Assembly (NCBI RefSeq): GCF_001306915.1
Contig: NZ_LJTC01000005.1
Span: 124,001-188,000, forward strand
DNA length: 64,000 bases
Reading direction: 5' to 3'
Source of the DNA: Pseudoalteromonas lipolytica
GTDB lineage: Bacteria > Pseudomonadota > Gammaproteobacteria > Enterobacterales > Alteromonadaceae
Part shown: piece after piece, positions 1 to 64,000 of the stretch
Layout: each line of letters begins with the position of its first letter
How positions within the stretch are numbered: position 1 is the first letter of the stretch
Program-made: the position numbers and the translations under genes
The notes under the pieces: generated by a model
The model's input: the letters and a program-made list of their open reading frames with translations, nothing else
The model's database searches: none
Told to the model about the DNA's origin: nothing

Positions 1-1
1 C

Positions 2-715
2 CAACCTTCAGCGATTTCTTTAAACACCCCAGTAGCACTAGATGATGATGCCGCAGGTCATGTTGGCCGCGTATTGCGCATGCAAGTCGGTGATAAGGTC
101 TCGATTTTTAATGGTGAAGGAGGTGAATACCTCAGTGAAATTATTGAAGTGAGCAAAAAAAACGTGGTCGTTAAGCCACAGGAATTTGTTGATCATGATG
201 TTGAGTCGCCTTTAAAGATTCACTTAGGCCAAGGTATTTCTCGTGGTGATAAAATGGATTTCACTATTCAAAAATCAGTCGAGCTTGGTATTACAGAAAT
301 CACCCCTATTTTTAGTCAACGTTGTGGCGTAAAACTAAGTGGCGATCGCCTTGCTAAAAAACATCAACAATGGCAAAAAATTGCAATTGCCGCGGCTGAA
401 CAATCTGGCCGCAACGTTGTGCCTGTTGTACACCCGCCTATCGATATAAAAGAGTGGCTAGAACAAGCAAGTGATGCGATTAAACTTACTTTGCACCCGC
501 GTGCTGAGCACAGTATTAAAACGATTCAAATCCCCAGTGAAGGGGTACGCTTTTTAGTCGGTCCTGAAGGTGGATTTACCGATGAAGAAATTAACATTGC
601 TAAACAGCAAGACTTTGTTGATATCCGCTTAGGGCCACGTGTTCTGCGAACAGAAACAGCCGCTCTGACGGTACTGAGCGCATTACAATTGCAATTTGGC
701 GATTTAGCGAATTGA
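2..715 (+). CDS. rsmE: 16S rRNA m3U1498 methyltransferase RsmE (5' end cut by window)
   Basis: The frame is open from base 2, so the gene enters from the left edge. The TTG at 74 is internal, because the 24 codons before it read as normal RsmE sequence (VALDDDAAGHVGRVLRM). About 237 residues are visible against 243 in E. coli, so only a few are missing. RsmE methylates N3 of U1498 in 16S rRNA using S-adenosylmethionine. The SPOUT-family signatures are present near the C-terminus: LVGPEGGF followed by LGPRVLRTETAAL, which form the knotted SAM site. gshB follows 68 bp downstream, the same order as in E. coli (yggJ-gshB). No odd features were seen. Confidence 0.96.
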   Translation, partial: QPSAISLNTPVALDDDAAGHVGRVLRMQVGDKVSIFNGEGGEYLSEIIEVSKKNVVVKPQEFVDHDVESPLKIHLGQGISRGDKMDFTIQKSVELGITEITPIFSQRCGVKLSGDRLAKKHQQWQKIAIAAAEQSGRNVVPVVHPPIDIKEWLEQASDAIKLTLHPRAEHSIKTIQIPSEGVRFLVGPEGGFTDEEINIAKQQDFVDIRLGPRVLRTETAALTVLSALQLQFGDLAN

Positions 716-783
716 AAACAGTAAAAATACCCATATATCAAAGTAACAAAACACAGTATGGCATACGATTCTAAGGCAAAAAT

Positions 784-1737
784 ATGGCAATTAAGCTAGG
801 CATAATCTCTGATCCAATTAGTGGCTTTAATATTAAAAAAGACACTGGCTTTGCAATGATGATGGAAGCACAAAAGCGCGGTTACGAAATTTACTACATG
901 GAAATGGATGACCTTTCTCTACGTCAAGGTCAAGGCTATGCAACAGCTGCCAAAGCCCGTGTATTTGATGATGTTAATCACTGGTATGAATTAGAAGAAA
1001 AAGCCACCATTGCTTTAGCTGATTTAGACGTTATTTTAATGCGTAAAGATCCGCCTTTTGATACTGAGTACATCTACGCTACCTATATTTTAGAGCGTGC
1101 TGAGCAAGCTGGTACGCTGGTTATCAATAAGCCGCAAAGCTTACGCGATGCCAATGAAAAGCTATTCACGGCTTGGTTTAGCGAACATACGCCAGATACT
1201 TTAGTAACACGTAGCCAAGCAGACATTCGTGCATTTTTAGCTGAGCATAAAGATATTATTTTAAAACCCCTTGATGGTATGGGTGGTGCTTCTATCTTTA
1301 GAGTTAAAGAAGATGATGCCAATATTGGTGTGATCTGCGAAACATTAACCGAGCATGGTAGTCGTTTTGCAATGGCACAAAATTATATCCCTGAAATCAA
1401 GCAAGGCGATAAACGCGTTCTTGTGGTTGATGGTGAAGTAATGCCGTACTGCCTAGCGCGTATCCCGCAAAATGGCGAAACGCGCGGTAACTTGGCAGCA
1501 GGTGGTAGAGGTGAAGCACGTCCAATTAGTGATTCAGACCGTAAAATTGCAGAGGCTGTTGCACCTACACTGAAAGAAAAAGGCCTTATTTTTGTTGGTC
1601 TAGATATCATTGGCGATCGTTTAACTGAAATCAATGTCACTGCGCCAACGTGTGTAAAAGAGATTGAAGCTGCTTATGACATTTCAATCACTGGTCACTT
1701 ATTTGATGCCATTGAAAGAAAACTGAGCCATACTTAA
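784..1737 (+). CDS. gshB: Glutathione synthetase
   Basis: ATP-grasp ligase that joins gamma-glutamylcysteine and glycine to make glutathione in the cytoplasm. Its 317 residues match the E. coli enzyme (316). The N-terminal domain starts KLGIISDPISGF. The ATP-grasp part carries ILKPLDGMGGASIFRV, the glycine-rich loop AGGRGEARPIS, and the metal/substrate segment EINVTAPTCVKEIE near the C-terminus. The ATG at 784 follows an AAGG ribosome site. It sits between rsmE and yqgE in the order conserved across gammaproteobacteria, and probably shares a transcript with yqgE (24-bp gap) and ruvX. Confidence 0.98.
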   Translation: MAIKLGIISDPISGFNIKKDTGFAMMMEAQKRGYEIYYMEMDDLSLRQGQGYATAAKARVFDDVNHWYELEEKATIALADLDVILMRKDPPFDTEYIYATYILERAEQAGTLVINKPQSLRDANEKLFTAWFSEHTPDTLVTRSQADIRAFLAEHKDIILKPLDGMGGASIFRVKEDDANIGVICETLTEHGSRFAMAQNYIPEIKQGDKRVLVVDGEVMPYCLARIPQNGETRGNLAAGGRGEARPISDSDRKIAEAVAPTLKEKGLIFVGLDIIGDRLTEINVTAPTCVKEIEAAYDISITGHLFDAIERKLSHT

Positions 1738-1761
1738 TTTAAACAACAAAAGGGGCGACCT

Positions 1762-2319
1762 ATGCAGTCATTAGAGAACCATTTCTTAATCGCAATGCCA
1801 AGCATGCAAGACCCTTTTTTTAAGCGTGCTGTTACGTATATTTGTGAGCACAACCAAGATGGTGCGATGGGCTTGGTAATTAACCAGCCTATCAATATCA
1901 CCGTGGGCGAGCTTCTCGATAAAATCGAAATTGATAACGATAAAAGTAAACAAGCAGCAGGCTTAGCTGTATATGCTGGCGGGCCTGTAAAAACCGATCG
2001 CGGTTTTGTTTTGCACTCACCAAAGCCTGGTTATGCAGCGAGTCAAAAGCTCAGCAGTGATATTATGATCACCACTTCAAAGGATGTGTTAGCAAGCCTA
2101 ACAACGAGTGAAGCACCAGAACAATTTATTATCACATTGGGTTATGCTGGTTGGGATCAAGGACAGTTAGAGCAAGAACTGCTGGAGAATTCATGGTTAA
2201 TTATCAAAGCAGACCCTGAGATCATCTTTAATACACCTGTTGAAAAACGTTGGGAAAAAGCGGTTTCGATGCTGGGTTTTGATGTCGGTCAATTAAGCTC
2301 TGAAGCAGGCCATGCTTAA
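1762..2319 (+). CDS. yqgE: YqgE/AlgH family protein (UPF0301)
   Basis: 185 residues, matching the usual length of about 187. The family signature is clear: [20 protein letters not shown] at the N-terminus, then [10 protein letters not shown] and YAGGPV, with a central [11 protein letters not shown]. The family fold is known, but its biochemical role is not settled. It was once tied to alginate regulation in Pseudomonas (AlgH). A strong AGGGGCGA ribosome site precedes the ATG. The gene lies between gshB and ruvX, an order conserved in gammaproteobacteria, and the three are likely co-transcribed. Confidence 0.95.
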
Positions 2320-2339
2320 CATTTATAATTTTTAAGACT

Positions 2340-2789
2340 ATGACAAAACGAACGTTTAAGGCACTCGGTGAACGCACCGTAATGGGTTTTGACTTTGGCA
2401 CCAAAAGTATTGGTATTGCCATTGGTCAAGAACTCACAGGAACAGCATCAAGTTTACAAGCTGTAAAAGCGAAAGATGGTATTCCAGATTGGCAACTAAT
2501 TAAAAAACAAGTGGACGAGTGGCAACCCGATTTAATGGTGGTTGGTTTACCGCTTAATATGGATGGCACCAATCAAGAAGTTACTTTTAAAGCTAAGAAG
2601 TTCGCTAACCGCTTACACAACCACTTTGCTATACCGGTTGAAACGCAAGACGAACGACTAACCACCGCAGACGCAAAAGCGCGTTTATTCGAACAAGGTG
2701 GCTACCGAAACCTCGGCAAAGGTAATGTTGATAACATGTCTGCTGTGATTATTTTAGAAAGCTTTTTTGAGCAGTTTTATGGTGAGTAG
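2340..2789 (+). CDS. ruvX: Putative pre-16S rRNA nuclease / Holliday junction resolvase RuvX (YqgF)
   Basis: RNase H-fold nuclease of the YqgF family, implicated in maturation of the 16S rRNA 5' end and proposed as a Holliday junction resolvase. At 149 residues it is near the E. coli length (138). Conserved acidic motifs are visible: [14 protein letters not shown] (first Asp), [24 protein letters not shown] (Glu) and [13 protein letters not shown] (C-terminal Asp). It is 20 bp after yqgE with a weak ribosome site. It is the last gene of the rsmE-gshB-yqgE-ruvX run and converges on pilU across a hairpin. Confidence 0.95.
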
Positions 2790-2812
2790 GCGCCTTCAAC
2801 GTATTTAAAGAG

Positions 2813-2835
2813 TGCCAGCACAGACAGTGCTGGCA
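2813..2835. terminator. Hairpin between convergent ruvX and pilU
   Basis: TGCCAGCAC and GTGCTGGCA form a perfect 9-bp stem with a 5-base loop (AGACA). It lies between the stop codons of ruvX and pilU. There is no strong T-run on either side, so it may act as a weak bidirectional terminator or an RNA-stabilising hairpin. Confidence 0.55.
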
Positions 2836-2856
2836 TGTAATTCCCTTTTGTTTTAA

Positions 2857-3990
2857 CTAAGATTTACCTTTTTCGTCCAGGCCATCAATAGTCACACCCT
2901 GTAAGAAACCAGCCCCTTTTTGTTCATTGTTTTGTAGCTTAATCATTAGGCGTAAGTCATTTGGCGAGTCAGCATGGTGCAGCGCATCAGCATAGTTAAT
3001 GCGGCGCTGTTTATAAAGCTCAAATAATGCTTGGTCAAAGGTCTGCATGCCCATTTCTTTCGATTTAGCCATAGTCTCTTTAATAGAACCGATATCGCCT
3101 TTTTTAATAAGCTCTGCCACCATAGGTGAGTTAAGCAAAATTTCGATAGCAGCGACACGCCCTTCCCCATCGGCAGTTGGCACCAACTGCTGAGCAACAA
3201 TGGCGCGAAGGTTTAGTGCAAGGTCGTACTTTAACTTATCGTGCTTTTCTTTAGGCACCAAATGCATGATACGGTCAATGGCTTGGTTGGCATTGTTCGC
3301 ATGCAGTGTTGCGACACATAAGTGACCTGTTTCTGCAAAGCTGAGTGCATATTCCATAGTTTCTTGTGAGCGGATCTCACCAATTAAGATCACATCGGGT
3401 GCTTGACGCAACGAGCTTTTCAGCGCTGATTCAAAGCTTTCTGTATCAAGACCAACTTCACGTTGAGTGATAATGCTTTTACGGTGCTCATGCACAAATT
3501 CGATAGGATCTTCAATAGTAAGAATATGACCACGTTGATTGCGGTTACGATAACCTAGAAGCGCAGCAAGCGAGGTTGACTTACCCGTACCAGTACCACC
3601 TACAAATAGCACTAAGCCACGTTTTGCCATAATCACGTCGGTTAACGTTGATGGCAAACCAAGTTCATTCACATCAGGAATTTGTGTCACGATACGGCGA
3701 ATAACCATTCCAGCCCTGTCTCGTTGCCAAAAAGCAGAAACACGGAAACGACCTTCATCAGTAGCAATCGCAAAGTTACACTCTTTACTGTCATGAAATT
3801 CTTTGCGCTGTTTGTCGTTCATTGCTGACTCGACCAAAGCGAGTGAATCCTCATCTGAGAGTTTTTCATCGCTTAAAGGTATTAATTCACCGTTTACTTT
3901 TGCACTGACTGGCAGTTGGCTAGAAACAAACAAGTCAGAGCCTTTTTTGTCGATCATGACTTGCAAAAAATGATTTAAAGGTAAAGACAT
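2857..3990 (-). CDS. pilU: Type IV pilus retraction-associated ATPase PilU
   Basis: PilT-like hexameric AAA ATPase that assists pilus retraction at the inner-membrane base of type IV pili. 377 residues, typical of PilU. Walker A is GGTGTGKSTSLAALL. The Asp box is ILTIEDPIEFVHEH, Walker B is PDVILIGEIRSQETM, and the His box is TGHLCVATLHANNANQ. It lacks the AIRNLIREDK segment present in the neighbouring PilT, as expected for PilU. The ATG has a GGAGC ribosome site and lies 14 bp after pilT, so the two form an operon. PilU normally works together with PilT. Confidence 0.96.
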   Translation of the reverse strand: MSLPLNHFLQVMIDKKGSDLFVSSQLPVSAKVNGELIPLSDEKLSDEDSLALVESAMNDKQRKEFHDSKECNFAIATDEGRFRVSAFWQRDRAGMVIRRIVTQIPDVNELGLPSTLTDVIMAKRGLVLFVGGTGTGKSTSLAALLGYRNRNQRGHILTIEDPIEFVHEHRKSIITQREVGLDTESFESALKSSLRQAPDVILIGEIRSQETMEYALSFAETGHLCVATLHANNANQAIDRIMHLVPKEKHDKLKYDLALNLRAIVAQQLVPTADGEGRVAAIEILLNSPMVAELIKKGDIGSIKETMAKSKEMGMQTFDQALFELYKQRRINYADALHHADSPNDLRLMIKLQNNEQKGAGFLQGVTIDGLDEKGKS

Positions 3991-4004
3991 TTAATATAGC
4001 TCCG

Positions 4005-5045
4005 TTAGCCACCAAACTGGGTTTTATCTTGCGCTTTAGCTCGCGCATCAACATTAGTAATAATGCCGTAGTTAACCAAATTACCTAAACATTGGTCCAT
4101 GGTCTGCATGCCATGCGATGCACCAGTTTGAATTGATGAGTACATTTGCGCAATTTTATCTTCACGGATCAGATTTCGTATTGCAGGAATACCGATCATG
4201 ATTTCATGGGCTGCTACTCGGCCGCCGCCTACCTTTTTAAGTAAAGTTTGCGAGATTACGGCACGCAATGATTCTGACAACATTGAACGCACCATGTCTT
4301 TTTCTTCACCTGGGAACACGTCAATAATACGGTCAATGGTTTTTGGTGCAGAGGTAGTATGCAAGGTTCCAAACACTAAGTGCCCCGTTTCTGCCGCAGT
4401 CATCGCTAAGCGGATTGTTTCAAGGTCACGAAGCTCACCCACTAAAATAACATCAGGGTCTTCACGCAGTGCACTTCTAAGTGCATTAGAGAAGCTATGC
4501 GTATCACGGTGAACTTCACGTTGGTTAATAAGGCTTAGCTTATTTTCATGTACGAATTCGATTGGATCTTCGATAGTTAAAATATGGTGATGTTTAGTTT
4601 GATTAATATAATCGACCATAGCCGCTAACGTAGTTGATTTACCCGAACCCGTTGGCCCAGTGACTAGTACCAAACCACGTGGATTGTCGGCAATAGTTTT
4701 AAAAATATCCGGGGCACCTAAATCATCCAACGTTAAAACATCACTTGGGATAGTACGAAACACCGCCGCAGGACCACGGTTTGAATTAAATGCGTTAACA
4801 CGAAAACGCGCAAGGTTTGGCACTTCGAAAGAAAAATCCACTTCGAGATTTTGTTCATAGTCCTTACGCTGATTATCGTTCATAATATCGTATACCAGAC
4901 TATTTACATCTTTTTGTTCTAATGCTGGAATATTAATACGACGCACATCACCATCAACACGTATCATAGGTGATACGCCTGATGACAAGTGTAAATCCGA
5001 GGCTTTGTGTTGCACACTAAAGGCCAATAATTCGGTAATATCCAT
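4005..5045 (-). CDS. pilT: Type IV pilus retraction ATPase PilT
   Basis: Motor ATPase that depolymerises the pilus and drives twitching motility and DNA uptake. 346 residues, the usual PilT length. It has Walker A GPTGSGKSTTLAAMV, Asp box ILTIEDPIEFVH, Walker B PDVILVGELRDLETI, His box TGHLVFGTLHTTSAPK, and the C-terminal AIRNLIREDK motif needed for retraction in other PilT proteins. The ATG has a good ribosome site (GGAGT) that lies inside the opposite-strand yggS leader, since the two genes diverge with almost no spacer. The pilT-pilU / yggS-proC arrangement is shared with Pseudomonas and Vibrio. Confidence 0.98.
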   Translation of the reverse strand: MDITELLAFSVQHKASDLHLSSGVSPMIRVDGDVRRINIPALEQKDVNSLVYDIMNDNQRKDYEQNLEVDFSFEVPNLARFRVNAFNSNRGPAAVFRTIPSDVLTLDDLGAPDIFKTIADNPRGLVLVTGPTGSGKSTTLAAMVDYINQTKHHHILTIEDPIEFVHENKLSLINQREVHRDTHSFSNALRSALREDPDVILVGELRDLETIRLAMTAAETGHLVFGTLHTTSAPKTIDRIIDVFPGEEKDMVRSMLSESLRAVISQTLLKKVGGGRVAAHEIMIGIPAIRNLIREDKIAQMYSSIQTGASHGMQTMDQCLGNLVNYGIITNVDARAKAQDKTQFGG

Positions 5046-5074
5046 TTATGACTCCACAACCAACTGATAATTAT

Positions 5075-5761
5075 ATGGTTACAATAGCAGAACGACTTAC
5101 ATCCGCCTACGCAAGAATTGCTCAAGCTGCAAAAAATAATCACCGCGATGAGCAATCAATCAACCTATTGGCTGTTTCAAAAACAAAACCTGCCGACGAT
5201 ATTATTGCTGCCTATAAGCATGGTCAACGCCAGTTTGGCGAATCATACGTTCAAGAAGCGGTAACAAAAGTCACAGCATTGGCTGATTATAAAGACATTA
5301 TTTGGCACTTTATCGGCCCTATTCAATCGAATAAAAGTGCCCAAGTAGCCACGCATTTTGATTGGGTACAAAGTGTTGACCGCACTAAAATTGCAAAACG
5401 TCTTAATGAGCAACGACCAGCCAACAAAGCCCCACTCAATATATTAATTCAAGTTAATATTAGTTTAGAAGAGGCTAAGTCAGGCTGCCACCCAGACGAG
5501 CTAATGGCACTGGCCGAATTTATCAGTCAATGTCCTAATTTATGCCTACGCGGTGTGATGGCGATTCCTGCCAAAACCGACGATGCCCAGCTACAATTAC
5601 AATATTTTGAGCAATTAAGCGCTTGCTTTGATAAACTAAAGGCCCAATATCCCCAAGTAGACACCTTGTCGATGGGTATGAGTAACGATGTTGAAGCGGC
5701 GATTGCAGCGGGTTCAACCATGGTACGCATTGGCACGGATATATTTGGCCAACGAAATTAA
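5075..5761 (+). CDS. yggS: PLP homeostasis protein YggS
   Basis: Small fold-III PLP-binding protein that keeps pyridoxal phosphate and amino/keto-acid pools balanced; no catalytic activity is established. The PLP lysine is in LLAVSKTKPA. Two starts are possible: ATG 5048 (237 residues) or ATG 5075 (228 residues). I chose 5075 because it puts the lysine at position 36, as in E. coli YggS, and because VTIAERL aligns with the usual N-terminus. Neither has a clear ribosome site. Other family motifs are FGESYVQEA, WHFIGPIQSNK and LSMGMSNDVEAAIAAGSTMVRIGTDIFG. proC follows 17 bp later. Confidence 0.94.
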   Translation: MVTIAERLTSAYARIAQAAKNNHRDEQSINLLAVSKTKPADDIIAAYKHGQRQFGESYVQEAVTKVTALADYKDIIWHFIGPIQSNKSAQVATHFDWVQSVDRTKIAKRLNEQRPANKAPLNILIQVNISLEEAKSGCHPDELMALAEFISQCPNLCLRGVMAIPAKTDDAQLQLQYFEQLSACFDKLKAQYPQVDTLSMGMSNDVEAAIAAGSTMVRIGTDIFGQRN

Positions 5762-5778
5762 AAGGTGATAACAGACAT

Positions 5779-6600
5779 ATGTCAGACAAAAAAATCGCAT
5801 TTATAGGCACGGGTAACATGAGCTACGCCATCATTGGCGGCATGGTAAAGAACGGTTTTGCAGCAAAAAACATCATTGCAACCAATCGCAACCAAGAAAA
5901 ATTAGCTAAGGTTGCTGCTGATTTCGGGGTGCAAACTACCGCGGATAACAACGCGGCACTTCGCGATGCTGATGTGATTGTCTTATCTGTTAAACCACAA
6001 ATGATGGGCGATCTTTGCCAATCATTCCAAGATTCAGGCGTTGATTTTAGCGACAAGCTATTTATTTCAGTAGCAGCAGGTCTTACCGTAAACCGTTTAC
6101 GTGAAATGCTGGGTCAAGATGTGAAAATGGTGCGTTGTATGCCAAATACACCATCATTACTAGGCCGTGGTGTTTCTGGCCTTTATGGCGCGGATGAAAC
6201 CGCTGAAGAGCACGAGTTTGTACAACAAGTTTTTGAGTGTACAGGCATTGTTGTGTGGGTTGAGCAAGAGTCACAAATCAACAACATCATTGCTGTTACA
6301 GGCTCATCTCCTGCTTACTTCTTCTTATTTATGGAAGCTATTGAAGAAAAAGCGAAAGCACTTGGTTTTAGCGATGAAGATGCACGCCGTTTAGTACAAC
6401 AAACAGCACTGGGTGCTGCCGAAATGGCTCTTTCGCAACCAGACATCAGTATTTCTCAGCTACGTGCAAACGTAACCTCTAAAGGTGGTACGACTCACGA
6501 AGCTGTTGAGCATCTTAAATCACAAGGTTTAGTCGGTACTGTTGCAGATGCAATGGATGCCTGTATCGCTCGCGCTGAAGCGATGGAAAAAGAACTTTAA
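5779..6600 (+). CDS. proC: Pyrroline-5-carboxylate reductase
   Basis: Last step of proline synthesis: NAD(P)H-dependent reduction of pyrroline-5-carboxylate to proline, in the cytoplasm. 273 residues, as expected. The N-terminal Rossmann motif is AFIGTGNMSYAIIGG. VRCMPNTPSLLGRGVSGLYG is the central signature. The C-terminal ProC pattern is QLRANVTSKGGTTHEAVEHL. The order yggS-proC-yggT is conserved in Pseudomonas, Vibrio and Pseudoalteromonas, and the spacing (17 and 23 bp) fits one operon. Confidence 0.98.
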   Translation: MSDKKIAFIGTGNMSYAIIGGMVKNGFAAKNIIATNRNQEKLAKVAADFGVQTTADNNAALRDADVIVLSVKPQMMGDLCQSFQDSGVDFSDKLFISVAAGLTVNRLREMLGQDVKMVRCMPNTPSLLGRGVSGLYGADETAEEHEFVQQVFECTGIVVWVEQESQINNIIAVTGSSPAYFFLFMEAIEEKAKALGFSDEDARRLVQQTALGAAEMALSQPDISISQLRANVTSKGGTTHEAVEHLKSQGLVGTVADAMDACIARAEAMEKEL

Positions 6601-6623
6601 GCTTACTTTTTGAAGGTAAAACT

Positions 6624-7157
6624 ATGCAAGCCATGCACTTTTTAGTTGGGATTATTTTTGATCTCTTTTTAATGGTGGTCCTTTTACGCTTTTGGTTACA
6701 AGCGGCAAAAGCTGACTTTTACAATCCTATGAGCCAGTTTGTGGTGAAAGCCACTTCGTTCGCAGTGAACCCACTTCGTAAAATCATACCAGGAGTGGGT
6801 GGCTTTGATATTGCTTCGTTAGTGCTTGCTTATTTAGTCGCTGTAGCCAAACTCAGTGTTATTTTTCTGATGTTTTATAACGCTTGGGCGCCAGGTCCGG
6901 TATTTATTCAAGCGTTAATTACAGTAATTAAAGAAGGTTTAAACTTGCTATTTTGGGTATTAATTATTCGTGCTTTACTTAGCTGGGTAAGCCAAGGCTA
7001 CAACCCAATTGAGGCTGTATTCCACCAGCTAACTGAGCCGATGTTACGTCCTATTCGTAAGATTATCCCACCACTAGGTGGTCTAGACCTATCAATCTTA
7101 GTGTTGATTATTGGTCTACAGTTTTTACAGTTTTTAGTAATGGATTTAATTGGCTAA
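6624..7157 (+). CDS. yggT: YggT family integral membrane protein
   Basis: 177 residues containing two copies of the YggT unit. Each copy has two transmembrane segments and ends in a P(L/M)RxIRKIIPxxGGxD-like motif: PLRKIIPGVGGFDIASLVL around residue 55, and PIRKIIPPLGGLDLSILVL around residue 145. It is an inner-membrane protein linked in E. coli to osmotic and K+ stress tolerance, with no established mechanism. It follows proC by 23 bp and is followed by a terminator-like hairpin, so it likely ends the yggS-proC-yggT operon. Confidence 0.95.
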   Translation: MQAMHFLVGIIFDLFLMVVLLRFWLQAAKADFYNPMSQFVVKATSFAVNPLRKIIPGVGGFDIASLVLAYLVAVAKLSVIFLMFYNAWAPGPVFIQALITVIKEGLNLLFWVLIIRALLSWVSQGYNPIEAVFHQLTEPMLRPIRKIIPPLGGLDLSILVLIIGLQFLQFLVMDLIG

Positions 7158-7179
7158 GCGTTTAACGTGAAGCAGTAAG

Positions 7180-7199
7180 GGGCCGAAAGGCCTCTTTTG
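7180..7199 (+). terminator. Rho-independent terminator after yggT
   Basis: GGGGCC-GAAA-GGCCTC forms a 6-bp stem (one G-U pair) closed by a stable GAAA tetraloop and followed by TTTT. It lies 22 bp after the yggT stop. Confidence 0.75.
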
Positions 7200-7215
7200 T
7201 TAAGTGAGATATACC

Positions 7216-7656
7216 ATGAAGCAATTTATTTATTTTTCTTTGATTGTATTGAGTTTATTTACAACTTTTGCCAAAGCTGATGAACAAGCAGGCGCCCAGT
7301 ACAAGGTTCTTGGCCCTTGGGAAGTTCATTACATTGCATTTCCATCGACTTTTATTCAGCCAAACATCGCTAAAAACTATGATTTAGAGCGTAGCCCTAG
7401 CAAAGGGATTATTAATATTTCGGTATTAAAAAACAGCGATAAAACAGCGCAGACAGCAACTTTAACTGGCACTGCACGTAACCTACTTGGTAATAAAAAG
7501 CAGCTTACATTTAAAGAAGTTGTGGAAGGCGATGCGATTTATTACCTCGCGCAAATCGATTACAGCAACGAAGAAATTTACCGTTTTGATATCGAAATTA
7601 ATCAAAACGGCAAACTACAAACGCTGAAATTTCAGCAAAAATTTTACGTAGATTAA
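7216..7656 (+). CDS. DUF4426 periplasmic protein
   Basis: About 146 residues. I chose the ATG at 7216 over the GTG at 7204 because GTGAG then serves as ribosome site and the protein starts with a clean Sec signal ([21 protein letters not shown], cut near residue 20). The mature part, with [16 protein letters not shown] and the central NISVL, resembles the DUF4426 family found next to rdgB in Vibrio and Alteromonadales. Function is unknown. In E. coli this position between yggT and rdgB is held by yggU, which is absent here. It is 7 bp from rdgB, suggesting co-transcription. Confidence 0.85.
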
Positions 7657-7663
7657 TAGACCT

Positions 7664-8263
7664 ATGAACAACACCTTGGTTTTAGCCACGGGTAACCCTG
7701 GCAAAGTAAAAGAGCTGGCAAGCATGCTCAGCCCACTTAATATTAACGTGGTTCCACAAAGCGATTTTCAAGTGCCAGACGTGCCAGAAACAGGCACCAC
7801 ATTTGTTGAAAACGCCATTATTAAAGCGCGCCATGCAGCAAAGATCACAGGCATGCCTGCGATTGCTGATGACTCAGGCCTTGAAGTAGACGGCCTAAAT
7901 GGTGCGCCAGGTGTGTACTCTGCACGCTTTGCCGGAGCAGCTGCTAGCGATCAAGATAATATCGACAAGTTACTAAAAGAGCTTGCTGATAACCCTGTTC
8001 GCAGTGCGCGTTTTTGGTGTGTGTTAGTATTAATGCGTCACGCCGACGACCCAACACCGCTTATTTGTAGTGCCTGTTGGGAAGGCGAAATCACCCATAG
8101 CCAAGATGGTCAGGGTGGGTTTGGTTATGATCCTGTTTTTTACGTACCATCTGAGCAATGCACTAGCGCTCAGTTAACTAAAGAGCAAAAAAATGCCCTT
8201 AGCCATCGCGGCCAGGCTTTAAAACAACTACTTGCGCAATTGCAGCAAAAAGGCGGCCTGTGA
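7664..8263 (+). CDS. rdgB: XTP/dITP diphosphatase RdgB
   Basis: HAM1-family house-cleaning enzyme that hydrolyses dITP, XTP and ITP to monophosphates, keeping deaminated purines out of DNA. 199 residues against 197 in E. coli. Signatures are [16 protein letters not shown] at the N-terminus, [25 protein letters not shown] in the middle, and [12 protein letters not shown] plus [12 protein letters not shown] at the C-terminus. It overlaps hemW by 4 bp (GTGA), so the two are translationally coupled, as commonly seen for the rdgB-hemW pair. Confidence 0.98.
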
Positions 8264-9393
8264 GTTTACCGCCTTTAAGTTTATATGTGCACGTGCCTTG
8301 GTGCGTGCAAAAGTGCCCATACTGTGACTTTAATAGCCATGGTCAAAGAGGCACAATCCCCGAAAAAGAATACGTTCAGCATCTTATTGATGATCTCAAG
8401 GCCGATTTGCACTTAGTGCAAGGGCGTAAAATCCACAGCATTTTTATTGGCGGCGGCACGCCAAGCTTATTAACCGGTGACGCATATACTCGCCTACTTG
8501 GTGAAGTCGACAGATTAATTGGCCTAACTGATGACTGTGAAATTACCCTAGAGGCAAACCCAGGTACCGTCGAAACAGGTCGCTTTAAAGAATATGTTGC
8601 CGCTGGCATCAATCGTATTTCGATTGGTGTGCAAAGTATGCAAAACGACAAGCTAAAAGCCCTTGGTCGTATTCATGGTGCTGATGAAGCAAGTTATGCG
8701 GCTAAACAAGCACACCAAGCGGGGCTAAACAGTTTTAATCTTGATTTAATGCATGGCTTGCCAGGGCAATCTGTTGCAGACGCCTTAAGCGACCTTGAAA
8801 AAATTATTGCCCTTAATCCTCCTCATATCTCTTGGTATCAACTAACCATTGAGCCAAATACGCAGTTTGCTTCTAAGCCACCGACCTTACCTCATGACGA
8901 CACCCTTTGGGATATTCAAGAACAAGGTCAAGCGTTACTCGCAGCAGCAGGTTATGAGCAATACGAGATCTCAGGCTACGCCAAGCCCGGCTACCAATGC
9001 CGTCATAACTTGAATTATTGGCGATTTGGCGATTATCTCGGTATCGGCTGTGGTGCTCATGGTAAAATTACTGATGAAAATAAAGTCATCACCCGCACCG
9101 TGAAAGTTAAGCACCCGCGGGGCTATATGGACCTTGCCAAACCGTATTTATATCAGCAATGGCAAGTAGCAGAAGACGACTTAGCTTTTGAATTCTTTAT
9201 GAATCGTTTTCGTTTAGTCGAACCCTGCCCCAAAGCTGATTTACCTTTGCTTACAAGTTTGTCACTGCAAAGTCAGGAACAAGCCTTGACTGAGGCAATT
9301 GCAAAAGGCTTACTAATTGATGATAAAGATAACTGGCAGGTAAGCCAAAAAGGCCATCGCTTTTTAAATGACCTGCTAGAATTATTCGTTTAA
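8260..9393 (+). CDS. hemW: Radical SAM haem chaperone HemW
   Basis: HemN-like radical SAM protein that binds haem and is thought to deliver it to respiratory proteins; it is not a coproporphyrinogen oxidase. 377 residues. The cluster motif is [13 protein letters not shown] (CxxxCxxC plus the HemW-type PYCDF context). [11 protein letters not shown] follows, and [19 protein letters not shown] is typical of the family. The HemW C-terminal domain is present ([12 protein letters not shown]). The GTG start overlaps the rdgB stop by 4 bp. Older annotation would call this YggW or 'oxygen-independent coproporphyrinogen III oxidase-like'. Confidence 0.96.
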
Positions 9394-9433
9394 GAATTAT
9401 AATTAAATTTCTAACAACTACAAAGGAACGATA

Positions 9434-11269
9434 ATGCGTAAACTGACCTTCATCGCTGCGGCGGTAAGTGTTGCATTGCTTGGCGGCTGCCAACAAATGC
9501 AAGAGCAACCGAAGCCTGCACCAAGTGTACAAAGCCAACCTGTACAAAGTGAAATCGATAAAGCTAACGCCTTCTTCGAAGATACTTTTAACCGTGATGT
9601 AATGAAAAGCCCTATTTATCAAACATACATGGGCATCAAAAAAGATTACGATAAATGGGATGATGGCAGCGAAGAGCGCGTTTTAGAAGACTTTGAACAA
9701 ACTAAAGCTGACCTAGTTGCGCTTAACGCAATTAACCGCGAGCTATTAGATGACGCAACAAAAGTAAGCTACGACCTTAAAAAGCAAGATTTAGAAAACG
9801 AAATTGCTGATTTCAAATGGCGCCATTACAACTACCCTGTGAACCAAATGTTTGGTGTTCACTCGATGATCCCTGCGTTTTTAATCAACCAACATCAAAT
9901 TGCCGATGCATCTGATGCTAAAGCGTATATCTCACGTTTAAATGGTGTTACAACGGTTATTGATCAACTAATCAAAGACCTTGAAGTACGTGCAGATAAA
10001 GGCATTATCGCGCCTAAATTTGTTTTCCCACACGTGATTGATTCAAGCAATAATATCTTACGCGGCGCACCATTCCATGATGGTGAAGACTCAACGTTAC
10101 TTGCTGACTTTAAACGTAAAGTTAACGCATTAGAGATTGCCGAAAGCGAAAAATCTGCACTTATCAGCGACGCTGAAAAAGCCCTAAAAGCAGCAGTAAA
10201 ACCTTCTTACACTAAGCTAATTAACTTCTTAGCTCAGTTAGAAAAGCGCGCTGATGACCGTGATGGTGCTTGGAAATTCCCTGACGGCGAAGCGTTCTAC
10301 AACAACGCTTTAGCACGTACCACAACAACTGATTTAACAGCGAAAGAAATCCACACTATCGGTTTAGCTGAAGTCGCGCGCATTCACGACGAAATGCGTG
10401 CAATCAAAGATAAAGTAGGCTTTAAAGGTGACCTTAAAGCATTCATGCAATTCATGAAAACTGATAAGCAGTTCTACTACCCTAACACAGCTGAAGGTAA
10501 ACAACGCTACCTTGATGAAGCAACAGCGCTTATCGATAACATGAAATCTCGTCTAGACGAGCTATTCATTGTTAAGCCAAAAGCTGACCTTAAAGTTAAA
10601 GCAGTTGAAGCATTCCGTGAAAAAGCAGCAGGTAAAGCGTTCTACCAACAACCTGCGCCAGATGGCTCACGCCCAGGTATTTATTACGCAAACCTTTACG
10701 ATATGGAAGCAATGCCAACATACCAAATGGAAGCACTTGCATACCACGAAGGTATTCCAGGTCACCACATGCAAATTGCTATCGCGCAAGAGCTTGAAGG
10801 TGTACCTAAGTTCCGTAAGTTTGGCGGCTACACAGCGTATGTTGAAGGTTGGGGTTTATACTCTGAGCTAGTACCAAAAGAAATGGGCTTATACGAAGAC
10901 CCTTATTCAGACTTTGGTCGTCTTGCGATGGAATTATGGCGCGCATGTCGCCTAGTAGTAGATACAGGTATCCACGCAATGAAGTGGACACGTCAAGAAG
11001 GTATCGACTACTACGTAAATAACACACCAAATGCGACGTCTGATGGCGTTAAAATGGTTGAGCGTCACATTGTAATGCCTTCACAAGCAACGGCATACAA
11101 AGTAGGTATGTTGAAAATTTTAGAGCTTCGTGAAGCGGCTAAAGAAAAACTAGGCGATAAATTCGATATTCGTGAATTCCACGATGTAGTACTTAAAAAT
11201 GGTGCAGTACCATTAAATGTACTAGAGAAGTTTGTTAACCAATGGGTTGCTAAGAAACAAGCAGCTTAA
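9434..11269 (+). CDS. DUF885 family lipoprotein, putative zinc metallopeptidase
   Basis: 611 residues with a lipoprotein signal: charged start, hydrophobic run, and lipobox LLGGC with Cys19. The mature part is a DUF885 domain. The predicted zinc motif is HEGIPGHH starting near residue 438, followed about 30 residues later by YVEGWGLYSE, which supplies the second Glu in this family. It is therefore a likely periplasm-facing, membrane-anchored peptidase; its substrate is not known. The ATG has a strong AAAGGA site. A terminator follows directly, so it is probably a single-gene unit. Confidence 0.93.
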   Translation: MRKLTFIAAAVSVALLGGCQQMQEQPKPAPSVQSQPVQSEIDKANAFFEDTFNRDVMKSPIYQTYMGIKKDYDKWDDGSEERVLEDFEQTKADLVALNAINRELLDDATKVSYDLKKQDLENEIADFKWRHYNYPVNQMFGVHSMIPAFLINQHQIADASDAKAYISRLNGVTTVIDQLIKDLEVRADKGIIAPKFVFPHVIDSSNNILRGAPFHDGEDSTLLADFKRKVNALEIAESEKSALISDAEKALKAAVKPSYTKLINFLAQLEKRADDRDGAWKFPDGEAFYNNALARTTTTDLTAKEIHTIGLAEVARIHDEMRAIKDKVGFKGDLKAFMQFMKTDKQFYYPNTAEGKQRYLDEATALIDNMKSRLDELFIVKPKADLKVKAVEAFREKAAGKAFYQQPAPDGSRPGIYYANLYDMEAMPTYQMEALAYHEGIPGHHMQIAIAQELEGVPKFRKFGGYTAYVEGWGLYSELVPKEMGLYEDPYSDFGRLAMELWRACRLVVDTGIHAMKWTRQEGIDYYVNNTPNATSDGVKMVERHIVMPSQATAYKVGMLKILELREAAKEKLGDKFDIREFHDVVLKNGAVPLNVLEKFVNQWVAKKQAA

Positions 11270-11285
11270 CCAATAAAGACGTGGA

Positions 11286-11309
11286 AAAGGCCGCTCAGCG
11301 GCCTTTTTT
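11286..11309 (+). terminator. Rho-independent terminator
   Basis: AAAGGCCGC-TCA-GCGGCCTTT stem followed by a T-run, 17 bp after the stop of the DUF885 gene. Confidence 0.92.
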
Positions 11310-11368
11310 ATTTATTTAAACAAGTAGTTGAGCTATAAATGTATAAATAATAAAAAACGAGTATCTCC

Positions 11369-12052
11369 ATGCAAAGCGCGATTGAGCAATTGAACAGCCG
11401 ACTTCAACATCATCAGTTAAAAGAACTCATTGCCGATTACCAAAGTTTATCGGGAGTTTTGCAAGCGGCACAATTACAGCATATCTATCAATTAGCGTGC
11501 AGTAGTGAAGTTAAATACTTGTTTTTACAAAATGTGGCAGCGCATTTACTCGAAGCAAGCCCGCTGCCAAGTGAAGCTGTAGCCTTAATTGATGATATCG
11601 ATAAACTGAGCTTTTTCACGCCTGGTCTTAAGTTTCAAAATGCTTTTTGTATTACCGACAACCAAGGCAACACCCTACTACATCATTTATTTACGCAGTG
11701 TCAGGCTAATAACCTACCCTTTAATTACTTGCGTTCGTTAATGTTATTTGAAAGCAACGAAAGCTTGGGTGTTGCGTTAAAAACATTAAATAAGCAGCAG
11801 CTCACTCCTATTGGTTGCTTTATAGCGCTAAACAGCACGACCCAAATGCTAGCCAAACATGAATTCTCTGCATTATTAGCCATGATGGAAGTCGACCAAA
11901 GTCACAGCCCTAGCGCAGTCAGCGCCTTGGTAAATACCCTTAAGCAATTTTATGGTGCCAATCAAGCAACGAGTAGCGACAGTAAAGTGCTGCTTTGCGC
12001 GGCCTATTTGCAAGTGCCAACGGCACAGTTATTAAACGCGCTCAATCAATAA
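11369..12052 (+). CDS. Hypothetical protein upstream of a flippase
   Basis: 227 residues, not recognised. It has no signal peptide or membrane segment and looks soluble and mostly helical (many Leu, Ala and Gln). The internal stretch NQGNTLLHHLF resembles a single ankyrin-type turn, but I would not call a repeat domain on that. The ATG at 11369 has only a weak upstream site. It is 4 bp from the downstream flippase gene, so the pair is almost certainly co-translated. That context suggests a role linked to surface polysaccharide export, but this is only inference. Confidence 0.75.
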   Translation: MQSAIEQLNSRLQHHQLKELIADYQSLSGVLQAAQLQHIYQLACSSEVKYLFLQNVAAHLLEASPLPSEAVALIDDIDKLSFFTPGLKFQNAFCITDNQGNTLLHHLFTQCQANNLPFNYLRSLMLFESNESLGVALKTLNKQQLTPIGCFIALNSTTQMLAKHEFSALLAMMEVDQSHSPSAVSALVNTLKQFYGANQATSSDSKVLLCAAYLQVPTAQLLNALNQ

Positions 12053-12056
12053 CTCC

Positions 12057-13313
12057 ATGAATAAGGATGTTGTTAAAGCGTTTTTATCGCTCAGTAGTTT
12101 TACCGCCCTTAACCATGGTAGCCGTATTGTGCTTACCTTGTGCCTTGCAAGGTTATTAAGTACTGATGAGTTTGGTACTTTCGCGGCGTTACTCGCACTG
12201 TGTGAAATTTTGTTATTACCTGCGAGTATGGGCTTTGCATCATCTTTAATGCGTATTAGCTACCCGCTCTATAAAGCTCAGCAACATGACTTACTACGCG
12301 GCTTAAAACATGTTTATTTAGCTGCATCGTGTTTATTCGGGGTGATTTTTGTCGCTGCTGTGGTGATTAGCTTTCAAGCTATTTCACCGCACCAAAGCGC
12401 TCAAGAGCATGTGGTCTATTTACTATTACTGGTGCCGATTGGCGCCATTATGCAAAGCCAATCGGCTTTTTTAGTGGCTTTGAATAAACCAAAAATTGGC
12501 CTGATAACGCAGCAGTGTATTTTTGAATTGCTAACAGCGGGATTTTGTTTTTTCGTGTACTTGATACGTGGCGACTTATCGTTAGTCGAGATTTGTATCT
12601 TGTTGTTTTGTAGCATCTTGTGCGTAGTCATTTATCAATATTGGTTAATCAAAAGATTGATCGTTGCAAGCACTGCCCGCTACCAAACCAAGCAATGGTG
12701 TAAAGACTCATTGATCATGCTCGCCAGTGGCGCAGGCACCGTGTTGGTAGCAAAACTCGATGTTTTACTGGTGCATCACTGGTTTGGTGCACAAGGCGTG
12801 AGTATCTTCTTTCCTGCGGTAGTGATTGCAGGCTTACTGACGATTTTAGGCAATGCCGCCAACCAATATTTAAAACCCATTTTAATGGCCGATGAGACGA
12901 CCGAGCAGCAACTTAGCGAGTTAATGAAAGTGGTATGGCGTTTTAACTTTGCCGCTATTTTGCTACTTGCCCTACTCGCAAAACCGCTTCTCACTCTCTA
13001 TGGCGAAAGCCAATTACAAGAAGGATTTTGGATTTTAATGCTGCTGTTACTCGGGCAATTATTATTACCAGCAAGAATTTTAGCCAGTAGCATGATCAAG
13101 TTAAAAGGCAACCCGCTTATCAACTTGTATGTCTTACTTGGTGCAACCAGTGTCACGGTTTTAATGGCAGTACTATTAAAAGATCAGTTTGGCTTATTGG
13201 GGGTGGCTGTGGCGTTTAGTGGCGGCTTTATGCTTGGAGCGATTTGCCGCATGGTGATTGTGTGCACACGCATGCGGCTACCTTTATCTGTGGTATTGGG
13301 TTTAGTCAGATAG
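12057..13313 (+). CDS. Polysaccharide biosynthesis/flippase family membrane protein
   Basis: 418 residues, with about 12 hydrophobic segments spread along the chain and an N-terminal GSRIVLTLCLARLLSTDEFGTFAAL. That segment is typical of MOP-superfamily lipid-linked oligosaccharide flippases (Wzx/RfbX-like). No Wzy, ligase or glycosyltransferase gene is adjacent, so it is an orphan flippase rather than part of a standard O-antigen locus. It is coupled to the 227-residue unknown gene upstream. Its 3' end overlaps the opposite-strand SIMPL gene by 12 bp. Confidence 0.88.
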   Translation: MNKDVVKAFLSLSSFTALNHGSRIVLTLCLARLLSTDEFGTFAALLALCEILLLPASMGFASSLMRISYPLYKAQQHDLLRGLKHVYLAASCLFGVIFVAAVVISFQAISPHQSAQEHVVYLLLLVPIGAIMQSQSAFLVALNKPKIGLITQQCIFELLTAGFCFFVYLIRGDLSLVEICILLFCSILCVVIYQYWLIKRLIVASTARYQTKQWCKDSLIMLASGAGTVLVAKLDVLLVHHWFGAQGVSIFFPAVVIAGLLTILGNAANQYLKPILMADETTEQQLSELMKVVWRFNFAAILLLALLAKPLLTLYGESQLQEGFWILMLLLLGQLLLPARILASSMIKLKGNPLINLYVLLGATSVTVLMAVLLKDQFGLLGVAVAFSGGFMLGAICRMVIVCTRMRLPLSVVLGLVR

Positions 13314-14018
13314 ATAATATTCAACACTGGTAACTACACGCACTTTTTTCAGCTGAGGTGTGTTTGAATCTCTATCAGAAATTGAAAACTGCCCCTGACG
13401 CGCTGTTTTAATTTTACCTAATTTAGACTGTGAATCTTTGGCAAATTTCATTGCTACTTCGCGGGCTTTTTCGGTTGCTTCTTGAATCATATTTGGCTTA
13501 ATTTCATTTAAGCCATTAAATAAATATTGAATCCGCGTTTCGTAATTATCTTGTACTATCGCAATGCCTTGTTTGGCTAATTGGCTTACTGCGCCTAAGG
13601 CATTTTGCACTTTTTCAATATCATTTGAATAAACAATGACATTATTACGAGCAATATAACGAAACTGCTGATTCTCGCCGCCATATTCGCGAGCTTGTTT
13701 ATCAATAATCGATTGGCTACCAAGGCTGATTTCTTCATCACTAAAACCATGTAGTTTTAAAAAAGCCACAACCGCATCACTTTTCTCTTCAACTCGACCC
13801 ACTAGTTTTTCTAGGTTGTTATCGGCATCAGAAAACTGTAACGGCCAGATAACGGTGTCGGCTGGCACTTCCATTTCAGCTAGCCCTTTAACATGAACTG
13901 TGCGCTCCATACCCTTTACATCAAGGGCTGCACTTTTCAATATAAAACCTAATCCGAGCAAACCGACCGCCAATGCACACGCTGCAATAACGATATTAAA
14001 TGGTTGCGCTTTATTCAT
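13302..14018 (-). CDS. SIMPL domain (DUF541) periplasmic protein
   Basis: 238 residues from the ATG at 14018, chosen because a near-perfect AAGGAGAAA ribosome site precedes it; the upstream ATG at 14042 has none. An N-terminal hydrophobic segment (IVIAACALAVGLLGLGFIL) acts as a signal anchor. The rest matches the SIMPL/DUF541 family: RTVHVKGLAEMEVPADTVIWPLQF, then DEEISLGSQSIIDKQ and a C-terminal VTSVEYYLSD strand. Relatives (E. coli YggE) are linked to oxidative stress resistance, with unknown mechanism. It is convergent with the flippase gene. Confidence 0.92.
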   Translation of the reverse strand: MNKAQPFNIVIAACALAVGLLGLGFILKSAALDVKGMERTVHVKGLAEMEVPADTVIWPLQFSDADNNLEKLVGRVEEKSDAVVAFLKLHGFSDEEISLGSQSIIDKQAREYGGENQQFRYIARNNVIVYSNDIEKVQNALGAVSQLAKQGIAIVQDNYETRIQYLFNGLNEIKPNMIQEATEKAREVAMKFAKDSQSKLGKIKTARQGQFSISDRDSNTPQLKKVRVVTSVEYYLSD

Positions 14019-14187
14019 GCTTTTCTCCTTGATATAGGTCACTGTTTTTGACTCGAAAAGTAGTTATAAACAGGTTATCTTATGAGTATAACTTTTAATA
14101 CTTTGGAAGCGTGTCGGTTCTAGTTTGAGTGTATTAAACTTAACAGACCCTGAAGTTTTAACAAACATCGCAAGCGAAGGAAACAGC

Positions 14188-16857
14188 ATGAGCGTTAAAC
14201 GTATTAGCCAATTTTTTAATCCTAAATCGGTCGCGGTGATTGGCGCCTCAAATTCCCCTAACCGAGCGGGCTTTGTGGTTATGCGCAACCTTTTACAAGG
14301 GGGCTTTAAAGGCCCAATCATGCCTGTTAGTTTAAATCACAGCGCTGTACACGGGGTATTAGCCTACCCAAGCATTGCTGCACTACCTAAAGTGCCTGAT
14401 CTTGCGGTTATTTGTACTAATAAAAATACCTTAATTAACATCATTAACGAGCTTGGAGAGCTTGGTTGTAAGCATGCGGTGGTAATTGCAGCGGGTTTAA
14501 ACGTCGATCAAAAGCACGCATTAAAAGAAGCAGCTGCTGAGGCAAATGTCTCTTTACTTGGGCCTAATTGTTTGGGCTTACTTATTCCTCATATTGGTTT
14601 AAATGCCAGCTTTTCACATACGGTTGCAAGCCCAGGAAAGCTTGCTTTTGTATCGCAATCTGCGGCTGTTTGCTCAACCATTCTAGATTGGGCGAAAAAC
14701 AAAGAAATTGGCTTTTCATATTTTGTATCTGTGGGTGATTGCCTAGATATCGACTTTGATGAGTTACTCGACTTTTTAGGCCGAGATGCAAAAACTAAAG
14801 CTATTTTGTTATATATCGATAATATTGAAGATATTCGCAGCTTTATTTCCGCAGCGCGAGCCGCTGCGTTTAGCAAACCCGTAATCGCCATTAAAACCGG
14901 TAAAACCAGTGCTGGTGCCCTCGCTGCAGAAATACACACTGGTGGCAAACAAAGCTCAGATGCAGTCTATGATGCGCTATTTCAGCGAGCAGGTATGCTT
15001 AGGGTAAACGACTTACGAGAGCTTTTCGCTGCGACACAAACGCTGGCAATGCACCCAAAACTTCTTAAAGTCGAGCAGCTAACTATTTTAACCAATGGCG
15101 GCGGCCCAGGTGTCATGGCTGTGGATACGCTCTTGCAAAGCTCAGGAAAGCTGGCGGAGCTCAGCGATGAGACCAGAGCTGCGCTTAATAAAGTCATTCC
15201 GCAATCAGAAATGACCTCAAATCCGGTGGACATTTTTGGTGACTCAGCGCCTAGACGCTATCAACAAGCCTTAGAAATCTTACTACAAGCTAAAGAAGTT
15301 AAAAACTTGCTGATCATCCATACTCCTTCAGCACTTGCACCGAGTGAAGATTATGCAGAGATCATTGTTGAAACCTTGGAAAAAATCCCAAAAATGGCTC
15401 GCCCTTATGTTATGACTAACTTTATGGGTGAAGATGCCGCCTATGCTGCACGTAAAGTCTGTACCAATAACGCTATTCCAACCTACCGTACACCTGAAGG
15501 TGCGGTGGGTGCCTTTATGCACTTAGTAAGTTATCGTCGTAACCAAAAGCATTTAACACAAACACCAGAATCAAACACCGATGATGCAAAAATAAATAAA
15601 GACGCTGCACGCTCTGTGGTGAGCGAGTTTTTAGCCGAAGAGCAAAGCTATTTATCAACCCATGAAGCTAGTCAAATTCTCACTCATTATGGTATTGATT
15701 GTATTCAAACTGAGGTTGCTTACACGCCAACAGAAGCCAAAGAACAAGCTATTGAGCTGGGTTTTCCGGTAGCGTTAAAACTAATTAGCCCAAGTATTCC
15801 TTCTAAATCAGAAGTCGGTGGTGTTGTCCTTAATTTAAATGATGCGCAAGAAGTTGAGCAAACAGCCTTTGCCATGCTGCTACGAATCAAAAACACCTAC
15901 CCTGATGCCCATATTGAAGGTTTTTCACTGCAAAAAATGGCGCCGCGAGCGGGTGCTAATGAGCTACGTATCGCCATCAAAACAGAGCCTAACTTTGGTC
16001 CGGTGATTTTACTGGGTGAAGCTGGCACCGGACTTGAGTTCGCACAAGCTGCAGTGGCATTACCGCCACTTAATATGAACTTGGCAAAATACCTAATAGC
16101 TGCAGCGCACGATAAAGGCGTACTTAAAGACCGCGTGCTACCAGAAAAAGTCGATAAATACCGTTTATGCGCCCTACTCACCCGTATTTCGCAGCTGGTT
16201 ATCGATCAACCTGATATCACCAGTGTTGAACTTAATCCAATTTTAGCCAGTAACGGGCAGTTTTTGGTCCTTGATGCGACCATTGGTCTTAGCCGTTATA
16301 AAGCAAAAGCGAACCGTAAACGCTTGTGTATTCGTCCCTACCCAATTGAATTAGTTAAAGAAGTAACCCTTAAAAATAATACCCAAGCACAGTTAAGACC
16401 TATCAAACCGGAAGATGAGCAAGCACACTTAGAGTTTGATCAATCATTGAGCAAAGAAGACAGATATAAGCGCTTCTTCGGTGAATTACCGCAATTTAAT
16501 CATGATCAGCTCGCGAAAATGACGCAAATTGATTATGACCGAGAAATGGCGTTTATTGTCAGCCAAGAGCAAAATGGTTCAGCCTGTACATTAGGGGTAT
16601 CTCGAGTATTGATGGATCCAGACAAGCTCGATGCTGAGTTTGCAATTGTGGTGCGCTCTGATTGCCAAGGTTTAGGGCTTGGTACAATATTAATGAATGC
16701 GGCGATTGAGCATTGTAAAAACCAAGGCGTTAAACAAATTTCAGGGATCACTTTACCTGAAAATACTGGCATGATTGAGCTGGCACGAAAACTCGGGTTT
16801 AAGATCACCCGCGACTTTGAAGAAGGCAGCATTAATATGGTGCTAAAACTTAACTAA
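14188..16857 (+). CDS. PatZ-like bifunctional acyl-CoA synthetase (ADP-forming)/GNAT lysine acetyltransferase
   Basis: 889 residues from the ATG at 14188, which has a GAAGGA ribosome site; the longer TTG start at 14125 lacks one. E. coli PatZ (Pka) is 886. The order is a CoA-binding Rossmann domain (VAVIGASNSPNRAGFVVMRNLL, residues about 12-140), succinyl-CoA ligase-like domains (about 150-460), an ATP-grasp domain (about 500-710; GFPVALKLISPSIPSKSEVGG), then a GNAT domain (about 725-885; AEFAIVVRSDCQGLGLGTILM). PatZ acetylates metabolic enzymes such as acetyl-CoA synthetase. Whether the synthetase half is active cannot be read here. Confidence 0.93.
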   Translation: MSVKRISQFFNPKSVAVIGASNSPNRAGFVVMRNLLQGGFKGPIMPVSLNHSAVHGVLAYPSIAALPKVPDLAVICTNKNTLINIINELGELGCKHAVVIAAGLNVDQKHALKEAAAEANVSLLGPNCLGLLIPHIGLNASFSHTVASPGKLAFVSQSAAVCSTILDWAKNKEIGFSYFVSVGDCLDIDFDELLDFLGRDAKTKAILLYIDNIEDIRSFISAARAAAFSKPVIAIKTGKTSAGALAAEIHTGGKQSSDAVYDALFQRAGMLRVNDLRELFAATQTLAMHPKLLKVEQLTILTNGGGPGVMAVDTLLQSSGKLAELSDETRAALNKVIPQSEMTSNPVDIFGDSAPRRYQQALEILLQAKEVKNLLIIHTPSALAPSEDYAEIIVETLEKIPKMARPYVMTNFMGEDAAYAARKVCTNNAIPTYRTPEGAVGAFMHLVSYRRNQKHLTQTPESNTDDAKINKDAARSVVSEFLAEEQSYLSTHEASQILTHYGIDCIQTEVAYTPTEAKEQAIELGFPVALKLISPSIPSKSEVGGVVLNLNDAQEVEQTAFAMLLRIKNTYPDAHIEGFSLQKMAPRAGANELRIAIKTEPNFGPVILLGEAGTGLEFAQAAVALPPLNMNLAKYLIAAAHDKGVLKDRVLPEKVDKYRLCALLTRISQLVIDQPDITSVELNPILASNGQFLVLDATIGLSRYKAKANRKRLCIRPYPIELVKEVTLKNNTQAQLRPIKPEDEQAHLEFDQSLSKEDRYKRFFGELPQFNHDQLAKMTQIDYDREMAFIVSQEQNGSACTLGVSRVLMDPDKLDAEFAIVVRSDCQGLGLGTILMNAAIEHCKNQGVKQISGITLPENTGMIELARKLGFKITRDFEEGSINMVLKLN

Positions 16858-16872
16858 AACTGGATCATTATT

Positions 16873-17820
16873 TTGCATCGTTTAAGAAATTACACTGCAC
16901 GAGTTTTTGAAGGTAATGGTAAATATCGACGTGTAGGACGCGCACTTGACGTGTTTTTGATGTCGCTGATCATGATCAATGTAGTGGCAATTGTTTTGGA
17001 GTCGGTTGGCCCTTTAGCAAAGCAGTATCATTATGAATTTTTAATGATTGAGCTGATTTCTGTTGCTATTTTCAGCCTAGAATATGTGCTCAGGCTTTGG
17101 TCATGTGTAGATAAAAGCGTGCACAAAGAAAGCACGCTGACAAACTCAAAGATTCGTATTAGGTATTTCTTCTCGCCCATGGCGCTGATTGATCTCATTG
17201 CGATTTTACCCACCATTCTAATGATGTTTGTGAGTGTTGATTTACGTTTCTTACGAGTACTTAGGTTAATGCGTATTTTTAAGCTCACTCGTTACTCAAG
17301 AGCGATGCAGCTATTACTAAACTCGTTCAAAGAAGAAAGCAGTTCACTGCTTGCTGCATTTTTTATAATGGCCGTGGTCTTGATCATCGCCTCATGCGGT
17401 ATTTATTTAATTGAACATGATGTGCAGCCCGATAAATTTGGCTCTATACCTGCTGCAATGTGGTGGGCCATGGTGACACTTACAACCGTTGGTTATGGCG
17501 ATGTGGTGCCTGTGACTCCTCTAGGCCGCTTATTTGGTGGTGCTATCACACTAGTGAGTATGGGCATGGTGGCAATTCCAACTGGTTTGCTAGCTTCAAG
17601 CTTTTCTGAACAGTTACGTAAACGCAGACAAGTGTTTACCGATGCAGTACATGAAGCCATTGAAGACGGCCACTTATCGCCAGTTGAAGAAGAACATTTA
17701 GAGAACTTACGCTATAAACTAGGCTTAAGTCAGCAAGAGGCGAACAAAGCGATTCATAACGAACTTAAAAACCGCAATCGTAATTTATATTGCCGCCACT
17801 GCGGTAAACGCCAAGATTAA
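16873..17820 (+). CDS. Voltage-gated potassium channel-type ion transporter
   Basis: 315 residues, inner-membrane ion channel with six transmembrane segments. The K+ selectivity filter TTVGYGD lies at residues 204-210. An S4 voltage-sensor segment is visible before it (DLRFLRVLRLMRIFKLTRYSR), with Arg/Lys at every third or fourth position. After the pore comes a cytosolic tail with helical charged sequence, ending in a CRHCGKRQD mini-motif with two Cys and one His. The start is TTG at 16873, in the same frame as and 15 bp after the patZ-like stop. The next ATG at 16960 would cut into the first helix, so I keep TTG. Confidence 0.92.
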   Translation: MHRLRNYTARVFEGNGKYRRVGRALDVFLMSLIMINVVAIVLESVGPLAKQYHYEFLMIELISVAIFSLEYVLRLWSCVDKSVHKESTLTNSKIRIRYFFSPMALIDLIAILPTILMMFVSVDLRFLRVLRLMRIFKLTRYSRAMQLLLNSFKEESSSLLAAFFIMAVVLIIASCGIYLIEHDVQPDKFGSIPAAMWWAMVTLTTVGYGDVVPVTPLGRLFGGAITLVSMGMVAIPTGLLASSFSEQLRKRRQVFTDAVHEAIEDGHLSPVEEEHLENLRYKLGLSQQEANKAIHNELKNRNRNLYCRHCGKRQD

Positions 17821-17826
17821 CTAAAA

Positions 17827-17846
17827 GGTAAAGCTTTGGCTTTACC
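17827..17846. terminator. Hairpin between convergent genes
   Basis: GGTAAAGC-TTTG-GCTTTACC has an 8-bp stem flanked by an A-run on the left, which reads as a T-run on the minus strand. It sits between the K+ channel and the minus-strand GGDEF/EAL gene and overlaps the latter's stop. Confidence 0.6.
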
Positions 17847-20800
17847 CTAAAAACTCATCATCCCACAGGGTGTCTAAAAGCGCTTTTACTTCATCACCTG
17901 CTACAGGTTTACTAAATAGATAACCTTGAAAGTACTCACAGCCTAAAGAGCGTAAGAACTGCAATTGAGTGCGGTTTTCAACGCCTTCGGCAACACATTC
18001 TTTACCCAAGCTTTTTGCCAGCGTAAGCGTTGAGTTGATAATCGCTTCATCACCTTTATCAATACCAATATCATTAACAAAGCTTTTATCAATTTTTAGC
18101 ACATCAACCGGAAAGCGTTTTAAGTAGGTCAGTGACGCATAGCCAGTTCCAAAGTCATCCATATAAATCCGACAACCAAGGGCCTTGAGTTTATCCATGC
18201 TCTGCTGTGCTTTATCTGAATCATGCATCATGACTGATTCAGTAATTTCAAAAACCACCGCACTGGCAGGCACTTTACTAGCTTCAAGCGCCTTATGAAT
18301 ATTTTCAACTAAGTTTACACTTTCAAAATCAAGAGCAGATAAATTAATCGAAATATATAAATCAGGATGCGTCGTGCGCCATTGACGAAGCTCAATCAAA
18401 GCTCGTGATAAAGTCTGCAGCATTATTTTGGTAATTAACCCTGAGCTTTCTGCTGCGTTCGCAAAATCTTCAGGCTTATATTCATCTTTATTTGGCCAAC
18501 GTAAAAGTACTTCTAGCCCCGCGACTTGGCGTGACTCAGCACTGACTATTGGCTGATAAAAATTACAAAACTCATGCTCTTGGTAAGCTTTACTTAACTG
18601 CGATTCTAAATGCAAAGTACGTTGCACTTGTAAGTTCATTTCTTGCTTATAAAACTGATAACCACCTTCGACCAGTTGTTTGGCGTGATACAGAACCACA
18701 TTAGATGCTTTTAATAATGCTTTGGTGGTTTGCGCATCATCAGGATAAACAGCAACTCCCACACTGAAGTTTACTTTTACTGCTTGTTGGCTGAGCTCGA
18801 TATGCGATTCAACACTATCCATCACTCGTCCACACAATGATAAAAGCTCATCTACTTGTTTAAAGTCTTCAGCTAAAATAACAAACTCATCACCATCAAA
18901 ACGTGCAAGACTATCTTGCGGTCTGAGAACTTGCTTTAGACGTTTAGCAACACGTTTCAGTAACTCGTCTGACTCTTCCCGACCGAGTGAATCATTAAAA
19001 TATTTAAAGCGTTTAATATTAATATTTAGCAAAGCGACTTTATTTTGATGATAAGCAGCTTGCTCAATTGCGTGATTAACTCGGTCATTAAATAACGTTT
19101 TATTTGGCAAACCTGTTAAGGCGTCATAGTTAGCCAATAAGTGTAATTCACTCTCTGCCAATTTTTGCGCGCTAATATCAGTCACGATTATGACGTAACT
19201 ATCTAGCTGACGATTACTTCCTGCAACGGCACTAATTTTAATTAATACTTGGCGCTTTTCACCAGTTGCTACCTCTACAACGTCTTCAGCTGAGAAATGC
19301 TCGCCAGACTGCAGCTTTTGCATCACTCTTAAATAATGTATGCGGGCAGCAATAGACAAACCGAGTGTTAGCGAGCGACTAGAACGAGGTTCAGCCGGAA
19401 AACCAAATGCATCTTGAAATGATTTGTTAGTAGCTCGAATTCGCAGATTTTTATCTAAGATAAACACCCAATCGCGAGTTTGCTCAAACGCTGCACCAAA
19501 CAAGCGCGCGTTTTCTTCAAATACGAGCTCTCGTGTCATATTGGTATAGGTACCGGCTACTTTTTCTGGCGCATTATCTTGCCACTCAACTACTTTGCCA
19601 AAATCTTTATACCAGCGCCAATTGCCATCAGCATGGCGTAATCGGTAGGTGCAATTAAAATAACCTTTTTGTGTTGATAAAAACTCTAACCACTCTAAGC
19701 GGAAAGTTTGCTTATCGTGAGGGTGAATTCTTGCTAAGTAATCATCTAAATTAACACTGTCTGTTTCATAGCCTAGCTCATTCTTAAGGCGCGGTTGATA
19801 TATAATTGGACTTTGTGAAGACCAATCCCACACACCTGAATGACTCCCTTCAAGCGCTAACTTTAAGCGTGCTTCACTTTCTTTACTTTCTTTATGGGCG
19901 GCAAGCAAAATTTGTTGCATACGATTTCGTCTAAAAACCCAAGCAGCGACAAAAAGTGCAACTAATAAAACATACAAAACAATGAATTGCGGAGCACGCC
20001 AAAGTGGGTACTTTACTTCAATATTTAATATAGCGGGTGGCGTTAACTCCCCTGTTAATGGATCTTTTGCCCATACTTTGAGTTGATACTTACCCGCACT
20101 AAGTTTTGGGAATAACACCCGGTTGTTATTACGGGTATAGGTTTTTTGACCATCACCGAGTTGATACTCATAAATGATACGTTCTTGATAATTAAATGCC
20201 ATTGCCGAAAAGGCAACTTCTAGACCTATGTCATCATGCTCAAGAACGACACTATCAATAGGCTGCTTTAGCTCGGCAGGTAGATCACGAGACATTAAAT
20301 CAAGATTAGTAATATTAACGTGATCAATTAAAGCTTGCTGGTAGTGGTTATCCATAGGAGAAAAGTAAGTAAACCCTTTGAGCGTACCATAGACAATTTG
20401 CCCTGACTCAAGCTTTGTGAAAGCACCACTATTAAACTCTGTAGAGAATAGCCCCTCTGAGCCTGTAAATTGTTGAAAGTGAAGATTATTAGGATTAAGC
20501 CGCCAAAGCCCTTTATGGCTGCTCATCCAAATCATACCCGCTTCATCAAGTACCATGTCGTATAACAAGGTTCCTAATTTATTTTTTTCAAGGTCAATGG
20601 TATAGATATGCTCATAGGTGCTAGCATCTAGGCCGATTAAGCCAAAGTTAGAAAGCGATAACCACAGAACATTGTTATTATCTATGATGTATGACATCAC
20701 ATTAACGGCTACATTTTCGTGTTGCTCGGGAACAGTATAAATCGTTGTCAACTCGAAAGACTGCGGATCAACCTGATATAAAATACCTGCATTATAAAAT

Positions 20801-22347
20801 AAAGGCGCATCGGGCTTAGAAGATAAGGCGGGTAAGAACCCATAAGCTAAAAATGGCTCAAATTCATCAAATTTCCCACCAAGTCGGGTCACTTTTTGGC
20901 TATCAATATTGTATACAAACATGCCGTAATCAGGGTGGACATAGTAAAGATCACCCGAGGGCATTAATAATATGCCATGCACCCAGTCGTTTATTAAAAC
21001 CTGATTTTCAGGATTTGCAGCCTTAACAGGTGACGCTTGTTTTGTGTCTGGATCAAAACTCAAAATTCCCCTGTTAGTGTGTAACCACAACTTATCTTTA
21101 TAGGGCATTATTTGGTAAACGCTGAACTCTGTCGTTATTAAGTCAACTTGGTAGTCTTTTAAGAACACTTCACTTTCGTTAGTCTGTAAGTCAACCGCTG
21201 TTAAACCGTTGTGTGTGGCCAGCCAAAGCCTATTTTTAAACTCCGCAATACTCCAAATCGAGTGATGTGATAAACCATCACCTCTCAGTGAGTTAGCAGT
21301 CACATTAATAAAGTTGTAATTATCATAAGATAAATAAAAGGCCCCATCATTTTTTGTCGCCAGCCACATGCCACCCGATTTATCTTTTACAACATCAATA
21401 ATACTGTTATCAGCTAACGTATAGCCGCCTTCCCGTAAACGCTTATTTTTATTAAGCTCTGCTGTTACTAGGTCGTATTCAAACAACCCTTTATCCGTAC
21501 CTAAAGTAATCGCATCTTTTTCTTGAATAATAGTCCAAATATTCAAATCTTTTATTAAGGTTTTATTAGAGAAAGGCTTATTTGGATTCTCAAACATCGC
21601 TTCTAAATTACTGATATCAACTTGATACAAACCTCTGACAGCACCGACTAGTAGAGTTGTTTGATCGATTACTGCAAATGATTTCACATAATTTTGATAA
21701 ATATGACTTGGTTTTTGCTGTAAGTGCTCAAGCTTACGAACCTCACCGCTAGCAATTTGATATACATAAGCGCCATTACTTGTGCCCATAAAAATGAATC
21801 CGTTATAAGCATACAGCTCTCTTATAACACTGCTTTTTACACGCTCAGGGATTTCAAAAATTGAAGTGACTTGTTTTGTTTCTAAATCCAACTTGGCAAA
21901 GTCCCAACCCCGACCTAGCCATAGTGTTTTGTCATCAACAGCCACCATACTAAACACCGACTCAATAAAAATTTGCTCTTCTGTGGTGGGTTTAGCAATA
22001 AACTGCTGATAAGTATCGGAAGTGGGATCATAACGGAATAAACCCGCTTGTAGCGAAGCTATCCAAATATAGCCTTGAGGATCTTGGTAAATACGGTCAA
22101 TGATGGCATCTTCAAGCTCACCATTAGGTCCTTTGATATGAACAACCTGATAGCCGTCGTAGCGATTAAGCCCCCCCTCAGTCGATAGCCAAAGATAGCC
22201 ACTGTTATCAATGAGCATGGTGTTTACATAACTTTGCGATAAGCCTTCGCTGGTTGATAACCGTTTAACCTGTGAATAAGCGCAGTGGCTAAACAAGACA
22301 AAGCTCAAAAATAAATAAATGGTTATAATAGAAAAGAACTTAGTCAT
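17842..22347 (-). CDS. Two-component-regulator-propeller sensor with PAS, GGDEF and EAL domains
   Basis: 1501 residues. The order is a signal peptide (1-25), a long periplasmic beta-propeller region of Reg_prop repeats (about 30-690; units such as DNSGYLWLSTEGGLNRYDG), a Y_Y_Y domain (about 700-780), one TM helix (about 787-807), PAS domains (about 830-1080), GGDEF (about 1090-1245) and EAL (about 1255-1495). The GGDEF signature reads DGDEF at 1151-1155, with an RxxD I-site (RPQD) five residues before it. The EAL motif is EVLLRW at 1279. Other EAL residues look intact: NLSAL, ITES, DDFGTG, KIDKSF and AEGVEN. It likely makes and/or breaks c-di-GMP in response to a periplasmic ligand. It follows the GNAT gene by 15 bp. 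Confidence 0.95.
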   Translation of the reverse strand: MTKFFSIITIYLFLSFVLFSHCAYSQVKRLSTSEGLSQSYVNTMLIDNSGYLWLSTEGGLNRYDGYQVVHIKGPNGELEDAIIDRIYQDPQGYIWIASLQAGLFRYDPTSDTYQQFIAKPTTEEQIFIESVFSMVAVDDKTLWLGRGWDFAKLDLETKQVTSIFEIPERVKSSVIRELYAYNGFIFMGTSNGAYVYQIASGEVRKLEHLQQKPSHIYQNYVKSFAVIDQTTLLVGAVRGLYQVDISNLEAMFENPNKPFSNKTLIKDLNIWTIIQEKDAITLGTDKGLFEYDLVTAELNKNKRLREGGYTLADNSIIDVVKDKSGGMWLATKNDGAFYLSYDNYNFINVTANSLRGDGLSHHSIWSIAEFKNRLWLATHNGLTAVDLQTNESEVFLKDYQVDLITTEFSVYQIMPYKDKLWLHTNRGILSFDPDTKQASPVKAANPENQVLINDWVHGILLMPSGDLYYVHPDYGMFVYNIDSQKVTRLGGKFDEFEPFLAYGFLPALSSKPDAPLFYNAGILYQVDPQSFELTTIYTVPEQHENVAVNVMSYIIDNNNVLWLSLSNFGLIGLDASTYEHIYTIDLEKNKLGTLLYDMVLDEAGMIWMSSHKGLWRLNPNNLHFQQFTGSEGLFSTEFNSGAFTKLESGQIVYGTLKGFTYFSPMDNHYQQALIDHVNITNLDLMSRDLPAELKQPIDSVVLEHDDIGLEVAFSAMAFNYQERIIYEYQLGDGQKTYTRNNNRVLFPKLSAGKYQLKVWAKDPLTGELTPPAILNIEVKYPLWRAPQFIVLYVLLVALFVAAWVFRRNRMQQILLAAHKESKESEARLKLALEGSHSGVWDWSSQSPIIYQPRLKNELGYETDSVNLDDYLARIHPHDKQTFRLEWLEFLSTQKGYFNCTYRLRHADGNWRWYKDFGKVVEWQDNAPEKVAGTYTNMTRELVFEENARLFGAAFEQTRDWVFILDKNLRIRATNKSFQDAFGFPAEPRSSRSLTLGLSIAARIHYLRVMQKLQSGEHFSAEDVVEVATGEKRQVLIKISAVAGSNRQLDSYVIIVTDISAQKLAESELHLLANYDALTGLPNKTLFNDRVNHAIEQAAYHQNKVALLNINIKRFKYFNDSLGREESDELLKRVAKRLKQVLRPQDSLARFDGDEFVILAEDFKQVDELLSLCGRVMDSVESHIELSQQAVKVNFSVGVAVYPDDAQTTKALLKASNVVLYHAKQLVEGGYQFYKQEMNLQVQRTLHLESQLSKAYQEHEFCNFYQPIVSAESRQVAGLEVLLRWPNKDEYKPEDFANAAESSGLITKIMLQTLSRALIELRQWRTTHPDLYISINLSALDFESVNLVENIHKALEASKVPASAVVFEITESVMMHDSDKAQQSMDKLKALGCRIYMDDFGTGYASLTYLKRFPVDVLKIDKSFVNDIGIDKGDEAIINSTLTLAKSLGKECVAEGVENRTQLQFLRSLGCEYFQGYLFSKPVAGDEVKALLDTLWDDEFLG

Positions 22348-22362
22348 TGACGTTCCAAATTG

Positions 22363-22788
22363 CTAACTTGGCACTGTGTCACGCGTAAAGTGCATCGCAA
22401 CAATTTTTCGGTGTGCATAAAGTTCAAATAGTGATTGCAAGGAGTTGGGTAATGTTAATATATAGTTAAACCCATTTTGTAGATAAAAATCAATCAGATT
22501 TTGGTACACGAAGGTAAAAACAACCTTCTTTTGCCGAGCGGTTACGGCCGCAAGTAGCTGCGAAGCAACCCTTTGACCACGCCATAATTCATCTACATAA
22601 AGAGTAGACAAAAATAATAGCCCTGATTGGTCTTGTACTCTACACGCCGCGATTATCTCAGAATCTTTATAGGCAACCCATACTTGGTCAGCCTTGGTTG
22701 CTCGGCCACGTGCATTGTGTTTATCATAAAATTTATTTACTAACGGCGTTTTAATTGGCTCAAGTAAACAAAATCTAAACGCTGCCAT
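22363..22788 (-). CDS. GNAT family N-acetyltransferase
   Basis: 141 residues forming one GNAT fold. The acetyl-CoA loop is visible as LYVDELWRGQRVASQLLAAV (R/Q-x-x-G/A pattern). The C-terminal part (FTFVYQNLIDFYLQNGFNYIL) holds the usual Tyr and YxxxGF signature. Its substrate is unknown. It is 2 bp after the small upstream gene and 15 bp before the GGDEF/EAL sensor gene, so the three form an operon. It is not obvious why a GNAT enzyme precedes a c-di-GMP sensor. Confidence 0.9.
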   Translation of the reverse strand: MAAFRFCLLEPIKTPLVNKFYDKHNARGRATKADQVWVAYKDSEIIAACRVQDQSGLLFLSTLYVDELWRGQRVASQLLAAVTARQKKVVFTFVYQNLIDFYLQNGFNYILTLPNSLQSLFELYAHRKIVAMHFTRDTVPS

Positions 22789-22790
22789 GA

Positions 22791-22991
22791 CTAGCTCATT
22801 AACGAAAGGTAATGCTCAAATTGTTGCTTAAGAAAAGCCTGCTCAGACATAGGACGATTATTTATTGCAGTATAAACACCTTCACGCGTATTTTTACCGC
22901 GCTTTATTTGATAAGCCCAAAATGATGCTTCGTAGTCCAATTGAATTTGATATTTTTGCTCTCTTGGCAATTTACATAAATTGAAACTCAT
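22791..22991 (-). CDS. Small conserved protein, DUF3283-like
   Basis: 66 residues, soluble and charged. The pattern LPREQKYQIQLDYEASFWAY followed by QIKRGKN resembles the short DUF3283 family of gammaproteobacteria. This is recognition from memory and not certain. No function is known. It opens the three-gene minus-strand operon with the GNAT enzyme (2-bp gap) and the large GGDEF/EAL sensor. Its coupling to the GNAT gene supports it being a real gene despite its size. Confidence 0.72.
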   Translation of the reverse strand: MSFNLCKLPREQKYQIQLDYEASFWAYQIKRGKNTREGVYTAINNRPMSEQAFLKQQFEHYLSLMS

Positions 22992-23142
22992 ACTTTCTCA
23001 GCTTTAATAATTTGATTTATCTAGTATAACAAAATTCAAACCGTTTAATCCGATAAATTAGCCCAAAAAAGCCTCTGACGAAACTTGATTTTAGCAACAC
23101 TTGCCAGTAAATTAACGAGCAATTTATGTACGCAAGGAACGC

Positions 23143-23895
23143 ATGTTGTCAAAATATCTGAGCCACAGATTCGCCTTTTTATTATTATTCTTTTGCTTTT
23201 CAAGTTTAGCCAATACCCACACTCTCTTTTTTAATCGTCCTGCTGATACTCCACAAGCTCGCTTTGTTATTGATTTACTTAAAATGGCCTATAAAGAAAT
23301 TGGCTACGAAATAAGTATCATTGATTTTAGCCATCAAAATGCGCTGGAGGCCGCAAATCAAGGTGTATTAGATGGTCAGCTTGGTCGCATTGCTGATGTC
23401 AAAGAAGGCTATCCAAACTTAATAAAAGTGAACTACCCTTTATTTGATTTTAATTTAATCCTGCTAAAAAACTGCAAAACATGCTATTACCCAAAACTAA
23501 AATCGCTCGCAATCCAATCAAGTTACCCTGCAGCACAGAGTTACATTGAACGACATCCTTTTAAAGGGGATGTAATAAAAGTTAGAAATGTCACGGCTCA
23601 ATTGAATCTACTTACGCAAAATCGTGTTGAAGGCGCAATTTTACTCGATTTTATGTTATCAACTAAACACCCTGACTTTGATCAAGATGCATTTCACAAA
23701 CAAGTGCTGATGCCAATGCAAAGCTATCACTTTGTTCATAAACGTCATGAGAAACTAATACCCAAACTAACTAGAGTACTAGAGAAATTTGATGAAAATG
23801 GCACTGTGCAATTTTTAAAATCGGCGTTGATTGTTGATTTTCAGCTTGTTGCTTTTTCTGAAGGTAACGTTTGTAACGCTGTTGGCATAGACTGA
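23143..23895 (+). CDS. Periplasmic solute-binding-like protein (SBP_bac_3 type)
   Basis: 250 residues. An N-terminal signal peptide (hydrophobic FAFLLLFFCFSSLA) is followed by a bilobal substrate-binding fold of the amino-acid-binding type: RFVIDLLKMAYKEIGYEI, then GVLDGQLGRIADVKEGYPNL. No ABC transporter genes are adjacent. Such orphan proteins in Alteromonadales are often ligand sensors or are uncharacterised. The last 41 codons overlap the opposite-strand DUF1289 gene, so the C-terminus (VCNAVGID) may be a read-on tail rather than part of the fold. Confidence 0.85.
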   Translation: MLSKYLSHRFAFLLLFFCFSSLANTHTLFFNRPADTPQARFVIDLLKMAYKEIGYEISIIDFSHQNALEAANQGVLDGQLGRIADVKEGYPNLIKVNYPLFDFNLILLKNCKTCYYPKLKSLAIQSSYPAAQSYIERHPFKGDVIKVRNVTAQLNLLTQNRVEGAILLDFMLSTKHPDFDQDAFHKQVLMPMQSYHFVHKRHEKLIPKLTRVLEKFDENGTVQFLKSALIVDFQLVAFSEGNVCNAVGID

Positions 23896-24046
23896 TCACT
23901 TTACGTTTTTCCGCATTGGTAAACTTATTCCAATAAAATCGCTCATCACGACTACGATAGCAGCCTTTACAATAACCCCGGTTATTAACTTGGCATATCC
24001 CTTTGCAAGGGCTTGGAATTTCAAATATTTCAATCTGTTGCATCAC
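23771..24046 (-). CDS. DUF1289 cysteine-rich protein
   Basis: 91 residues. The DUF1289 signature is clear: SPCKGICQVNNRGYCKGCYRS, with four Cys spaced as CxxxC and CxxC, then RDERFYWNKFTNAEKRKVISL. It probably binds a metal ion, but the function is unknown. The first 50 residues hold the domain. The C-terminal 41 residues overlap the plus-strand binding-protein gene by 125 bp. A terminator on its upstream side separates it from the acyltransferase gene, so it probably has its own promoter. Confidence 0.88.
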   Translation of the reverse strand: MMQQIEIFEIPSPCKGICQVNNRGYCKGCYRSRDERFYWNKFTNAEKRKVISLCQQRYKRYLQKKQQAENQQSTPILKIAQCHFHQISLVL

Positions 24047-24101
24047 AAATGCCGGTTAATAAGTAATAGTAAAAGTATAGCCTGAAAATTAACCATAAAA
24101 A

Positions 24102-24123
24102 AAGCCACTTTAAAAAGTGGCTT
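24102..24123 (-). terminator. Rho-independent terminator after the acyltransferase gene
   Basis: On the minus strand AAGCCACTT and AAGTGGCTT form a stem followed by seven T. It lies about 20 bp past the acyltransferase stop. Confidence 0.9.
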
Positions 24124-24142
24124 CTTAAACTATTTGTTTCGC

Positions 24143-25273
24143 TTACTTAGACTCGCTTGTTGCAAGTTCTGCTTTACGATGAAAAGGCTTAGCGTACATA
24201 GCTAATACCAAAGGCTTTAACTCCTCTGGCACTTTTGCGATACGCTCATAAAATGCAGCGGCATCTTTTTCATCAATCACAGCTTGCGTACAACCACCTG
24301 CAATATAATTGCCTGGGTGTAAGAAAAACGAATCAACAATTTGCTGATCAATAGTTTTTGCCAGCTCTTCAGGCGATTCACAGCCCGACTCAATTGGCTC
24401 GCCAAACGCTAAATGTACATGCCCTTTGGCGGTGCTAAAACCTTCAACAATACTTGCTATGTCTTCACCCTGCTGTTTTACATACTGGCCATGTTGCTGT
24501 TTATGATAAAGCTCTTTCGCTTTAGCAATCGCGCATGGCTCGTATTGATAAGAGATAGACACAGGTACAATTTTTAATTCGCGTACGTATTCAGCAAACT
24601 CTTTCTTCTGCTTGCGGCCTTGTAACTGCAACATTTTAAGCAGGGCAGGATCTGTTTGGTCAAAACCGTCTTTTGCTCGGCCTTCTTTTTGCGCTATCCA
24701 AATTGAGTGGCCTCCAGCAAGTGAGTCATAAATATAAGCAGACAGCTGCGACAGCGCTTTTAGCATCTCTTTCGGTGCTTTCGCTGAGCGCTTCACAATA
24801 AAGCTCTTGTTTAAACGCATTAACTCAGTGATATAAGGAATTTGCAGTAAGTTATCACCAATGGCGATACGAACTGTCGGCATGTTGTGCTTAAACAAGC
24901 CCCAATTAACGAGCGCAGGATCAAGCACTATATCGCGGTGATTAGAGATAAATAAGTAAGCTTGTTTTGGGTCTAGTTTATCAATGCCCGAAAACGTTAC
25001 CTCTGAAGTAGTACGGGTAATTAGTTTGTTCAAATAATCAGCCACTTCGTGCTGAACTTGCTCAACCGATGAGGTGTTACCCCACTTTTTACGCAGCTGG
25101 CTGCGCACTAATGGGCGAGTAATAAATGGGAAGTTCGATAAAAAGCGCGGTAAGTTATACTTAGCGATTACATCTACAAAGGCATTATCAGCAATCAAAC
25201 GCGCTACTGAGTCAGCTACTTCATCATCATTGTAAGGTCTTATGTCGGCGTATTTATCCACACTTTCACTCAT
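24143..25273 (-). CDS. PlsC-like 1-acyl-glycerol-3-phosphate acyltransferase family protein
   Basis: 376 residues with a glycerolipid acyltransferase core. The acceptor motif is FISNHRDIVLDPALVNW: His and Asp are spaced as H-x5-D (or H-x-D), not the classic H-x4-D. The same NHRDIxLD form occurs in this subfamily, as far as I recall. The second block is SFIVKRSAKAPKEMLKAL and the third is SIWIAQKEGRAKDG, corresponding to the phosphate-binding EGTR-type motif. It probably acts in phospholipid synthesis or remodelling at the inner membrane. The ATG is at 25273 and a terminator-like hairpin lies 22 bp upstream of it. Confidence 0.88.
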   Translation of the reverse strand: MSESVDKYADIRPYNDDEVADSVARLIADNAFVDVIAKYNLPRFLSNFPFITRPLVRSQLRKKWGNTSSVEQVQHEVADYLNKLITRTTSEVTFSGIDKLDPKQAYLFISNHRDIVLDPALVNWGLFKHNMPTVRIAIGDNLLQIPYITELMRLNKSFIVKRSAKAPKEMLKALSQLSAYIYDSLAGGHSIWIAQKEGRAKDGFDQTDPALLKMLQLQGRKQKKEFAEYVRELKIVPVSISYQYEPCAIAKAKELYHKQQHGQYVKQQGEDIASIVEGFSTAKGHVHLAFGEPIESGCESPEELAKTIDQQIVDSFFLHPGNYIAGGCTQAVIDEKDAAAFYERIAKVPEELKPLVLAMYAKPFHRKAELATSESK

Positions 25274-25294
25274 TAAAAACTACTTAAGTTAAAA

Positions 25295-25317
25295 AACGGC
25301 ACGCAAAGCGTACCGTT
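25295..25317 (-). terminator. Rho-independent terminator after the SO_0444-type permease
   Basis: On the minus strand AACGGTACGC-TTT-GCGTGCCGTT (one mismatch in the stem) is followed by a T-run. It lies 112 bp past the permease stop and just before the acyltransferase start. Confidence 0.8.
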
Positions 25318-25428
25318 AAAAATAATTGGCGGATTATAACTCAGGCAATTTTAAATGCGAACCGAGACGCGATAGTTAACCAAATTAAATGCCAATCAAT
25401 GTATAAAATATTTATCTATAACAAATAA

Positions 25429-26658
25429 TTAAGCAATGCTCTTACCAGTTTGCGAGGATTTTTTTAATACCATTTTTAACAGCAATCTGAGTATTAAAAT
25501 TGCCAACACAATACCTGCAGCAAGGCTTAACCAATGAGGTAGAACCTCGTGCTCTTCACCCATCATCGGCGCTACCACAAAACCATATTGCGCCACTAAA
25601 TAATCGGTTAAAAAGCCAAAAGCCAGTGCCGTGCCAATCACACCTATTAGGTAGGCAAATACCGCTCGCTTGCCAAGCTCTTTACCAACAACACCAAGCG
25701 TTGCGATATTGGTTGCCGGCCCAGCTAACATAAACACCAGCACCGCCCCCGGAGATACACCACTGAGTAATAAACCTGCCGCTATAGGTGTCGATGCAGT
25801 TGCACAAATATACATAGGAATACTGATTAAAATAACCACCAGCATAGCAAGGATGCCATTCCCCCACTGGCTTAAAAAAGATTCTGGTACATAAGTTTGT
25901 ACAAGCGCTGCAAAGAATAAACCGATCATTAGCCAAATCATGGTGTCTTCAAGCAGCTTATTGCAACTAAAACTCACCGCGCGTTTCAGTTTGCTAAAAC
26001 GACTTTCAACGGCTTTGGTTGGCTGCTCACTGCTACAACAGCTTTTCTGTATAGGCGCTGCTTTTTCTGTTGAGCAACTTTGTTGCTGCTCCTGTATTGG
26101 TTGCGATTCCTTGCTACTACAACAACTTTGTGCGGGCTTTGCTGGCGCCTCTTTACTGCAACAGCTCGTTGTGGTCACAGGCTTTGGCTGTTTACTACTA
26201 CAACAAGAGTCTGCTTTAGTACTTTCTTTATCTGATTCTGTACTTTGTACTTGTTGGAGTTCACTGTCTTTCCCCACTAAGACGCCGGCCACAATGGCGC
26301 TGAACACGGCGGCAATAGGACGTATTATCGCCATAAATGGGCCTAGCAACACATAAGATACCGAAACCGAATCGACCCCAGTTTCAGGGGTTGAAACTAA
26401 AAATGCGGTGGTGGCACTTTTCGATGCCCCCGCTCTTCTTAAACCAATGGCTGCTGGGATCACACCACATGAGCACAAGGGCATTGGAGCACCTATAAAG
26501 GCTGCTTTAACTGTGGTCCACAACCCTTCTTTGCCTAAATGCCGGTTAAGAAAGTTAGCAGGCAAATATACATTGAGAAGACCTGCTATGAATAAGCCCA
26601 GCATTAACCAAGGTGCTGAGAGTAAAAACAGATGCCAAAAATTATTGAGTAAGTCCAT
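25429..26658 (-). CDS. SO_0444-type Cu/Zn efflux permease with Cys-rich linker
   Basis: 409 residues, PF03773-type permease (formerly DUF318) in the inner membrane. The first half has APMPLCSCGVIPAAIGLRRAG and LVSTPETGVDS; the second half has MYICATASTPIAAGLLLSG and AGPATNIATLGVVG. Between them (about residues 145-225) is a Cys/Ser-rich linker with five units, four with a CC pair (SCCSS or SCCSK) and one with a single Cys (SCSTEK). This linker is probably a metal-binding segment. A strong GGAGGATATC site precedes the ATG, which lies inside the 3' end of the zntR-like gene (17-bp overlap). Zinc and copper are the likely substrates, by family and by the regulator. Confidence 0.92.
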   Translation of the reverse strand: MDLLNNFWHLFLLSAPWLMLGLFIAGLLNVYLPANFLNRHLGKEGLWTTVKAAFIGAPMPLCSCGVIPAAIGLRRAGASKSATTAFLVSTPETGVDSVSVSYVLLGPFMAIIRPIAAVFSAIVAGVLVGKDSELQQVQSTESDKESTKADSCCSSKQPKPVTTTSCCSKEAPAKPAQSCCSSKESQPIQEQQQSCSTEKAAPIQKSCCSSEQPTKAVESRFSKLKRAVSFSCNKLLEDTMIWLMIGLFFAALVQTYVPESFLSQWGNGILAMLVVILISIPMYICATASTPIAAGLLLSGVSPGAVLVFMLAGPATNIATLGVVGKELGKRAVFAYLIGVIGTALAFGFLTDYLVAQYGFVVAPMMGEEHEVLPHWLSLAAGIVLAILILRLLLKMVLKKSSQTGKSIA

Positions 26659-27055
26659 CGATATCCTCCAGCGTCGTTAGTATTGAGCAGTTTTCAGCAG
26701 GCTCTTCACCGCCACAACATTTATCTGCTAACAATGAAAGTGAGTCATAAAAGCGAGTAAGCTCTGCAATTCGTTGTGCAACCAGATCACGTTTTTGTAA
26801 CGTCACCTCTTTAACTTCATGACAAGAATGCTGATCTTTATGAAACTTAATTTGCAGTAGCTCTTTGATCTCAGCCAGACTAAAGCCAACATTCTTTGCT
26901 CTGAGAATAAACGCCATTTGCTTATAGTCATTCTCAGAATAAAAACGATATCCCACGTCTGAACGCGAACTAGGCGTTAACAAACCATGCTTTTCGTAGT
27001 ACCGTAGCGTATCTGTTGAGACACCCAACTGACGGGCAAACTCACCTATTTTCAT
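26642..27055 (-). CDS. zntR: ZntR-type MerR family regulator
   Basis: 137 residues from the ATG at 27055 (E. coli ZntR 141). Earlier starts would add unrelated hydrophobic sequence and would run back through the operator, so they are rejected. The helix-turn-helix is MKIGEFARQLGVSTDTLRYY followed by EKHGLL. The metal site matches ZntR: HSC around residue 77, then KCCGGEEPAENCSIL near the C-terminus (CC-x7-C). In E. coli these Cys bind zinc and switch the promoter on. The downstream permease overlaps by 17 bp. The promoter at 27093-27124 has the expected 20-bp spacer and dyad. Confidence 0.94.
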   Translation of the reverse strand: MKIGEFARQLGVSTDTLRYYEKHGLLTPSSRSDVGYRFYSENDYKQMAFILRAKNVGFSLAEIKELLQIKFHKDQHSCHEVKEVTLQKRDLVAQRIAELTRFYDSLSLLADKCCGGEEPAENCSILTTLEDIDGLTQ

Positions 27056-27092
27056 CACCGTCTCCATTGTGAAGCGTTTATTTATTATGCTC

Positions 27093-27124
27093 ACTATAAA
27101 CCTTGGAGTACACCCCAAGGTCAA
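27093..27124 (-). promoter_or_regulatory. ZntR/MerR-type promoter with operator dyad
   Basis: Read on the minus strand: -35 TTGACC (27119-27124), a 20-bp spacer, -10 TATAGT (27093-27098). A dyad CCTTGGGGT-GT-ACTCCAAGG (27101-27120, one mismatch) sits between them. The over-long spacer is the hallmark of MerR-regulated promoters, which the metal-bound regulator untwists. It points at zntR and the permease, so the pair is predicted to be zinc-induced and autoregulated. Confidence 0.9.
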
Positions 27125-27149
27125 GCAATAAATTAAAAAAGGAAAGCAC

Positions 27150-28094
27150 ATGAATATTACTGTCCTTGATACAGCGACATTAGCCAACACGTCGTTAGAT
27201 GCCTTAGCGCAATTAGGTAAATTAACCTGTTACGATTTAACTGCTCAAGAACAGGTTGTTGAGCGCTGCCAAGATGCCGATATCGTTATCAGTAATAAAG
27301 TGGTGATTGATCAGCACGCCATGAGCAAATTACCTAATTTAAAATTAATATGTGTTGCAGCGACTGGGACTAACAACATTGATTTAATAGCAGCCAAAGA
27401 GCATAGCATTGCGGTGACCAATGTCGCGGGCTATTCAACACCGAGCGTGGTGCAGCACACCTTTACTCTCATCACTAACTTACTGGGCAATACTCACAGA
27501 TATATTAATGATTGCCAGCAAGGCTTATGGCAGCAAAGTCCTATGTTTTGCCGTTTAGATTACAGCTTTAAAGAAATTGCCGGCAAAACATTGGCAATTA
27601 TTGGTTACGGTTCACTAGGTAAAGCCGTTGCCGATGTAGCGCGTGCTTTTGGTGCTAATGTCATCATCAGTGAACGAAAAGGCCATGCACCTCGTGAAGG
27701 TCGTGTTAGTTTTAATGATGCCCTAACCATAGCGGATATTATTAGTGTTCACTGCCCGCTTACTGATGAAACACGCAACCAAATCGCCGCGACAGAATTA
27801 AGCATGATGAAACCGTCAGCTATCATTATTAATACTGCTCGTGGTGGGATTATCAATGAAGCCGATTTAGCTGACGCATTAGCTAATAATGTTATTGCCG
27901 GAGCTGGTGTTGATGTACTCAGTAAAGAACCTGCAGAGCAATCAAATCCGCTGGCACAGTATAAAGGCGCAAACTTATTACTTACTCCGCATATTGCTTG
28001 GGCCAGCCAAGAATCTATCGTGCGTTTAGTTAACGAAATTGCTTTGAATATCCAAGCATTTAATCAAGGCGAGATGCGTAACAGGTTGGTCTAA
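27150..28094 (+). CDS. D-2-hydroxyacid dehydrogenase
   Basis: 314 residues, NAD(P)-dependent 2-hydroxyacid dehydrogenase, probably acting on glyoxylate/hydroxypyruvate-type substrates. The nucleotide-binding motif is IIGYGSLGKAVADVARAFGA (GxGxxG). The catalytic set is Arg in INTARGGIINEADL, Glu in VLSKEPAEQ, and His in LLTPHIAWAS. ISVHCPLTDETRN is a further family pattern. An AAAGGAAAG site precedes the ATG. The gene diverges from zntR across the metal-responsive promoter, only 26 bp from the -35, so the regulator may also affect it; that is inference. Confidence 0.94.
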   Translation: MNITVLDTATLANTSLDALAQLGKLTCYDLTAQEQVVERCQDADIVISNKVVIDQHAMSKLPNLKLICVAATGTNNIDLIAAKEHSIAVTNVAGYSTPSVVQHTFTLITNLLGNTHRYINDCQQGLWQQSPMFCRLDYSFKEIAGKTLAIIGYGSLGKAVADVARAFGANVIISERKGHAPREGRVSFNDALTIADIISVHCPLTDETRNQIAATELSMMKPSAIIINTARGGIINEADLADALANNVIAGAGVDVLSKEPAEQSNPLAQYKGANLLLTPHIAWASQESIVRLVNEIALNIQAFNQGEMRNRLV

Positions 28095-28114
28095 ATCGCA
28101 ATTTATTAGTCAAT

Positions 28115-28151
28115 AGAGCTAAGTAGTTAGTAATTTATTACTTGGCTCTTT
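28115..28151 (+). terminator. Terminator-like hairpin after the hydroxyacid dehydrogenase gene
   Basis: AGAGCTAAGTA pairs with TACTTGGCTCT (one G-U pair) across a 13-base loop and is followed by a short T-run. It lies 20 bp after the stop. Confidence 0.7.
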
Positions 28152-28257
28152 ACCTAAAAACAACCTAAGAAACTGATTTAATTTACTTTTATAAGTTTGG
28201 CAAGTAGTTTGCAATTAAGTGAACAACTATAAAACAATTTCTACGGGATAAAATAAC

Positions 28258-28638
28258 ATGAAAAAAGCACTTCTAATTGCCGCGCTAACTGCACCATTTT
28301 TAACTGGTTGTGTCATTGCTGTTTCTGACGGTGAAGCAGACACACATTGGGCTGGTAGCTCATCTAGCTGGCAAAAGCAGCATAAAAATAACCGTGAAGT
28401 GATCTCTAATCTTGCATTAGATACCAGCTATCAAACTGTATTAAACAAACTAAATACTCCTAACTTTACCGAGTTATTAAAGCAGGGTGATGATGTGTAC
28501 CAAGTATTATTCTATGCAACCCATAGTATTCATTCTGATGGCAAGATGACTAAAGACGAATGTACACCACTGGTATTTAAAAATGATAAGTTAATTGGTG
28601 TGGGTGATACGATTTATAAATCACTTAGCAATGGCTAG
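28258..28638 (+). CDS. DUF3192 lipoprotein
   Basis: 126 residues. A lipoprotein signal with the lipobox LTGC (Cys18) is followed by a DUF3192-like domain of about 60 residues: EVISNLALDTSYQTVLNKL, then YQVLFYATHSIHSDGKMTKD and ECTPLVFKNDKLIGVGD. Family function is unknown. It is related in shape to SmpA/OmlA-type outer-membrane lipoproteins (a beta fold after a short helix). It stands alone with a ribosome site GGGAT. A hairpin at the 3' side is shared with the converging diguanylate cyclase gene. Confidence 0.85.
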   Translation: MKKALLIAALTAPFLTGCVIAVSDGEADTHWAGSSSSWQKQHKNNREVISNLALDTSYQTVLNKLNTPNFTELLKQGDDVYQVLFYATHSIHSDGKMTKDECTPLVFKNDKLIGVGDTIYKSLSNG

Positions 28639-28657
28639 CTTGCATATTTAAATTCTG

Positions 28658-28682
28658 TAAGTAGGCAGCTATTGCCTACTTA
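28658..28682. terminator. Hairpin between converging genes
   Basis: A perfect 10-bp stem, TAAGTAGGCA and TGCCTACTTA, with a 5-base loop. It overlaps the stop codon of the minus-strand diguanylate cyclase gene. No strong T-run is present on either strand. Confidence 0.5.
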
Positions 28683-29599
28683 TGTTCACTCATAGCTATC
28701 ATTCTCGATACTATCTGATCACGCCCAGCATCTTTTGCCTGATAAAGACCTAAATCAGCTTCTTCAAGTAATGTTTGCTCTGCATACACCTGGCCATTTT
28801 CCGTGGTCGCAATACCAATACTAATTGTGACATGGTCGGCATTTAGTGACGCTTTATGCGGAATATTTAACTCATTAACGGCATTACGTAATTTGTTTGC
28901 AAACGACATAGCTTCTTTTGCAGAGGTATTTGGAAGTACTGCTGCAAACTCTTCACCGCCATAACGAGCAACAAAGTCACTACCTCGCTCACATGCTCCA
29001 ACTAAGGCATGAGCAATTTGTTTTAAACAATCATCGCCTGCTCGGTGACCATAACAATCGTTGTAACGTTTAAAGTGATCAACATCCATTAATAATACTG
29101 ATAATGGTGTTTGATCACGACGACAACGACGCCACTCTCGCGCTAAGTTTTCATCTAAATAACGTCGGTTTGGGATCTCTGTTAGGCCATCAATTGAGGC
29201 GAGCATTTCAAGCAAGTCATTTTTTTGTTTGATCATTAATTGATTGCGCACACGTGCACGAACGATCGCTGCACTAAAAGGTTTGGTGATGTAATCCATC
29301 GCCCCTAATTCTAACCCTTTAGCTTCATCATCATGGCTAGTATTTGCCGAGATAAAGATTACCGGTAGCATGCTTGTCGTTGCGTTTTCTTTTAATTTGT
29401 TGAGTACCTCATAGCCGTCGATTCCTGGCATTACAATATCCAAGATCAACAGATCCACACTTTGTGTTTTTAGAAACGTCAGTGCTTTTTCGCCACTCTC
29501 AACACAAAAAACATCATAGTCTTGCTGTAATGTTTTTTCTAATACCAAGCGGTTTAACGGATCGTCATCAACAATCAGTACCTTGGCTCTTTTCAACAT
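28676..29599 (-). CDS. Response regulator diguanylate cyclase (REC-GGDEF)
   Basis: 307 residues from the ATG at 29599, chosen for its AAGGAT ribosome site over the ATG at 29629. A receiver domain (about 1-125) starts VLIVDDDPLN; the phosphoacceptor Asp54 is in LLILDIVMP, and Lys is in YITKPF. A GGDEF domain follows (about 140-300) with RYGGEEF at 212-218 and an inhibitory RxxD site (RGSD) five residues earlier. It looks like an active, phosphorylation-controlled c-di-GMP synthase. The 5' end overlaps the hybrid kinase by 32 bp, so that kinase is the probable partner. Confidence 0.95.
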   Translation of the reverse strand: MLKRAKVLIVDDDPLNRLVLEKTLQQDYDVFCVESGEKALTFLKTQSVDLLILDIVMPGIDGYEVLNKLKENATTSMLPVIFISANTSHDDEAKGLELGAMDYITKPFSAAIVRARVRNQLMIKQKNDLLEMLASIDGLTEIPNRRYLDENLAREWRRCRRDQTPLSVLLMDVDHFKRYNDCYGHRAGDDCLKQIAHALVGACERGSDFVARYGGEEFAAVLPNTSAKEAMSFANKLRNAVNELNIPHKASLNADHVTISIGIATTENGQVYAEQTLLEEADLGLYQAKDAGRDQIVSRMIAMSEHK

Positions 29600-32500
29600 C
29601 AGTAGATCCTTGTTCGATGATAAAGGCAATAACCTGTTTTATTTGGCATTGCAACTCATCAATTAATTGTTCGGAAAGTTCACCTTTAGCTTTTAGTGTA
29701 GCCTCGCAATGCTGAGCGCACGCTGACAATCGTTTAAACCCAAGGTTACCAGCCGATCCTTTCACATTATGCACCACGCGGATCAACTCGTCGGTAGTCT
29801 TTAATGTAGAAATTTGTATTAACTGCTCTGCTGCCATAGTCGCAAACTTCGACAACATAGTTAATACTAACTTATTATCATTTCCAAACTGAGATAAGAT
29901 AAAAGCCTTATCAAAAAAAGCTTCTTTTGAGTTTTTAAGCTCACTCATTGCTAAAAACAATTTACTCGCAACAATAGGTTTAGTTAGGTGTTTATTCATT
30001 CCTGCCGCAATTGAATGCTCAATATCTGCAGCCTCACTATGAGCGGTAAGCGCGTATATCGGCATTTGCTCTTTGGTGTATAATTGACGAATAATTCGCG
30101 TCGCTTGGCAACCATCCATCACAGGCATTTGAATATCCATAAAAATTACGTCAGGTTTGATCTCTTTAGCAATTTCTATACCTTTTTTACCATTTAGAGC
30201 ACAAATGACAGTAATATCTATTTGCTCCAAAATACTCTTAATGATGCTCAAATTAAGCGGATTATCATCAACTGCAAGTACTAAAAGTCCAGATAAGTCA
30301 GTACTCGAAGGCAAACAAACTAATTCTCTTTTTGTAGGTCCTGATGCTTTATCTAGCTGTAAGCAAAAACTAAATTTGCTGCCTTTACCTTTTTCACTAT
30401 CAAGTTTTATCTCTCCGCCCATTAAAGCGACTTCATATTTAACAATCGCTAAACCTAAACCGACCCCCTGATGAGAGCGTGTTAAAGACTCATCTCCTTG
30501 CGTAAAAGCATCAAATAACCGCCCTTGATCAGCCTTATTTATACCTATACCTGTATCTTTAACTGTAAAACAAATTAGTTGCTGCTCTAAAGACTCTTCA
30601 ATCAGCTCTAAACACAGAGTTATTGTGCCTTGTTCAGTAAACTTGGCTGCATTTGTCAATAAATTGGCTAATACTTGCTGCAAACAAATTTGGTCACCAA
30701 TTAAGAATTCGTTGATGTTCTCGTCACGGTCAATGATAAAATCAATGCCTTTATTTGTGCATAAGGGAGTGATCAAGCCTCGACTAAAATCAATTAGATC
30801 AGATAAACTCATAGGCGCTTTATTCATTTCCAGTTGAGCACTTTCGGCACGTGCAAAATCAAGCATTCGATTTAAAAGCGTCAGTAAACTATTAGCTGCT
30901 GTTTTTGCCTGCTCTGCATGAGTGCGCTGATGCTCAGTTAGCCCTTGCAATGCAATAACATCAATTAAGCCTAGTACTGCATTGAGTGGTGTGCGTATTT
31001 CATGACTTAGATTAGCAATAAAGCGGCTTTTAGCGAGCGTTGCCCGCTCTGCATCATCTTTTGCTTGCACTAAATCCGTCACATCCTGTACATGAACAAC
31101 ATAATAATCTGGTGTTTGCTCGGCATTCCAAACTAGGGACACACTAATTTGCAGCCAGCGCTGCTGTTCTTGCTGCTCAAGACTAAAGTGATAAACTTTT
31201 TTCTTCTCATGCAGCAGCTCTGTCAGAGTATTTTTCAACGTCTGATAAGACTGCTCAGCAAATAAGTTTGTCAACTCGAGGCCATTAACGTTTTCAATTG
31301 CAAAGATTTTTCGTGCCGCTTTATTTGCTTGCAGCACTTGATCTTCAAGTGATACCAGAAGCACCCCATTCGCTGCGTACTCCATAGCACTGCGCAATTT
31401 CGCTTCGGAGCTTTGTAGTGCATTCAGTGCATTATACTGCTCGGTAATATCACGACCAATCGCCATGGTACCAAGAAATTGCTGGTGCTCGTTGTAAAAT
31501 GGCACAATGCTAAAAAGGTAAGTTTTCTCATAATTTGAAAGACGAGTTTGATACGTTTTTTTGTCTCTTAAAACCTGCTTCTCAAGTTCATTTAACTCGC
31601 CGTTATCATCGCTAATATCACATAATTGCTGGCCTACTAACTTCTCTTGTGGCAAACCAATATAGCCTTCATACGCTTTATTACAGCCTAAAAACGAGCC
31701 ATCAATATTCTTAAAATAAATAAGATCCGGCACGTTATTGAGCATGGTATTTAATAACGCTAAGTGACGTTCTTTCGCATCAATACTACGACGCAATTGT
31801 TTTGACTTTACCTGTACCTGAGAATCAAGCGCTTTATTCGCCTCTTGTAATGATTGGACGAGCTCTTCATTACGGCTAAACACTCGTTTTACACGGCTGA
31901 ACCAAGGCTGCCAATCGACAGGAATACGATAATGAACTAACGCTTGTTTACCTTCATCATGCTGCTCAAGGTAATTCATTAAGTGCGTCATTGGTTTTAC
32001 AAAAATACGTTGACTCAGCCAAAAAACAGCGCTGAACATCATCACTAAAAACACACTCAAAAACGCGAATTCTAAAAAGATGTCGTAGCCAATAGGTTTA
32101 CTCAGGGCCTGCTTTGATTCATAGAAACGAGTGTAAATAGGTAAATTTGTTGCTTCTTGCACTAAATGGCTGTGGTTATTCTTGCGCATATCGACAGCAA
32201 CATTCGGCCAATGTTCGCTAGCACTGATGGCAGTGTTAAGCGCTGTTTTTGAGCTGGCAATAACTTGGTTATCTTGGTTGATAAAAATATACTCACCATA
32301 GTTAGGCGCTATTTTCTTTAACCAGCTAGAAATTGCTTTAAGATCATAAATCAGCACGATGTAATCACGACTATTGGCTGCTCGTTGCTTACCAATTGCA
32401 AAATAAGCATGGCCATTAATTGTCAACACAGAGCTTGAGGAAAGCTTATTACTATTAACTAATTGAGGCCTAAATTTGTTATCTAACACACTGGTCAAGA

Positions 32501-32996
32501 ATTCACTTTTTGACGTACTTCGGCGCTTAATATAAACAAAACCTTGCTCATTAACATAAGCCACGGCTTCTAAAGATTGAACAAGTGACAGGGTAGTATT
32601 AAAAGAGGGGCCAAGGGCGATAACTCGCCGCCATTGATTAATTGCATAAGCGGTTGAGGCAAACTTTCCTTGCCCGACTATCTCCCCCACTCCATCGCCA
32701 ACACTTTGGTAGTAATAGTGATCATATTGATTCACATTGCGTACCCAACTTGGATCAAAGTCATAAGAAAGTGGCTGCTCGTAAAGCTTGAACATGGTGT
32801 CTATAAGGCCATCTGCGGCACTCATCGCATGGCTAAGCTGAGCGGATATATTATTAAACCCGCTTTGCCTGCTTTCTATCGCCCGCTCAAGTTTTAAATT
32901 ATATAGGTGTAAACACAAAAAAAACGCCACTAACAGCGGCACAATAAGTGCCACTGCTAAAGAGCGATAGTAATGCTTTAACGGTAAAAAATTCAC
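29568..32996 (-). CDS. Hybrid sensor histidine kinase (PAS-HisKA-HATPase-REC-HPt)
   Basis: 1142 residues. It has a TM helix (about 14-34), a periplasmic sensor region (to about 310), a second TM helix (about 313-335), then two PAS domains (about 410-650; RDITEQYNALNALQSSEAKL). The kinase core has His665 in LSHEIRTPLNA and ATP-binding VKDTGIGI and GVGLGLAIV. A receiver follows with Asp954 in FMDIQMPVMDG, then an HPt domain with His1076 in VVHNVKGSAGNLG. This is a complete BarA/ArcB-like phosphorelay. It most likely feeds the REC-GGDEF protein encoded by the overlapping downstream gene. Confidence 0.95.
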   Translation of the reverse strand: MNFLPLKHYYRSLAVALIVPLLVAFFLCLHLYNLKLERAIESRQSGFNNISAQLSHAMSAADGLIDTMFKLYEQPLSYDFDPSWVRNVNQYDHYYYQSVGDGVGEIVGQGKFASTAYAINQWRRVIALGPSFNTTLSLVQSLEAVAYVNEQGFVYIKRRSTSKSEFLTSVLDNKFRPQLVNSNKLSSSSVLTINGHAYFAIGKQRAANSRDYIVLIYDLKAISSWLKKIAPNYGEYIFINQDNQVIASSKTALNTAISASEHWPNVAVDMRKNNHSHLVQEATNLPIYTRFYESKQALSKPIGYDIFLEFAFLSVFLVMMFSAVFWLSQRIFVKPMTHLMNYLEQHDEGKQALVHYRIPVDWQPWFSRVKRVFSRNEELVQSLQEANKALDSQVQVKSKQLRRSIDAKERHLALLNTMLNNVPDLIYFKNIDGSFLGCNKAYEGYIGLPQEKLVGQQLCDISDDNGELNELEKQVLRDKKTYQTRLSNYEKTYLFSIVPFYNEHQQFLGTMAIGRDITEQYNALNALQSSEAKLRSAMEYAANGVLLVSLEDQVLQANKAARKIFAIENVNGLELTNLFAEQSYQTLKNTLTELLHEKKKVYHFSLEQQEQQRWLQISVSLVWNAEQTPDYYVVHVQDVTDLVQAKDDAERATLAKSRFIANLSHEIRTPLNAVLGLIDVIALQGLTEHQRTHAEQAKTAANSLLTLLNRMLDFARAESAQLEMNKAPMSLSDLIDFSRGLITPLCTNKGIDFIIDRDENINEFLIGDQICLQQVLANLLTNAAKFTEQGTITLCLELIEESLEQQLICFTVKDTGIGINKADQGRLFDAFTQGDESLTRSHQGVGLGLAIVKYEVALMGGEIKLDSEKGKGSKFSFCLQLDKASGPTKRELVCLPSSTDLSGLLVLAVDDNPLNLSIIKSILEQIDITVICALNGKKGIEIAKEIKPDVIFMDIQMPVMDGCQATRIIRQLYTKEQMPIYALTAHSEAADIEHSIAAGMNKHLTKPIVASKLFLAMSELKNSKEAFFDKAFILSQFGNDNKLVLTMLSKFATMAAEQLIQISTLKTTDELIRVVHNVKGSAGNLGFKRLSACAQHCEATLKAKGELSEQLIDELQCQIKQVIAFIIEQGSTDVEKSQGTDC

Positions 32997-33057
32997 TGGC
33001 TTATAAGTACCTTACCTCGATAAAGCTAGGTTAACGAGGCATAGGAATACTGGCAAG

Positions 33058-34455
33058 TTATAAATTTTCTTCAGCAAAGCTGGCTAAGCGACTACGTACC
33101 ACACCGTTTAAGTTAACGGTGGCACTGCCCTGAAAATCTTTAAAACGTTCAACAATATAAGTTAAGCCTGAGGTGACTGGCGTGAGGTAATTACTATCAA
33201 TTTGCGCTAGGTTACCTGAGCAAATGAGTTTAGTGCCTTCGCCGCAGCGAGTGATAATGGTCTTCAGTTGTGAAGCAGTTAAGTTTTGACTTTCATCCAA
33301 AATGACAACCGCATTTTGAATACTACGACCACGCATAAAGTTTACCGATTTAAACTGTACATTGGCTTTTTCCATAATGTAATTACGGCTCGAAATTGGA
33401 TTTTCGTCCCCTTTATGCAGCACTTCTAACGTATCGGTAATGGCAGCTAACCACGGCGCCATTTTCTCTTCTTCAGTGCCAGGTAAAAAGCCAATTGATT
33501 CAGCAATCTCTGGGGTATTACGCGTAACAATCACTTTATCGTAAATGCCTTTTTCAATAATCATTTCGAGGGCACTAGCAAGAGCAAGTAAGGTTTTACC
33601 ACAGCCAGCGGGGCCAGTTAAAATTACCAATTCAATACTTGGGTCAAGTAGCGCATCAAGTGCCATACCTTGATAGACATTTTTTGGCTTAACGCCCCAC
33701 GCGGTATGACTCATCAAGCGCTCAACACTGATATCTTTTAAAGTAATTTGTTTATCATCGTAGCTTGTTACTCGAGCCGCAAAGTGGTCACTTTCATCTA
33801 AAATATATTCATTGCAGAACACATCGCTAATCGTGCTTTTTGCAACATGATGATAGGTATCTCGGCCTTGCTGCTCTGTTTCACATTCTCCAACCTGTTG
33901 CCAAAAATCACCTTCAATTTTTTTATAGCCGCTTGTAAGCAACGCTATGTCGTCAATTAATTGGTCTGTTCTGTAGTCTTCAACAAATTTAAGCCCTGCC
34001 CCTTTCGCTTTAAGGCGCATATTGATGTCTTTAGTGACAAGCACCACCTTGCTGTCACTGTGCTGTTTTTGCAGATGTACAGCGCAATTGATAATACGAT
34101 GGTCGTTTTCGTTGCCAGGTAAACCCGAAATACTGTCTGCAAATAAATGGTCATTAACAGTAATTAAGCGGCCACGAGATTCTGATTTTGCCTTTTTGTT
34201 ACTAGGGAGCGCGACACCCTGCAACATTTGCTCTGGCGAAGCGTCCTTTAGCACTTCATCTAAACCACGAATAGCAACACGGGCGTCACGGCTAACGTCA
34301 TGTTTCCTATCTTTAATGTGGTCGAGCTCTTCTAATACTGTCATGGGGATAACAACATCATGTTCTTGGAAAGATAAATAAGCGAGGGGTTCGTGGAGTA
34401 ATACATTGGTATCGAGCACATACATTTTACTATCAAGGTTCGAAGCTTTTTCCAT
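33058..34455 (-). CDS. PhoH family protein (PIN + PhoH ATPase)
   Basis: 465 residues. The N-terminal PIN domain (about 10-150) begins MYVLDTNVLLHEPLAYLSF and has TVLEELDHIKD with further acidic residues. The C-terminal PhoH ATPase has Walker A ILTGPAGCGKTLLALA and Walker B NAVVILDESQNLT. This YlaK/PhoH2-type fusion is a predicted RNA helicase/nuclease in relatives. It stands alone, 61 bp from the kinase gene and opposite rapA. Confidence 0.93.
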   Translation of the reverse strand: MEKASNLDSKMYVLDTNVLLHEPLAYLSFQEHDVVIPMTVLEELDHIKDRKHDVSRDARVAIRGLDEVLKDASPEQMLQGVALPSNKKAKSESRGRLITVNDHLFADSISGLPGNENDHRIINCAVHLQKQHSDSKVVLVTKDINMRLKAKGAGLKFVEDYRTDQLIDDIALLTSGYKKIEGDFWQQVGECETEQQGRDTYHHVAKSTISDVFCNEYILDESDHFAARVTSYDDKQITLKDISVERLMSHTAWGVKPKNVYQGMALDALLDPSIELVILTGPAGCGKTLLALASALEMIIEKGIYDKVIVTRNTPEIAESIGFLPGTEEEKMAPWLAAITDTLEVLHKGDENPISSRNYIMEKANVQFKSVNFMRGRSIQNAVVILDESQNLTASQLKTIITRCGEGTKLICSGNLAQIDSNYLTPVTSGLTYIVERFKDFQGSATVNLNGVVRSRLASFAEENL

Positions 34456-34754
34456 AGCACTTTCCTTACGTTTTATGATTTTTATGCTATACCCAATAAA
34501 CTAAACAAGCGGCGGATGAAGCTATAGTTTATTCGTCAGGTATATACTCAGTTTAGTCTATTTACGACAAAAGTCCTTTTTATGACAAACAAATATACAA
34601 TTATTTAACTGGTTAAAATAAATACAATTTTTACCATTGATAATGGCTTAAAAAGGTTGACTAAATTTAATTGTGTGCGGCGAGTTTACTGCCTTGAAGT
34701 AGCATGGCGTTACAGGTAACATAGCCGCCTTTTTTCTTCATAGACGAGACATAC

Positions 34755-37649
34755 ATGAATTTTTCCTTAGGTCAGCGTTGGATCAGTGATACTGAGTCAG
34801 ATTTAGGATTAGGCACCGTTGTTGCCCTTGAAGGCCGTCAGGTCAGCATTTTATTTCCAGCCAGTGGAGAAAACAGAGTTTATTCTTTAACAGAAGCGCC
34901 TGTTACTCGTGTCGCATTTAATCCAGGTGATATTATTCGCAGCGTTGAAGAGTGGGAATTAGAAGTTGAGTCTGTTGAAGAGCAAGGCGAGTTACTATGC
35001 TATCACGGCATTCGCGTTGATAATGGTGAAAAAGCGCAGTTAAAAGAAACCTTTTTAGATCACTTTATCAAATTCAATAAACCACAAGACCGTTTATTTG
35101 CAGGTCAAGTGGACCGCTTTGACCGCTATACCCTGCGCTACCAAACTTGGCAGCACCAGTTTGAGCGCCAACAATCTCCTTTAAAAGGTTTAATTGGCCA
35201 GCGTGCAAACCTTATTCCGCATCAGCTTTATATTGCACAAGAAGTGGGTAAACGTTTTGCACCACGCGTATTACTTTCTGATGAAGTGGGTTTAGGTAAA
35301 ACCATTGAAGCGGGTATGATTTTACATCAACAAATCATCAGTGGCCGTGCTAGCCGCGTATTGATTGTTGTGCCTGAAAACTTACAGCATCAGTGGTTAG
35401 TAGAAATGCTACGCCGCTTTAACTTACGTTTTTCAATCTTTGATGAAGAACGTTGTGATGAAGCATTTGCAGACTCTCCAAACGTATTCGAAACAGAACA
35501 GTTAGTACTTACTAGCCTTGAATTCTTAAGCAAGAAAAAACGTTGGTTTGAGCAAGCAACTCTGGCTGGTTGGGATTTATTAGTGGTTGATGAAGCGCAC
35601 CATTTAAGTATCAATAATGGTAAGCCAAGCACTGAATACCAACGCATGGCAGAGTTAAGCCAAGATATTCCAGGTCTTATCTTATTAACAGCGACGCCAG
35701 ATCAACTTGGTCACCGCAGTCACTTTGCCCGCTTGCAATTACTCGACCCTGATCGTTTCTACGACTACGATGCGTTTGTTGAAGAAGAAAGCAACTACAA
35801 AGAGGTTGCTGAAGCTGCTAATCAATTACTGGGTGAAAAAGGTCTTGATGATGCATCTCGTGCAACATTAAAAGAGCTATTAAAAGAAACCGACATCACT
35901 GACCTTTTAACGAAAGCTGAGCAAGGTGATGAAACGGCGCGCAACGAAATTTTATCAATGCTGCTGGACCGCCATGGTACGGGTCGTATTTTATTTAGAA
36001 ATAGCCGCAGCGGTATTGATGGTTACCCAAGCCGTAAGCTTCATGCATACCCTATGGCAATGCCTAAACAATATAAAACGGCGATGTCGGTACTGGGTAA
36101 CATGGGCGGCATTCAAAATGCTGAACTAACGGCACTTCGCGCTCTATTCCCTGAAAAGATCTTCCAAGAGTTTGAAGGTGAAAATGCTAGCTGGGGCGCA
36201 TTTGACCCACGTGTTGATTGGTTAATCGAAACCTTAAAAACCCTTAAACACGAAAAAGTATTGCTTATCTGTGCTAAAGCCGAAACCGCACTTAGCCTAG
36301 AACAGATTTTACGCGAGCGTGAAGCAATTAAAGCCTCAGTTTTCCATGAAGGTATGTCGATTGTTGAACGTGACCGTGCAGCCGCTTACTTTGCCGACGA
36401 GTACGACAGCGCGCAAATTCTTCTTTGCTCTGAAATTGGTTCTGAAGGTCGTAACTTCCAATTCTCGCATCACTTAGTACTGTTTGATTTACCACTTAAT
36501 CCAGACTTACTCGAGCAACGCATTGGTCGCCTTGACCGTATTGGTCAAACTCAAGACGTAAACATTCATGTGCCGTATTTTGAAAACACCGCACAAGAAG
36601 TGTTACTTCGTTGGTATAACGAGGGCCTAGATGCGTTTGAAACAACCTCGACAACAGGGCAAATGCTGTATAAAGAGTATGGCGAAGAACTACTTGAGTT
36701 TATTGGTGCACACAATTGCGACGAAGAAGAGCTAGACCCACTACTAGAACAAGTGGCAGGTCAAAATGCCAAGCTTCGTAAGCAAATGGAAAGTGGTCGT
36801 GACCGCTTACTAGAGCTGCATTCAAGTGGCCAAGGCCGAGCAGAAAGCCTTGTAGCTGATATCGAAGAGTTAGACGACCAATTCACGCTACCAAGCTATA
36901 TGATCAATGTGTTCGACACCTTTGGGGTAAGCCAAGAAGATAAAGGTGAAAATACCATTATCTTGAAACCAACTGAGCACATGCTAAACCCATCCTTCCC
37001 ATGTTTGAAAGATGATGGCATCACAGTAACGTTTGATCGCAGCACCTCGCTTTCGCAAGAAGACGCCCATTTCATCAGCTGGGATCACCCAATGGTGCAA
37101 GGCAGCTTAGATATGATTTGTGATGATGACTTTGGTACTGCCTCTGTGGCGTTACTGAAAAACAAAAAGCTACCTGCTGGTACCTTCTTTGTTGAACTTA
37201 TTTTCATTGCGGAGGCGATGGCGCCTAAAGCACTTCAAGTTGGCCGCTTCTTGCCACCAACGCCTATTCGTATCTTATTAGATAAGGGCAGTAACAATCT
37301 GGCTGATAATGTTGCTTTTGATGCTTTCAATCAGCAGTTATCAGCGGTTGGTCGCCAAACTGCAAGTAAATTAGCCAGCGCGCTACAAAGTGCCATTCAC
37401 CCAATGATCACCAGCGCACAAGGCATGGCACAAACCAAGCTAGAAGCACTGCGTGCTGAATCACTAGATAAAATGCAAACTGCCCTTGGTGAAGAGCAAG
37501 CTCGTTTAACGGCACTTAAGCAGATCAACCCGAATATTCGTGATGAAGAGCTTAGCTTTTTTGATAAGCAACGTAGTGAACTCACGACTTACATCGAAAA
37601 AGCCCAAGTTAAACTTGATGCAATTCGTTTAATTGTCGTTTCTCACTAA
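34755..37649 (+). CDS. rapA: RNA polymerase-associated ATPase RapA
   Basis: SWI2/SNF2-type ATPase that binds RNA polymerase and helps it recycle after transcription. 964 residues (E. coli 968). N-terminal Tudor-like domains (about 1-105) are followed by the helicase core: motif I DEVGLGKTIEAGMIL, motif II LLVVDEAHHL, motif III LLTATPDQLGHRSHF. The second lobe carries LLCSEIGSEGRNFQF and LEQRIGRLDRIGQ. The C-terminal RapA domain extends to the end. The 299-bp upstream spacer holds the divergent promoters of phoH and rapA; a TTGACT -35-like hexamer is visible, but no matching -10 was assigned. Confidence 0.97.
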   Translation: MNFSLGQRWISDTESDLGLGTVVALEGRQVSILFPASGENRVYSLTEAPVTRVAFNPGDIIRSVEEWELEVESVEEQGELLCYHGIRVDNGEKAQLKETFLDHFIKFNKPQDRLFAGQVDRFDRYTLRYQTWQHQFERQQSPLKGLIGQRANLIPHQLYIAQEVGKRFAPRVLLSDEVGLGKTIEAGMILHQQIISGRASRVLIVVPENLQHQWLVEMLRRFNLRFSIFDEERCDEAFADSPNVFETEQLVLTSLEFLSKKKRWFEQATLAGWDLLVVDEAHHLSINNGKPSTEYQRMAELSQDIPGLILLTATPDQLGHRSHFARLQLLDPDRFYDYDAFVEEESNYKEVAEAANQLLGEKGLDDASRATLKELLKETDITDLLTKAEQGDETARNEILSMLLDRHGTGRILFRNSRSGIDGYPSRKLHAYPMAMPKQYKTAMSVLGNMGGIQNAELTALRALFPEKIFQEFEGENASWGAFDPRVDWLIETLKTLKHEKVLLICAKAETALSLEQILREREAIKASVFHEGMSIVERDRAAAYFADEYDSAQILLCSEIGSEGRNFQFSHHLVLFDLPLNPDLLEQRIGRLDRIGQTQDVNIHVPYFENTAQEVLLRWYNEGLDAFETTSTTGQMLYKEYGEELLEFIGAHNCDEEELDPLLEQVAGQNAKLRKQMESGRDRLLELHSSGQGRAESLVADIEELDDQFTLPSYMINVFDTFGVSQEDKGENTIILKPTEHMLNPSFPCLKDDGITVTFDRSTSLSQEDAHFISWDHPMVQGSLDMICDDDFGTASVALLKNKKLPAGTFFVELIFIAEAMAPKALQVGRFLPPTPIRILLDKGSNNLADNVAFDAFNQQLSAVGRQTASKLASALQSAIHPMITSAQGMAQTKLEALRAESLDKMQTALGEEQARLTALKQINPNIRDEELSFFDKQRSELTTYIEKAQVKLDAIRLIVVSH

Positions 37650-37665
37650 CCCATTGGCTAATGAG

Positions 37666-37696
37666 CGAAAGCTTTAAGGTTTGCTTAAAGCTTTCG
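37666..37696. terminator. Bidirectional hairpin after rapA
   Basis: A perfect 12-bp stem, CGAAAGCTTTAA and TTAAAGCTTTCG, with a 7-base loop. It lies 16 bp after the rapA stop and 20 bp before the stop of the convergent small gene. There is no long T-run. Confidence 0.6.
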
Positions 37697-37715
37697 ACTC
37701 TCAATCTCGTTCATG

Positions 37716-38036
37716 CTAGTGAATTATTCTTAACAACTTCTCTAGCGTACTTTTATTTAACTCACCCATTTGCTCGTTATTACTTAGTGCATAAATAGCC
37801 CCTTCAACGGCGCTTTCGTCGATGTCTTGCCTAGACTCTAATACGTTTGCCCAAAGTTCTAATTCATCGATATCGATTTCGCCGTCGATAACACGCTGTA
37901 AAACCTGACAGAAAACGTCTTGCGTTAGAATATACACATCACCTTGCGTGTCTGGAGTACTGGTAATTACTGAAATTGCCTCAAATCGGTTATCACCAAA
38001 ACGAGCAAACTCATCTAATGCGTCTAATTTATCCAT
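37716..38036 (-). CDS. Hypothetical acidic protein
   Basis: 106 residues, not recognised. It is strongly acidic (for example VIDGEIDIDELELW), soluble and mostly helical, with no Cys pairs that would suggest metal binding beyond single residues. The start at 38036 diverges from the CWC-domain gene with a 43-bp spacer. Its codon use and length support a real gene, and it is flanked by a clear hairpin at the 3' end. No function is proposed. Confidence 0.72.
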   Translation of the reverse strand: MDKLDALDEFARFGDNRFEAISVITSTPDTQGDVYILTQDVFCQVLQRVIDGEIDIDELELWANVLESRQDIDESAVEGAIYALSNNEQMGELNKSTLEKLLRIIH

Positions 38037-38079
38037 TTGCTATGCTTACCTTTTCAATCTCAAAGCATCTTTTTACTTA

Positions 38080-38436
38080 ATGACAACCCTTACTTGCTCA
38101 CAATGCAAAGCAACCCTTCACTGCCAAGCCGACAATATTAATGCCTGTTGGTGTAGTGAGCTGCCCAATATTTTACCACTCGATGAGGCAGCAACAGAAT
38201 GTTTATGCCGAGACTGTACTATAAAAAAGATCAATTCATTTTTATTTAAACTTTACCAACAGCCTCTTGAACAGCAGCTTGCCTTTGCTAAGCCTTATTT
38301 TACTCAAGGTAATTTAATAGAAAATCTCGATTACACCATGCAAAACAACTACATGGTATTTAGCCGCTGGTTCTTTTTAAAACGCGGCCATTGCTGTAGT
38401 AATGGCTGTAGTCATTGCCCTTATTCCGATAGCTAA
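38080..38436 (+). CDS. Cysteine-rich CWC + DUF5522 protein
   Basis: 118 residues from the ATG at 38080; the open frame starts earlier, at 37948, but inside the opposite gene. The N-terminal part has CSQCKATLHCQADNINACWC, a CWC-type Cys-rich motif with CxxC and CWC. The C-terminal part has MVFSRWFFLKRGHCCSNGC followed by SHCPY, typical of DUF5522. These two domains occur separately or together in gammaproteobacteria and probably bind metal ions. Eleven or more Cys in a 118-residue cytosolic protein is striking. No function is known. Confidence 0.85.
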   Translation: MTTLTCSQCKATLHCQADNINACWCSELPNILPLDEAATECLCRDCTIKKINSFLFKLYQQPLEQQLAFAKPYFTQGNLIENLDYTMQNNYMVFSRWFFLKRGHCCSNGCSHCPYSDS

Positions 38437-38616
38437 TCCCCTACAGAGTATTTATTCAATTATTTTGCATTTAATTGCAAATAACGCATGGACGATAAGA
38501 ATAAAAATACATTATAATTGGATATAAATTCACTAAATCATCAATTTTTAAGCTTAAACCACTAGTAATGTCTATTTTTTAAGCATAAATTTACTGTAAC
38601 TAAGTCGGAATCAATC

Positions 38617-41052
38617 ATGAACACTTTTAAGCCTGCTCTACTTGCAAGTGCAATTTCTGCAGTTTTAATCAATAGCAATATGGCGTTTGCTGCAGAAGAT
38701 GCTATCGAAGTTGATAAATCAATTGAAACTATTCAAATTACTGCAACACGACGTGCAGGCTCTGTGCAGGATGCACCGCTTAATATCACAGCGCTCAATG
38801 GCGATGTAATTAGCGACCAAAACATTGGCGATCTAGAAGATGTCGCACGCTGGGTACCTGGCTTAACAATTTCTGATCAAGGTGGCCGTGAAGGTTCTCC
38901 GATTATCGTTCGTGGTTTGAATACAAATACTTCTGACCGTATTTCTGATAGTGGCACAGTGGCAACCTATGTTGGTGAAATTCCACTGAGCATCGACTTA
39001 CGTTTAACTGATGTTGACCGTGTTGAAGTGTTAATTGGCCCGCAAGGTACACTGTATGGTGCAGGTACTTTAGGTGGTGCAATTCGTTACTTACTAAAGC
39101 AACCTGAGCTTGATATCACCGAAGGTAAGGTTACCGGCGATGTATTTAGCATTAACGAAAGTGACGGCACAGGTGGTGAGTTTGGTGTGGTATTCAATAC
39201 GCCGCTAATTGAAGAAAAATTAGCGCTTCGTGCTAGCTTAAACTATTACGATAACCCTGGTTACATTGACTACACCCACGTGGTTCAAGAACCAGGTGTA
39301 TCAAACCCAAATCCTGACTTTTCAGACAGCAGCGATGTAAATGCCAACTTAAAAAGCGTAAGCGATGTTAATGATGAGCAAATCACCACAGCACGTTTAT
39401 CACTTCGCTGGCTTGCAACCGAAGATGTTGATGCAACGCTTAACTACTTCTATCAAAAGCAAGAAAATGGTGGTAACTCGACATCGCAATACGGCTCTCT
39501 TGCTGATAGCAGTGCGCTACAAGGGATTCCTGGAAAATACGAAAACGTAGCTCGTGTACTTGAGCCTGGTGAAGAAGAAAACGATTTATTAAGTTTAGAA
39601 GTAAAAGCAGATCTTGGTTTTGCTGAGCTGGTATCTGCATCTGGTTGGTCTAGCTATGAGCAGTCTGGTCAGCGCGATCAAACTGATCTACTTTACGATA
39701 TTTGGTCAGGTTATGCCGACTTCCCTGCATTTGTTGGCTACACGCACGATACCTCAGATCGCGATACCTTTACGCAAGAGCTTCGTTTAGTGTCAAATAG
39801 CAATAGCGCTTTTAACTGGATTATAGGAGGCTTCTACAACAAAGTAGAAAGTCACTCAGATGACCGTGAGTATACGCCGGGTCTGACTGAGTACTGGGGT
39901 GGTGGTATCCCTAATGTTGAACAAGATCTTGAGTACATTCTAATTTCAGATAGTGAAACCACTGAAAAAGCACTTTTTGGTGAAATCGGCTACAGCATTA
40001 CAGATCAGTTTGATGTAACTTTAGGTGCTCGTTTTTACGAATACGATGTATCAACAACGTCAGGCTCTGCAACACCGCTTTATTCTGGTGATTTTGATTC
40101 ACTAGATAACCTTGTTATGGAAAATGTGAGCGCTAGTGATAACGGTAACTTATTTAAATTTAATGCTAACTATACATTCGATAATGGTGTACTTGCTTAC
40201 TTTACAGTGAGTGAAGGCTTCCGTATTGGTGGTGGTAACGGTATTGCTCCTTGCCCTGATGTATTACCTGAGCAACAAATTGTTTGTGCCCTGCCAAACG
40301 AAGAAGATTACAAACCAGATACAACAGTCAACTACGAGCTAGGCTTTAAGTCATCATGGTTACGTAACCGCCTACATTTCAATGCGGCTCTATTTAATGT
40401 TGATTGGAAAGATGCGCAAGTGGGTAGTAGCACTGTAAATGGTCAAGAATTAATTACCTCGAACGCGGGCACTGCAAATTCAAAAGGTGTTGAGCTTTCT
40501 ACTCGCGCTATGATTGGTGATAACTGGGCTGCATATGCGACATACGCGTATGCAAAGGCTGAATTGACAGAAGATGCACCTGAGTTATTAGGGATTCTAG
40601 TTGATGAAGAGGTAATAGAGTACCAAAGCTACTATGATGGCGCTAAGGGCAACCGTTTACCGGGCGCTCCTGAGCATCAATTCTCGTTTGGTCTTCGTTA
40701 CGAGCAAGATATCCTAGGCGATAAGTTATTAAGCGTAAACTACGGTATCACAGCGCAAAGCGATGTGATCACCAAAGTAGGTTTAAAAGCAGACGGCGAA
40801 GTATTACCTGGTTATGCACTAAGTAACTTATCTGCAAAAATTACCGGTGATATGTGGTCTGCAACGCTTTACGTAGACAACTTATTCGATAAGTACGCAT
40901 TCACTTCTGTACGTCGTGATAAGTCTTGGGCAGGTATGTCACAATATGCTGAGCTTAACAAAGAGCTACCTGAGCTACAGCGTGTTTATGGTCACTACAC
41001 CACCGCGCCTCGTACTATCGGTATGAAGTTTAGCTACAACTTTGAGCTGTAA
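38617..41052 (+). CDS. TonB-dependent receptor
   Basis: 811 residues, outer-membrane active-transport channel. It has a signal peptide (cut after AFA, about residue 25), a TonB box-like IETIQITATR, then a plug domain (about 50-170; SPIIVRGLNTN, VEVLIGPQGTLYGAGTLGG and IRYLLKQP). The C-terminal beta-barrel ends FSYNFEL, the usual aromatic C-terminal strand. It is of the non-siderophore type common in Alteromonadales, which take up sugars or other organics. Substrate is not predictable. No Fur box was found upstream. A terminator follows at once. Confidence 0.95.
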   Translation: MNTFKPALLASAISAVLINSNMAFAAEDAIEVDKSIETIQITATRRAGSVQDAPLNITALNGDVISDQNIGDLEDVARWVPGLTISDQGGREGSPIIVRGLNTNTSDRISDSGTVATYVGEIPLSIDLRLTDVDRVEVLIGPQGTLYGAGTLGGAIRYLLKQPELDITEGKVTGDVFSINESDGTGGEFGVVFNTPLIEEKLALRASLNYYDNPGYIDYTHVVQEPGVSNPNPDFSDSSDVNANLKSVSDVNDEQITTARLSLRWLATEDVDATLNYFYQKQENGGNSTSQYGSLADSSALQGIPGKYENVARVLEPGEEENDLLSLEVKADLGFAELVSASGWSSYEQSGQRDQTDLLYDIWSGYADFPAFVGYTHDTSDRDTFTQELRLVSNSNSAFNWIIGGFYNKVESHSDDREYTPGLTEYWGGGIPNVEQDLEYILISDSETTEKALFGEIGYSITDQFDVTLGARFYEYDVSTTSGSATPLYSGDFDSLDNLVMENVSASDNGNLFKFNANYTFDNGVLAYFTVSEGFRIGGGNGIAPCPDVLPEQQIVCALPNEEDYKPDTTVNYELGFKSSWLRNRLHFNAALFNVDWKDAQVGSSTVNGQELITSNAGTANSKGVELSTRAMIGDNWAAYATYAYAKAELTEDAPELLGILVDEEVIEYQSYYDGAKGNRLPGAPEHQFSFGLRYEQDILGDKLLSVNYGITAQSDVITKVGLKADGEVLPGYALSNLSAKITGDMWSATLYVDNLFDKYAFTSVRRDKSWAGMSQYAELNKELPELQRVYGHYTTAPRTIGMKFSYNFEL

Positions 41053-41066
41053 TTAAACATCACCAT

Positions 41067-41098
41067 AAAAGCCTTGCCGCCTTTAGGCAGGGCTTTTT
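41067..41098 (+). terminator. Rho-independent terminator after the TonB receptor
   Basis: AAAAGCCTTGCC pairs with GGCAGGGCTTTT (one G-U) across a 7-base loop and is followed by T. It lies 15 bp after the stop. Confidence 0.92.
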
Positions 41099-41135
41099 AA
41101 TACCTGAAAATAATTAATTGATATACTATGCGCTT

Positions 41136-42674
41136 ATGCTAAATGATACCCAACAAGCGCTTCGCGCTCATATCCAACAGTTGTTAAACAACAAGCAACT
41201 AAACGATGCACATCACCTACTTGTGCAGCGCCTAAAACAAAATCCTGAAGACCACGTTTGTTACTTTTTACTCAGCGAAGTCAACACCGCAGCTGGCGAT
41301 ATCAACAAAGCAATTAAGCTGCTTGAGAAAGCACTAAGCCTAGCCCCTTTTGCGATTTATCATTTAGCACTTGCCAAGTTATACGTACTGTTAGGTAAAG
41401 TAAGTAATGCAGCTGTGCATTATCAAAGTGCTAAACAAACAGCTGACTTTAGTGCCACTGATTTTGATACATTAGCCAACATTGCGACCCGTTTAGGGCA
41501 TTATGACGACGCTCTTAGCTTTCAACAAGCAGCCTACCAGCGCAATAAAGATAACCCACAAATTAGCTATAATTTGGCGGTGTGTTATAAAATTCACGGA
41601 CTGTTCGATGCAGCTAAAAGCTTGCTTCAGCAACTAACCACAAAGCAACCTCGCTTTTATCAAGCCCACTACTCGCAGGCTGAACTCAATACTGTTATAG
41701 ATGCAGAGCAACATATCCAAAAACTACAAGCCTTGGCGGATAAAGAAAAAAGCATTGTTGAACAACAAGTGTATTTTCATAGTCTTGCTCTTAATTATGA
41801 GCACCTTAATGACTACAAAAATGCATTTAAATACTTTGCACTAAGTAAGCAAGCGATAGCCGGTAAACTTAATTATCAAGCCACACAGCATCGCCATTTT
41901 TGTCAAAAACTTATTACTCAGAGCAAACAGCAAGCAATTAAAAGTAGTGACTCTGAGTTCTCACCCGTTTTTGTTGTTGGCATGCCCCGCTCTGGTACAA
42001 CCTTAGTTGAGAAAATCCTTAATCAAAGTTCAAAACTGCAAGGGGTTGGGGAATTAAACGATATTGCGCAACTCATACAGCACGCCACGCAATCAACTCG
42101 TGTAATTGACAGCGAAATGCTCGATAAGGCATATCAATCTGAGGCGATAAAGACAGCACTGGCTAGCTATCAACAGAGAGCCGAGCTACTAAGTGGCGGC
42201 CTAAGAAGTTGTGATAAACAGCCATTTAACTTTTACTATATTGATTTTATTTTAGCGGCTTTTCCTAATGCTAAAATCGTTTGTATGCAGCGGGGCTGGC
42301 AAGATTGCAGCATCGCCAATTTTAGGCAGATGTATAGCCCACAAAGTGTGTTCCATCACTACAGTTTTACACTTGAAGATATTGCCTCGTTCCATCAAGA
42401 TTACTCGGCATTAGTCAGTCATTTTGCCAACAAGTATCCTGAGAACGTTTTTTTGCAAAGCTATGAGCAATTGGTGACAGAGCCTACCCCACAAACTCAA
42501 AAGCTCTATGCGTTTTGTGATTTAAGCTGGCAGGAAAACTGCCTGACTTTTTATAAAAACAATGCAGCATCAGCCACAGCGAGTAAAAAGCAAATTCGCC
42601 AGCCACTGAATAAAAACAGCATCGGCAGCTGGCAAAATTACGCTGAGTTTATTGGTGCGGGCCTATTTCAATAG
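41136..42674 (+). CDS. TPR-containing sulfotransferase family protein
   Basis: 512 residues from the ATG at 41136; the TTG at 41118 is an alternative and neither has a clear ribosome site. The N-terminal half (about 1-260) has tetratricopeptide repeats, for example NKAIKLLEKALSLAPFAIYH and DDALSFQQAAYQRNKDNP. The C-terminal half is a PAPS-dependent sulfotransferase with the 5'-phosphosulfate loop FVVGMPRSGTTLVEKILNQS around residue 281 and RSCDKQPFNFYYIDFI. It would transfer sulfate to an acceptor that is not predictable. It follows the TonB receptor, separated by a terminator. The 3' end overlaps the opposite-strand sseA by 26 bp. Confidence 0.9.
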   Translation: MLNDTQQALRAHIQQLLNNKQLNDAHHLLVQRLKQNPEDHVCYFLLSEVNTAAGDINKAIKLLEKALSLAPFAIYHLALAKLYVLLGKVSNAAVHYQSAKQTADFSATDFDTLANIATRLGHYDDALSFQQAAYQRNKDNPQISYNLAVCYKIHGLFDAAKSLLQQLTTKQPRFYQAHYSQAELNTVIDAEQHIQKLQALADKEKSIVEQQVYFHSLALNYEHLNDYKNAFKYFALSKQAIAGKLNYQATQHRHFCQKLITQSKQQAIKSSDSEFSPVFVVGMPRSGTTLVEKILNQSSKLQGVGELNDIAQLIQHATQSTRVIDSEMLDKAYQSEAIKTALASYQQRAELLSGGLRSCDKQPFNFYYIDFILAAFPNAKIVCMQRGWQDCSIANFRQMYSPQSVFHHYSFTLEDIASFHQDYSALVSHFANKYPENVFLQSYEQLVTEPTPQTQKLYAFCDLSWQENCLTFYKNNAASATASKKQIRQPLNKNSIGSWQNYAEFIGAGLFQ

Positions 42675-43434
42675 GTAGGTCGTGACGAGCGCCCCACTCA
42701 CTCCATGAGCCATCGTAAACACGTAAGTTAGCGTAACCGCATTCATCGGCACACAATGCAATTGCGCAAGCGGTTACACCTGAACCACAGCTAAACTGCA
42801 ACTGGGTGTGATGCGGCGCTATGTGTTGCTCAAATAATGCCTGCAACTCGCTTAGCGATTTAAGCTCACCGTTATTTAGCACTGTTGCAAGAGATAAACT
42901 GCGACTATTTGGAATATGACCACTGCGCATGCCTTCGCGCGGCTCAGCGTGTTCACCGGTAAAGCGCTCATAAGGACGAGCATCAAGTGTTAGGGTGCTT
43001 TGTTCATCAAGTGAGTTAAGTACTTGCTCAGCACTGATGAAGTAATCAGCACGTGGGCTAGCAACAAAGTTGCCTTGACCAGAAGCAGCTGAGTAACTTG
43101 CTTGTATTGCAAAGCCAAGTGCTTGCCACTTAGCCAAACCACCGCTTAAAACTTTTACATTATCAAAGCCCATTGCTTTAAACATCCACCACGCACGGGC
43201 AGAACTGAACAAACCTTGGTCTTCATAAATCACAACTAGAGAGTCTTGGTTAACCCCTGCAAGCTGCATTTGCTTTTCAAATTGCTCGCTACTACACATC
43301 ATACTTGGTACAGGATTACTGTTATCTGCTAGCGTTTTTTTGAAATCAAAACGCTGTGCATTGGGAAGCATCGCCTTAGGTGCATATTCTCCCGGTAAAC
43401 CAGGGCGTACCATTCCTGCATCAAAAATAACCAA
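42649..43434 (-). CDS. sseA: 3-mercaptopyruvate sulfurtransferase SseA, 5' end apparently frameshifted
   Basis: Two rhodanese domains; the active-site loop CGSGVTA (residues about 217-223) is the mercaptopyruvate-specific type, so it likely moves sulfur to cyanide or thiols. The open frame begins at TTG 43434 with VIFDAGMVRPG, which starts inside the first strand of a rhodanese domain. The expected N-terminal codons (SPEWLNEHLSHDNLV) are encoded just upstream in this frame but have no start codon, and a stop lies before them. The strongest start, ATG 43484-43486, has an AAAGGAAAG site and overlaps the previous stop (TAATG). It is in another frame and stops after nine codons. Function is uncertain if the frame is truly broken. 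Confidence 0.85.
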   Translation of the reverse strand: MVIFDAGMVRPGLPGEYAPKAMLPNAQRFDFKKTLADNSNPVPSMMCSSEQFEKQMQLAGVNQDSLVVIYEDQGLFSSARAWWMFKAMGFDNVKVLSGGLAKWQALGFAIQASYSAASGQGNFVASPRADYFISAEQVLNSLDEQSTLTLDARPYERFTGEHAEPREGMRSGHIPNSRSLSLATVLNNGELKSLSELQALFEQHIAPHHTQLQFSCGSGVTACAIALCADECGYANLRVYDGSWSEWGARHDLPIEIGPHQ

Positions 43435-43485
43435 ATTATCGTGACTTAAGTGCTCGTTAAGCCATTCTGGAGACGATGTTCTTCA

Positions 43486-44649
43486 TTAGCTTTCCTTTTG
43501 CGATAGCTGTGCAAATGTATCTTGCTGAGTTAAACGCTTTTCGACCGCTTCAACATGCTCCGTTGTACATTCTTTCCAAACACCGGGCAAGCAATACACA
43601 TGCTTTAAGTAGGTAAAAAACTTATCTCTCAGAATACTATTAGGCTGCCAGCCATTCTGCAGTTTTTCTAAGCACTTAACCAAAGTAGCTTGTTCACTTG
43701 CGTGTAGTACAAGCTCATCAATGTTGTAACAAGCAAGCCCTAAGGTAATTACTTTTTTATCAAGTAATAAAGATTCTAAGCCAACGGTCGAGTTAATGGT
43801 GATCACAGCCTCAGCATTATCAATAAGTTCTCGAGTACAATTTCCGTTGGCAAAAACGGCAACATCATCTTTGTCGTACAAATGTTCATAGTGCTTATGC
43901 CATGAAGGGTGCTCTTTAAAAACAACTTTAAGTTCTGGATCATTTAACTTTTTTACGGCTGAAACAACAGCATCGTAATACTCTTCCATGGACTTAAGCC
44001 AAGGAGAATAACAAGCTATTTGGGTGTCATGTGGAACTTGAAATGGCACAAATAAGTATTTTTTGGGTAACTCAATTGCGTCAAACTTACAGCGCTTCTT
44101 ATGGGCCGCTCTTGGAATTAAATCAGGCGCAGAAAATGGCAACTTCCTTTGCGGATCAAAGTTTAAATAAAATTGACTATCTCGCGGTACAGAAGCCGCA
44201 AAGTTAATACCTTTAGGATCTAAGCTTGTTGTTCCGGGCAATAACCCATTTTCATAGAAATAGGTGGTCACTCCTAATGCCTTAGCAGCCATACAAACAG
44301 TAACATTAGGTAATTTATTACCATTCCAAATAACTAGCGCTTGTGGGGATTCTGACTGCAATAAATCATAATACTTGGCAAACCGGCATCGCTCTACTAA
44401 ATACATCAAAGCAGAGTAACTTTTGATTATCAGTGGGTTCTTCCATAGCTTGTTTCGAGCTTGTTTTCGTAAGAGTTGTTCCGCAATTATTTTATTAAAA
44501 TCAACTTTTTTCGCCTTACTAAAGTATTTTAAAGCAGTAAATCTAGGCAAGCCCATGCAATGCACTTTACTCTTTAAAGGCAGCTTCCTAGTGAGTTTTT
44601 TGTAATAGCGGGCGTGCACATTATTGCGAGAGATAAATAAAAAAGCCAT
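43486..44649 (-). CDS. KpsS-like capsular polysaccharide synthesis family protein
   Basis: 387 residues. It has Capsule_synth-type (KpsS/LipB) motifs: FYENGLLPGTTSLDPKGINF, YLFVPFQVPHDTQI, VFKEHPSWHKHY and ITINSTVGLESLLLDKKVIT. In E. coli KpsS and KpsC add the Kdo linker to the lipid anchor of group 2 capsules; this protein may do a similar step, but no KpsC-like partner is in the window. It is the third gene of a minus-strand cassette after the CDP-glycerol-type transferase and TagD-like genes (51-bp gap). Its stop overlaps the ATG at the start of sseA (TAATG). Confidence 0.84.
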   Translation of the reverse strand: MAFLFISRNNVHARYYKKLTRKLPLKSKVHCMGLPRFTALKYFSKAKKVDFNKIIAEQLLRKQARNKLWKNPLIIKSYSALMYLVERCRFAKYYDLLQSESPQALVIWNGNKLPNVTVCMAAKALGVTTYFYENGLLPGTTSLDPKGINFAASVPRDSQFYLNFDPQRKLPFSAPDLIPRAAHKKRCKFDAIELPKKYLFVPFQVPHDTQIACYSPWLKSMEEYYDAVVSAVKKLNDPELKVVFKEHPSWHKHYEHLYDKDDVAVFANGNCTRELIDNAEAVITINSTVGLESLLLDKKVITLGLACYNIDELVLHASEQATLVKCLEKLQNGWQPNSILRDKFFTYLKHVYCLPGVWKECTTEHVEAVEKRLTQQDTFAQLSQKES

Positions 44650-44700
44650 TTACACATCTTATTTTTGATTGAACGTTAGCGCATATAGCAATTTTATTAA

Positions 44701-45108
44701 TTATAAATGACAGTTGGAAGGTTGCCTTACAACTTCGATTATTTCTGTTGTAGAGATAGAGGGAGTTCGCTCTAGATAAGTTACATCACAAATTTGGTTA
44801 AATTGATCAAATTGACCAGCCCAATCATCCCCCATAACTAGCAAGTGAGCTTGATGATCTTTGATATACTCACCTTTTAATTCTAGAGAATGCTCTACAA
44901 ATACCTCATCGACACACTTCAATGAACTAATAATTTTCAGCCTATCAGCTTCACTATATACGGGCTTTCGACCTTTCTTAGAGAAGTTTAGTTCATCAGA
45001 AGATACACCAACAATCAAATAATCTCCTAACGCTTTAGCTCGTTCTAATATATTGATGTGTCCCACATGAAAAATATCGAACGTGCCAAATGTAATTACC
45101 CGCTTCAT
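44701..45108 (-). CDS. TagD-like glycerol-3-phosphate cytidylyltransferase family protein
   Basis: 135 residues, nucleotidyltransferase fold. The signature GTFDIFHVGHINILERAKAL holds the HxGH motif; RTPSISTTEII is the C-terminal loop of the RTxxISTT type seen in TagD and GCT. It probably makes CDP-glycerol (or a related CDP-polyol) from CTP, supplying the transferase encoded upstream. The first base of its ATG overlaps the upstream stop (4-bp ATGA overlap), so the two genes are coupled. Other substrates, such as ribitol or phosphocholine-type precursors, cannot be excluded. Confidence 0.88.
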   Translation of the reverse strand: MKRVITFGTFDIFHVGHINILERAKALGDYLIVGVSSDELNFSKKGRKPVYSEADRLKIISSLKCVDEVFVEHSLELKGEYIKDHQAHLLVMGDDWAGQFDQFNQICDVTYLERTPSISTTEIIEVVRQPSNCHL

Positions 45109-46175
45109 TGATGCTCCTCTAAATAAGATACAATTCTCTTAGCAGAGTGACCATCGGTAATACCTGCCAGCTTATAAACAATTTCTTTTCTTTTTTCTTT
45201 AAATTCAGCTGATTCATTAAAACTTGAACTTAATAAATACTTTAAATCTTTATAACTTCCTGCACGAGCACATAACTCATTAAAGTACTTGATATCTTCA
45301 TCAAGCCGAGCTTTTAGCCTATAAGAAAAAATACCTCTGTAAGACCAGCGCAGCTTATAGAAATCACACCATATTACAGGCTTTTCTAATGCTGCAAACT
45401 CAAATATGGCTGACGATGCATCAGAAATCATTATATCAGCAAGTTCTAAAAAAGGAGTAAGGTCAAAATCGTACTCATTCGCAAGGTAAACATTCTTAGC
45501 GTTGGCCCACTTATCGAGTTTTAGACGTTGTTTTTTATATTTTTTCTTAAACAAACTAAAGAAATGAGGCTTAACGATAATATTAAATTCATCAAAATGC
45601 TCAGGGAAATCATCGCTAAAACATTCTAAAGAACTTGGATAAAAAGTAGGCGCATACAGCAAGGTTTTCTTTGTTGGATCTAGGCCTAGGTTTTTGAGGT
45701 TAATAGTACCAAGAGTCTGATTAATAATAGGGTCTAATTTTGCGTAGCCACTATCAATAAAGTTACCTTCGGGATAGAGCATTTTTAAACGTTGTAGTCG
45801 GTGTTCACCTTCAACAAACCGCACTGTCATCTTGTTGTTTGATACGTCGTAATAGCATTGCTTTGGGCCGATTCCATGCTGCATCAGTACAGTCTTTTTA
45901 TTTAAATTCTCAGCACCTACGAACGTATTTCCAAATACAACCCAATCTGCATCTGAGTTCTGATAAAAGTCAAAGGTTTCACTCGCACTCGTTAACCATT
46001 TTGCAACTATTGCGTTTTTATCTATAAAGTCACAACATACAGCACGACTACACTCATCTTGTTCTTTATAGAAAACCATCGAAACTTTGTGGCCTTTTTC
46101 TTTTAACTCCTTTAAAACAGGCAGGTATTGTGGAATATAATATAGATGTTGAACATCAAAATATAACTGCATCAT
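45105..46175 (-). CDS. CDP-glycerol glycerophosphotransferase family protein
   Basis: 356 residues. It resembles the catalytic part of TagF/TagB-type enzymes: TVLMQHGIGPKQCYYDV (first conserved His), TLLYAPTFYPSSLEC, NIIVKPHFFS, and SDASSAIFEFAALEKPVI (the C-terminal signature). These enzymes transfer glycerol-phosphate from CDP-glycerol to a polymer. It is coupled to the TagD-like gene, so the pair makes and uses the donor. In Gram-negatives such pairs occur in some capsule or O-antigen loci. The segment looks richer in A and T than its neighbours by eye. Confidence 0.88.
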   Translation of the reverse strand: MMQLYFDVQHLYYIPQYLPVLKELKEKGHKVSMVFYKEQDECSRAVCCDFIDKNAIVAKWLTSASETFDFYQNSDADWVVFGNTFVGAENLNKKTVLMQHGIGPKQCYYDVSNNKMTVRFVEGEHRLQRLKMLYPEGNFIDSGYAKLDPIINQTLGTINLKNLGLDPTKKTLLYAPTFYPSSLECFSDDFPEHFDEFNIIVKPHFFSLFKKKYKKQRLKLDKWANAKNVYLANEYDFDLTPFLELADIMISDASSAIFEFAALEKPVIWCDFYKLRWSYRGIFSYRLKARLDEDIKYFNELCARAGSYKDLKYLLSSSFNESAEFKEKRKEIVYKLAGITDGHSAKRIVSYLEEHQ

Positions 46176-46256
46176 TTACAACTTAATAACTTAAATCAAT
46201 AGCCATTGTACATAAATTACATTTTTGTTTCAGCCCACAATTGAAGTTTGTACAAG

Positions 46257-46676
46257 CTAAATATCAATTATCTCAGGGCGAAGGGGTGCTAAGCGACTAA
46301 GAATTTTATTTTGTACTGTTTGTGGAATCTGTTGTTCGTCCATAGCATTAATCAAAAGCTCTACCACACGGTTAAAGTCTTTTTTTGAGATATTCATTCC
46401 AGTGTGTATATCAACCATGTTATCGCCTTTGTATTCACAAGGACCGTCGGTGACACTACACAAATGAGTGATAAAGCCTTGGCGAAAATGCGCAACATTG
46501 CTTTGTTTAAAATAAGCTAAAATCTGTTCGTCATGGCCTATTTGATTGATAAAACTTTCAACCAATTTTTCAACCCCTTGTTTACCATTAAGTTGCTGGT
46601 ACAAGGTGCCATTATTGCTACTTACACAACCCACAAGCATAACGGTAAATACAAATTTAAAAAGTGTTTTTATCAT
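46257..46676 (-). CDS. Group 1 truncated haemoglobin lipoprotein
   Basis: 139 residues from the ATG at 46676, whose first base is the last of the preceding TGA stop (TGATG coupling). The signal MIKTLFKFVFTVMLVGCVSS has a lipobox with Cys near 17, so this haemoglobin is predicted to be lipid-anchored outside the cytoplasm, unusual for the family. The globin part has GVEKLVESFINQIGHDEQIL and YFKQSNVAHFRQGFITHL; the proximal haem His is in DIHTGMNIS, in the order typical of group 1. It is the last gene of a four-gene coupled operon with DUF3034, GGDEF/EAL and cupredoxin-like proteins. Confidence 0.9.
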   Translation of the reverse strand: MIKTLFKFVFTVMLVGCVSSNNGTLYQQLNGKQGVEKLVESFINQIGHDEQILAYFKQSNVAHFRQGFITHLCSVTDGPCEYKGDNMVDIHTGMNISKKDFNRVVELLINAMDEQQIPQTVQNKILSRLAPLRPEIIDI

Positions 46677-47509
46677 CACCAATACCCTGTTACTGATAAG
46701 TACCAACCAGTTTGGTCTTCAGCACCAGCAATACTTCCTAAGTCTAACCAAGCAGCGGTGATGCTAACATACTTATTAGGAAACCAAGCCACAAATACAT
46801 CCTGCCAATCTTGCTCTCCTAAACCAAGATTATTGGACTTTACCCGATACTCAACGCCCAAAGCTATTTCATGGGTTAAAAACACCGCTGTAGATGCTTC
46901 AAACAACAATTTTTTATCACTATCAGGACCGCCAAAACCTAACAAACCTAGCTGATTAGCATCGCTATAACGAAAGGTGGTGTTCCAAAACCAATTATAC
47001 CCAGCAAGCGCCCCTAAATGTAATTTACTAGCAGCAAGGTAAATATCGGTACCGCTGGTATCTTTTGCACCTAATAAACTAGCAATACTGCCATCATCTA
47101 AAGACTTATGCTGCATACCTAAACTTAATTGCGGCCATTTACTGTAAACAATGTCACCATATAAGCGTACTTTTGCCCCGGTAATTGATTGCTCAATATC
47201 GGTATTTAATGCGGGAACTTCAAAACGTTGTTCCGCATAACTAAATTCAACGCGATCATAAACATTTAGCTGCGCACCACAAACATCTAAGCGGTAATCA
47301 CTTACATTTGTACGACTGCAAAAGCCATTCAAAGCGATTTCATCATCACTTGCATAGCCTGCGAGCTGAGCCCATGGAACAATCCCACCACCCGCACTGC
47401 CTTCAACCTGAGAGACTCCGGGCGTTGCTAATAATTTACCTGAAGCTGCAAACCCTGAACTTGTAAAAACAATGAAAGTTAGTCCAAATAGCCAATTAAG
47501 ATGCTTCAT
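46676..47509 (-). CDS. DUF3034 family (putative outer membrane) protein
   Basis: 277 residues with a Sec signal (cut near FAA, residue 22). The mature part starts GKLLATPGVSQVEGSAGGGI, followed by VPWAQLAGYASDD, a pattern I recognise as DUF3034. Alternating hydrophobic strands and a terminal aromatic residue (YLSVTGYW) suggest an outer-membrane beta-barrel. Function is unknown. An AGAGGT site precedes the ATG, which lies 14 bp inside the GGDEF/EAL gene. It is coupled to the haemoglobin gene at its 3' end. Confidence 0.86.
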   Translation of the reverse strand: MKHLNWLFGLTFIVFTSSGFAASGKLLATPGVSQVEGSAGGGIVPWAQLAGYASDDEIALNGFCSRTNVSDYRLDVCGAQLNVYDRVEFSYAEQRFEVPALNTDIEQSITGAKVRLYGDIVYSKWPQLSLGMQHKSLDDGSIASLLGAKDTSGTDIYLAASKLHLGALAGYNWFWNTTFRYSDANQLGLLGFGGPDSDKKLLFEASTAVFLTHEIALGVEYRVKSNNLGLGEQDWQDVFVAWFPNKYVSITAAWLDLGSIAGAEDQTGWYLSVTGYW

Positions 47510-49811
47510 TATAGACCTCTAGCCATTGTAAAAACTGCTCTGATTTTAGTGGCCTGCTCAAGTAATACCCTTGCGCATAATCGCACTTTATTAGTTTCAA
47601 AAAGTCTAAAGAAGCTTTATTTTCAACACCTTCCGCAACGACAGAGAAACCTAGCTGATGACCTAAGTTTACTGTTGACTCAACAATATACTGATCTTGT
47701 TTAGATTGCTCCAATTGAAGAATAAAGCATTTATCTAACTTAAGTTCATCGATAGGTAGTAATTTCAAGCGACCCAATGAAGTTTGCCCAACACCATAAT
47801 CATCTAGCGATATTTTTACCCCAAGTGATTTTAGGTTTTCTAATGCTTTAATACCTTGTTCTTCATTTTCTATCATGTCGCGTTCTGTCAGCTCTATTGT
47901 AATAAGCTGTCCATTAACATCATTCTCTTTTAATTGCTTTGCCAAATGAGAGAAAAAGCTTGGGAAGGCAATATCTTGAGCCGAAACATTGATAGCGGCT
48001 TGCATAATAATGCCTTGTTCTTGCCACCTTGCGACTTGAGTGACAACTGTTTTAACTACCCAAGCAGTCAAATCAACAATAACACCTGACTGCTCCGCTA
48101 AATCAATGAATAGCTCCGGTGATACCCACTGCCCATCCTTTCTTTGCCAACGGATCAGCGCTTCCACTTTATCGATCTTAGAGGTGTTTAAATTTAGCTT
48201 TGGTTGATAAGTCATAAACAATTGGCCATCGTCTGCTTGTAATGCATGTTTTAATTCATCAATAATTGCCAACCGTTCCAGATACTCTTCATCTTCGCCG
48301 TTTTGATAATAATGAACATTCTTCTTTTTTGACGAAGCTGTATCAATTGCGATTAAAACTCGGCGCATTAGATCATCGGGCTTAACTCCCTCAAAGGTAC
48401 AATGAACTACACCAGCGCTAAATCGCAAGGTAATATTCAAGCCTTGAATAGTGTAACCGACTTGTAGCTGAGCCATTAAATCCATGACTCCACTTTTTAA
48501 TTGCTCTGCTTTTCCACTTGGAAATAAGGTTAAAAACTCATCTCCACCTATGCGTGCATTGACTCCACCAAGCGGCTCAGAATACTCACTAATACGTTCA
48601 GCAACTTCTCTTAAACAATCATCTCCAATACGAGGGCCAAGTTTGTCATTGATATGCCGCAAACCTCTTATATCAATAGCAACTAAAGTATATTCAGTGC
48701 CTTGCCCTAATAGCGACTCCATAATTTCCAACATGGCACTGCGTGTTAAAAACCCTGTTAACGTATCATGACTTGCTTGAAAGTTGATTTGTCGTTCACG
48801 TTCTTTAATGTCATTACCCATATTATTGAATGCATCAACTAACGTCGTAATTTCAGTACTTTGCTTTTTTCCTATAAATTCAGCTTTGTAGTTACCCCGC
48901 GCGAATTGCTGAGCAAGTAAAGTAAGTTTAGAAAGCGGTGTGGTAAGGTTTTTAGCCAAAATCCCACTAGCTAAAACACCAATCACAACTGTGATAGCTG
49001 CTAATGAAATAATAGTAAAAAAGAGCTGCTCAAATTCAAGATAACTTCGAGTTAAATCGGCACTTAGTAGCACTGATACTTTATGCCCAGAAACCGAAGG
49101 TAGCTCAACAAGGCGATTACGATAAACTGGCTTTTCCCCAAAAATTCGCTGTGTAGATTTATTTTCAAAATGCCTAAGTACTGCATTATCTTCTGGCTTA
49201 TCAACAAGAGAGGTTTCAACGACATCATCATCCTCTCCGATAAAACTTACATCCATAGTTGTAAGTTTTTTTAACTCTTCGGCAACTAGATCTGTGATTT
49301 CAAAACCAACCAAACTATATGCAACTGTTCTCGGTGCGCGAACTGGCAATATAATAACTTGATAAAGAGTCTGCTCGATAACAATGAAATTTGACTGCTC
49401 AGGGTTATCTAATAACTGCTTCATTAATGCCGTAAACTCATTTGGCATGTGAGCGAAATCCGTATTAGCAGAAACGAGCTCCCCAGATAAGTTTATGAGC
49501 ATCATTAAATCAGCATTAATCCGCCTACTATGATTATTTAAGACACTGCTGATAGTATCGGCGTCTTGAGTTGCGACAGCTTGTTTAAAACCGAAATCTG
49601 CTGTTAACACTTTTGCAGCAGTTAGAAGAAGGCTCTCTTTCGCACTTAAATACTGGTTAAAAACATTCTCAGCAACATTAATATCTTCTAGAAGCTTTTG
49701 GTCATTAAAACGATTCGCAGACCACCAAGAACTAACTAGGCTGACTAAGCTTGTTAACAGAACAAGACCAACACATAAGGCAATAACTCGCCCTCTTAAA
49801 CTATTAATCAT
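47496..49811 (-). CDS. GGDEF/EAL domain membrane protein
   Basis: 771 residues from the ATG at 49811, chosen for its AGGGT site and 8-bp overlap with the upstream stop. Two TM helices (about 8-30 and 255-280) flank a periplasmic sensor region of about 225 residues. HAMP follows (about 285-340), then GGDEF (about 355-510; RIGGDEF, 420-426, intact) and EAL (about 525-765). EAL is at 550-552; NVSAQD, ELTERD, DDYGVG, KLDKCF, AEGVEN and QGYYLSRP are all present. Both catalytic sites look complete, so it can probably make and break c-di-GMP. Confidence 0.95.
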   Translation of the reverse strand: MINSLRGRVIALCVGLVLLTSLVSLVSSWWSANRFNDQKLLEDINVAENVFNQYLSAKESLLLTAAKVLTADFGFKQAVATQDADTISSVLNNHSRRINADLMMLINLSGELVSANTDFAHMPNEFTALMKQLLDNPEQSNFIVIEQTLYQVIILPVRAPRTVAYSLVGFEITDLVAEELKKLTTMDVSFIGEDDDVVETSLVDKPEDNAVLRHFENKSTQRIFGEKPVYRNRLVELPSVSGHKVSVLLSADLTRSYLEFEQLFFTIISLAAITVVIGVLASGILAKNLTTPLSKLTLLAQQFARGNYKAEFIGKKQSTEITTLVDAFNNMGNDIKERERQINFQASHDTLTGFLTRSAMLEIMESLLGQGTEYTLVAIDIRGLRHINDKLGPRIGDDCLREVAERISEYSEPLGGVNARIGGDEFLTLFPSGKAEQLKSGVMDLMAQLQVGYTIQGLNITLRFSAGVVHCTFEGVKPDDLMRRVLIAIDTASSKKKNVHYYQNGEDEEYLERLAIIDELKHALQADDGQLFMTYQPKLNLNTSKIDKVEALIRWQRKDGQWVSPELFIDLAEQSGVIVDLTAWVVKTVVTQVARWQEQGIIMQAAINVSAQDIAFPSFFSHLAKQLKENDVNGQLITIELTERDMIENEEQGIKALENLKSLGVKISLDDYGVGQTSLGRLKLLPIDELKLDKCFILQLEQSKQDQYIVESTVNLGHQLGFSVVAEGVENKASLDFLKLIKCDYAQGYYLSRPLKSEQFLQWLEVYNEAS

Positions 49812-50457
49812 TAGTACCCTTAAACATTTCTCCAAATGTATTTCGTGGTTTCGGCTCTATTGTAGTAATGACAATATCTGCAACCTGCGAAGAATCAGCA
49901 AATGTAATTGTTTTTTTCTGATCGATATCACTCTGTTGGTTTGGTTGCCATACCGTAAAGCTAACAGGAAATGTACTCACATTTAATTGAACTCTTCCAT
50001 CTACGCTCGTTTTTAGCACTTCTGAACTATCTGCAACATAAATGTATCCGACCATTGAATCATGGATATTACAACCGAGAACAACAATCCCAGGTGATTC
50101 AAATTTTTCGGGTTTTTCAGGCCGACCAGAGTAAAGTTTGATATCAAATTGCTTTACAGTCGAGAATGAGTACACATGATGGCGAATATTATCACTATTT
50201 GGGAAGTCAACTAATTGCCCGTTTTGAATAACAAGTACTTTAGGGGTAAAGTGCTTATCAACCTGGTCCATGACGGCAACTGATAAGTTATCTTGGTGAT
50301 TTAACTGCTGATCCTTAAACTCAATAACAGCATCTTTTAATGGCTTTCCAAATTGATCGCGTACAACAAAGGAAAAGTCCGCTGAAAGTACATTCGTTGA
50401 GCTTAATAACAAAGCAACGTAACATACCCGGCTAAAAAAATTCGCAAACATCAACAT
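49804..50457 (-). CDS. Cupredoxin-like periplasmic protein ('methylamine utilization protein' type)
   Basis: 217 residues, with a Sec signal (cleaved near VLSA, residue 26). The body resembles a plastocyanin/cupredoxin fold with likely copper ligands: His in NIRHHVYSFS, Cys in VVLGCNIHDSMVGYIYV, then His and Met in the same motif. This is the group often auto-named 'methylamine utilization protein', a label not supported by any methylamine genes here. It opens the operon with the GGDEF/EAL gene (8-bp overlap). It may sense or carry copper or electrons in the periplasm; that is inference. Confidence 0.86.
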   Translation of the reverse strand: MLMFANFFSRVCYVALLLSSTNVLSADFSFVVRDQFGKPLKDAVIEFKDQQLNHQDNLSVAVMDQVDKHFTPKVLVIQNGQLVDFPNSDNIRHHVYSFSTVKQFDIKLYSGRPEKPEKFESPGIVVLGCNIHDSMVGYIYVADSSEVLKTSVDGRVQLNVSTFPVSFTVWQPNQQSDIDQKKTITFADSSQVADIVITTIEPKPRNTFGEMFKGTND

Positions 50458-50809
50458 AATTAATTAGTTCCGCTCTTAGTTCACAATTCAGTATAGATTA
50501 ATCTATTGTTAAGTTATACCTAATCATTTCATTGATAGAGACCGGTTTTAGGCAAGAAAGTATTGACGAAAAACTTAAAACTTAGTGAATTAGTTACAGT
50601 AATAACTTTGCTTAGTATTACTTTCGTTATCAATTAATCTGTAATGTCAGAAAGGTGGAGACTATTGGGATCATGTTTATCCCGTTTAATTACCTTATAC
50701 ATCATTCAGAAATGAGTACAGAAGGTAATAAAAAGCCAAGCAATGTTATTTGTGACAGCTTGGCTTTAAAAATAGCATTTTAGCTATGAATAAAATTAGT
50801 AAATGCCTA
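50458..50809. other. Intergenic stretch between purC and the cupredoxin-like gene
   Basis: 352 bases. The part near 50458-50560 should hold the promoter of the four-gene minus-strand operon. The part at 50732-50767 is the purC terminator. Between them I see no gene I can support: a 23-codon ATG frame at 50644 has no ribosome site. Confidence 0.5.
50732..50767 (-). terminator. Rho-independent terminator after purC
   Basis: On the minus strand AAAGCCAAGC and GCTTGGCTTT form a 10-bp stem with a 16-base loop, followed by a T-run. It lies 42 bp past the purC stop. Confidence 0.88.
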
Positions 50810-51916
50810 TTAATCGTGCTTAATTAAGCCGTAATCACTATCTAAAATTGCGATTACTTCACTTCTTGGGTCACTAGGAATAGTGATTTCTTGACCAATA
50901 ATTTTACTCGCAATGCCAACGTAGGTATCAGACACTTCAAGCATCACTGATTCTGGCAAGGTATAGTCTTTAGCAAGCTGCTCACGCTCGCCCATACGGT
51001 CTTTATTTAATAACACGTCGCTGTCTGGCACGTTATTAATTAATAACTGGCGGAAACCCTCTTTTGAGTTTTCAATGATTTTACCGTCACGGTAAGCTGG
51101 ACCATCCCAGATACGTGATGAGTCTGGTGTGCCTACTTCATCGATATAGATAAGCTTATCTGAACCATCAATGTCTTCAACATAACCAAATTCAAATTTA
51201 GTATCGACAAAGATTTGATCAAGCTGTGCAAGTTCATCACTGATCAGCTTAAAGCCTTCAACAAGTAATTGCTCATATTTAGCGACATCATCTTCAGATT
51301 TGAAGTTAAAAACAGCTAAGTTATTCGTAATATTTTCACGGGTAATATTTACATCATCTACTTCGGGGATCTCAGCAACACCGGTAATAATGCCTTTCGT
51401 TGATGGCGTAATTAACACTTCATCTAACTTTTGGTTCGCAGCTAAGCCTTCTGGTAAATCAATACCACAGAAACTACGTGTACCTTTCGCGTAGTCACGC
51501 CACATACTGCCAGTAATATATTGGCGCGCAATGGCTTCAACTTTTACTGTACTTGCTTTACGCACAATCCATACATATGGATGTGGAATATCAACAATAT
51601 GGTTACCAGCAAGACCTGCTTTATCAAATAACTTAAACCAATGAGACGCAACAGAGTTTAGCGCGATGCCTTTACCAGGCACCCCATTTAAACCGTTTTC
51701 ACCTTGCCAAATACAATCAAACGCAGAAATACGGTCAGAAATAACCATAATAGCTAGCTCAGTTCCTTTTGGAACTTGATAACCTTTTTCATTAATTAAA
51801 CGAGCACTGTCTTCATCAGTTAACCAATAAACTGAACGCACTTTACCACTGTGTACCGCACCTTTGGTACGGATCGGTAAGTCATCGTTTACGTCTAAAA
51901 CTTTATAGCTAGTCAT
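50810..51916 (-). CDS. purC: Phosphoribosylaminoimidazolesuccinocarboxamide synthase (long form)
   Basis: Purine synthesis: joins aspartate to CAIR with ATP to make SAICAR. 368 residues, the long form seen in Vibrio and Alteromonadales rather than the 237-residue E. coli form. I used the ATG at 51916 (GGAGA site) instead of 51946, which has none. Signatures are [15 protein letters not shown] at the N-terminus, then [39 protein letters not shown] and [20 protein letters not shown]. It stands alone with its own terminator. No PurR-type operator was recognised upstream. Confidence 0.97.
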
Positions 51917-52078
51917 GCTATCTCCGATAGTATTTGGCATGCTCATGTGAGCACATGTATGGGATTGGGGTTATGGCCGCCTATAATAATCTAGACGCCT
52001 TGAAAGCTCAATCATTGCACTATCATCAGCAGCCTACGGACGTGATAAAAAACATAAAAATTTAAACTTCCAGTAATT

Positions 52079-52113
52079 TTGCTGTCATAAACATTATTTC
52101 GCTATAATAGCGA
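52079..52113 (+). promoter_or_regulatory. Promoter with palindrome over the -10, upstream of the 52134 gene
   Basis: A perfect -10 TATAAT (52103-52108) is 18 bp after a TTGCTG -35 (52079-52084). It lies inside a 15-bp inverted repeat, TCGCTAT-A-ATAGCGA (52099-52113). A repressor bound there would block the promoter; which one is unknown. Confidence 0.65.
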
Positions 52114-52133
52114 CCTCGCAATAGGAGGTTTTC

Positions 52134-53207
52134 TTGGATTACTTAGCAGCTACCGCAAACAAAAAATACTTAATGTTTATTTCGCAGAACTATTCGTACG
52201 CGATCTTACGCCCATTACAACGGGAGATTTTAGCCCGAGGTGGCGAAGTTCGCTGGTTTTTGTACGGCGATGAAGTAAATCCAAACTTCCTTCACCAAGA
52301 TGAGATTCGATTATTATCAGTAGATGAGCTCAAAGACTGGCGCCCAGATATCGTGTATGTACCAGGGAATGTGGTGCCGGATTTCATCCCTGGAAAAAAA
52401 GTGGCTGTTTTCCATGGTTTCAATTCAGGAAAGCGCATGAATAAAGGTGTTGATAATCACTTTAATATTCGAGGGTGCTTCGACTTATATTGCACTCAAG
52501 GGCCAACAACCACGACTACTTTTTTAGAGCTTGCCCAGCAACATGGATTCTTTAAAGTAAAAGAAACGGGCTGGCCGACGCTCGATCCTTACTTTAGTGA
52601 GATTGAAAACAATCCATACAAAAATCATGATGACAACAGAAAAACCTTATTGATTTGCTCGACTTTCTCAAAGCGCCTTTCTCTTGCACCTAAATTATAC
52701 GAACAAATAAAAGCATACAGTGAACAAGGCAAGTGGCGAATTTTGGTGCAATTTCACCCAAAAATGCCAAGCGAGATTGTTGAACAATACAAGGCTCTAC
52801 AAAACGACAATCTAACCTTTGTCGAGACTGATAACGTATTACCACTATTACAAGCAGCGGATGTTATGCTGTGTGATACCTCGTCTATTTTGCTCATGTT
52901 TATCTTACAAAGAAAACCTGTGGTGACTTTTTGTAATCATGGTGCTGGTGAACATTTAGTTGATATTACAGATGCAGATAAAGTTGCCGAGGCAATTGAC
53001 TATGCATTGAGTAAGCCTGCGGAATTAATGGCAAAAATCGAACACTTCTGCCAGCAACTGCATCCTTACCAAGACGGCTTATCGAGTCAACGTGTACTTG
53101 CTGCTAGCAATGAATTACTATTGAGCAATCCTGCACTTAAGCCGAAACCACGTAATTTTATTCGTAATTTTAAAATGCGCAAAGAGTTAAATTACTGGCG
53201 ATGGTAA
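52134..53207 (+). CDS. CDP-glycerol glycerophosphotransferase family protein (second copy)
   Basis: 357 residues. Start is TTG at 52134, supported by a near-perfect AGGAGG five bases upstream. The family motifs are KVAVFHGFNSGKRMNKG (first His), KTLLICSTFSKRLSLAP, RILVQFHPKMPSE, and CDTSSILLMFILQRKPVVTF as the C-terminal signature. It differs from the copy at 45105-46175 and is not part of a visible capsule locus; it precedes the ABC ATPase gene by 16 bp, so it may share that transcript. Its acceptor is not known. Confidence 0.85.
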   Translation: MDYLAATANKKYLMFISQNYSYAILRPLQREILARGGEVRWFLYGDEVNPNFLHQDEIRLLSVDELKDWRPDIVYVPGNVVPDFIPGKKVAVFHGFNSGKRMNKGVDNHFNIRGCFDLYCTQGPTTTTTFLELAQQHGFFKVKETGWPTLDPYFSEIENNPYKNHDDNRKTLLICSTFSKRLSLAPKLYEQIKAYSEQGKWRILVQFHPKMPSEIVEQYKALQNDNLTFVETDNVLPLLQAADVMLCDTSSILLMFILQRKPVVTFCNHGAGEHLVDITDADKVAEAIDYALSKPAELMAKIEHFCQQLHPYQDGLSSQRVLAASNELLLSNPALKPKPRNFIRNFKMRKELNYWRW

Positions 53208-53223
53208 CAATTCATAGGTCGTT

Positions 53224-53922
53224 ATGATCACGCTTGAAAATGTGCTTTTTAAATGGCACGCAAAACAACCTGAGCCGACGATCAATATTACTAAGCTAGA
53301 TATTGATCAAGGCGAACATGTTTTTCTTCACGGTCCAAGTGGTTGTGGTAAATCAACGTTATTATCCCTGCTTGCTGGTGTCACAGTGCCAACACAAGGC
53401 AATATCCAGCTTCTTGGTAAAGCGATTAACCAACTGAGTAATAGTAAACGTGACCGTTTTCGTGCCGACCATATTGGCTATATTTTTCAAAACTTTAATT
53501 TACTGCCCTATTTATCGCCCATTGAAAACGTGACTTTGGGTTGCCAATTTTCAAAGCAAAGGCAAAAAAACGCATTAAAAAATAGTGCAGCAATAGCCGC
53601 GGAGGCAAGCCGCCTACTCACTGCTTTAGGATTAAACGACGCCTTGCAACATCAAGCCGTTGCACAGCTGAGTATAGGTCAGCAACAAAGAGTTGCCGCA
53701 GCGCGAGCTTTTATCGGCAGCCCTGAAATTATCATTGCAGATGAACCTACCTCAGCACTCGACACGCAAAATCGCCAAGCCTTCGTAAAATTATTATTTG
53801 AACAGGCAAACGCAGCAAATAGCACGCTAATTTTTGTTAGCCATGATGAAACATTACAAACGCTATTTACCCGCAGTATCAGCCTTGTTGAGTTACAAGG
53901 AGGCACAGATGCTACTCATTAA
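53224..53922 (+). CDS. ABC transporter ATP-binding protein (LolD/MacB type)
   Basis: 232 residues. Walker A is LHGPSGCGKSTLLSLLAG. The Q-loop is IGYIFQNFNLLPYLSPIENV. The signature is SIGQQQRVAAARAFIGSP (LSGGQ variant), Walker B is EIIIADEPTSALD, and the H-loop is FVSHD. It is the nucleotide-binding half for the FtsX-type permease encoded next. Together with the following DUF3299 gene this matches the Zrg-type zinc-related ABC set of Vibrio cholerae as I recall it; the DUF2796 member of that set was not seen here. It overlaps the permease gene by 14 bp. Confidence 0.92.
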   Translation: MITLENVLFKWHAKQPEPTINITKLDIDQGEHVFLHGPSGCGKSTLLSLLAGVTVPTQGNIQLLGKAINQLSNSKRDRFRADHIGYIFQNFNLLPYLSPIENVTLGCQFSKQRQKNALKNSAAIAAEASRLLTALGLNDALQHQAVAQLSIGQQQRVAAARAFIGSPEIIIADEPTSALDTQNRQAFVKLLFEQANAANSTLIFVSHDETLQTLFTRSISLVELQGGTDATH

Positions 53923-55207
53923 ACTCGCCACAAAAAGTTTATTAAACCGAAAGGCCAGCGCCCTTCTCACCCTGTTTACCATTGCTATCAGCGTAATGCT
54001 ACTCATGTCGATTGAGCGGGTTCGTGTCGATGCTAAAAGTAGCTTTAGCAATACAATTTCTGGTACTGATTTAATTGTCGGTGCGCGTACCGGTGATATC
54101 CAACTACTGCTGTCTTCGGTATTTCGGATTGGCCATGCTAATAATGGTGTGAGTTGGAAAAGCTACCAATACATCTCTGAGCAGCGCGGTGTAAAATGGG
54201 CTATCCCTATGTCGCTTGGCGACAGCCATAAAGGTTTAGCTGTACTTGGTACAAATAAAGACTATTTTGAGCACTATCGCTTTGCTAAAAAACAGCCGTT
54301 AAGCTTTTCACAAGGTCATGAGTTTAATCATTTATTTGAGGTTGTACTAGGGGCTGAGGTTGCCAATACCCTTGGCTATCAACTTGGTGATGAAGTGGTG
54401 ATTGCACACGGCATGGGCAATACCAGCTTTCATAATCATGACGATAACCCATTTAAAGTAGTTGGTATTTTAAAACCAACGGGGACACCTGTTGATAAAA
54501 CCCTGCATATCCCACTTGCAGCAATTGACGCGATTCATGGCGGTCATGCTCATCAGCATGAAGCCGCTCAGGCTGATGCAAATGACCATGACCATGACCA
54601 TGACCATGACCATGACCATGACCAGCATGATGATGTTGATTTAGTTGGCACACCAAAACAAATAACCGCTTTTTTACTTGGTTTTGATTCACCACTTTAT
54701 ACCTTACAAGTGCGTCGTAATATTAACCAATACAAAGATGAGGCACTGCTTGCCATCATGCCGGGTGTTACTTTGCGTGAACTCTGGGAAATGCTCTCTA
54801 TCGTTGAAAAAATCTTACTGCTATTTTCTATCGTCGTGGTGCTGATCAGTTTGCTTGGCATGTTAACTAGCCTGCTTTCAAGTTTAAATCAACGCCGCAG
54901 AGAACTTGCAATTTTGCGCTCTGTTGGCGCAAGACCTTGGCATATTTTCACCTTGATCAGTGTCGAATCATTACTCATTACAGGGCTAGGCTGCATTGTT
55001 GGCATCGCATTATTCTATGCTTTAATGCTACTCGGCGCAGATTACTTGCAAAGCCATGCCGGAATAAGCCTAAATATTGCTTTATTGTCATCCTATGAAC
55101 TCATGCTCTTAGCTGCGATAATGGTCGCAGGCTTTATTGTTGGGTTAATTCCTGCAACCCGTGCGTATTTCTACTCTCTTGCTGATGGCATGAGTATTAA
55201 AATTTAA
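53909..55207 (+). CDS. FtsX/MacB-like ABC transporter permease with His-rich loop
   Basis: 432 residues from the ATG at 53909 (ACAAGGAGGC site); the longer frame to 53834 is an extension inside the ATPase gene. Topology: TM1 at the N-terminus, a large periplasmic domain, then three TM helices near the C-terminus (about 300-425), as in FtsX/MacB proteins. A His-rich insert at residues 210-242 holds HGGHAHQH and a (DH)6 run, 11 His in all, predicted to bind a metal such as zinc. The DNA of this run is a 6-bp microsatellite. The set with the ATPase and DUF3299 protein suggests metal-linked transport. Confidence 0.9.
   Translation: MLLIKLATKSLLNRKASALLTLFTIAISVMLLMSIERVRVDAKSSFSNTISGTDLIVGARTGDIQLLLSSVFRIGHANNGVSWKSYQYISEQRGVKWAIPMSLGDSHKGLAVLGTNKDYFEHYRFAKKQPLSFSQGHEFNHLFEVVLGAEVANTLGYQLGDEVVIAHGMGNTSFHNHDDNPFKVVGILKPTGTPVDKTLHIPLAAIDAIHGGHAHQHEAAQADANDHDHDHDHDHDHDQHDDVDLVGTPKQITAFLLGFDSPLYTLQVRRNINQYKDEALLAIMPGVTLRELWEMLSIVEKILLLFSIVVVLISLLGMLTSLLSSLNQRRRELAILRSVGARPWHIFTLISVESLLITGLGCIVGIALFYALMLLGADYLQSHAGISLNIALLSSYELMLLAAIMVAGFIVGLIPATRAYFYSLADGMSIKI
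54584..54619 (+). repeat. 6-bp tandem repeat (GACCAT)x6 inside the permease gene
   Basis: Six perfect copies of GACCAT, followed by GACCAG, encode the (Asp-His)6 run. As copies are in-frame, slippage would change the length of the metal-binding loop without a frameshift. Confidence 0.97.
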
Positions 55208-55215
55208 GGAATGTT

Positions 55216-55704
55216 ATGCCGTTTTTTCGAAAATTCGTCGCTTTAGTCGCATTAGTTGTGTGTGCTGGAGCTAATGCTGGCGCACCTAAAGAAATCTTCT
55301 GGGAAGATTTAATTCCAAAAGGTCATGTGCAAATCGATACCCAAGCGCAAGCAAACCATGAAGGCTCTGAGCAAAACTGGGTGCAACCAGACCTTGATGC
55401 TCCCGTGGTAAAAGAACTTAATGGTCAATCAGTAAGTTTGCCTGGTTTTGTTGTTCCGCTTGAAGGCGACAGCGAAGTGATCACCGAGTTTTTATTGGTT
55501 CCTTATTTTGGTGCATGTATCCACGTGCCACCACCGCCACCAAATCAAATTGTGCATGTCACGATTAAAGATGGCGTGCCAATCGAAAGCCTCTACGATG
55601 CGATTGTCGTGACAGGCGTTATCAGCACCGAAACCTGGTCTGGTGAAATTGCTCAAGTAGGCTACAAGATGAAAGCCGTTGGTGTAGCACCATTTGAACT
55701 GTAA
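55216..55704 (+). CDS. DUF3299 periplasmic protein
   Basis: 162 residues with a Sec signal (cleaved near ANAGA, residue 22). The mature domain matches DUF3299: KEIFWEDLIPKGH, then VSLPGFVVPLEGDSEVITEF, LLVPYFGACIHVPPPPPNQ and a strong C-terminal TGVISTETWSGEIAQVGYKM. The CIHVPPPPPNQ segment, with Cys and His, is the most conserved part and may bind metal. It is 8 bp after the FtsX-type permease gene, so it belongs to that operon. Function is unknown. Confidence 0.9.
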   Translation: MPFFRKFVALVALVVCAGANAGAPKEIFWEDLIPKGHVQIDTQAQANHEGSEQNWVQPDLDAPVVKELNGQSVSLPGFVVPLEGDSEVITEFLLVPYFGACIHVPPPPPNQIVHVTIKDGVPIESLYDAIVVTGVISTETWSGEIAQVGYKMKAVGVAPFEL

Positions 55705-55709
55705 TGAAA

Positions 55710-55729
55710 AAGCACGCCTTGGCGTGCTT
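55710..55729. terminator. Bidirectional terminator between DUF3299 and mutM
   Basis: AAGCACGCC-TT-GGCGTGCTT is flanked by A on the left (a T-run on the minus strand). It sits 6 bp after the DUF3299 stop and 9 bp before the mutM stop. Confidence 0.85.
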
Positions 55730-55737
55730 CTTCATTG

Positions 55738-56547
55738 TTATTTTTGACAATTAGAGCAGTACACAGTGCTTCTTTGCCCTAATCTAATTTCTTTTAATGG
55801 CTCTTTACACGTTACACATGGCTCACCTTTGCGACCATAAACTAGTAATTGCTGGGCAAAATAACCGGGCTTACCATCACTTTGAGCAAAATCTTTTAAT
55901 GTTGTGCCGCCTTGCGTGATAGCCGCAGCAAGTGTTTCTTTAATAATAGGCACTAATTGCTGATAACGCTTTAAAGACACCTTGCCAGCTTCTCGTTTCG
56001 GGTGAATTCCGGCCTTAAATAACGATTCATTGGCGTAGATATTACCCACACCAACGACCACAGCGTTATCCATAATAAACTGTTTTATCGGTACTTTTTT
56101 ATTTCTAGACTGTTCGTAAACACGCTTTGCAGCGAACTCATCGGTAAGTGGCTCCGGCCCGAGCTTGGTTAGCAAGGTATGACATTCGCCTGGCGCTTGC
56201 CACAAACAGGCACCAAAGCGACGCGCGTCGTTGAGTCTTAGCGCTTTACCTGAGGCTAAAATAAATTCGATATGGTCGTGCTTTTTTAATGGCTCATCAG
56301 CACTCACAACTCGTAAGTTGCCCGACATTCCTAAGTGCAAAATAACACTACCCAGCTCACAACCGAGTAATAAATATTTTGCTCTACGCTCTACTGAGGT
56401 AACTTTAAGTCCTTGTAATTGATATACATCATCAGGCACAGGCCAACGCATACTGGCGTTATGAATATTTACTTTGGTCACTGTTTGGTTAAGCACATGC
56501 GGCGTTATTCCCAAACGGCTAACTTCAACTTCTGGTAATTCAGGCAT
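55738..56547 (-). CDS. mutM: Formamidopyrimidine-DNA glycosylase
   Basis: Removes 8-oxoguanine and formamidopyrimidines from DNA and cleaves the abasic site. 269 residues (E. coli 269). It begins [10 protein letters not shown], giving the catalytic Pro2 and Glu3. Lys is in [10 protein letters not shown]. The H2TH region has [20 protein letters not shown]. The C-terminal zinc finger is [24 protein letters not shown] (CxxC-x16-CxxC). It is 11 bp after the upstream unknown gene, so both may share a transcript. Confidence 0.97.
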
Positions 56548-56558
56548 CTGTGACTCTC

Positions 56559-57050
56559 TTAAAACGGGTATAACGGAAATAACTTAGCAGCATCAGCTTG
56601 TTCAAGCTCAAATACTCGTTGTAACCGCTTATCTAATAAATAGTATTGCTGATCTATGTTGTACAACTGATACACCGCTGGCAACTGCTCCCCGGCTAGC
56701 CACACGGAGGCAACATAATCAGCCGATGTCTGTGAAATTTTACTAACAGGGAGACTGGCAATAGTCAGTTTTTGATGTTGCCAAAGTTCAACGAGTTGTT
56801 CGAGCTGCTGCTCATCGCCTTGCCATGTGGTTTCTTGCAGTGATTGGCTACGCCAAGAGGTGCCGATACGCTCGATTTTTAATTCTGGAAATGCCATTGC
56901 TAAAATGAAGCTTTGCTCTGGGAGTAATGCTTGTACTCCTTCTTCAACGGGCTGTGTATTGAGCTTTTTATGTAGGCCATTGAAGAAAAAAATCATCAAT
57001 AGCATCGAAATAATCACCACATTATTCCATGCTTTTCGGCTCAAGCGCAT
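56559..57050 (-). CDS. Hypothetical membrane-anchored protein
   Basis: 163 residues, not recognised. One N-terminal TM helix ([19 protein letters not shown], about 9-27) is followed by a mostly periplasmic or cytosolic domain with no obvious motif: [17 protein letters not shown], then [14 protein letters not shown] and [15 protein letters not shown]. It precedes mutM by 11 bp, on the same strand. Because its gene lies next to mutM, a link to oxidative damage is possible but unsupported. Confidence 0.75.
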
Positions 57051-57201
57051 CAGTATCTTCCTCAGTTTTCAATATCTTAAAGTGTAACCAAAAAGGACAT
57101 TAATTGGCAGTTGTAATTGATCAACAAAATTTCATGTCTGTTATGTATCAATCTGTCGATACTTTGCTAAAATATCCGCCAAATTTAAAGGAGTTCCGTC
57201 A

Positions 57202-58128
57202 ATGTCAATGTATGTAGTGGGTCATAAGATCCCTGATTCAGATTCAATTTGCGGTGCAATTGCGCTTGCTTACTTAAAAAACCAGATCAATGAACCTGCG
57301 ATCCCGACGCGTTTAGGTGAAGTATCACCTGAAACACAATTTATTCTAGATAAATTCGGTTTCGAAGCACCTGAGCTAAAACTTAGCTACGCGGGCGAAG
57401 ACGTTTATATCGTTGACCACACAGAAAAAACACAAGCACCTGATGACATCGATGAAGCACGTGTTGTAGGTGTTGTTGATCACCACAAATTAGGCGACTT
57501 AACTTCGTCAACACCACTTGAGTGTTGGATCCGCCCAGTGGGTTGTTCAAACACTATCATCAAAATGATGTATGACTTCTACAACGTAGAGATTCCAAAA
57601 GATATCGCAGGCATCATGTTATGCGCAATCTTAAGCGACACTGTAATCTTTAAATCACCAACGTGTACAACAGCTGATATCAAGTGTGTTGAAGCACTTG
57701 CTGAAATCGCTGGCATCGAAGATTTCAAAGAACTGGGCATGGAAATGTTCAAGGTTAAATCAGCAGTGGAAGGCACACCTGCACGTGATTTAGTAATGCG
57801 TGATTTCAAAGACTTCAACATGAACGGTAAGTTAGTAGGTATTGGCCAGCTAGAAGTTATCGACCTTGCTGTATTTGATGAGATCAAAGCAGATCTTGAA
57901 GCTGACATCGCAAAGCTTAAAGAAGAAGGCGGTCGCCACTCAGTATTACTCCTGTTAACTGATATCATGAAAGAAGGCTCTGAAATGCTAATTGCGTCTG
58001 ATGACGTATCAGTAATCGAAGCTGCCTATGATGTTAAATCAGAAGACGGTCGCGTATGGTTAGATGGCGTATTAAGCCGTAAGAAGCAAGTAGTACCACC
58101 ACTACAAGACGCTTTTGCAAAGATCTAA
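57202..58128 (+). CDS. ppaC: Manganese-dependent inorganic pyrophosphatase
   Basis: DHH-family soluble pyrophosphatase (family II), hydrolysing PPi to phosphate in the cytoplasm. 308 residues, the usual size. Motifs are VGHKIPDSDSICGAIA (metal site 1), VYIVDHTE, VVGVVDHHKLGDL (DHH), and SDTVIFKSPTCT. The C-terminal DHHA2 domain has WLDGVLSRKKQVVPPLQ, with SRKKQ as the substrate-binding motif. A strong AAAGGAG site precedes the start. Family II enzymes are less common in gammaproteobacteria than the family I Ppa. Confidence 0.97.
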   Translation: MSMYVVGHKIPDSDSICGAIALAYLKNQINEPAIPTRLGEVSPETQFILDKFGFEAPELKLSYAGEDVYIVDHTEKTQAPDDIDEARVVGVVDHHKLGDLTSSTPLECWIRPVGCSNTIIKMMYDFYNVEIPKDIAGIMLCAILSDTVIFKSPTCTTADIKCVEALAEIAGIEDFKELGMEMFKVKSAVEGTPARDLVMRDFKDFNMNGKLVGIGQLEVIDLAVFDEIKADLEADIAKLKEEGGRHSVLLLLTDIMKEGSEMLIASDDVSVIEAAYDVKSEDGRVWLDGVLSRKKQVVPPLQDAFAKI

Positions 58129-58144
58129 TCTTACGAAATAGATA

Positions 58145-58176
58145 CAAAAAAGCCGATGTTACATCGGCTTTTTTTG
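58145..58176. terminator. Bidirectional terminator between ppaC and rlmB
   Basis: A long perfect stem, AAAAAAGCCGATGT-T-ACATCGGCTTTTTT, with A-run and T-run on both sides. Confidence 0.95.
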
Positions 58177-58197
58177 TGTCTGAAATTTTCGCGGTAG

Positions 58198-58944
58198 TTA
58201 GATTTGCGTTGCATTACGCTGACGTAACACTTCAAATAAACAAATACCGGTCGCAACTGACACATTTAAGCTAGATACCGTACCAGCCATTGGGATTTTA
58301 ACTAATAAATCACAATGCTCACGTGTAAGACGGCGCATACCATCCCCTTCAGCACCCATAACAACAGCCATTGGCCCTGTTAGATTTGCATCAAATAACT
58401 CAGTATCTGTTTCACCGGCAGTACCAACAACCCAAACGCCTGCATCTTTAATTTCACGTAGCGTACGCGCAAGATTGGTTACTTGTACCAATGGCACTGT
58501 TTCTGCTGCACCACACGCTACCTTGCGCGCTGTACCGTTTAGTTTTGCAGATTTATCTTTAGGAACGATAATCGCGTGTACGCCCGCAGCATCTGCACTA
58601 CGTAAACAGGCACCTAAGTTATGCGGATCAGTAATGCCATCAAGCACCAATAAGAAAGGCGTTTCTTCACGGGCTATGATCTCATCTAGATCTTTTTCGT
58701 TGTACATGCGCGCCGCTTTTACATTAGCGATAATGCCTTGGTGCTGCTCACCATTTGCTTTATTATCAAGCGCTTTACGCTGCATAAATTGTACCGAAAT
58801 ACCGAATTTACGTGCTTGGTCAATAACCGGGTTTAAACGTTTATCTTCACGTCCTTTTAAAGCGTATATTTCTAAAAAGCGCTCAGGCTCTTTTGCTAAT
58901 ATTGCTTCAACTGAGTGAAAACCAAAAATTAATTCATTACTCAC
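58198..58944 (-). CDS. rlmB: 23S rRNA Gm2251 2'-O-methyltransferase RlmB
   Basis: SPOUT-family enzyme that methylates the ribose of G2251 in 23S rRNA. 248 residues. The N-terminal domain starts [20 protein letters not shown]; the C-terminal part has [20 protein letters not shown], then [19 protein letters not shown] and [20 protein letters not shown] (motif 3). The start is GTG at 58944, overlapping the rnr stop (GTGA), with GAGGAG upstream. The rnr-rlmB order is the same as in E. coli. Confidence 0.97.
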
Positions 58945-61424
58945 GTATTATTTGCTCCTCGGCCATTACGTTTACGGGCATTCTTACCCGGTCTTTTTGC
59001 CTTTTTGGTGGTTTTTTTCTTACTCTTCTTTTTGCCAGCTTTTACAGCATCAGCTTGTTTACTATTAGGCTTTTTACGCCCTTTAGAAGGTGAAGACTTG
59101 CCACGTTTTTCGTTGTCTTTATCGCCTGATTTTGCCTCAAAGCTGCCTGACTGCGCTTTTTTACCAGGAATTTTACCTGCTTTAAGCTGGGCACGAACAC
59201 TTGGTTTTGTAGGGGCACTACGGCCACGACGACGCGCATAACGATCTTGTTGCGCTTCACCTGCTAACACTAAGTTTATGCGTCGCTCATCGAGACTGAC
59301 AGATGACACCTGAACCGTTAGTTTATCGCCTAAACGATAAACGGTGTGCGTTTGTTCACCAATCAAGCAATGCTTAGCACCATCGTAATGGAAGTACTCA
59401 TTGCCTAGGTTAGTTACATGGATCATGCCGTCGATTTGTAAATCATCTAAGCGTACAAATAGACCAAAGTTAGTTACCGATGAGATCACCCCACCAAATT
59501 CGTCACCAACATGGTCTTGCATAAATTCACATTTAAGCCAATCTGCGACTTCACGAGTCGCATCATCAGCACGGCGTTCAGTGGTTGAACACTGCTCACC
59601 TAAAATATCAACTTCGTCATCAGTGTAGGCATACTCACCCGATGTTTGCTGACCTTGCGCTTTAAGTACCGCTTTAATTGCACGGTGCACCACTAAATCA
59701 GGATAACGACGAATAGGCGACGTAAAGTGGGCATACGCCGGTAAAGCTAAACCAAAGTGGCCAATGTTATCAGGCTGATACACCGCTTGCTTCATTGAAC
59801 GGAGCAGCATGGTTTGAATAAGCTCAGCTTCTGGGCGGTCGCCTAATTTAGTTAACACGTGAGTGATTTCTTTTGGTGTTGGCTCATCAGAAATCGCGGT
59901 TTCGATACCAAGCTCTGATAAAAAGTTTCTGAAGAAACCAAGCTTTTCAGCATCAGGCTCATCATGCACACGATAAAGCGCACTTGCCTCGTGCTTTTCT
60001 AATAATCGGGCTGCCGATACGTTCGCTAAAATCATGCACTCTTCGATAAGTTTGTGTGCATCATTGCGAACCACTGGCACGATTGATTCAATCTTACGAT
60101 GTGCATTAAACACAAAACGCGTTTCTAAGGTTTCAAACTCAATCGCACCACGTTCTTGGCGTGCTGCTTTTAGTGCCATATACATTTGCTGTAAGTCAGT
60201 TAAATGCGGCACCATCTCGGCATATTCTTCACGCAGCTTTTCATCGCCTTGTAAAATCGCATTCACTTTCGTGTAGGTAAAACGAGCGTGTGAATTCATC
60301 ACCGCTTCGTAAAATTTATACCCAGACAACTTACCTGCTTCTGATACTGTCATCTCAGCAACCATACACAAGCGGTCAACTTTCGGGTTTAATGAGCATA
60401 GGCCATTCGATAACACTTTTGGCAGCATCGGAATAACTTGCTCAGGGAAGTACACTGAGTTACCACGCTCGATCGCTTCTTTATTCAGAGGCGTGTTCAT
60501 TCCTACATAGTGCGACACATCGGCAATGGCCACCCATAAACGCCAACCACCTGAAGGCTTGCGCTCACAATAAACGGCATCATCAAAGTCACGGGCATCT
60601 TCACCGTCAATGGTCACCAGCGGTAAGTCACGTAAATCAACACGACCTTGCTTTGCTTGCTCATCAACAAACTCACCTAAATGAGCAACTTGCTTTTCAA
60701 CCGCTTCTGGCCACACATGAGGAATATCGTGATTGCGTAGTGCAACTTCAATTTCCATACCCGGTGCTAAGTGCTCACCTAGTACCTCAGTGACTTTACC
60801 TACCGCATTCATATGTCGGCTAGGGTTTTGGGTAATTTGCACCTGCACCATTTGGTTGTGGCGCGCGCCATTTTCACTACCCGGTAGTATCATAATGTCT
60901 TGCGTTATGCGAGGGTCTTCAGCCACAACAACTGCAATACCATGCTCAACAAAATAGCGGCCAACTATCGGTGCACGTTCATTGGTTAAGACCTTAATGA
61001 TACGTGCTTCGCATTTGCCGCTAGATCCTTTGCGATTGCCTTTAGCAAGCACAATGTCACCGTGCAACACCATATTCATTTGGTGCTTGGCGATAAACCA
61101 ATCTTTACTCTCACCTTCAACTTCTAAAAAGCCGAATCCGTCACGATGACCAATGACCTTGCCTTTAACTAAGCCAGATTCATCAATCAATGCGTAGCAT
61201 TTAAACTTATTGAAATACAGTTGACCATCGCGCTCCATAGCACGTAAACGACGTTTGAACGCAATTTGACGCTCTGTATCATTCACATGTAATTCGTCAC
61301 AAAGTTGTGTGAAGTTTGCTGGTTTGGCGCGAGATTCTAAGTGAGTAAGTATAAACTCACGGCTAGGGACGGGGTTTTCGTACTTTTCTTGTTCTCGACT
61401 GAGATTTGGATCCTGTTTTGACAT
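58941..61424 (-). CDS. rnr: Ribonuclease R
   Basis: 3'-to-5' exoribonuclease that degrades structured RNA. 827 residues (E. coli 813). An N-terminal winged helix is followed by two cold-shock domains (about 70-240), the RNB catalytic domain (about 255-590; [20 protein letters not shown] with the active-site Asp set), an S1 domain (about 640-725), and a Lys/Arg-rich tail after residue 730 ([20 protein letters not shown]). It is the first gene of the rnr-rlmB unit. Its upstream region at 61486-61522 holds the left copy of a direct repeat. Confidence 0.97.
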
Positions 61425-61485
61425 TCACTATCTTGTTAGTTGGTTATGTTGTTATTTTAACCCATAACCTAACAATGAGACAGGC

Positions 61486-61522
61486 AAAAGCTATGAAACT
61501 TTTAAGAAATTAATTAAACCTG
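61486..61522 (+). repeat. Left copy of a 37-bp direct repeat
   Basis: It starts AAAAGC, runs through ATGAAACTTTTAAGAAATT and ends in CTG. 33 of 37 bases match 63725-63761 in the same orientation. It lies between the RR gene stop and rnr. Confidence 0.85.
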
Positions 61523-61570
61523 TTTTCGCACTCAAACTTGCTCAATAATTTAATAGCAAAATTAAGGACC

Positions 61571-62173
61571 TTATAACCACCCTTTTCTCTTTGCAATTCT
61601 CGCAGCGTCGATACGGTTACTTGCATTTAATTTACTAATCGCCTCTGACAAGTAATTACGTACGGTTCCCTCACTTAAGTATAATTTAGCTGCAATCATT
61701 TGCGTTTTTAACCCCTCTGCAGCTAACTTTAATGATGCCCGCTCTTTTTCAGTTAGTGGGTCTCTATCATCTAAAGCACTTAAAACTAATTCAGGATCTA
61801 TCACTTTATGCCCAGACATGACTTTTTTAAGTGCTAGAATTAAACTATCACTTGATGCCTCTTTAAGAATAAACCCCTTTACACCAGCATCTAAAGAGCG
61901 CCTGATATAGCCTGCTTTAGAAAAAGTAGTCATGATTACTATACGACTTTCACTCTTTTCTATTGCCAATTTTTCAGCAAGTTCAATTCCTGATAACTCC
62001 GGCATTTCAATATCTGTAAGAACGATGTCAGGTTTACACTTTGGTATTTCAGCAAGCGCCACCTTGCCATTTTCAGCCTGACCAATTACTTGAATATTTT
62101 CATCAAGGCCTAAAAGAGCAGCAACAGCTCCTCTAACTAACGCTTGATCTTCAACAAGATAGACTCTTATCAT
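61571..62173 (-). CDS. NarL/FixJ-family response regulator (DesR-like)
   Basis: 200 residues. The receiver domain (about 1-120) begins VYLVEDQALVRGAVAALLGL; the phosphoacceptor Asp is in DIVLTDIEMPELSG, with Lys in GFILKEAS. The C-terminal LuxR-type helix-turn-helix (about 140-200) has LTEKERASLKLAAEGLKTQM and LSEGTVRNYLSEAISKL. The partner is the overlapping histidine kinase gene (ATGA, 4 bp). It probably binds the promoter of the SMR gene, where a perfect 12-bp palindrome is found, but that is inference. Confidence 0.94.
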   Translation of the reverse strand: MIRVYLVEDQALVRGAVAALLGLDENIQVIGQAENGKVALAEIPKCKPDIVLTDIEMPELSGIELAEKLAIEKSESRIVIMTTFSKAGYIRRSLDAGVKGFILKEASSDSLILALKKVMSGHKVIDPELVLSALDDRDPLTEKERASLKLAAEGLKTQMIAAKLYLSEGTVRNYLSEAISKLNASNRIDAARIAKRKGWL

Positions 62174-63288
62174 TCTGCCCGCTCCGATTTAATACTCAAA
62201 GGCAATTTAATAGATGCAACGAACTGTTGATTACAAAAACTAAACTCGGCCTTTCCCCCTAGCTGTAGAGATCGCTCTTTAATTCCCGATAGACCATTTC
62301 CAAGTGTAATTTGGCTAGTTTCATTTGCATTATTTTTCATTTTAATGTCAACACTATCCAGTGTTTGTAATATTGATATTTCACAATATTTAGCACTACT
62401 GTGGCGCAATATATTGGTTACAGCCTCTTTAATTATTAGGTTAACAACTCCTTCTAATTTTGCCGGCAAGTCAACAACCTTAATATTACGAATAACTTTG
62501 AAGCCACTCTCCTCTAACCGAACAATTAACCTATTAATTTGTGTATCTATATCCAATTCTTTTAAATCAGTTACAACTTTTCTTACATCGCTTAATAGCT
62601 CCCTAGCCAACTCCGCAACCTGAAAAATTTCCGACCTTGCTTGAGCCTGTCTATTAGCTTGACTTAATTTGCTCGCGAGCTCCGCTTTTAAAGCGATTGA
62701 AGATAAAGAATGGCCTAACACATCATGCAAATCTCTAGCTATGCGCTCTCGCTCTGCAATTGCTGCAAACTGCTCTAACTGTTTGCTATTTTGCTTTTCT
62801 CGGCGTTTATGGAAAAATTCATTACGCCCTGCAATGCCATAACTAAATAAAGCGACAAGCAATATAAGAGAACCACTGAGAAAATACTCAGCATAATTTT
62901 CATTGATTATTTGGCTACTAGATAGCAAAGCTAAAAGTAGTATCGAAATTGCAAAAATACGCGCACGGTTCGAAAAGTTATAGCCTACAATATATGCTAC
63001 AAAGCCAAATAAAGTCGCGGAGCCAACTGTTAGATAACTAGCAATGACACAAACCAAAATAAGCGACATTAGCTGCTGCCAAACTTGTTCTGTTCCTCTT
63101 AGTGTTGCTTTCACATACAAATAAATAAAAATTAAGTACAACAGAACAATCGTGAACATCTGCATAAAGTCAGTGCTTTCAATTTGGAAAATACTCGGAA
63201 GCAAATAGAATCCCGAAAAAAGCAGTGGCCCCCAATTCCAAAAAGAGGTCAAATTCGTTTTTTTATCCTTAAGCCGACTATTTAACAT
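62170..63288 (-). CDS. DesK-like sensor histidine kinase
   Basis: 372 residues. Several TM helices fill the N-terminal 160 residues. A HisKA_3 dimerisation segment follows, with the phosphorylated His in ARDLHDVLGHSLSSIALK, and a HATPase_c region near the end (EAVTNILRHSSAKY, then TLGNGLSGIKERSLQLGG). This architecture matches DesK-type membrane sensors that respond to membrane state. It has no separate periplasmic sensor domain. It overlaps the response regulator by 4 bp and follows the SMR transporter gene by 13 bp, so all three are one operon. Confidence 0.94.
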   Translation of the reverse strand: MLNSRLKDKKTNLTSFWNWGPLLFSGFYLLPSIFQIESTDFMQMFTIVLLYLIFIYLYVKATLRGTEQVWQQLMSLILVCVIASYLTVGSATLFGFVAYIVGYNFSNRARIFAISILLLALLSSSQIINENYAEYFLSGSLILLVALFSYGIAGRNEFFHKRREKQNSKQLEQFAAIAERERIARDLHDVLGHSLSSIALKAELASKLSQANRQAQARSEIFQVAELARELLSDVRKVVTDLKELDIDTQINRLIVRLEESGFKVIRNIKVVDLPAKLEGVVNLIIKEAVTNILRHSSAKYCEISILQTLDSVDIKMKNNANETSQITLGNGLSGIKERSLQLGGKAEFSFCNQQFVASIKLPLSIKSERAE

Positions 63289-63301
63289 ATACCTGCTTCT
63301 T

Positions 63302-63628
63302 TTAGTTGGTTTGAAATTTTAGCCCAATTATTCCGACTAAAATTAATATAATACAGATTATCTGAAATATGGTAATAGACTCTCTAAGCCATATCACACT
63401 AAATATTGATACCCCAACAGTACCAATACCGACCCAAATCGCATAACTAATCCCGAGAGGTAATGACTTTAAAGCAAATGACAAAAAGGCAAAGCTGGCC
63501 CACATAGCTGCAAATGTAACAACTGAAGGCCATAGTTTAGTAAAGCCATTTGACTGCTTCATAGCAAGTGCCCAAATAACCTCAAAAATTCCTGCAATTA
63601 ATAAACTTATCCACGCCGCATTATTCAT
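63302..63628 (-). CDS. SMR family transporter, SugE/Gdx-type
   Basis: 108 residues from the ATG at 63628 (GGAGGAATAA site); upstream starts would add unrelated sequence. Four TM helices are present. The first holds AGIFEVIWALAMKQSNGF (Glu in TM1, required for SMR antiport). ALKSLPLGISYAIWVGIGTV is close to SugE/Gdx, with the SLPxGxxYAxWxGIG pattern. Gdx proteins export guanidinium; quaternary-ammonium export is the alternative. No guanidine riboswitch was recognised upstream. The kinase gene follows by 13 bp. Confidence 0.92.
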   Translation of the reverse strand: MNNAAWISLLIAGIFEVIWALAMKQSNGFTKLWPSVVTFAAMWASFAFLSFALKSLPLGISYAIWVGIGTVGVSIFSVIWLRESITIFQIICIILILVGIIGLKFQTN

Positions 63629-63709
63629 TTTTATTCCTCCAAAAAGTAGAGGCTTAACTATTACTTTTTCTACTTGCTGGAATAAGTGAATTTTGTCATT
63701 GATTGAACT

Positions 63710-63721
63710 GACAATTGTCAT
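63710..63721 (-). promoter_or_regulatory. 12-bp perfect palindrome upstream of the SMR gene
   Basis: TGACAATTGTCA is a perfect palindrome 82 bp upstream of the SMR start codon. It could be the operator of the adjacent response regulator. No confident -35/-10 pair was assigned. Confidence 0.5.
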
Positions 63722-63724
63722 AAA

Positions 63725-63761
63725 AAAGCGATGAAACTTTTAAGAAATTGATTAATTCTGC
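63725..63761 (+). repeat. Right copy of the 37-bp direct repeat
   Basis: 33 of 37 bases match 61486-61522 in the same orientation. With the left copy it brackets the SMR-kinase-regulator operon. Confidence 0.85.
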
Positions 63762-63843
63762 CAAAAATGAAGCTTTGATATTCTTTGCAACAAACACTCT
63801 GTGTTAATATTTTCGGAAAATAACAACAAGCTAACATAATTAT

Positions 63844-64000
63844 ATGGATATTAACTTAACCCATTACCTCGCAACGATGGCCTATAACAGCGCCTACATT
63901 GGTCTATTCATTGCGATTATAGCCGTTGCAAAACTGTCGTATAACTTAGCAACCCCTTATAACACCACCAGCCAATTAACCGACAATGCCAACAGTGCTT
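63844..64000 (+). CDS. DUF350 membrane protein (3' end cut by window)
   Basis: The frame opens with ATG at 63844 and stays open to the right edge (52 codons seen). It reads NLTHYLATMAYNSAYIGLFI, then AIIAVAKLSYNLATPYNTTS. A first TM helix followed by L-x-TPYN is the start of DUF350 proteins, which normally contain two to four TM helices. The rest lies outside the window, so the call rests on the first helix alone. It diverges from the SMR operon, 215 bp away, with one direct-repeat copy between. Confidence 0.75.
   Translation, partial: MDINLTHYLATMAYNSAYIGLFIAIIAVAKLSYNLATPYNTTSQLTDNANSA

Follow-up and report, generated by a model that had tools for sequence, protein, structure and literature searches.

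A cupredoxin encoded beside Cache-domain sensors in Pseudoalteromonas lipolytica and its relatives is a candidate periplasmic signalling partner

Soluble periplasmic proteins that report to a membrane sensor, as we propose below for a cupredoxin, are exemplified by LuxP-LuxQ and TorT-TorS; LuxP and TorT, however, are sugar- or TMAO-binding-type and not copper proteins, and the output of LuxQ and TorS is a histidine kinase. Among truncated haemoglobins, the NO-dioxygenating HbN of group 1 possesses a distal hydrogen-bond network involving Tyr B10 and Gln E11. To our knowledge, the signal has been identified for only a minority of the c-di-GMP enzymes that carry a Cache domain. The nearest working analogue of the locus described here is YfiBNR of P. 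aeruginosa, in which, as reported, an outer-membrane lipoprotein, a periplasmic protein and an inner-membrane HAMP c-di-GMP enzyme are chained across the envelope (PMC2837407, PMC3375315, PMC4655355). The present arrangement is analogous but differs in its components: a cupredoxin takes the periplasmic place and a globin that of the lipoprotein, a barrel is added, EAL is the conserved output and the sensor domain is dCache_3; Pfam scans of the four operon proteins returned no YfiR or YfiB domain. The pentahaem cytochrome-truncated globin fusions of cable bacteria resemble the operon globin in that their truncated globin domain is predicted to be periplasmic, but they are fused to multihaem cytochromes and proposed to act as an oxidase, and the accessible part of that source names neither a c-di-GMP sensor nor a cupredoxin with them (PMC11976967). 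Among the open-access papers listed by our literature search, we found no description of cupredoxin-linked Cache sensors, of DUF3034 function or of lipoprotein globins.

The locus lies in a window of 64,000 nucleotides of P. lipolytica (contig NZ_LJTC01000005.1) and encodes a cupredoxin-like protein, a GGDEF/EAL sensor, a DUF3034 protein and a truncated globin (Table 1). The four overlapping ORFs proposed in a sequence-only reading of the window are borne out, all on the minus strand and with matching coordinates: the cupredoxin and sensor genes overlap by 8 bp (49804-49811), the sensor and DUF3034 genes by 14 bp (47496-47509), and the DUF3034 and globin genes meet in a TGATG with one base in common (46676). 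Comparison of the upstream region of the window with those of loci L035-L038 revealed no recognizable conserved block, and regulator patterns matched few of 154 upstream regions (FNR-like, 1; CueR-like half-site, 4; NsrR-like, 0), which is weak evidence because these patterns were crude. The operon is flanked by a probably unrelated envelope-polymer cluster (43486-46175, minus strand; 52134-53207, plus strand), with genes resembling CDP-glycerol:poly(glycerophosphate) glycerophosphotransferases by Pfam (45105-46175 and 52134-53207) and, in the left flank, a small ORF that looks by eye like a nucleotidyltransferase (44701-45108).

Table 1. Features of the operon, its products and its upstream neighbour, in window coordinates
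Feature	Residues	Window position	Strand	Detail
SAICAR-synthetase gene		50810-51946	-	upstream neighbour of operon
Intergenic stretch 5' of operon		50458..50809	.	ends at SAICAR-synthetase stop codon
Cupredoxin-like gene	217 aa	49804-50457	-	
Signal-like helix, cupredoxin-like protein	2-19			
Cupredoxin domain	about 57-143	50029-50289	-	
Second beta-sandwich flanking cupredoxin domain	about 24-55 + 144-204			
Predicted type-1 copper ligands		50053..50181	-	His93 50179-50181; Cys129 50071-50073; His132 50062-50064; Met135 50053-50055
GGDEF/EAL sensor gene	771 aa	47496-49811	-	from its ATG
dCache_3, periplasmic	42-221	49149-49688	-	Pfam 2.9e-10, 40.6 bits (cut-off 25.7)
Motif D72-F-G-F-K...N93-H-S-R-R97		49521..49598	-	periplasmic; common to most cupredoxin-linked dCache_3 sensors
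HAMP	285-335	48807-48959	-	Pfam 5.6e-7, 30.2 bits (cut-off 25)
GGDEF	346-498	48318-48776	-	Pfam 7.3e-23
EAL	519-754	47550-48257	-	Pfam 4.6e-65
DUF3034 gene	277 aa	46676-47509	-	
Signal-like helix, DUF3034 protein	2-20			
Gly-rich low-confidence segment, DUF3034 protein	19-44			
12 predicted strands, DUF3034 protein	58 to 276	46682-47338	-	model
Globin gene	139 aa	46257-46676	-	from its ATG
Group-1-type truncated globin		46257..46676	-	proximal His91 at 46404-46406
Globin lipobox L14-V-G-C17		46626-46637	-	
Globin Cys73, Cys80		46458-46460, 46437-46439	-	

The cupredoxin-like protein has no Pfam match, and its AlphaFold model falls among cupredoxins. It carries a His-Cys-His-Met set with C-x2-H-x2-M spacing, in which we take His93, Cys129, His132 and Met135 to be the copper ligands by comparison with amicyanin-type loops; from fold and ligands, it is predicted to bind copper at a type-1 site. 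The C..H..M pattern is kept in 110/111 DUF3034-linked and 43/43 other strong homologues, the sole miss among these 154 being an ORF split in L067. Unlike amicyanin, plastocyanin and pseudoazurin, this cupredoxin has an extra beta-sandwich around its domain and is linked to a sensor. Of 7999 candidates that were scored, 4587 proteins under the database name "methylamine utilization protein" match at E <= 1e-10. A role in methylamine metabolism was considered and rejected, as the methylamine dehydrogenase light chain (PF02975) was found in 1/25 genomes and in 0/1 for the own genome; its absence from 24/25 genomes tested further separates this cupredoxin from amicyanin.

What accompanies the cupredoxin most constantly is a signalling protein. 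Searches for the cupredoxin detected it in 80/369 genomes of the class at 1e-5 and in 55/398 genomes of the phylum at 1e-20, and neighbourhoods were taken from 20 class places outside the DUF3034 operon, 54 phylum places and 20 weak hits. A signalling-output protein lies within 1.5 kb of 66/79 strong non-redundant cupredoxins outside the named-genome set, compared with a background rate of 4/100 for comparably sized ORFs from other parts of the loci. Where DUF3034 is absent, the output protein is present in 31/41 cases (10/41 are without), as GGDEF/EAL (18), class III cyclase (6), Ser/Thr kinase (5), histidine kinase (1) or chemoreceptor (1). Pfam confirmed each output type, including the cyclases of L177, L178, L181, L233 and L244, that of L185 being assigned by a home-made cyclase profile; L023, which matched the same profile, is a Ser/Thr kinase by Pfam and was counted as such. 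The control made of weak cupredoxins was not clean, with a sensor within 1.5 kb in 9/24, mostly chemoreceptors two genes off and three within 100 bp; L283 proved to be a true linked pair. Some further architectures were also seen: in L281, L282, L284 and L285 (also L273 and L280), short single-domain cupredoxins have a chemoreceptor about one to two genes away in a recurring order, and in L190, L192, L193 and L194, longer variants (364-382 aa) adjoin Ser/Thr kinases, with FHA- or phosphatase-like ORFs nearby by eye in L192 and L193.

The association extends to whole genomes. A profile of the sensory half (A6) gave 25 matches of at least 150 bits in the 369 class genomes, and for 20 of these a cupredoxin lies no more than 3 kb away; by genome, both partners occur in 20, the sensor only in 2, a strong cupredoxin only in 7 and neither in 340 (Fisher p 3.7e-25, uncorrected for phylogeny). 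The input comprised 56/101 listed cupredoxin places, leaving out 45 weak or single-domain ones, all of them outside the genomes with a sensor scored as unlinked, and 40/41 listed sensor matches, leaving out a second fragment of the G085 gene. Among the weaker sensor matches (80-150 bits), 7/15 lie within 200 bp of cupredoxins of only 44-62 bits, and 5/7 cupredoxin-only genomes (G119, G143, G256, G352 and G367) hold a linked kinase-type sensor below the 150-bit threshold.

Linked sensors are also recognizable as a subtype. The D72-R97 motif of the periplasmic domain is found in 18/20 cupredoxin-linked dCache_3 sensors versus 1/10 unlinked ones of the same genomes, the 20 linked labels having been assigned by hand from coordinates for the 30/32 matches with loci; the only unlinked carrier, L289, belongs to a genome whose cupredoxin has no local sensor. 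Beside cupredoxins without DUF3034, the motif occurs in 12/18 GGDEF/EAL proteins, 6/6 cyclases and 0/5 kinases, three of the five kinase-linked sensors matching dCache_1 and not dCache_3, and the linked histidine kinase L180 carries it. Being common to GGDEF/EAL, cyclase and histidine-kinase sensors, it shows that proteins with different outputs have related sensory domains. On a tree built from 92 cupredoxin rows, by a quick method and with many weakly supported forks, the output type changes at least eight times among five states. The own genome holds a second cupredoxin (G000:C6, L175:5416-8966, minus strand), followed by a 413-aa secreted protein and a HAMP-MCP chemoreceptor in that order; the chemoreceptor has no Cache match, and the gene between it and the cupredoxin encodes a putative barrel. 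The barrel nature of such non-DUF3034 partners is based on weak Pfam porin matches and C-terminal residues. The cupredoxin is constant and output domain and barrel are exchanged, which is what one would expect if the cupredoxin were a messenger in the periplasm with a sensory domain dedicated to reading it.

Our main reading, to which we assign a probability of roughly 0.6, is that the cupredoxin docks on the Cache domain of the sensor and switches the predicted EAL phosphodiesterase, with the barrel and globin as outer-membrane input. Linkage, co-occurrence, sensory subtype, output exchange and the kept copper-ligand pattern were all computed. The cupredoxin would be the periplasmic partner read by the Cache domain of an inner-membrane sensor; its docking would switch the phosphodiesterase, and the state of the envelope would in this way set cytoplasmic c-di-GMP. 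We infer physical docking, and the message may be copper occupancy or redox state. Several findings count against this reading: the kinase-linked sensors without the D72-R97 motif, the chemoreceptor without a Cache match, the 10/41 cupredoxins with no signalling protein close by, the weak-cupredoxin control that was not clean and, as described below, the motif-free unlinked sensors of G348 and G724 and the genomes G107 and G583, in which no such sensor was found. Another possibility, which we consider rather improbable, is that copper itself is sensed, the cupredoxin acting as a copper reporter, the barrel admitting copper and the sensor lowering c-di-GMP at high or low copper.

The output of the GGDEF/EAL class is likely c-di-GMP breakdown. 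Eight EAL residues, presumably metal ligands or catalytic residues (E550, N608, E640, D670, D671, K691, E727 and Q747), are invariant in 117/117 sensors, and the window copy has an intact GG[DE]EF, as have only 33/116 relatives (24/93 DUF3034-linked, 9/23 other sensors), so that the conserved activity of this class is likely an EAL phosphodiesterase rather than both activities. The initial view of two intact catalytic sites is right for the window copy, as regards its GGDEF motif and its EAL ligands, but does not extend to the relatives, where the EAL ligands are kept in 116/116. No I-site was seen in the window GGDEF domain. An envelope sensor acting on c-di-GMP, as first suggested from the sequence, remains the best reading of the operon, with the qualification that, over the whole family, the sensors are not confined to c-di-GMP as their output.

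The operon itself is a cupredoxin and Cache sensor module joined to a DUF3034 and globin module. The cupredoxin, sensor, DUF3034 and globin genes follow one another in this order in 90 of the 112 loci with cupredoxin and DUF3034, counted over the named-genome set and the other loci; for the named set, the best 80 of at least 560 matched relatives were kept. The titles among these best 80 include Pseudoalteromonas, Colwellia, Methylophaga, Marinomonas, Halomonas, Xanthomonas, Pseudomonas, Shewanella and one Sphingopyxis metagenome bin; the synteny, first suggested for marine gammaproteobacteria, proved on checking to be real and wider than that group. Among the same 112 loci, the globin/DUF3034 pair is divergent from the cupredoxin/sensor pair in six and the sensor is absent from five (Marinomonas type), the remainder being other orders, cut contigs or ORF-calling artefacts. 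In the survey of cupredoxin neighbourhoods, greedy gene picking masked a few overlapping genes (L020, L098 and L102). About 4 kb of other genes separate the two pairs in L082 and L087, and the split falls elsewhere in L024, L029, L228 and L261. Outside the named set, a globin is near 37/38 strong cupredoxins with DUF3034 and 0/41 without. The linkage claimed for the four genes is real, and the set is made of two modules that are found apart and rearranged as well. Locus L063:4034-7101 carries DUF3034 and globin genes without a cupredoxin, near two bacterioferritin-like ORFs and a BFD-like ORF, as judged by eye from their first residues. That block horizontal transfer alone kept together four functionally uncoupled proteins would agree with the operon-like overlaps and with a patchy distribution (DUF3034 in 18/369 genomes of the class; 0/14 control genomes had it), but we regard it as very improbable, given that membership stays while order varies, from the six divergent loci to the other orders, that partners occur in trans, and that outputs and barrels are swapped around a constant cupredoxin.

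As to the outer-membrane side, the DUF3034 protein (PF11231; Pfam 2.2e-107, 358.8 bits against a cut-off of 25) models as an outer-membrane barrel of 12 predicted strands, amphipathic and closed, behind a signal-like helix. It shares about 10% identity with FapF and COG4313/KdgM-type outer-membrane channels, from which function is not transferable.

The globin (Bac_globin, Pfam 1e-14; best match to solved group 1 globins, 3.3e-12) is by domain and proximal His a group 1 truncated haemoglobin, predicted to bind haem. A strict lipobox was detected in 85/111 relatives, the misses comprising several artefacts of the rule and other proteins with plain signal peptides. By the Lol rule, the residue after the lipobox Cys decides the membrane, any residue other than Asp meaning the outer one; with Asp in 0/85 of those detected, the globins would be destined for the outer membrane. 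The proximal His and Cys73/Cys80 are invariant in 110/110 DUF3034-linked globins. At the distal positions that we number B10, E7 and E11 by presumed equivalence, the globin is aliphatic or Phe; the B10 column is Ile, Leu or Val in 108/110 and Tyr in 0/110, and the window copy has Ile43 and Phe68 instead of a Tyr B10/Gln E11 pair. We infer a Cys73-Cys80 disulfide and a nonpolar haem pocket. The operon globin thus resembles HbN in matching solved group 1 globins and keeping the proximal His, and departs from it in its lipobox or signal peptide, Cys pair, DUF3034 linkage and lack of Tyr B10. A periplasmic haemoglobin was thought unusual, a view that did not hold, as export signals are not rare: among 23 other truncated-globin ORFs, 10 have the same Cys pair and most of these a signal-like start. 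In the cytoplasmic globin of the own genome, Tyr occupies the B10-equivalent position and the Cys pair is missing. In G000:C68 (L205:6965-8199, minus strand), a cytoplasmic truncated globin of 119 aa, whose B10-equivalent residue is Tyr, overlaps a 294-aa GGDEF gene by 10 bp, a second and different globin/c-di-GMP gene pair of this genome.

These components also lend themselves to the strongest rival, that the cupredoxin works with the barrel and the globin as a redox or detoxification unit of the outer membrane. The unit might, for example, serve NO or oxygen chemistry, the cupredoxin carrying electrons; the sensor would be no more than co-expressed and would adapt lifestyle at times when such a unit is called for. 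Seven genomes lack a sensor near the cupredoxin (G478, G348, G509, G724, G494, G107 and G583); all except G107 and G583 have a related GGDEF/EAL sensor elsewhere (156-275 bits), those of G348 and G724 (2/5) without the D72-R97 motif. G583, which is 73% complete and has its cupredoxin close to the end of a contig, yielded no such sensor; in G107 (100% complete, L029), cupredoxin, DUF3034 and globin are present with no such sensor anywhere in the genome, and these three can therefore exist without it. Together with the five Marinomonas-type loci, the G107/G596-type loci, which have no adjacent cognate sensor, speak for a redox unit, as does the oxygen-reducing role proposed for periplasmic truncated globins of cable bacteria (PMC11976967). 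We nevertheless judge it unlikely, because the constant companion of the cupredoxin is the sensor and not the globin, and because cupredoxin and sensory domain tend to be present in the same genomes. The aliphatic or Phe distal positions of the globin, unlike the Tyr/Gln pocket of NO-dioxygenating group 1 globins, also argue against it.

Under the docking reading, the lipoprotein globin is predicted to lie on the periplasmic face of the outer membrane, next to the DUF3034 barrel. There it would exchange electrons with the cupredoxin or capture for it a small ligand, NO or O2, and the cupredoxin would then relay the change through the periplasm as far as the sensor. More broadly, and only tentatively, with the odds somewhat against it, a copper-redox protein may be the periplasmic first messenger in a new class of transmembrane signalling, its redox or ligand state being set by a haem globin and a barrel of the outer membrane and read by a dedicated Cache domain, and one and the same cassette acting, by lineage, on five outputs: c-di-GMP, cyclic nucleotides, Ser/Thr phosphorylation, His phosphorylation and chemotaxis. 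A redox-coupled protein in the role of a diffusible periplasmic messenger would surprise specialists. If the cupredoxin is indeed the ligand, an entire sensor family with five types of output would become accessible to study, thousands of proteins misleadingly named "methylamine utilization protein" would be accounted for, and both DUF3034 and the exported truncated globins would have a role assigned to them.
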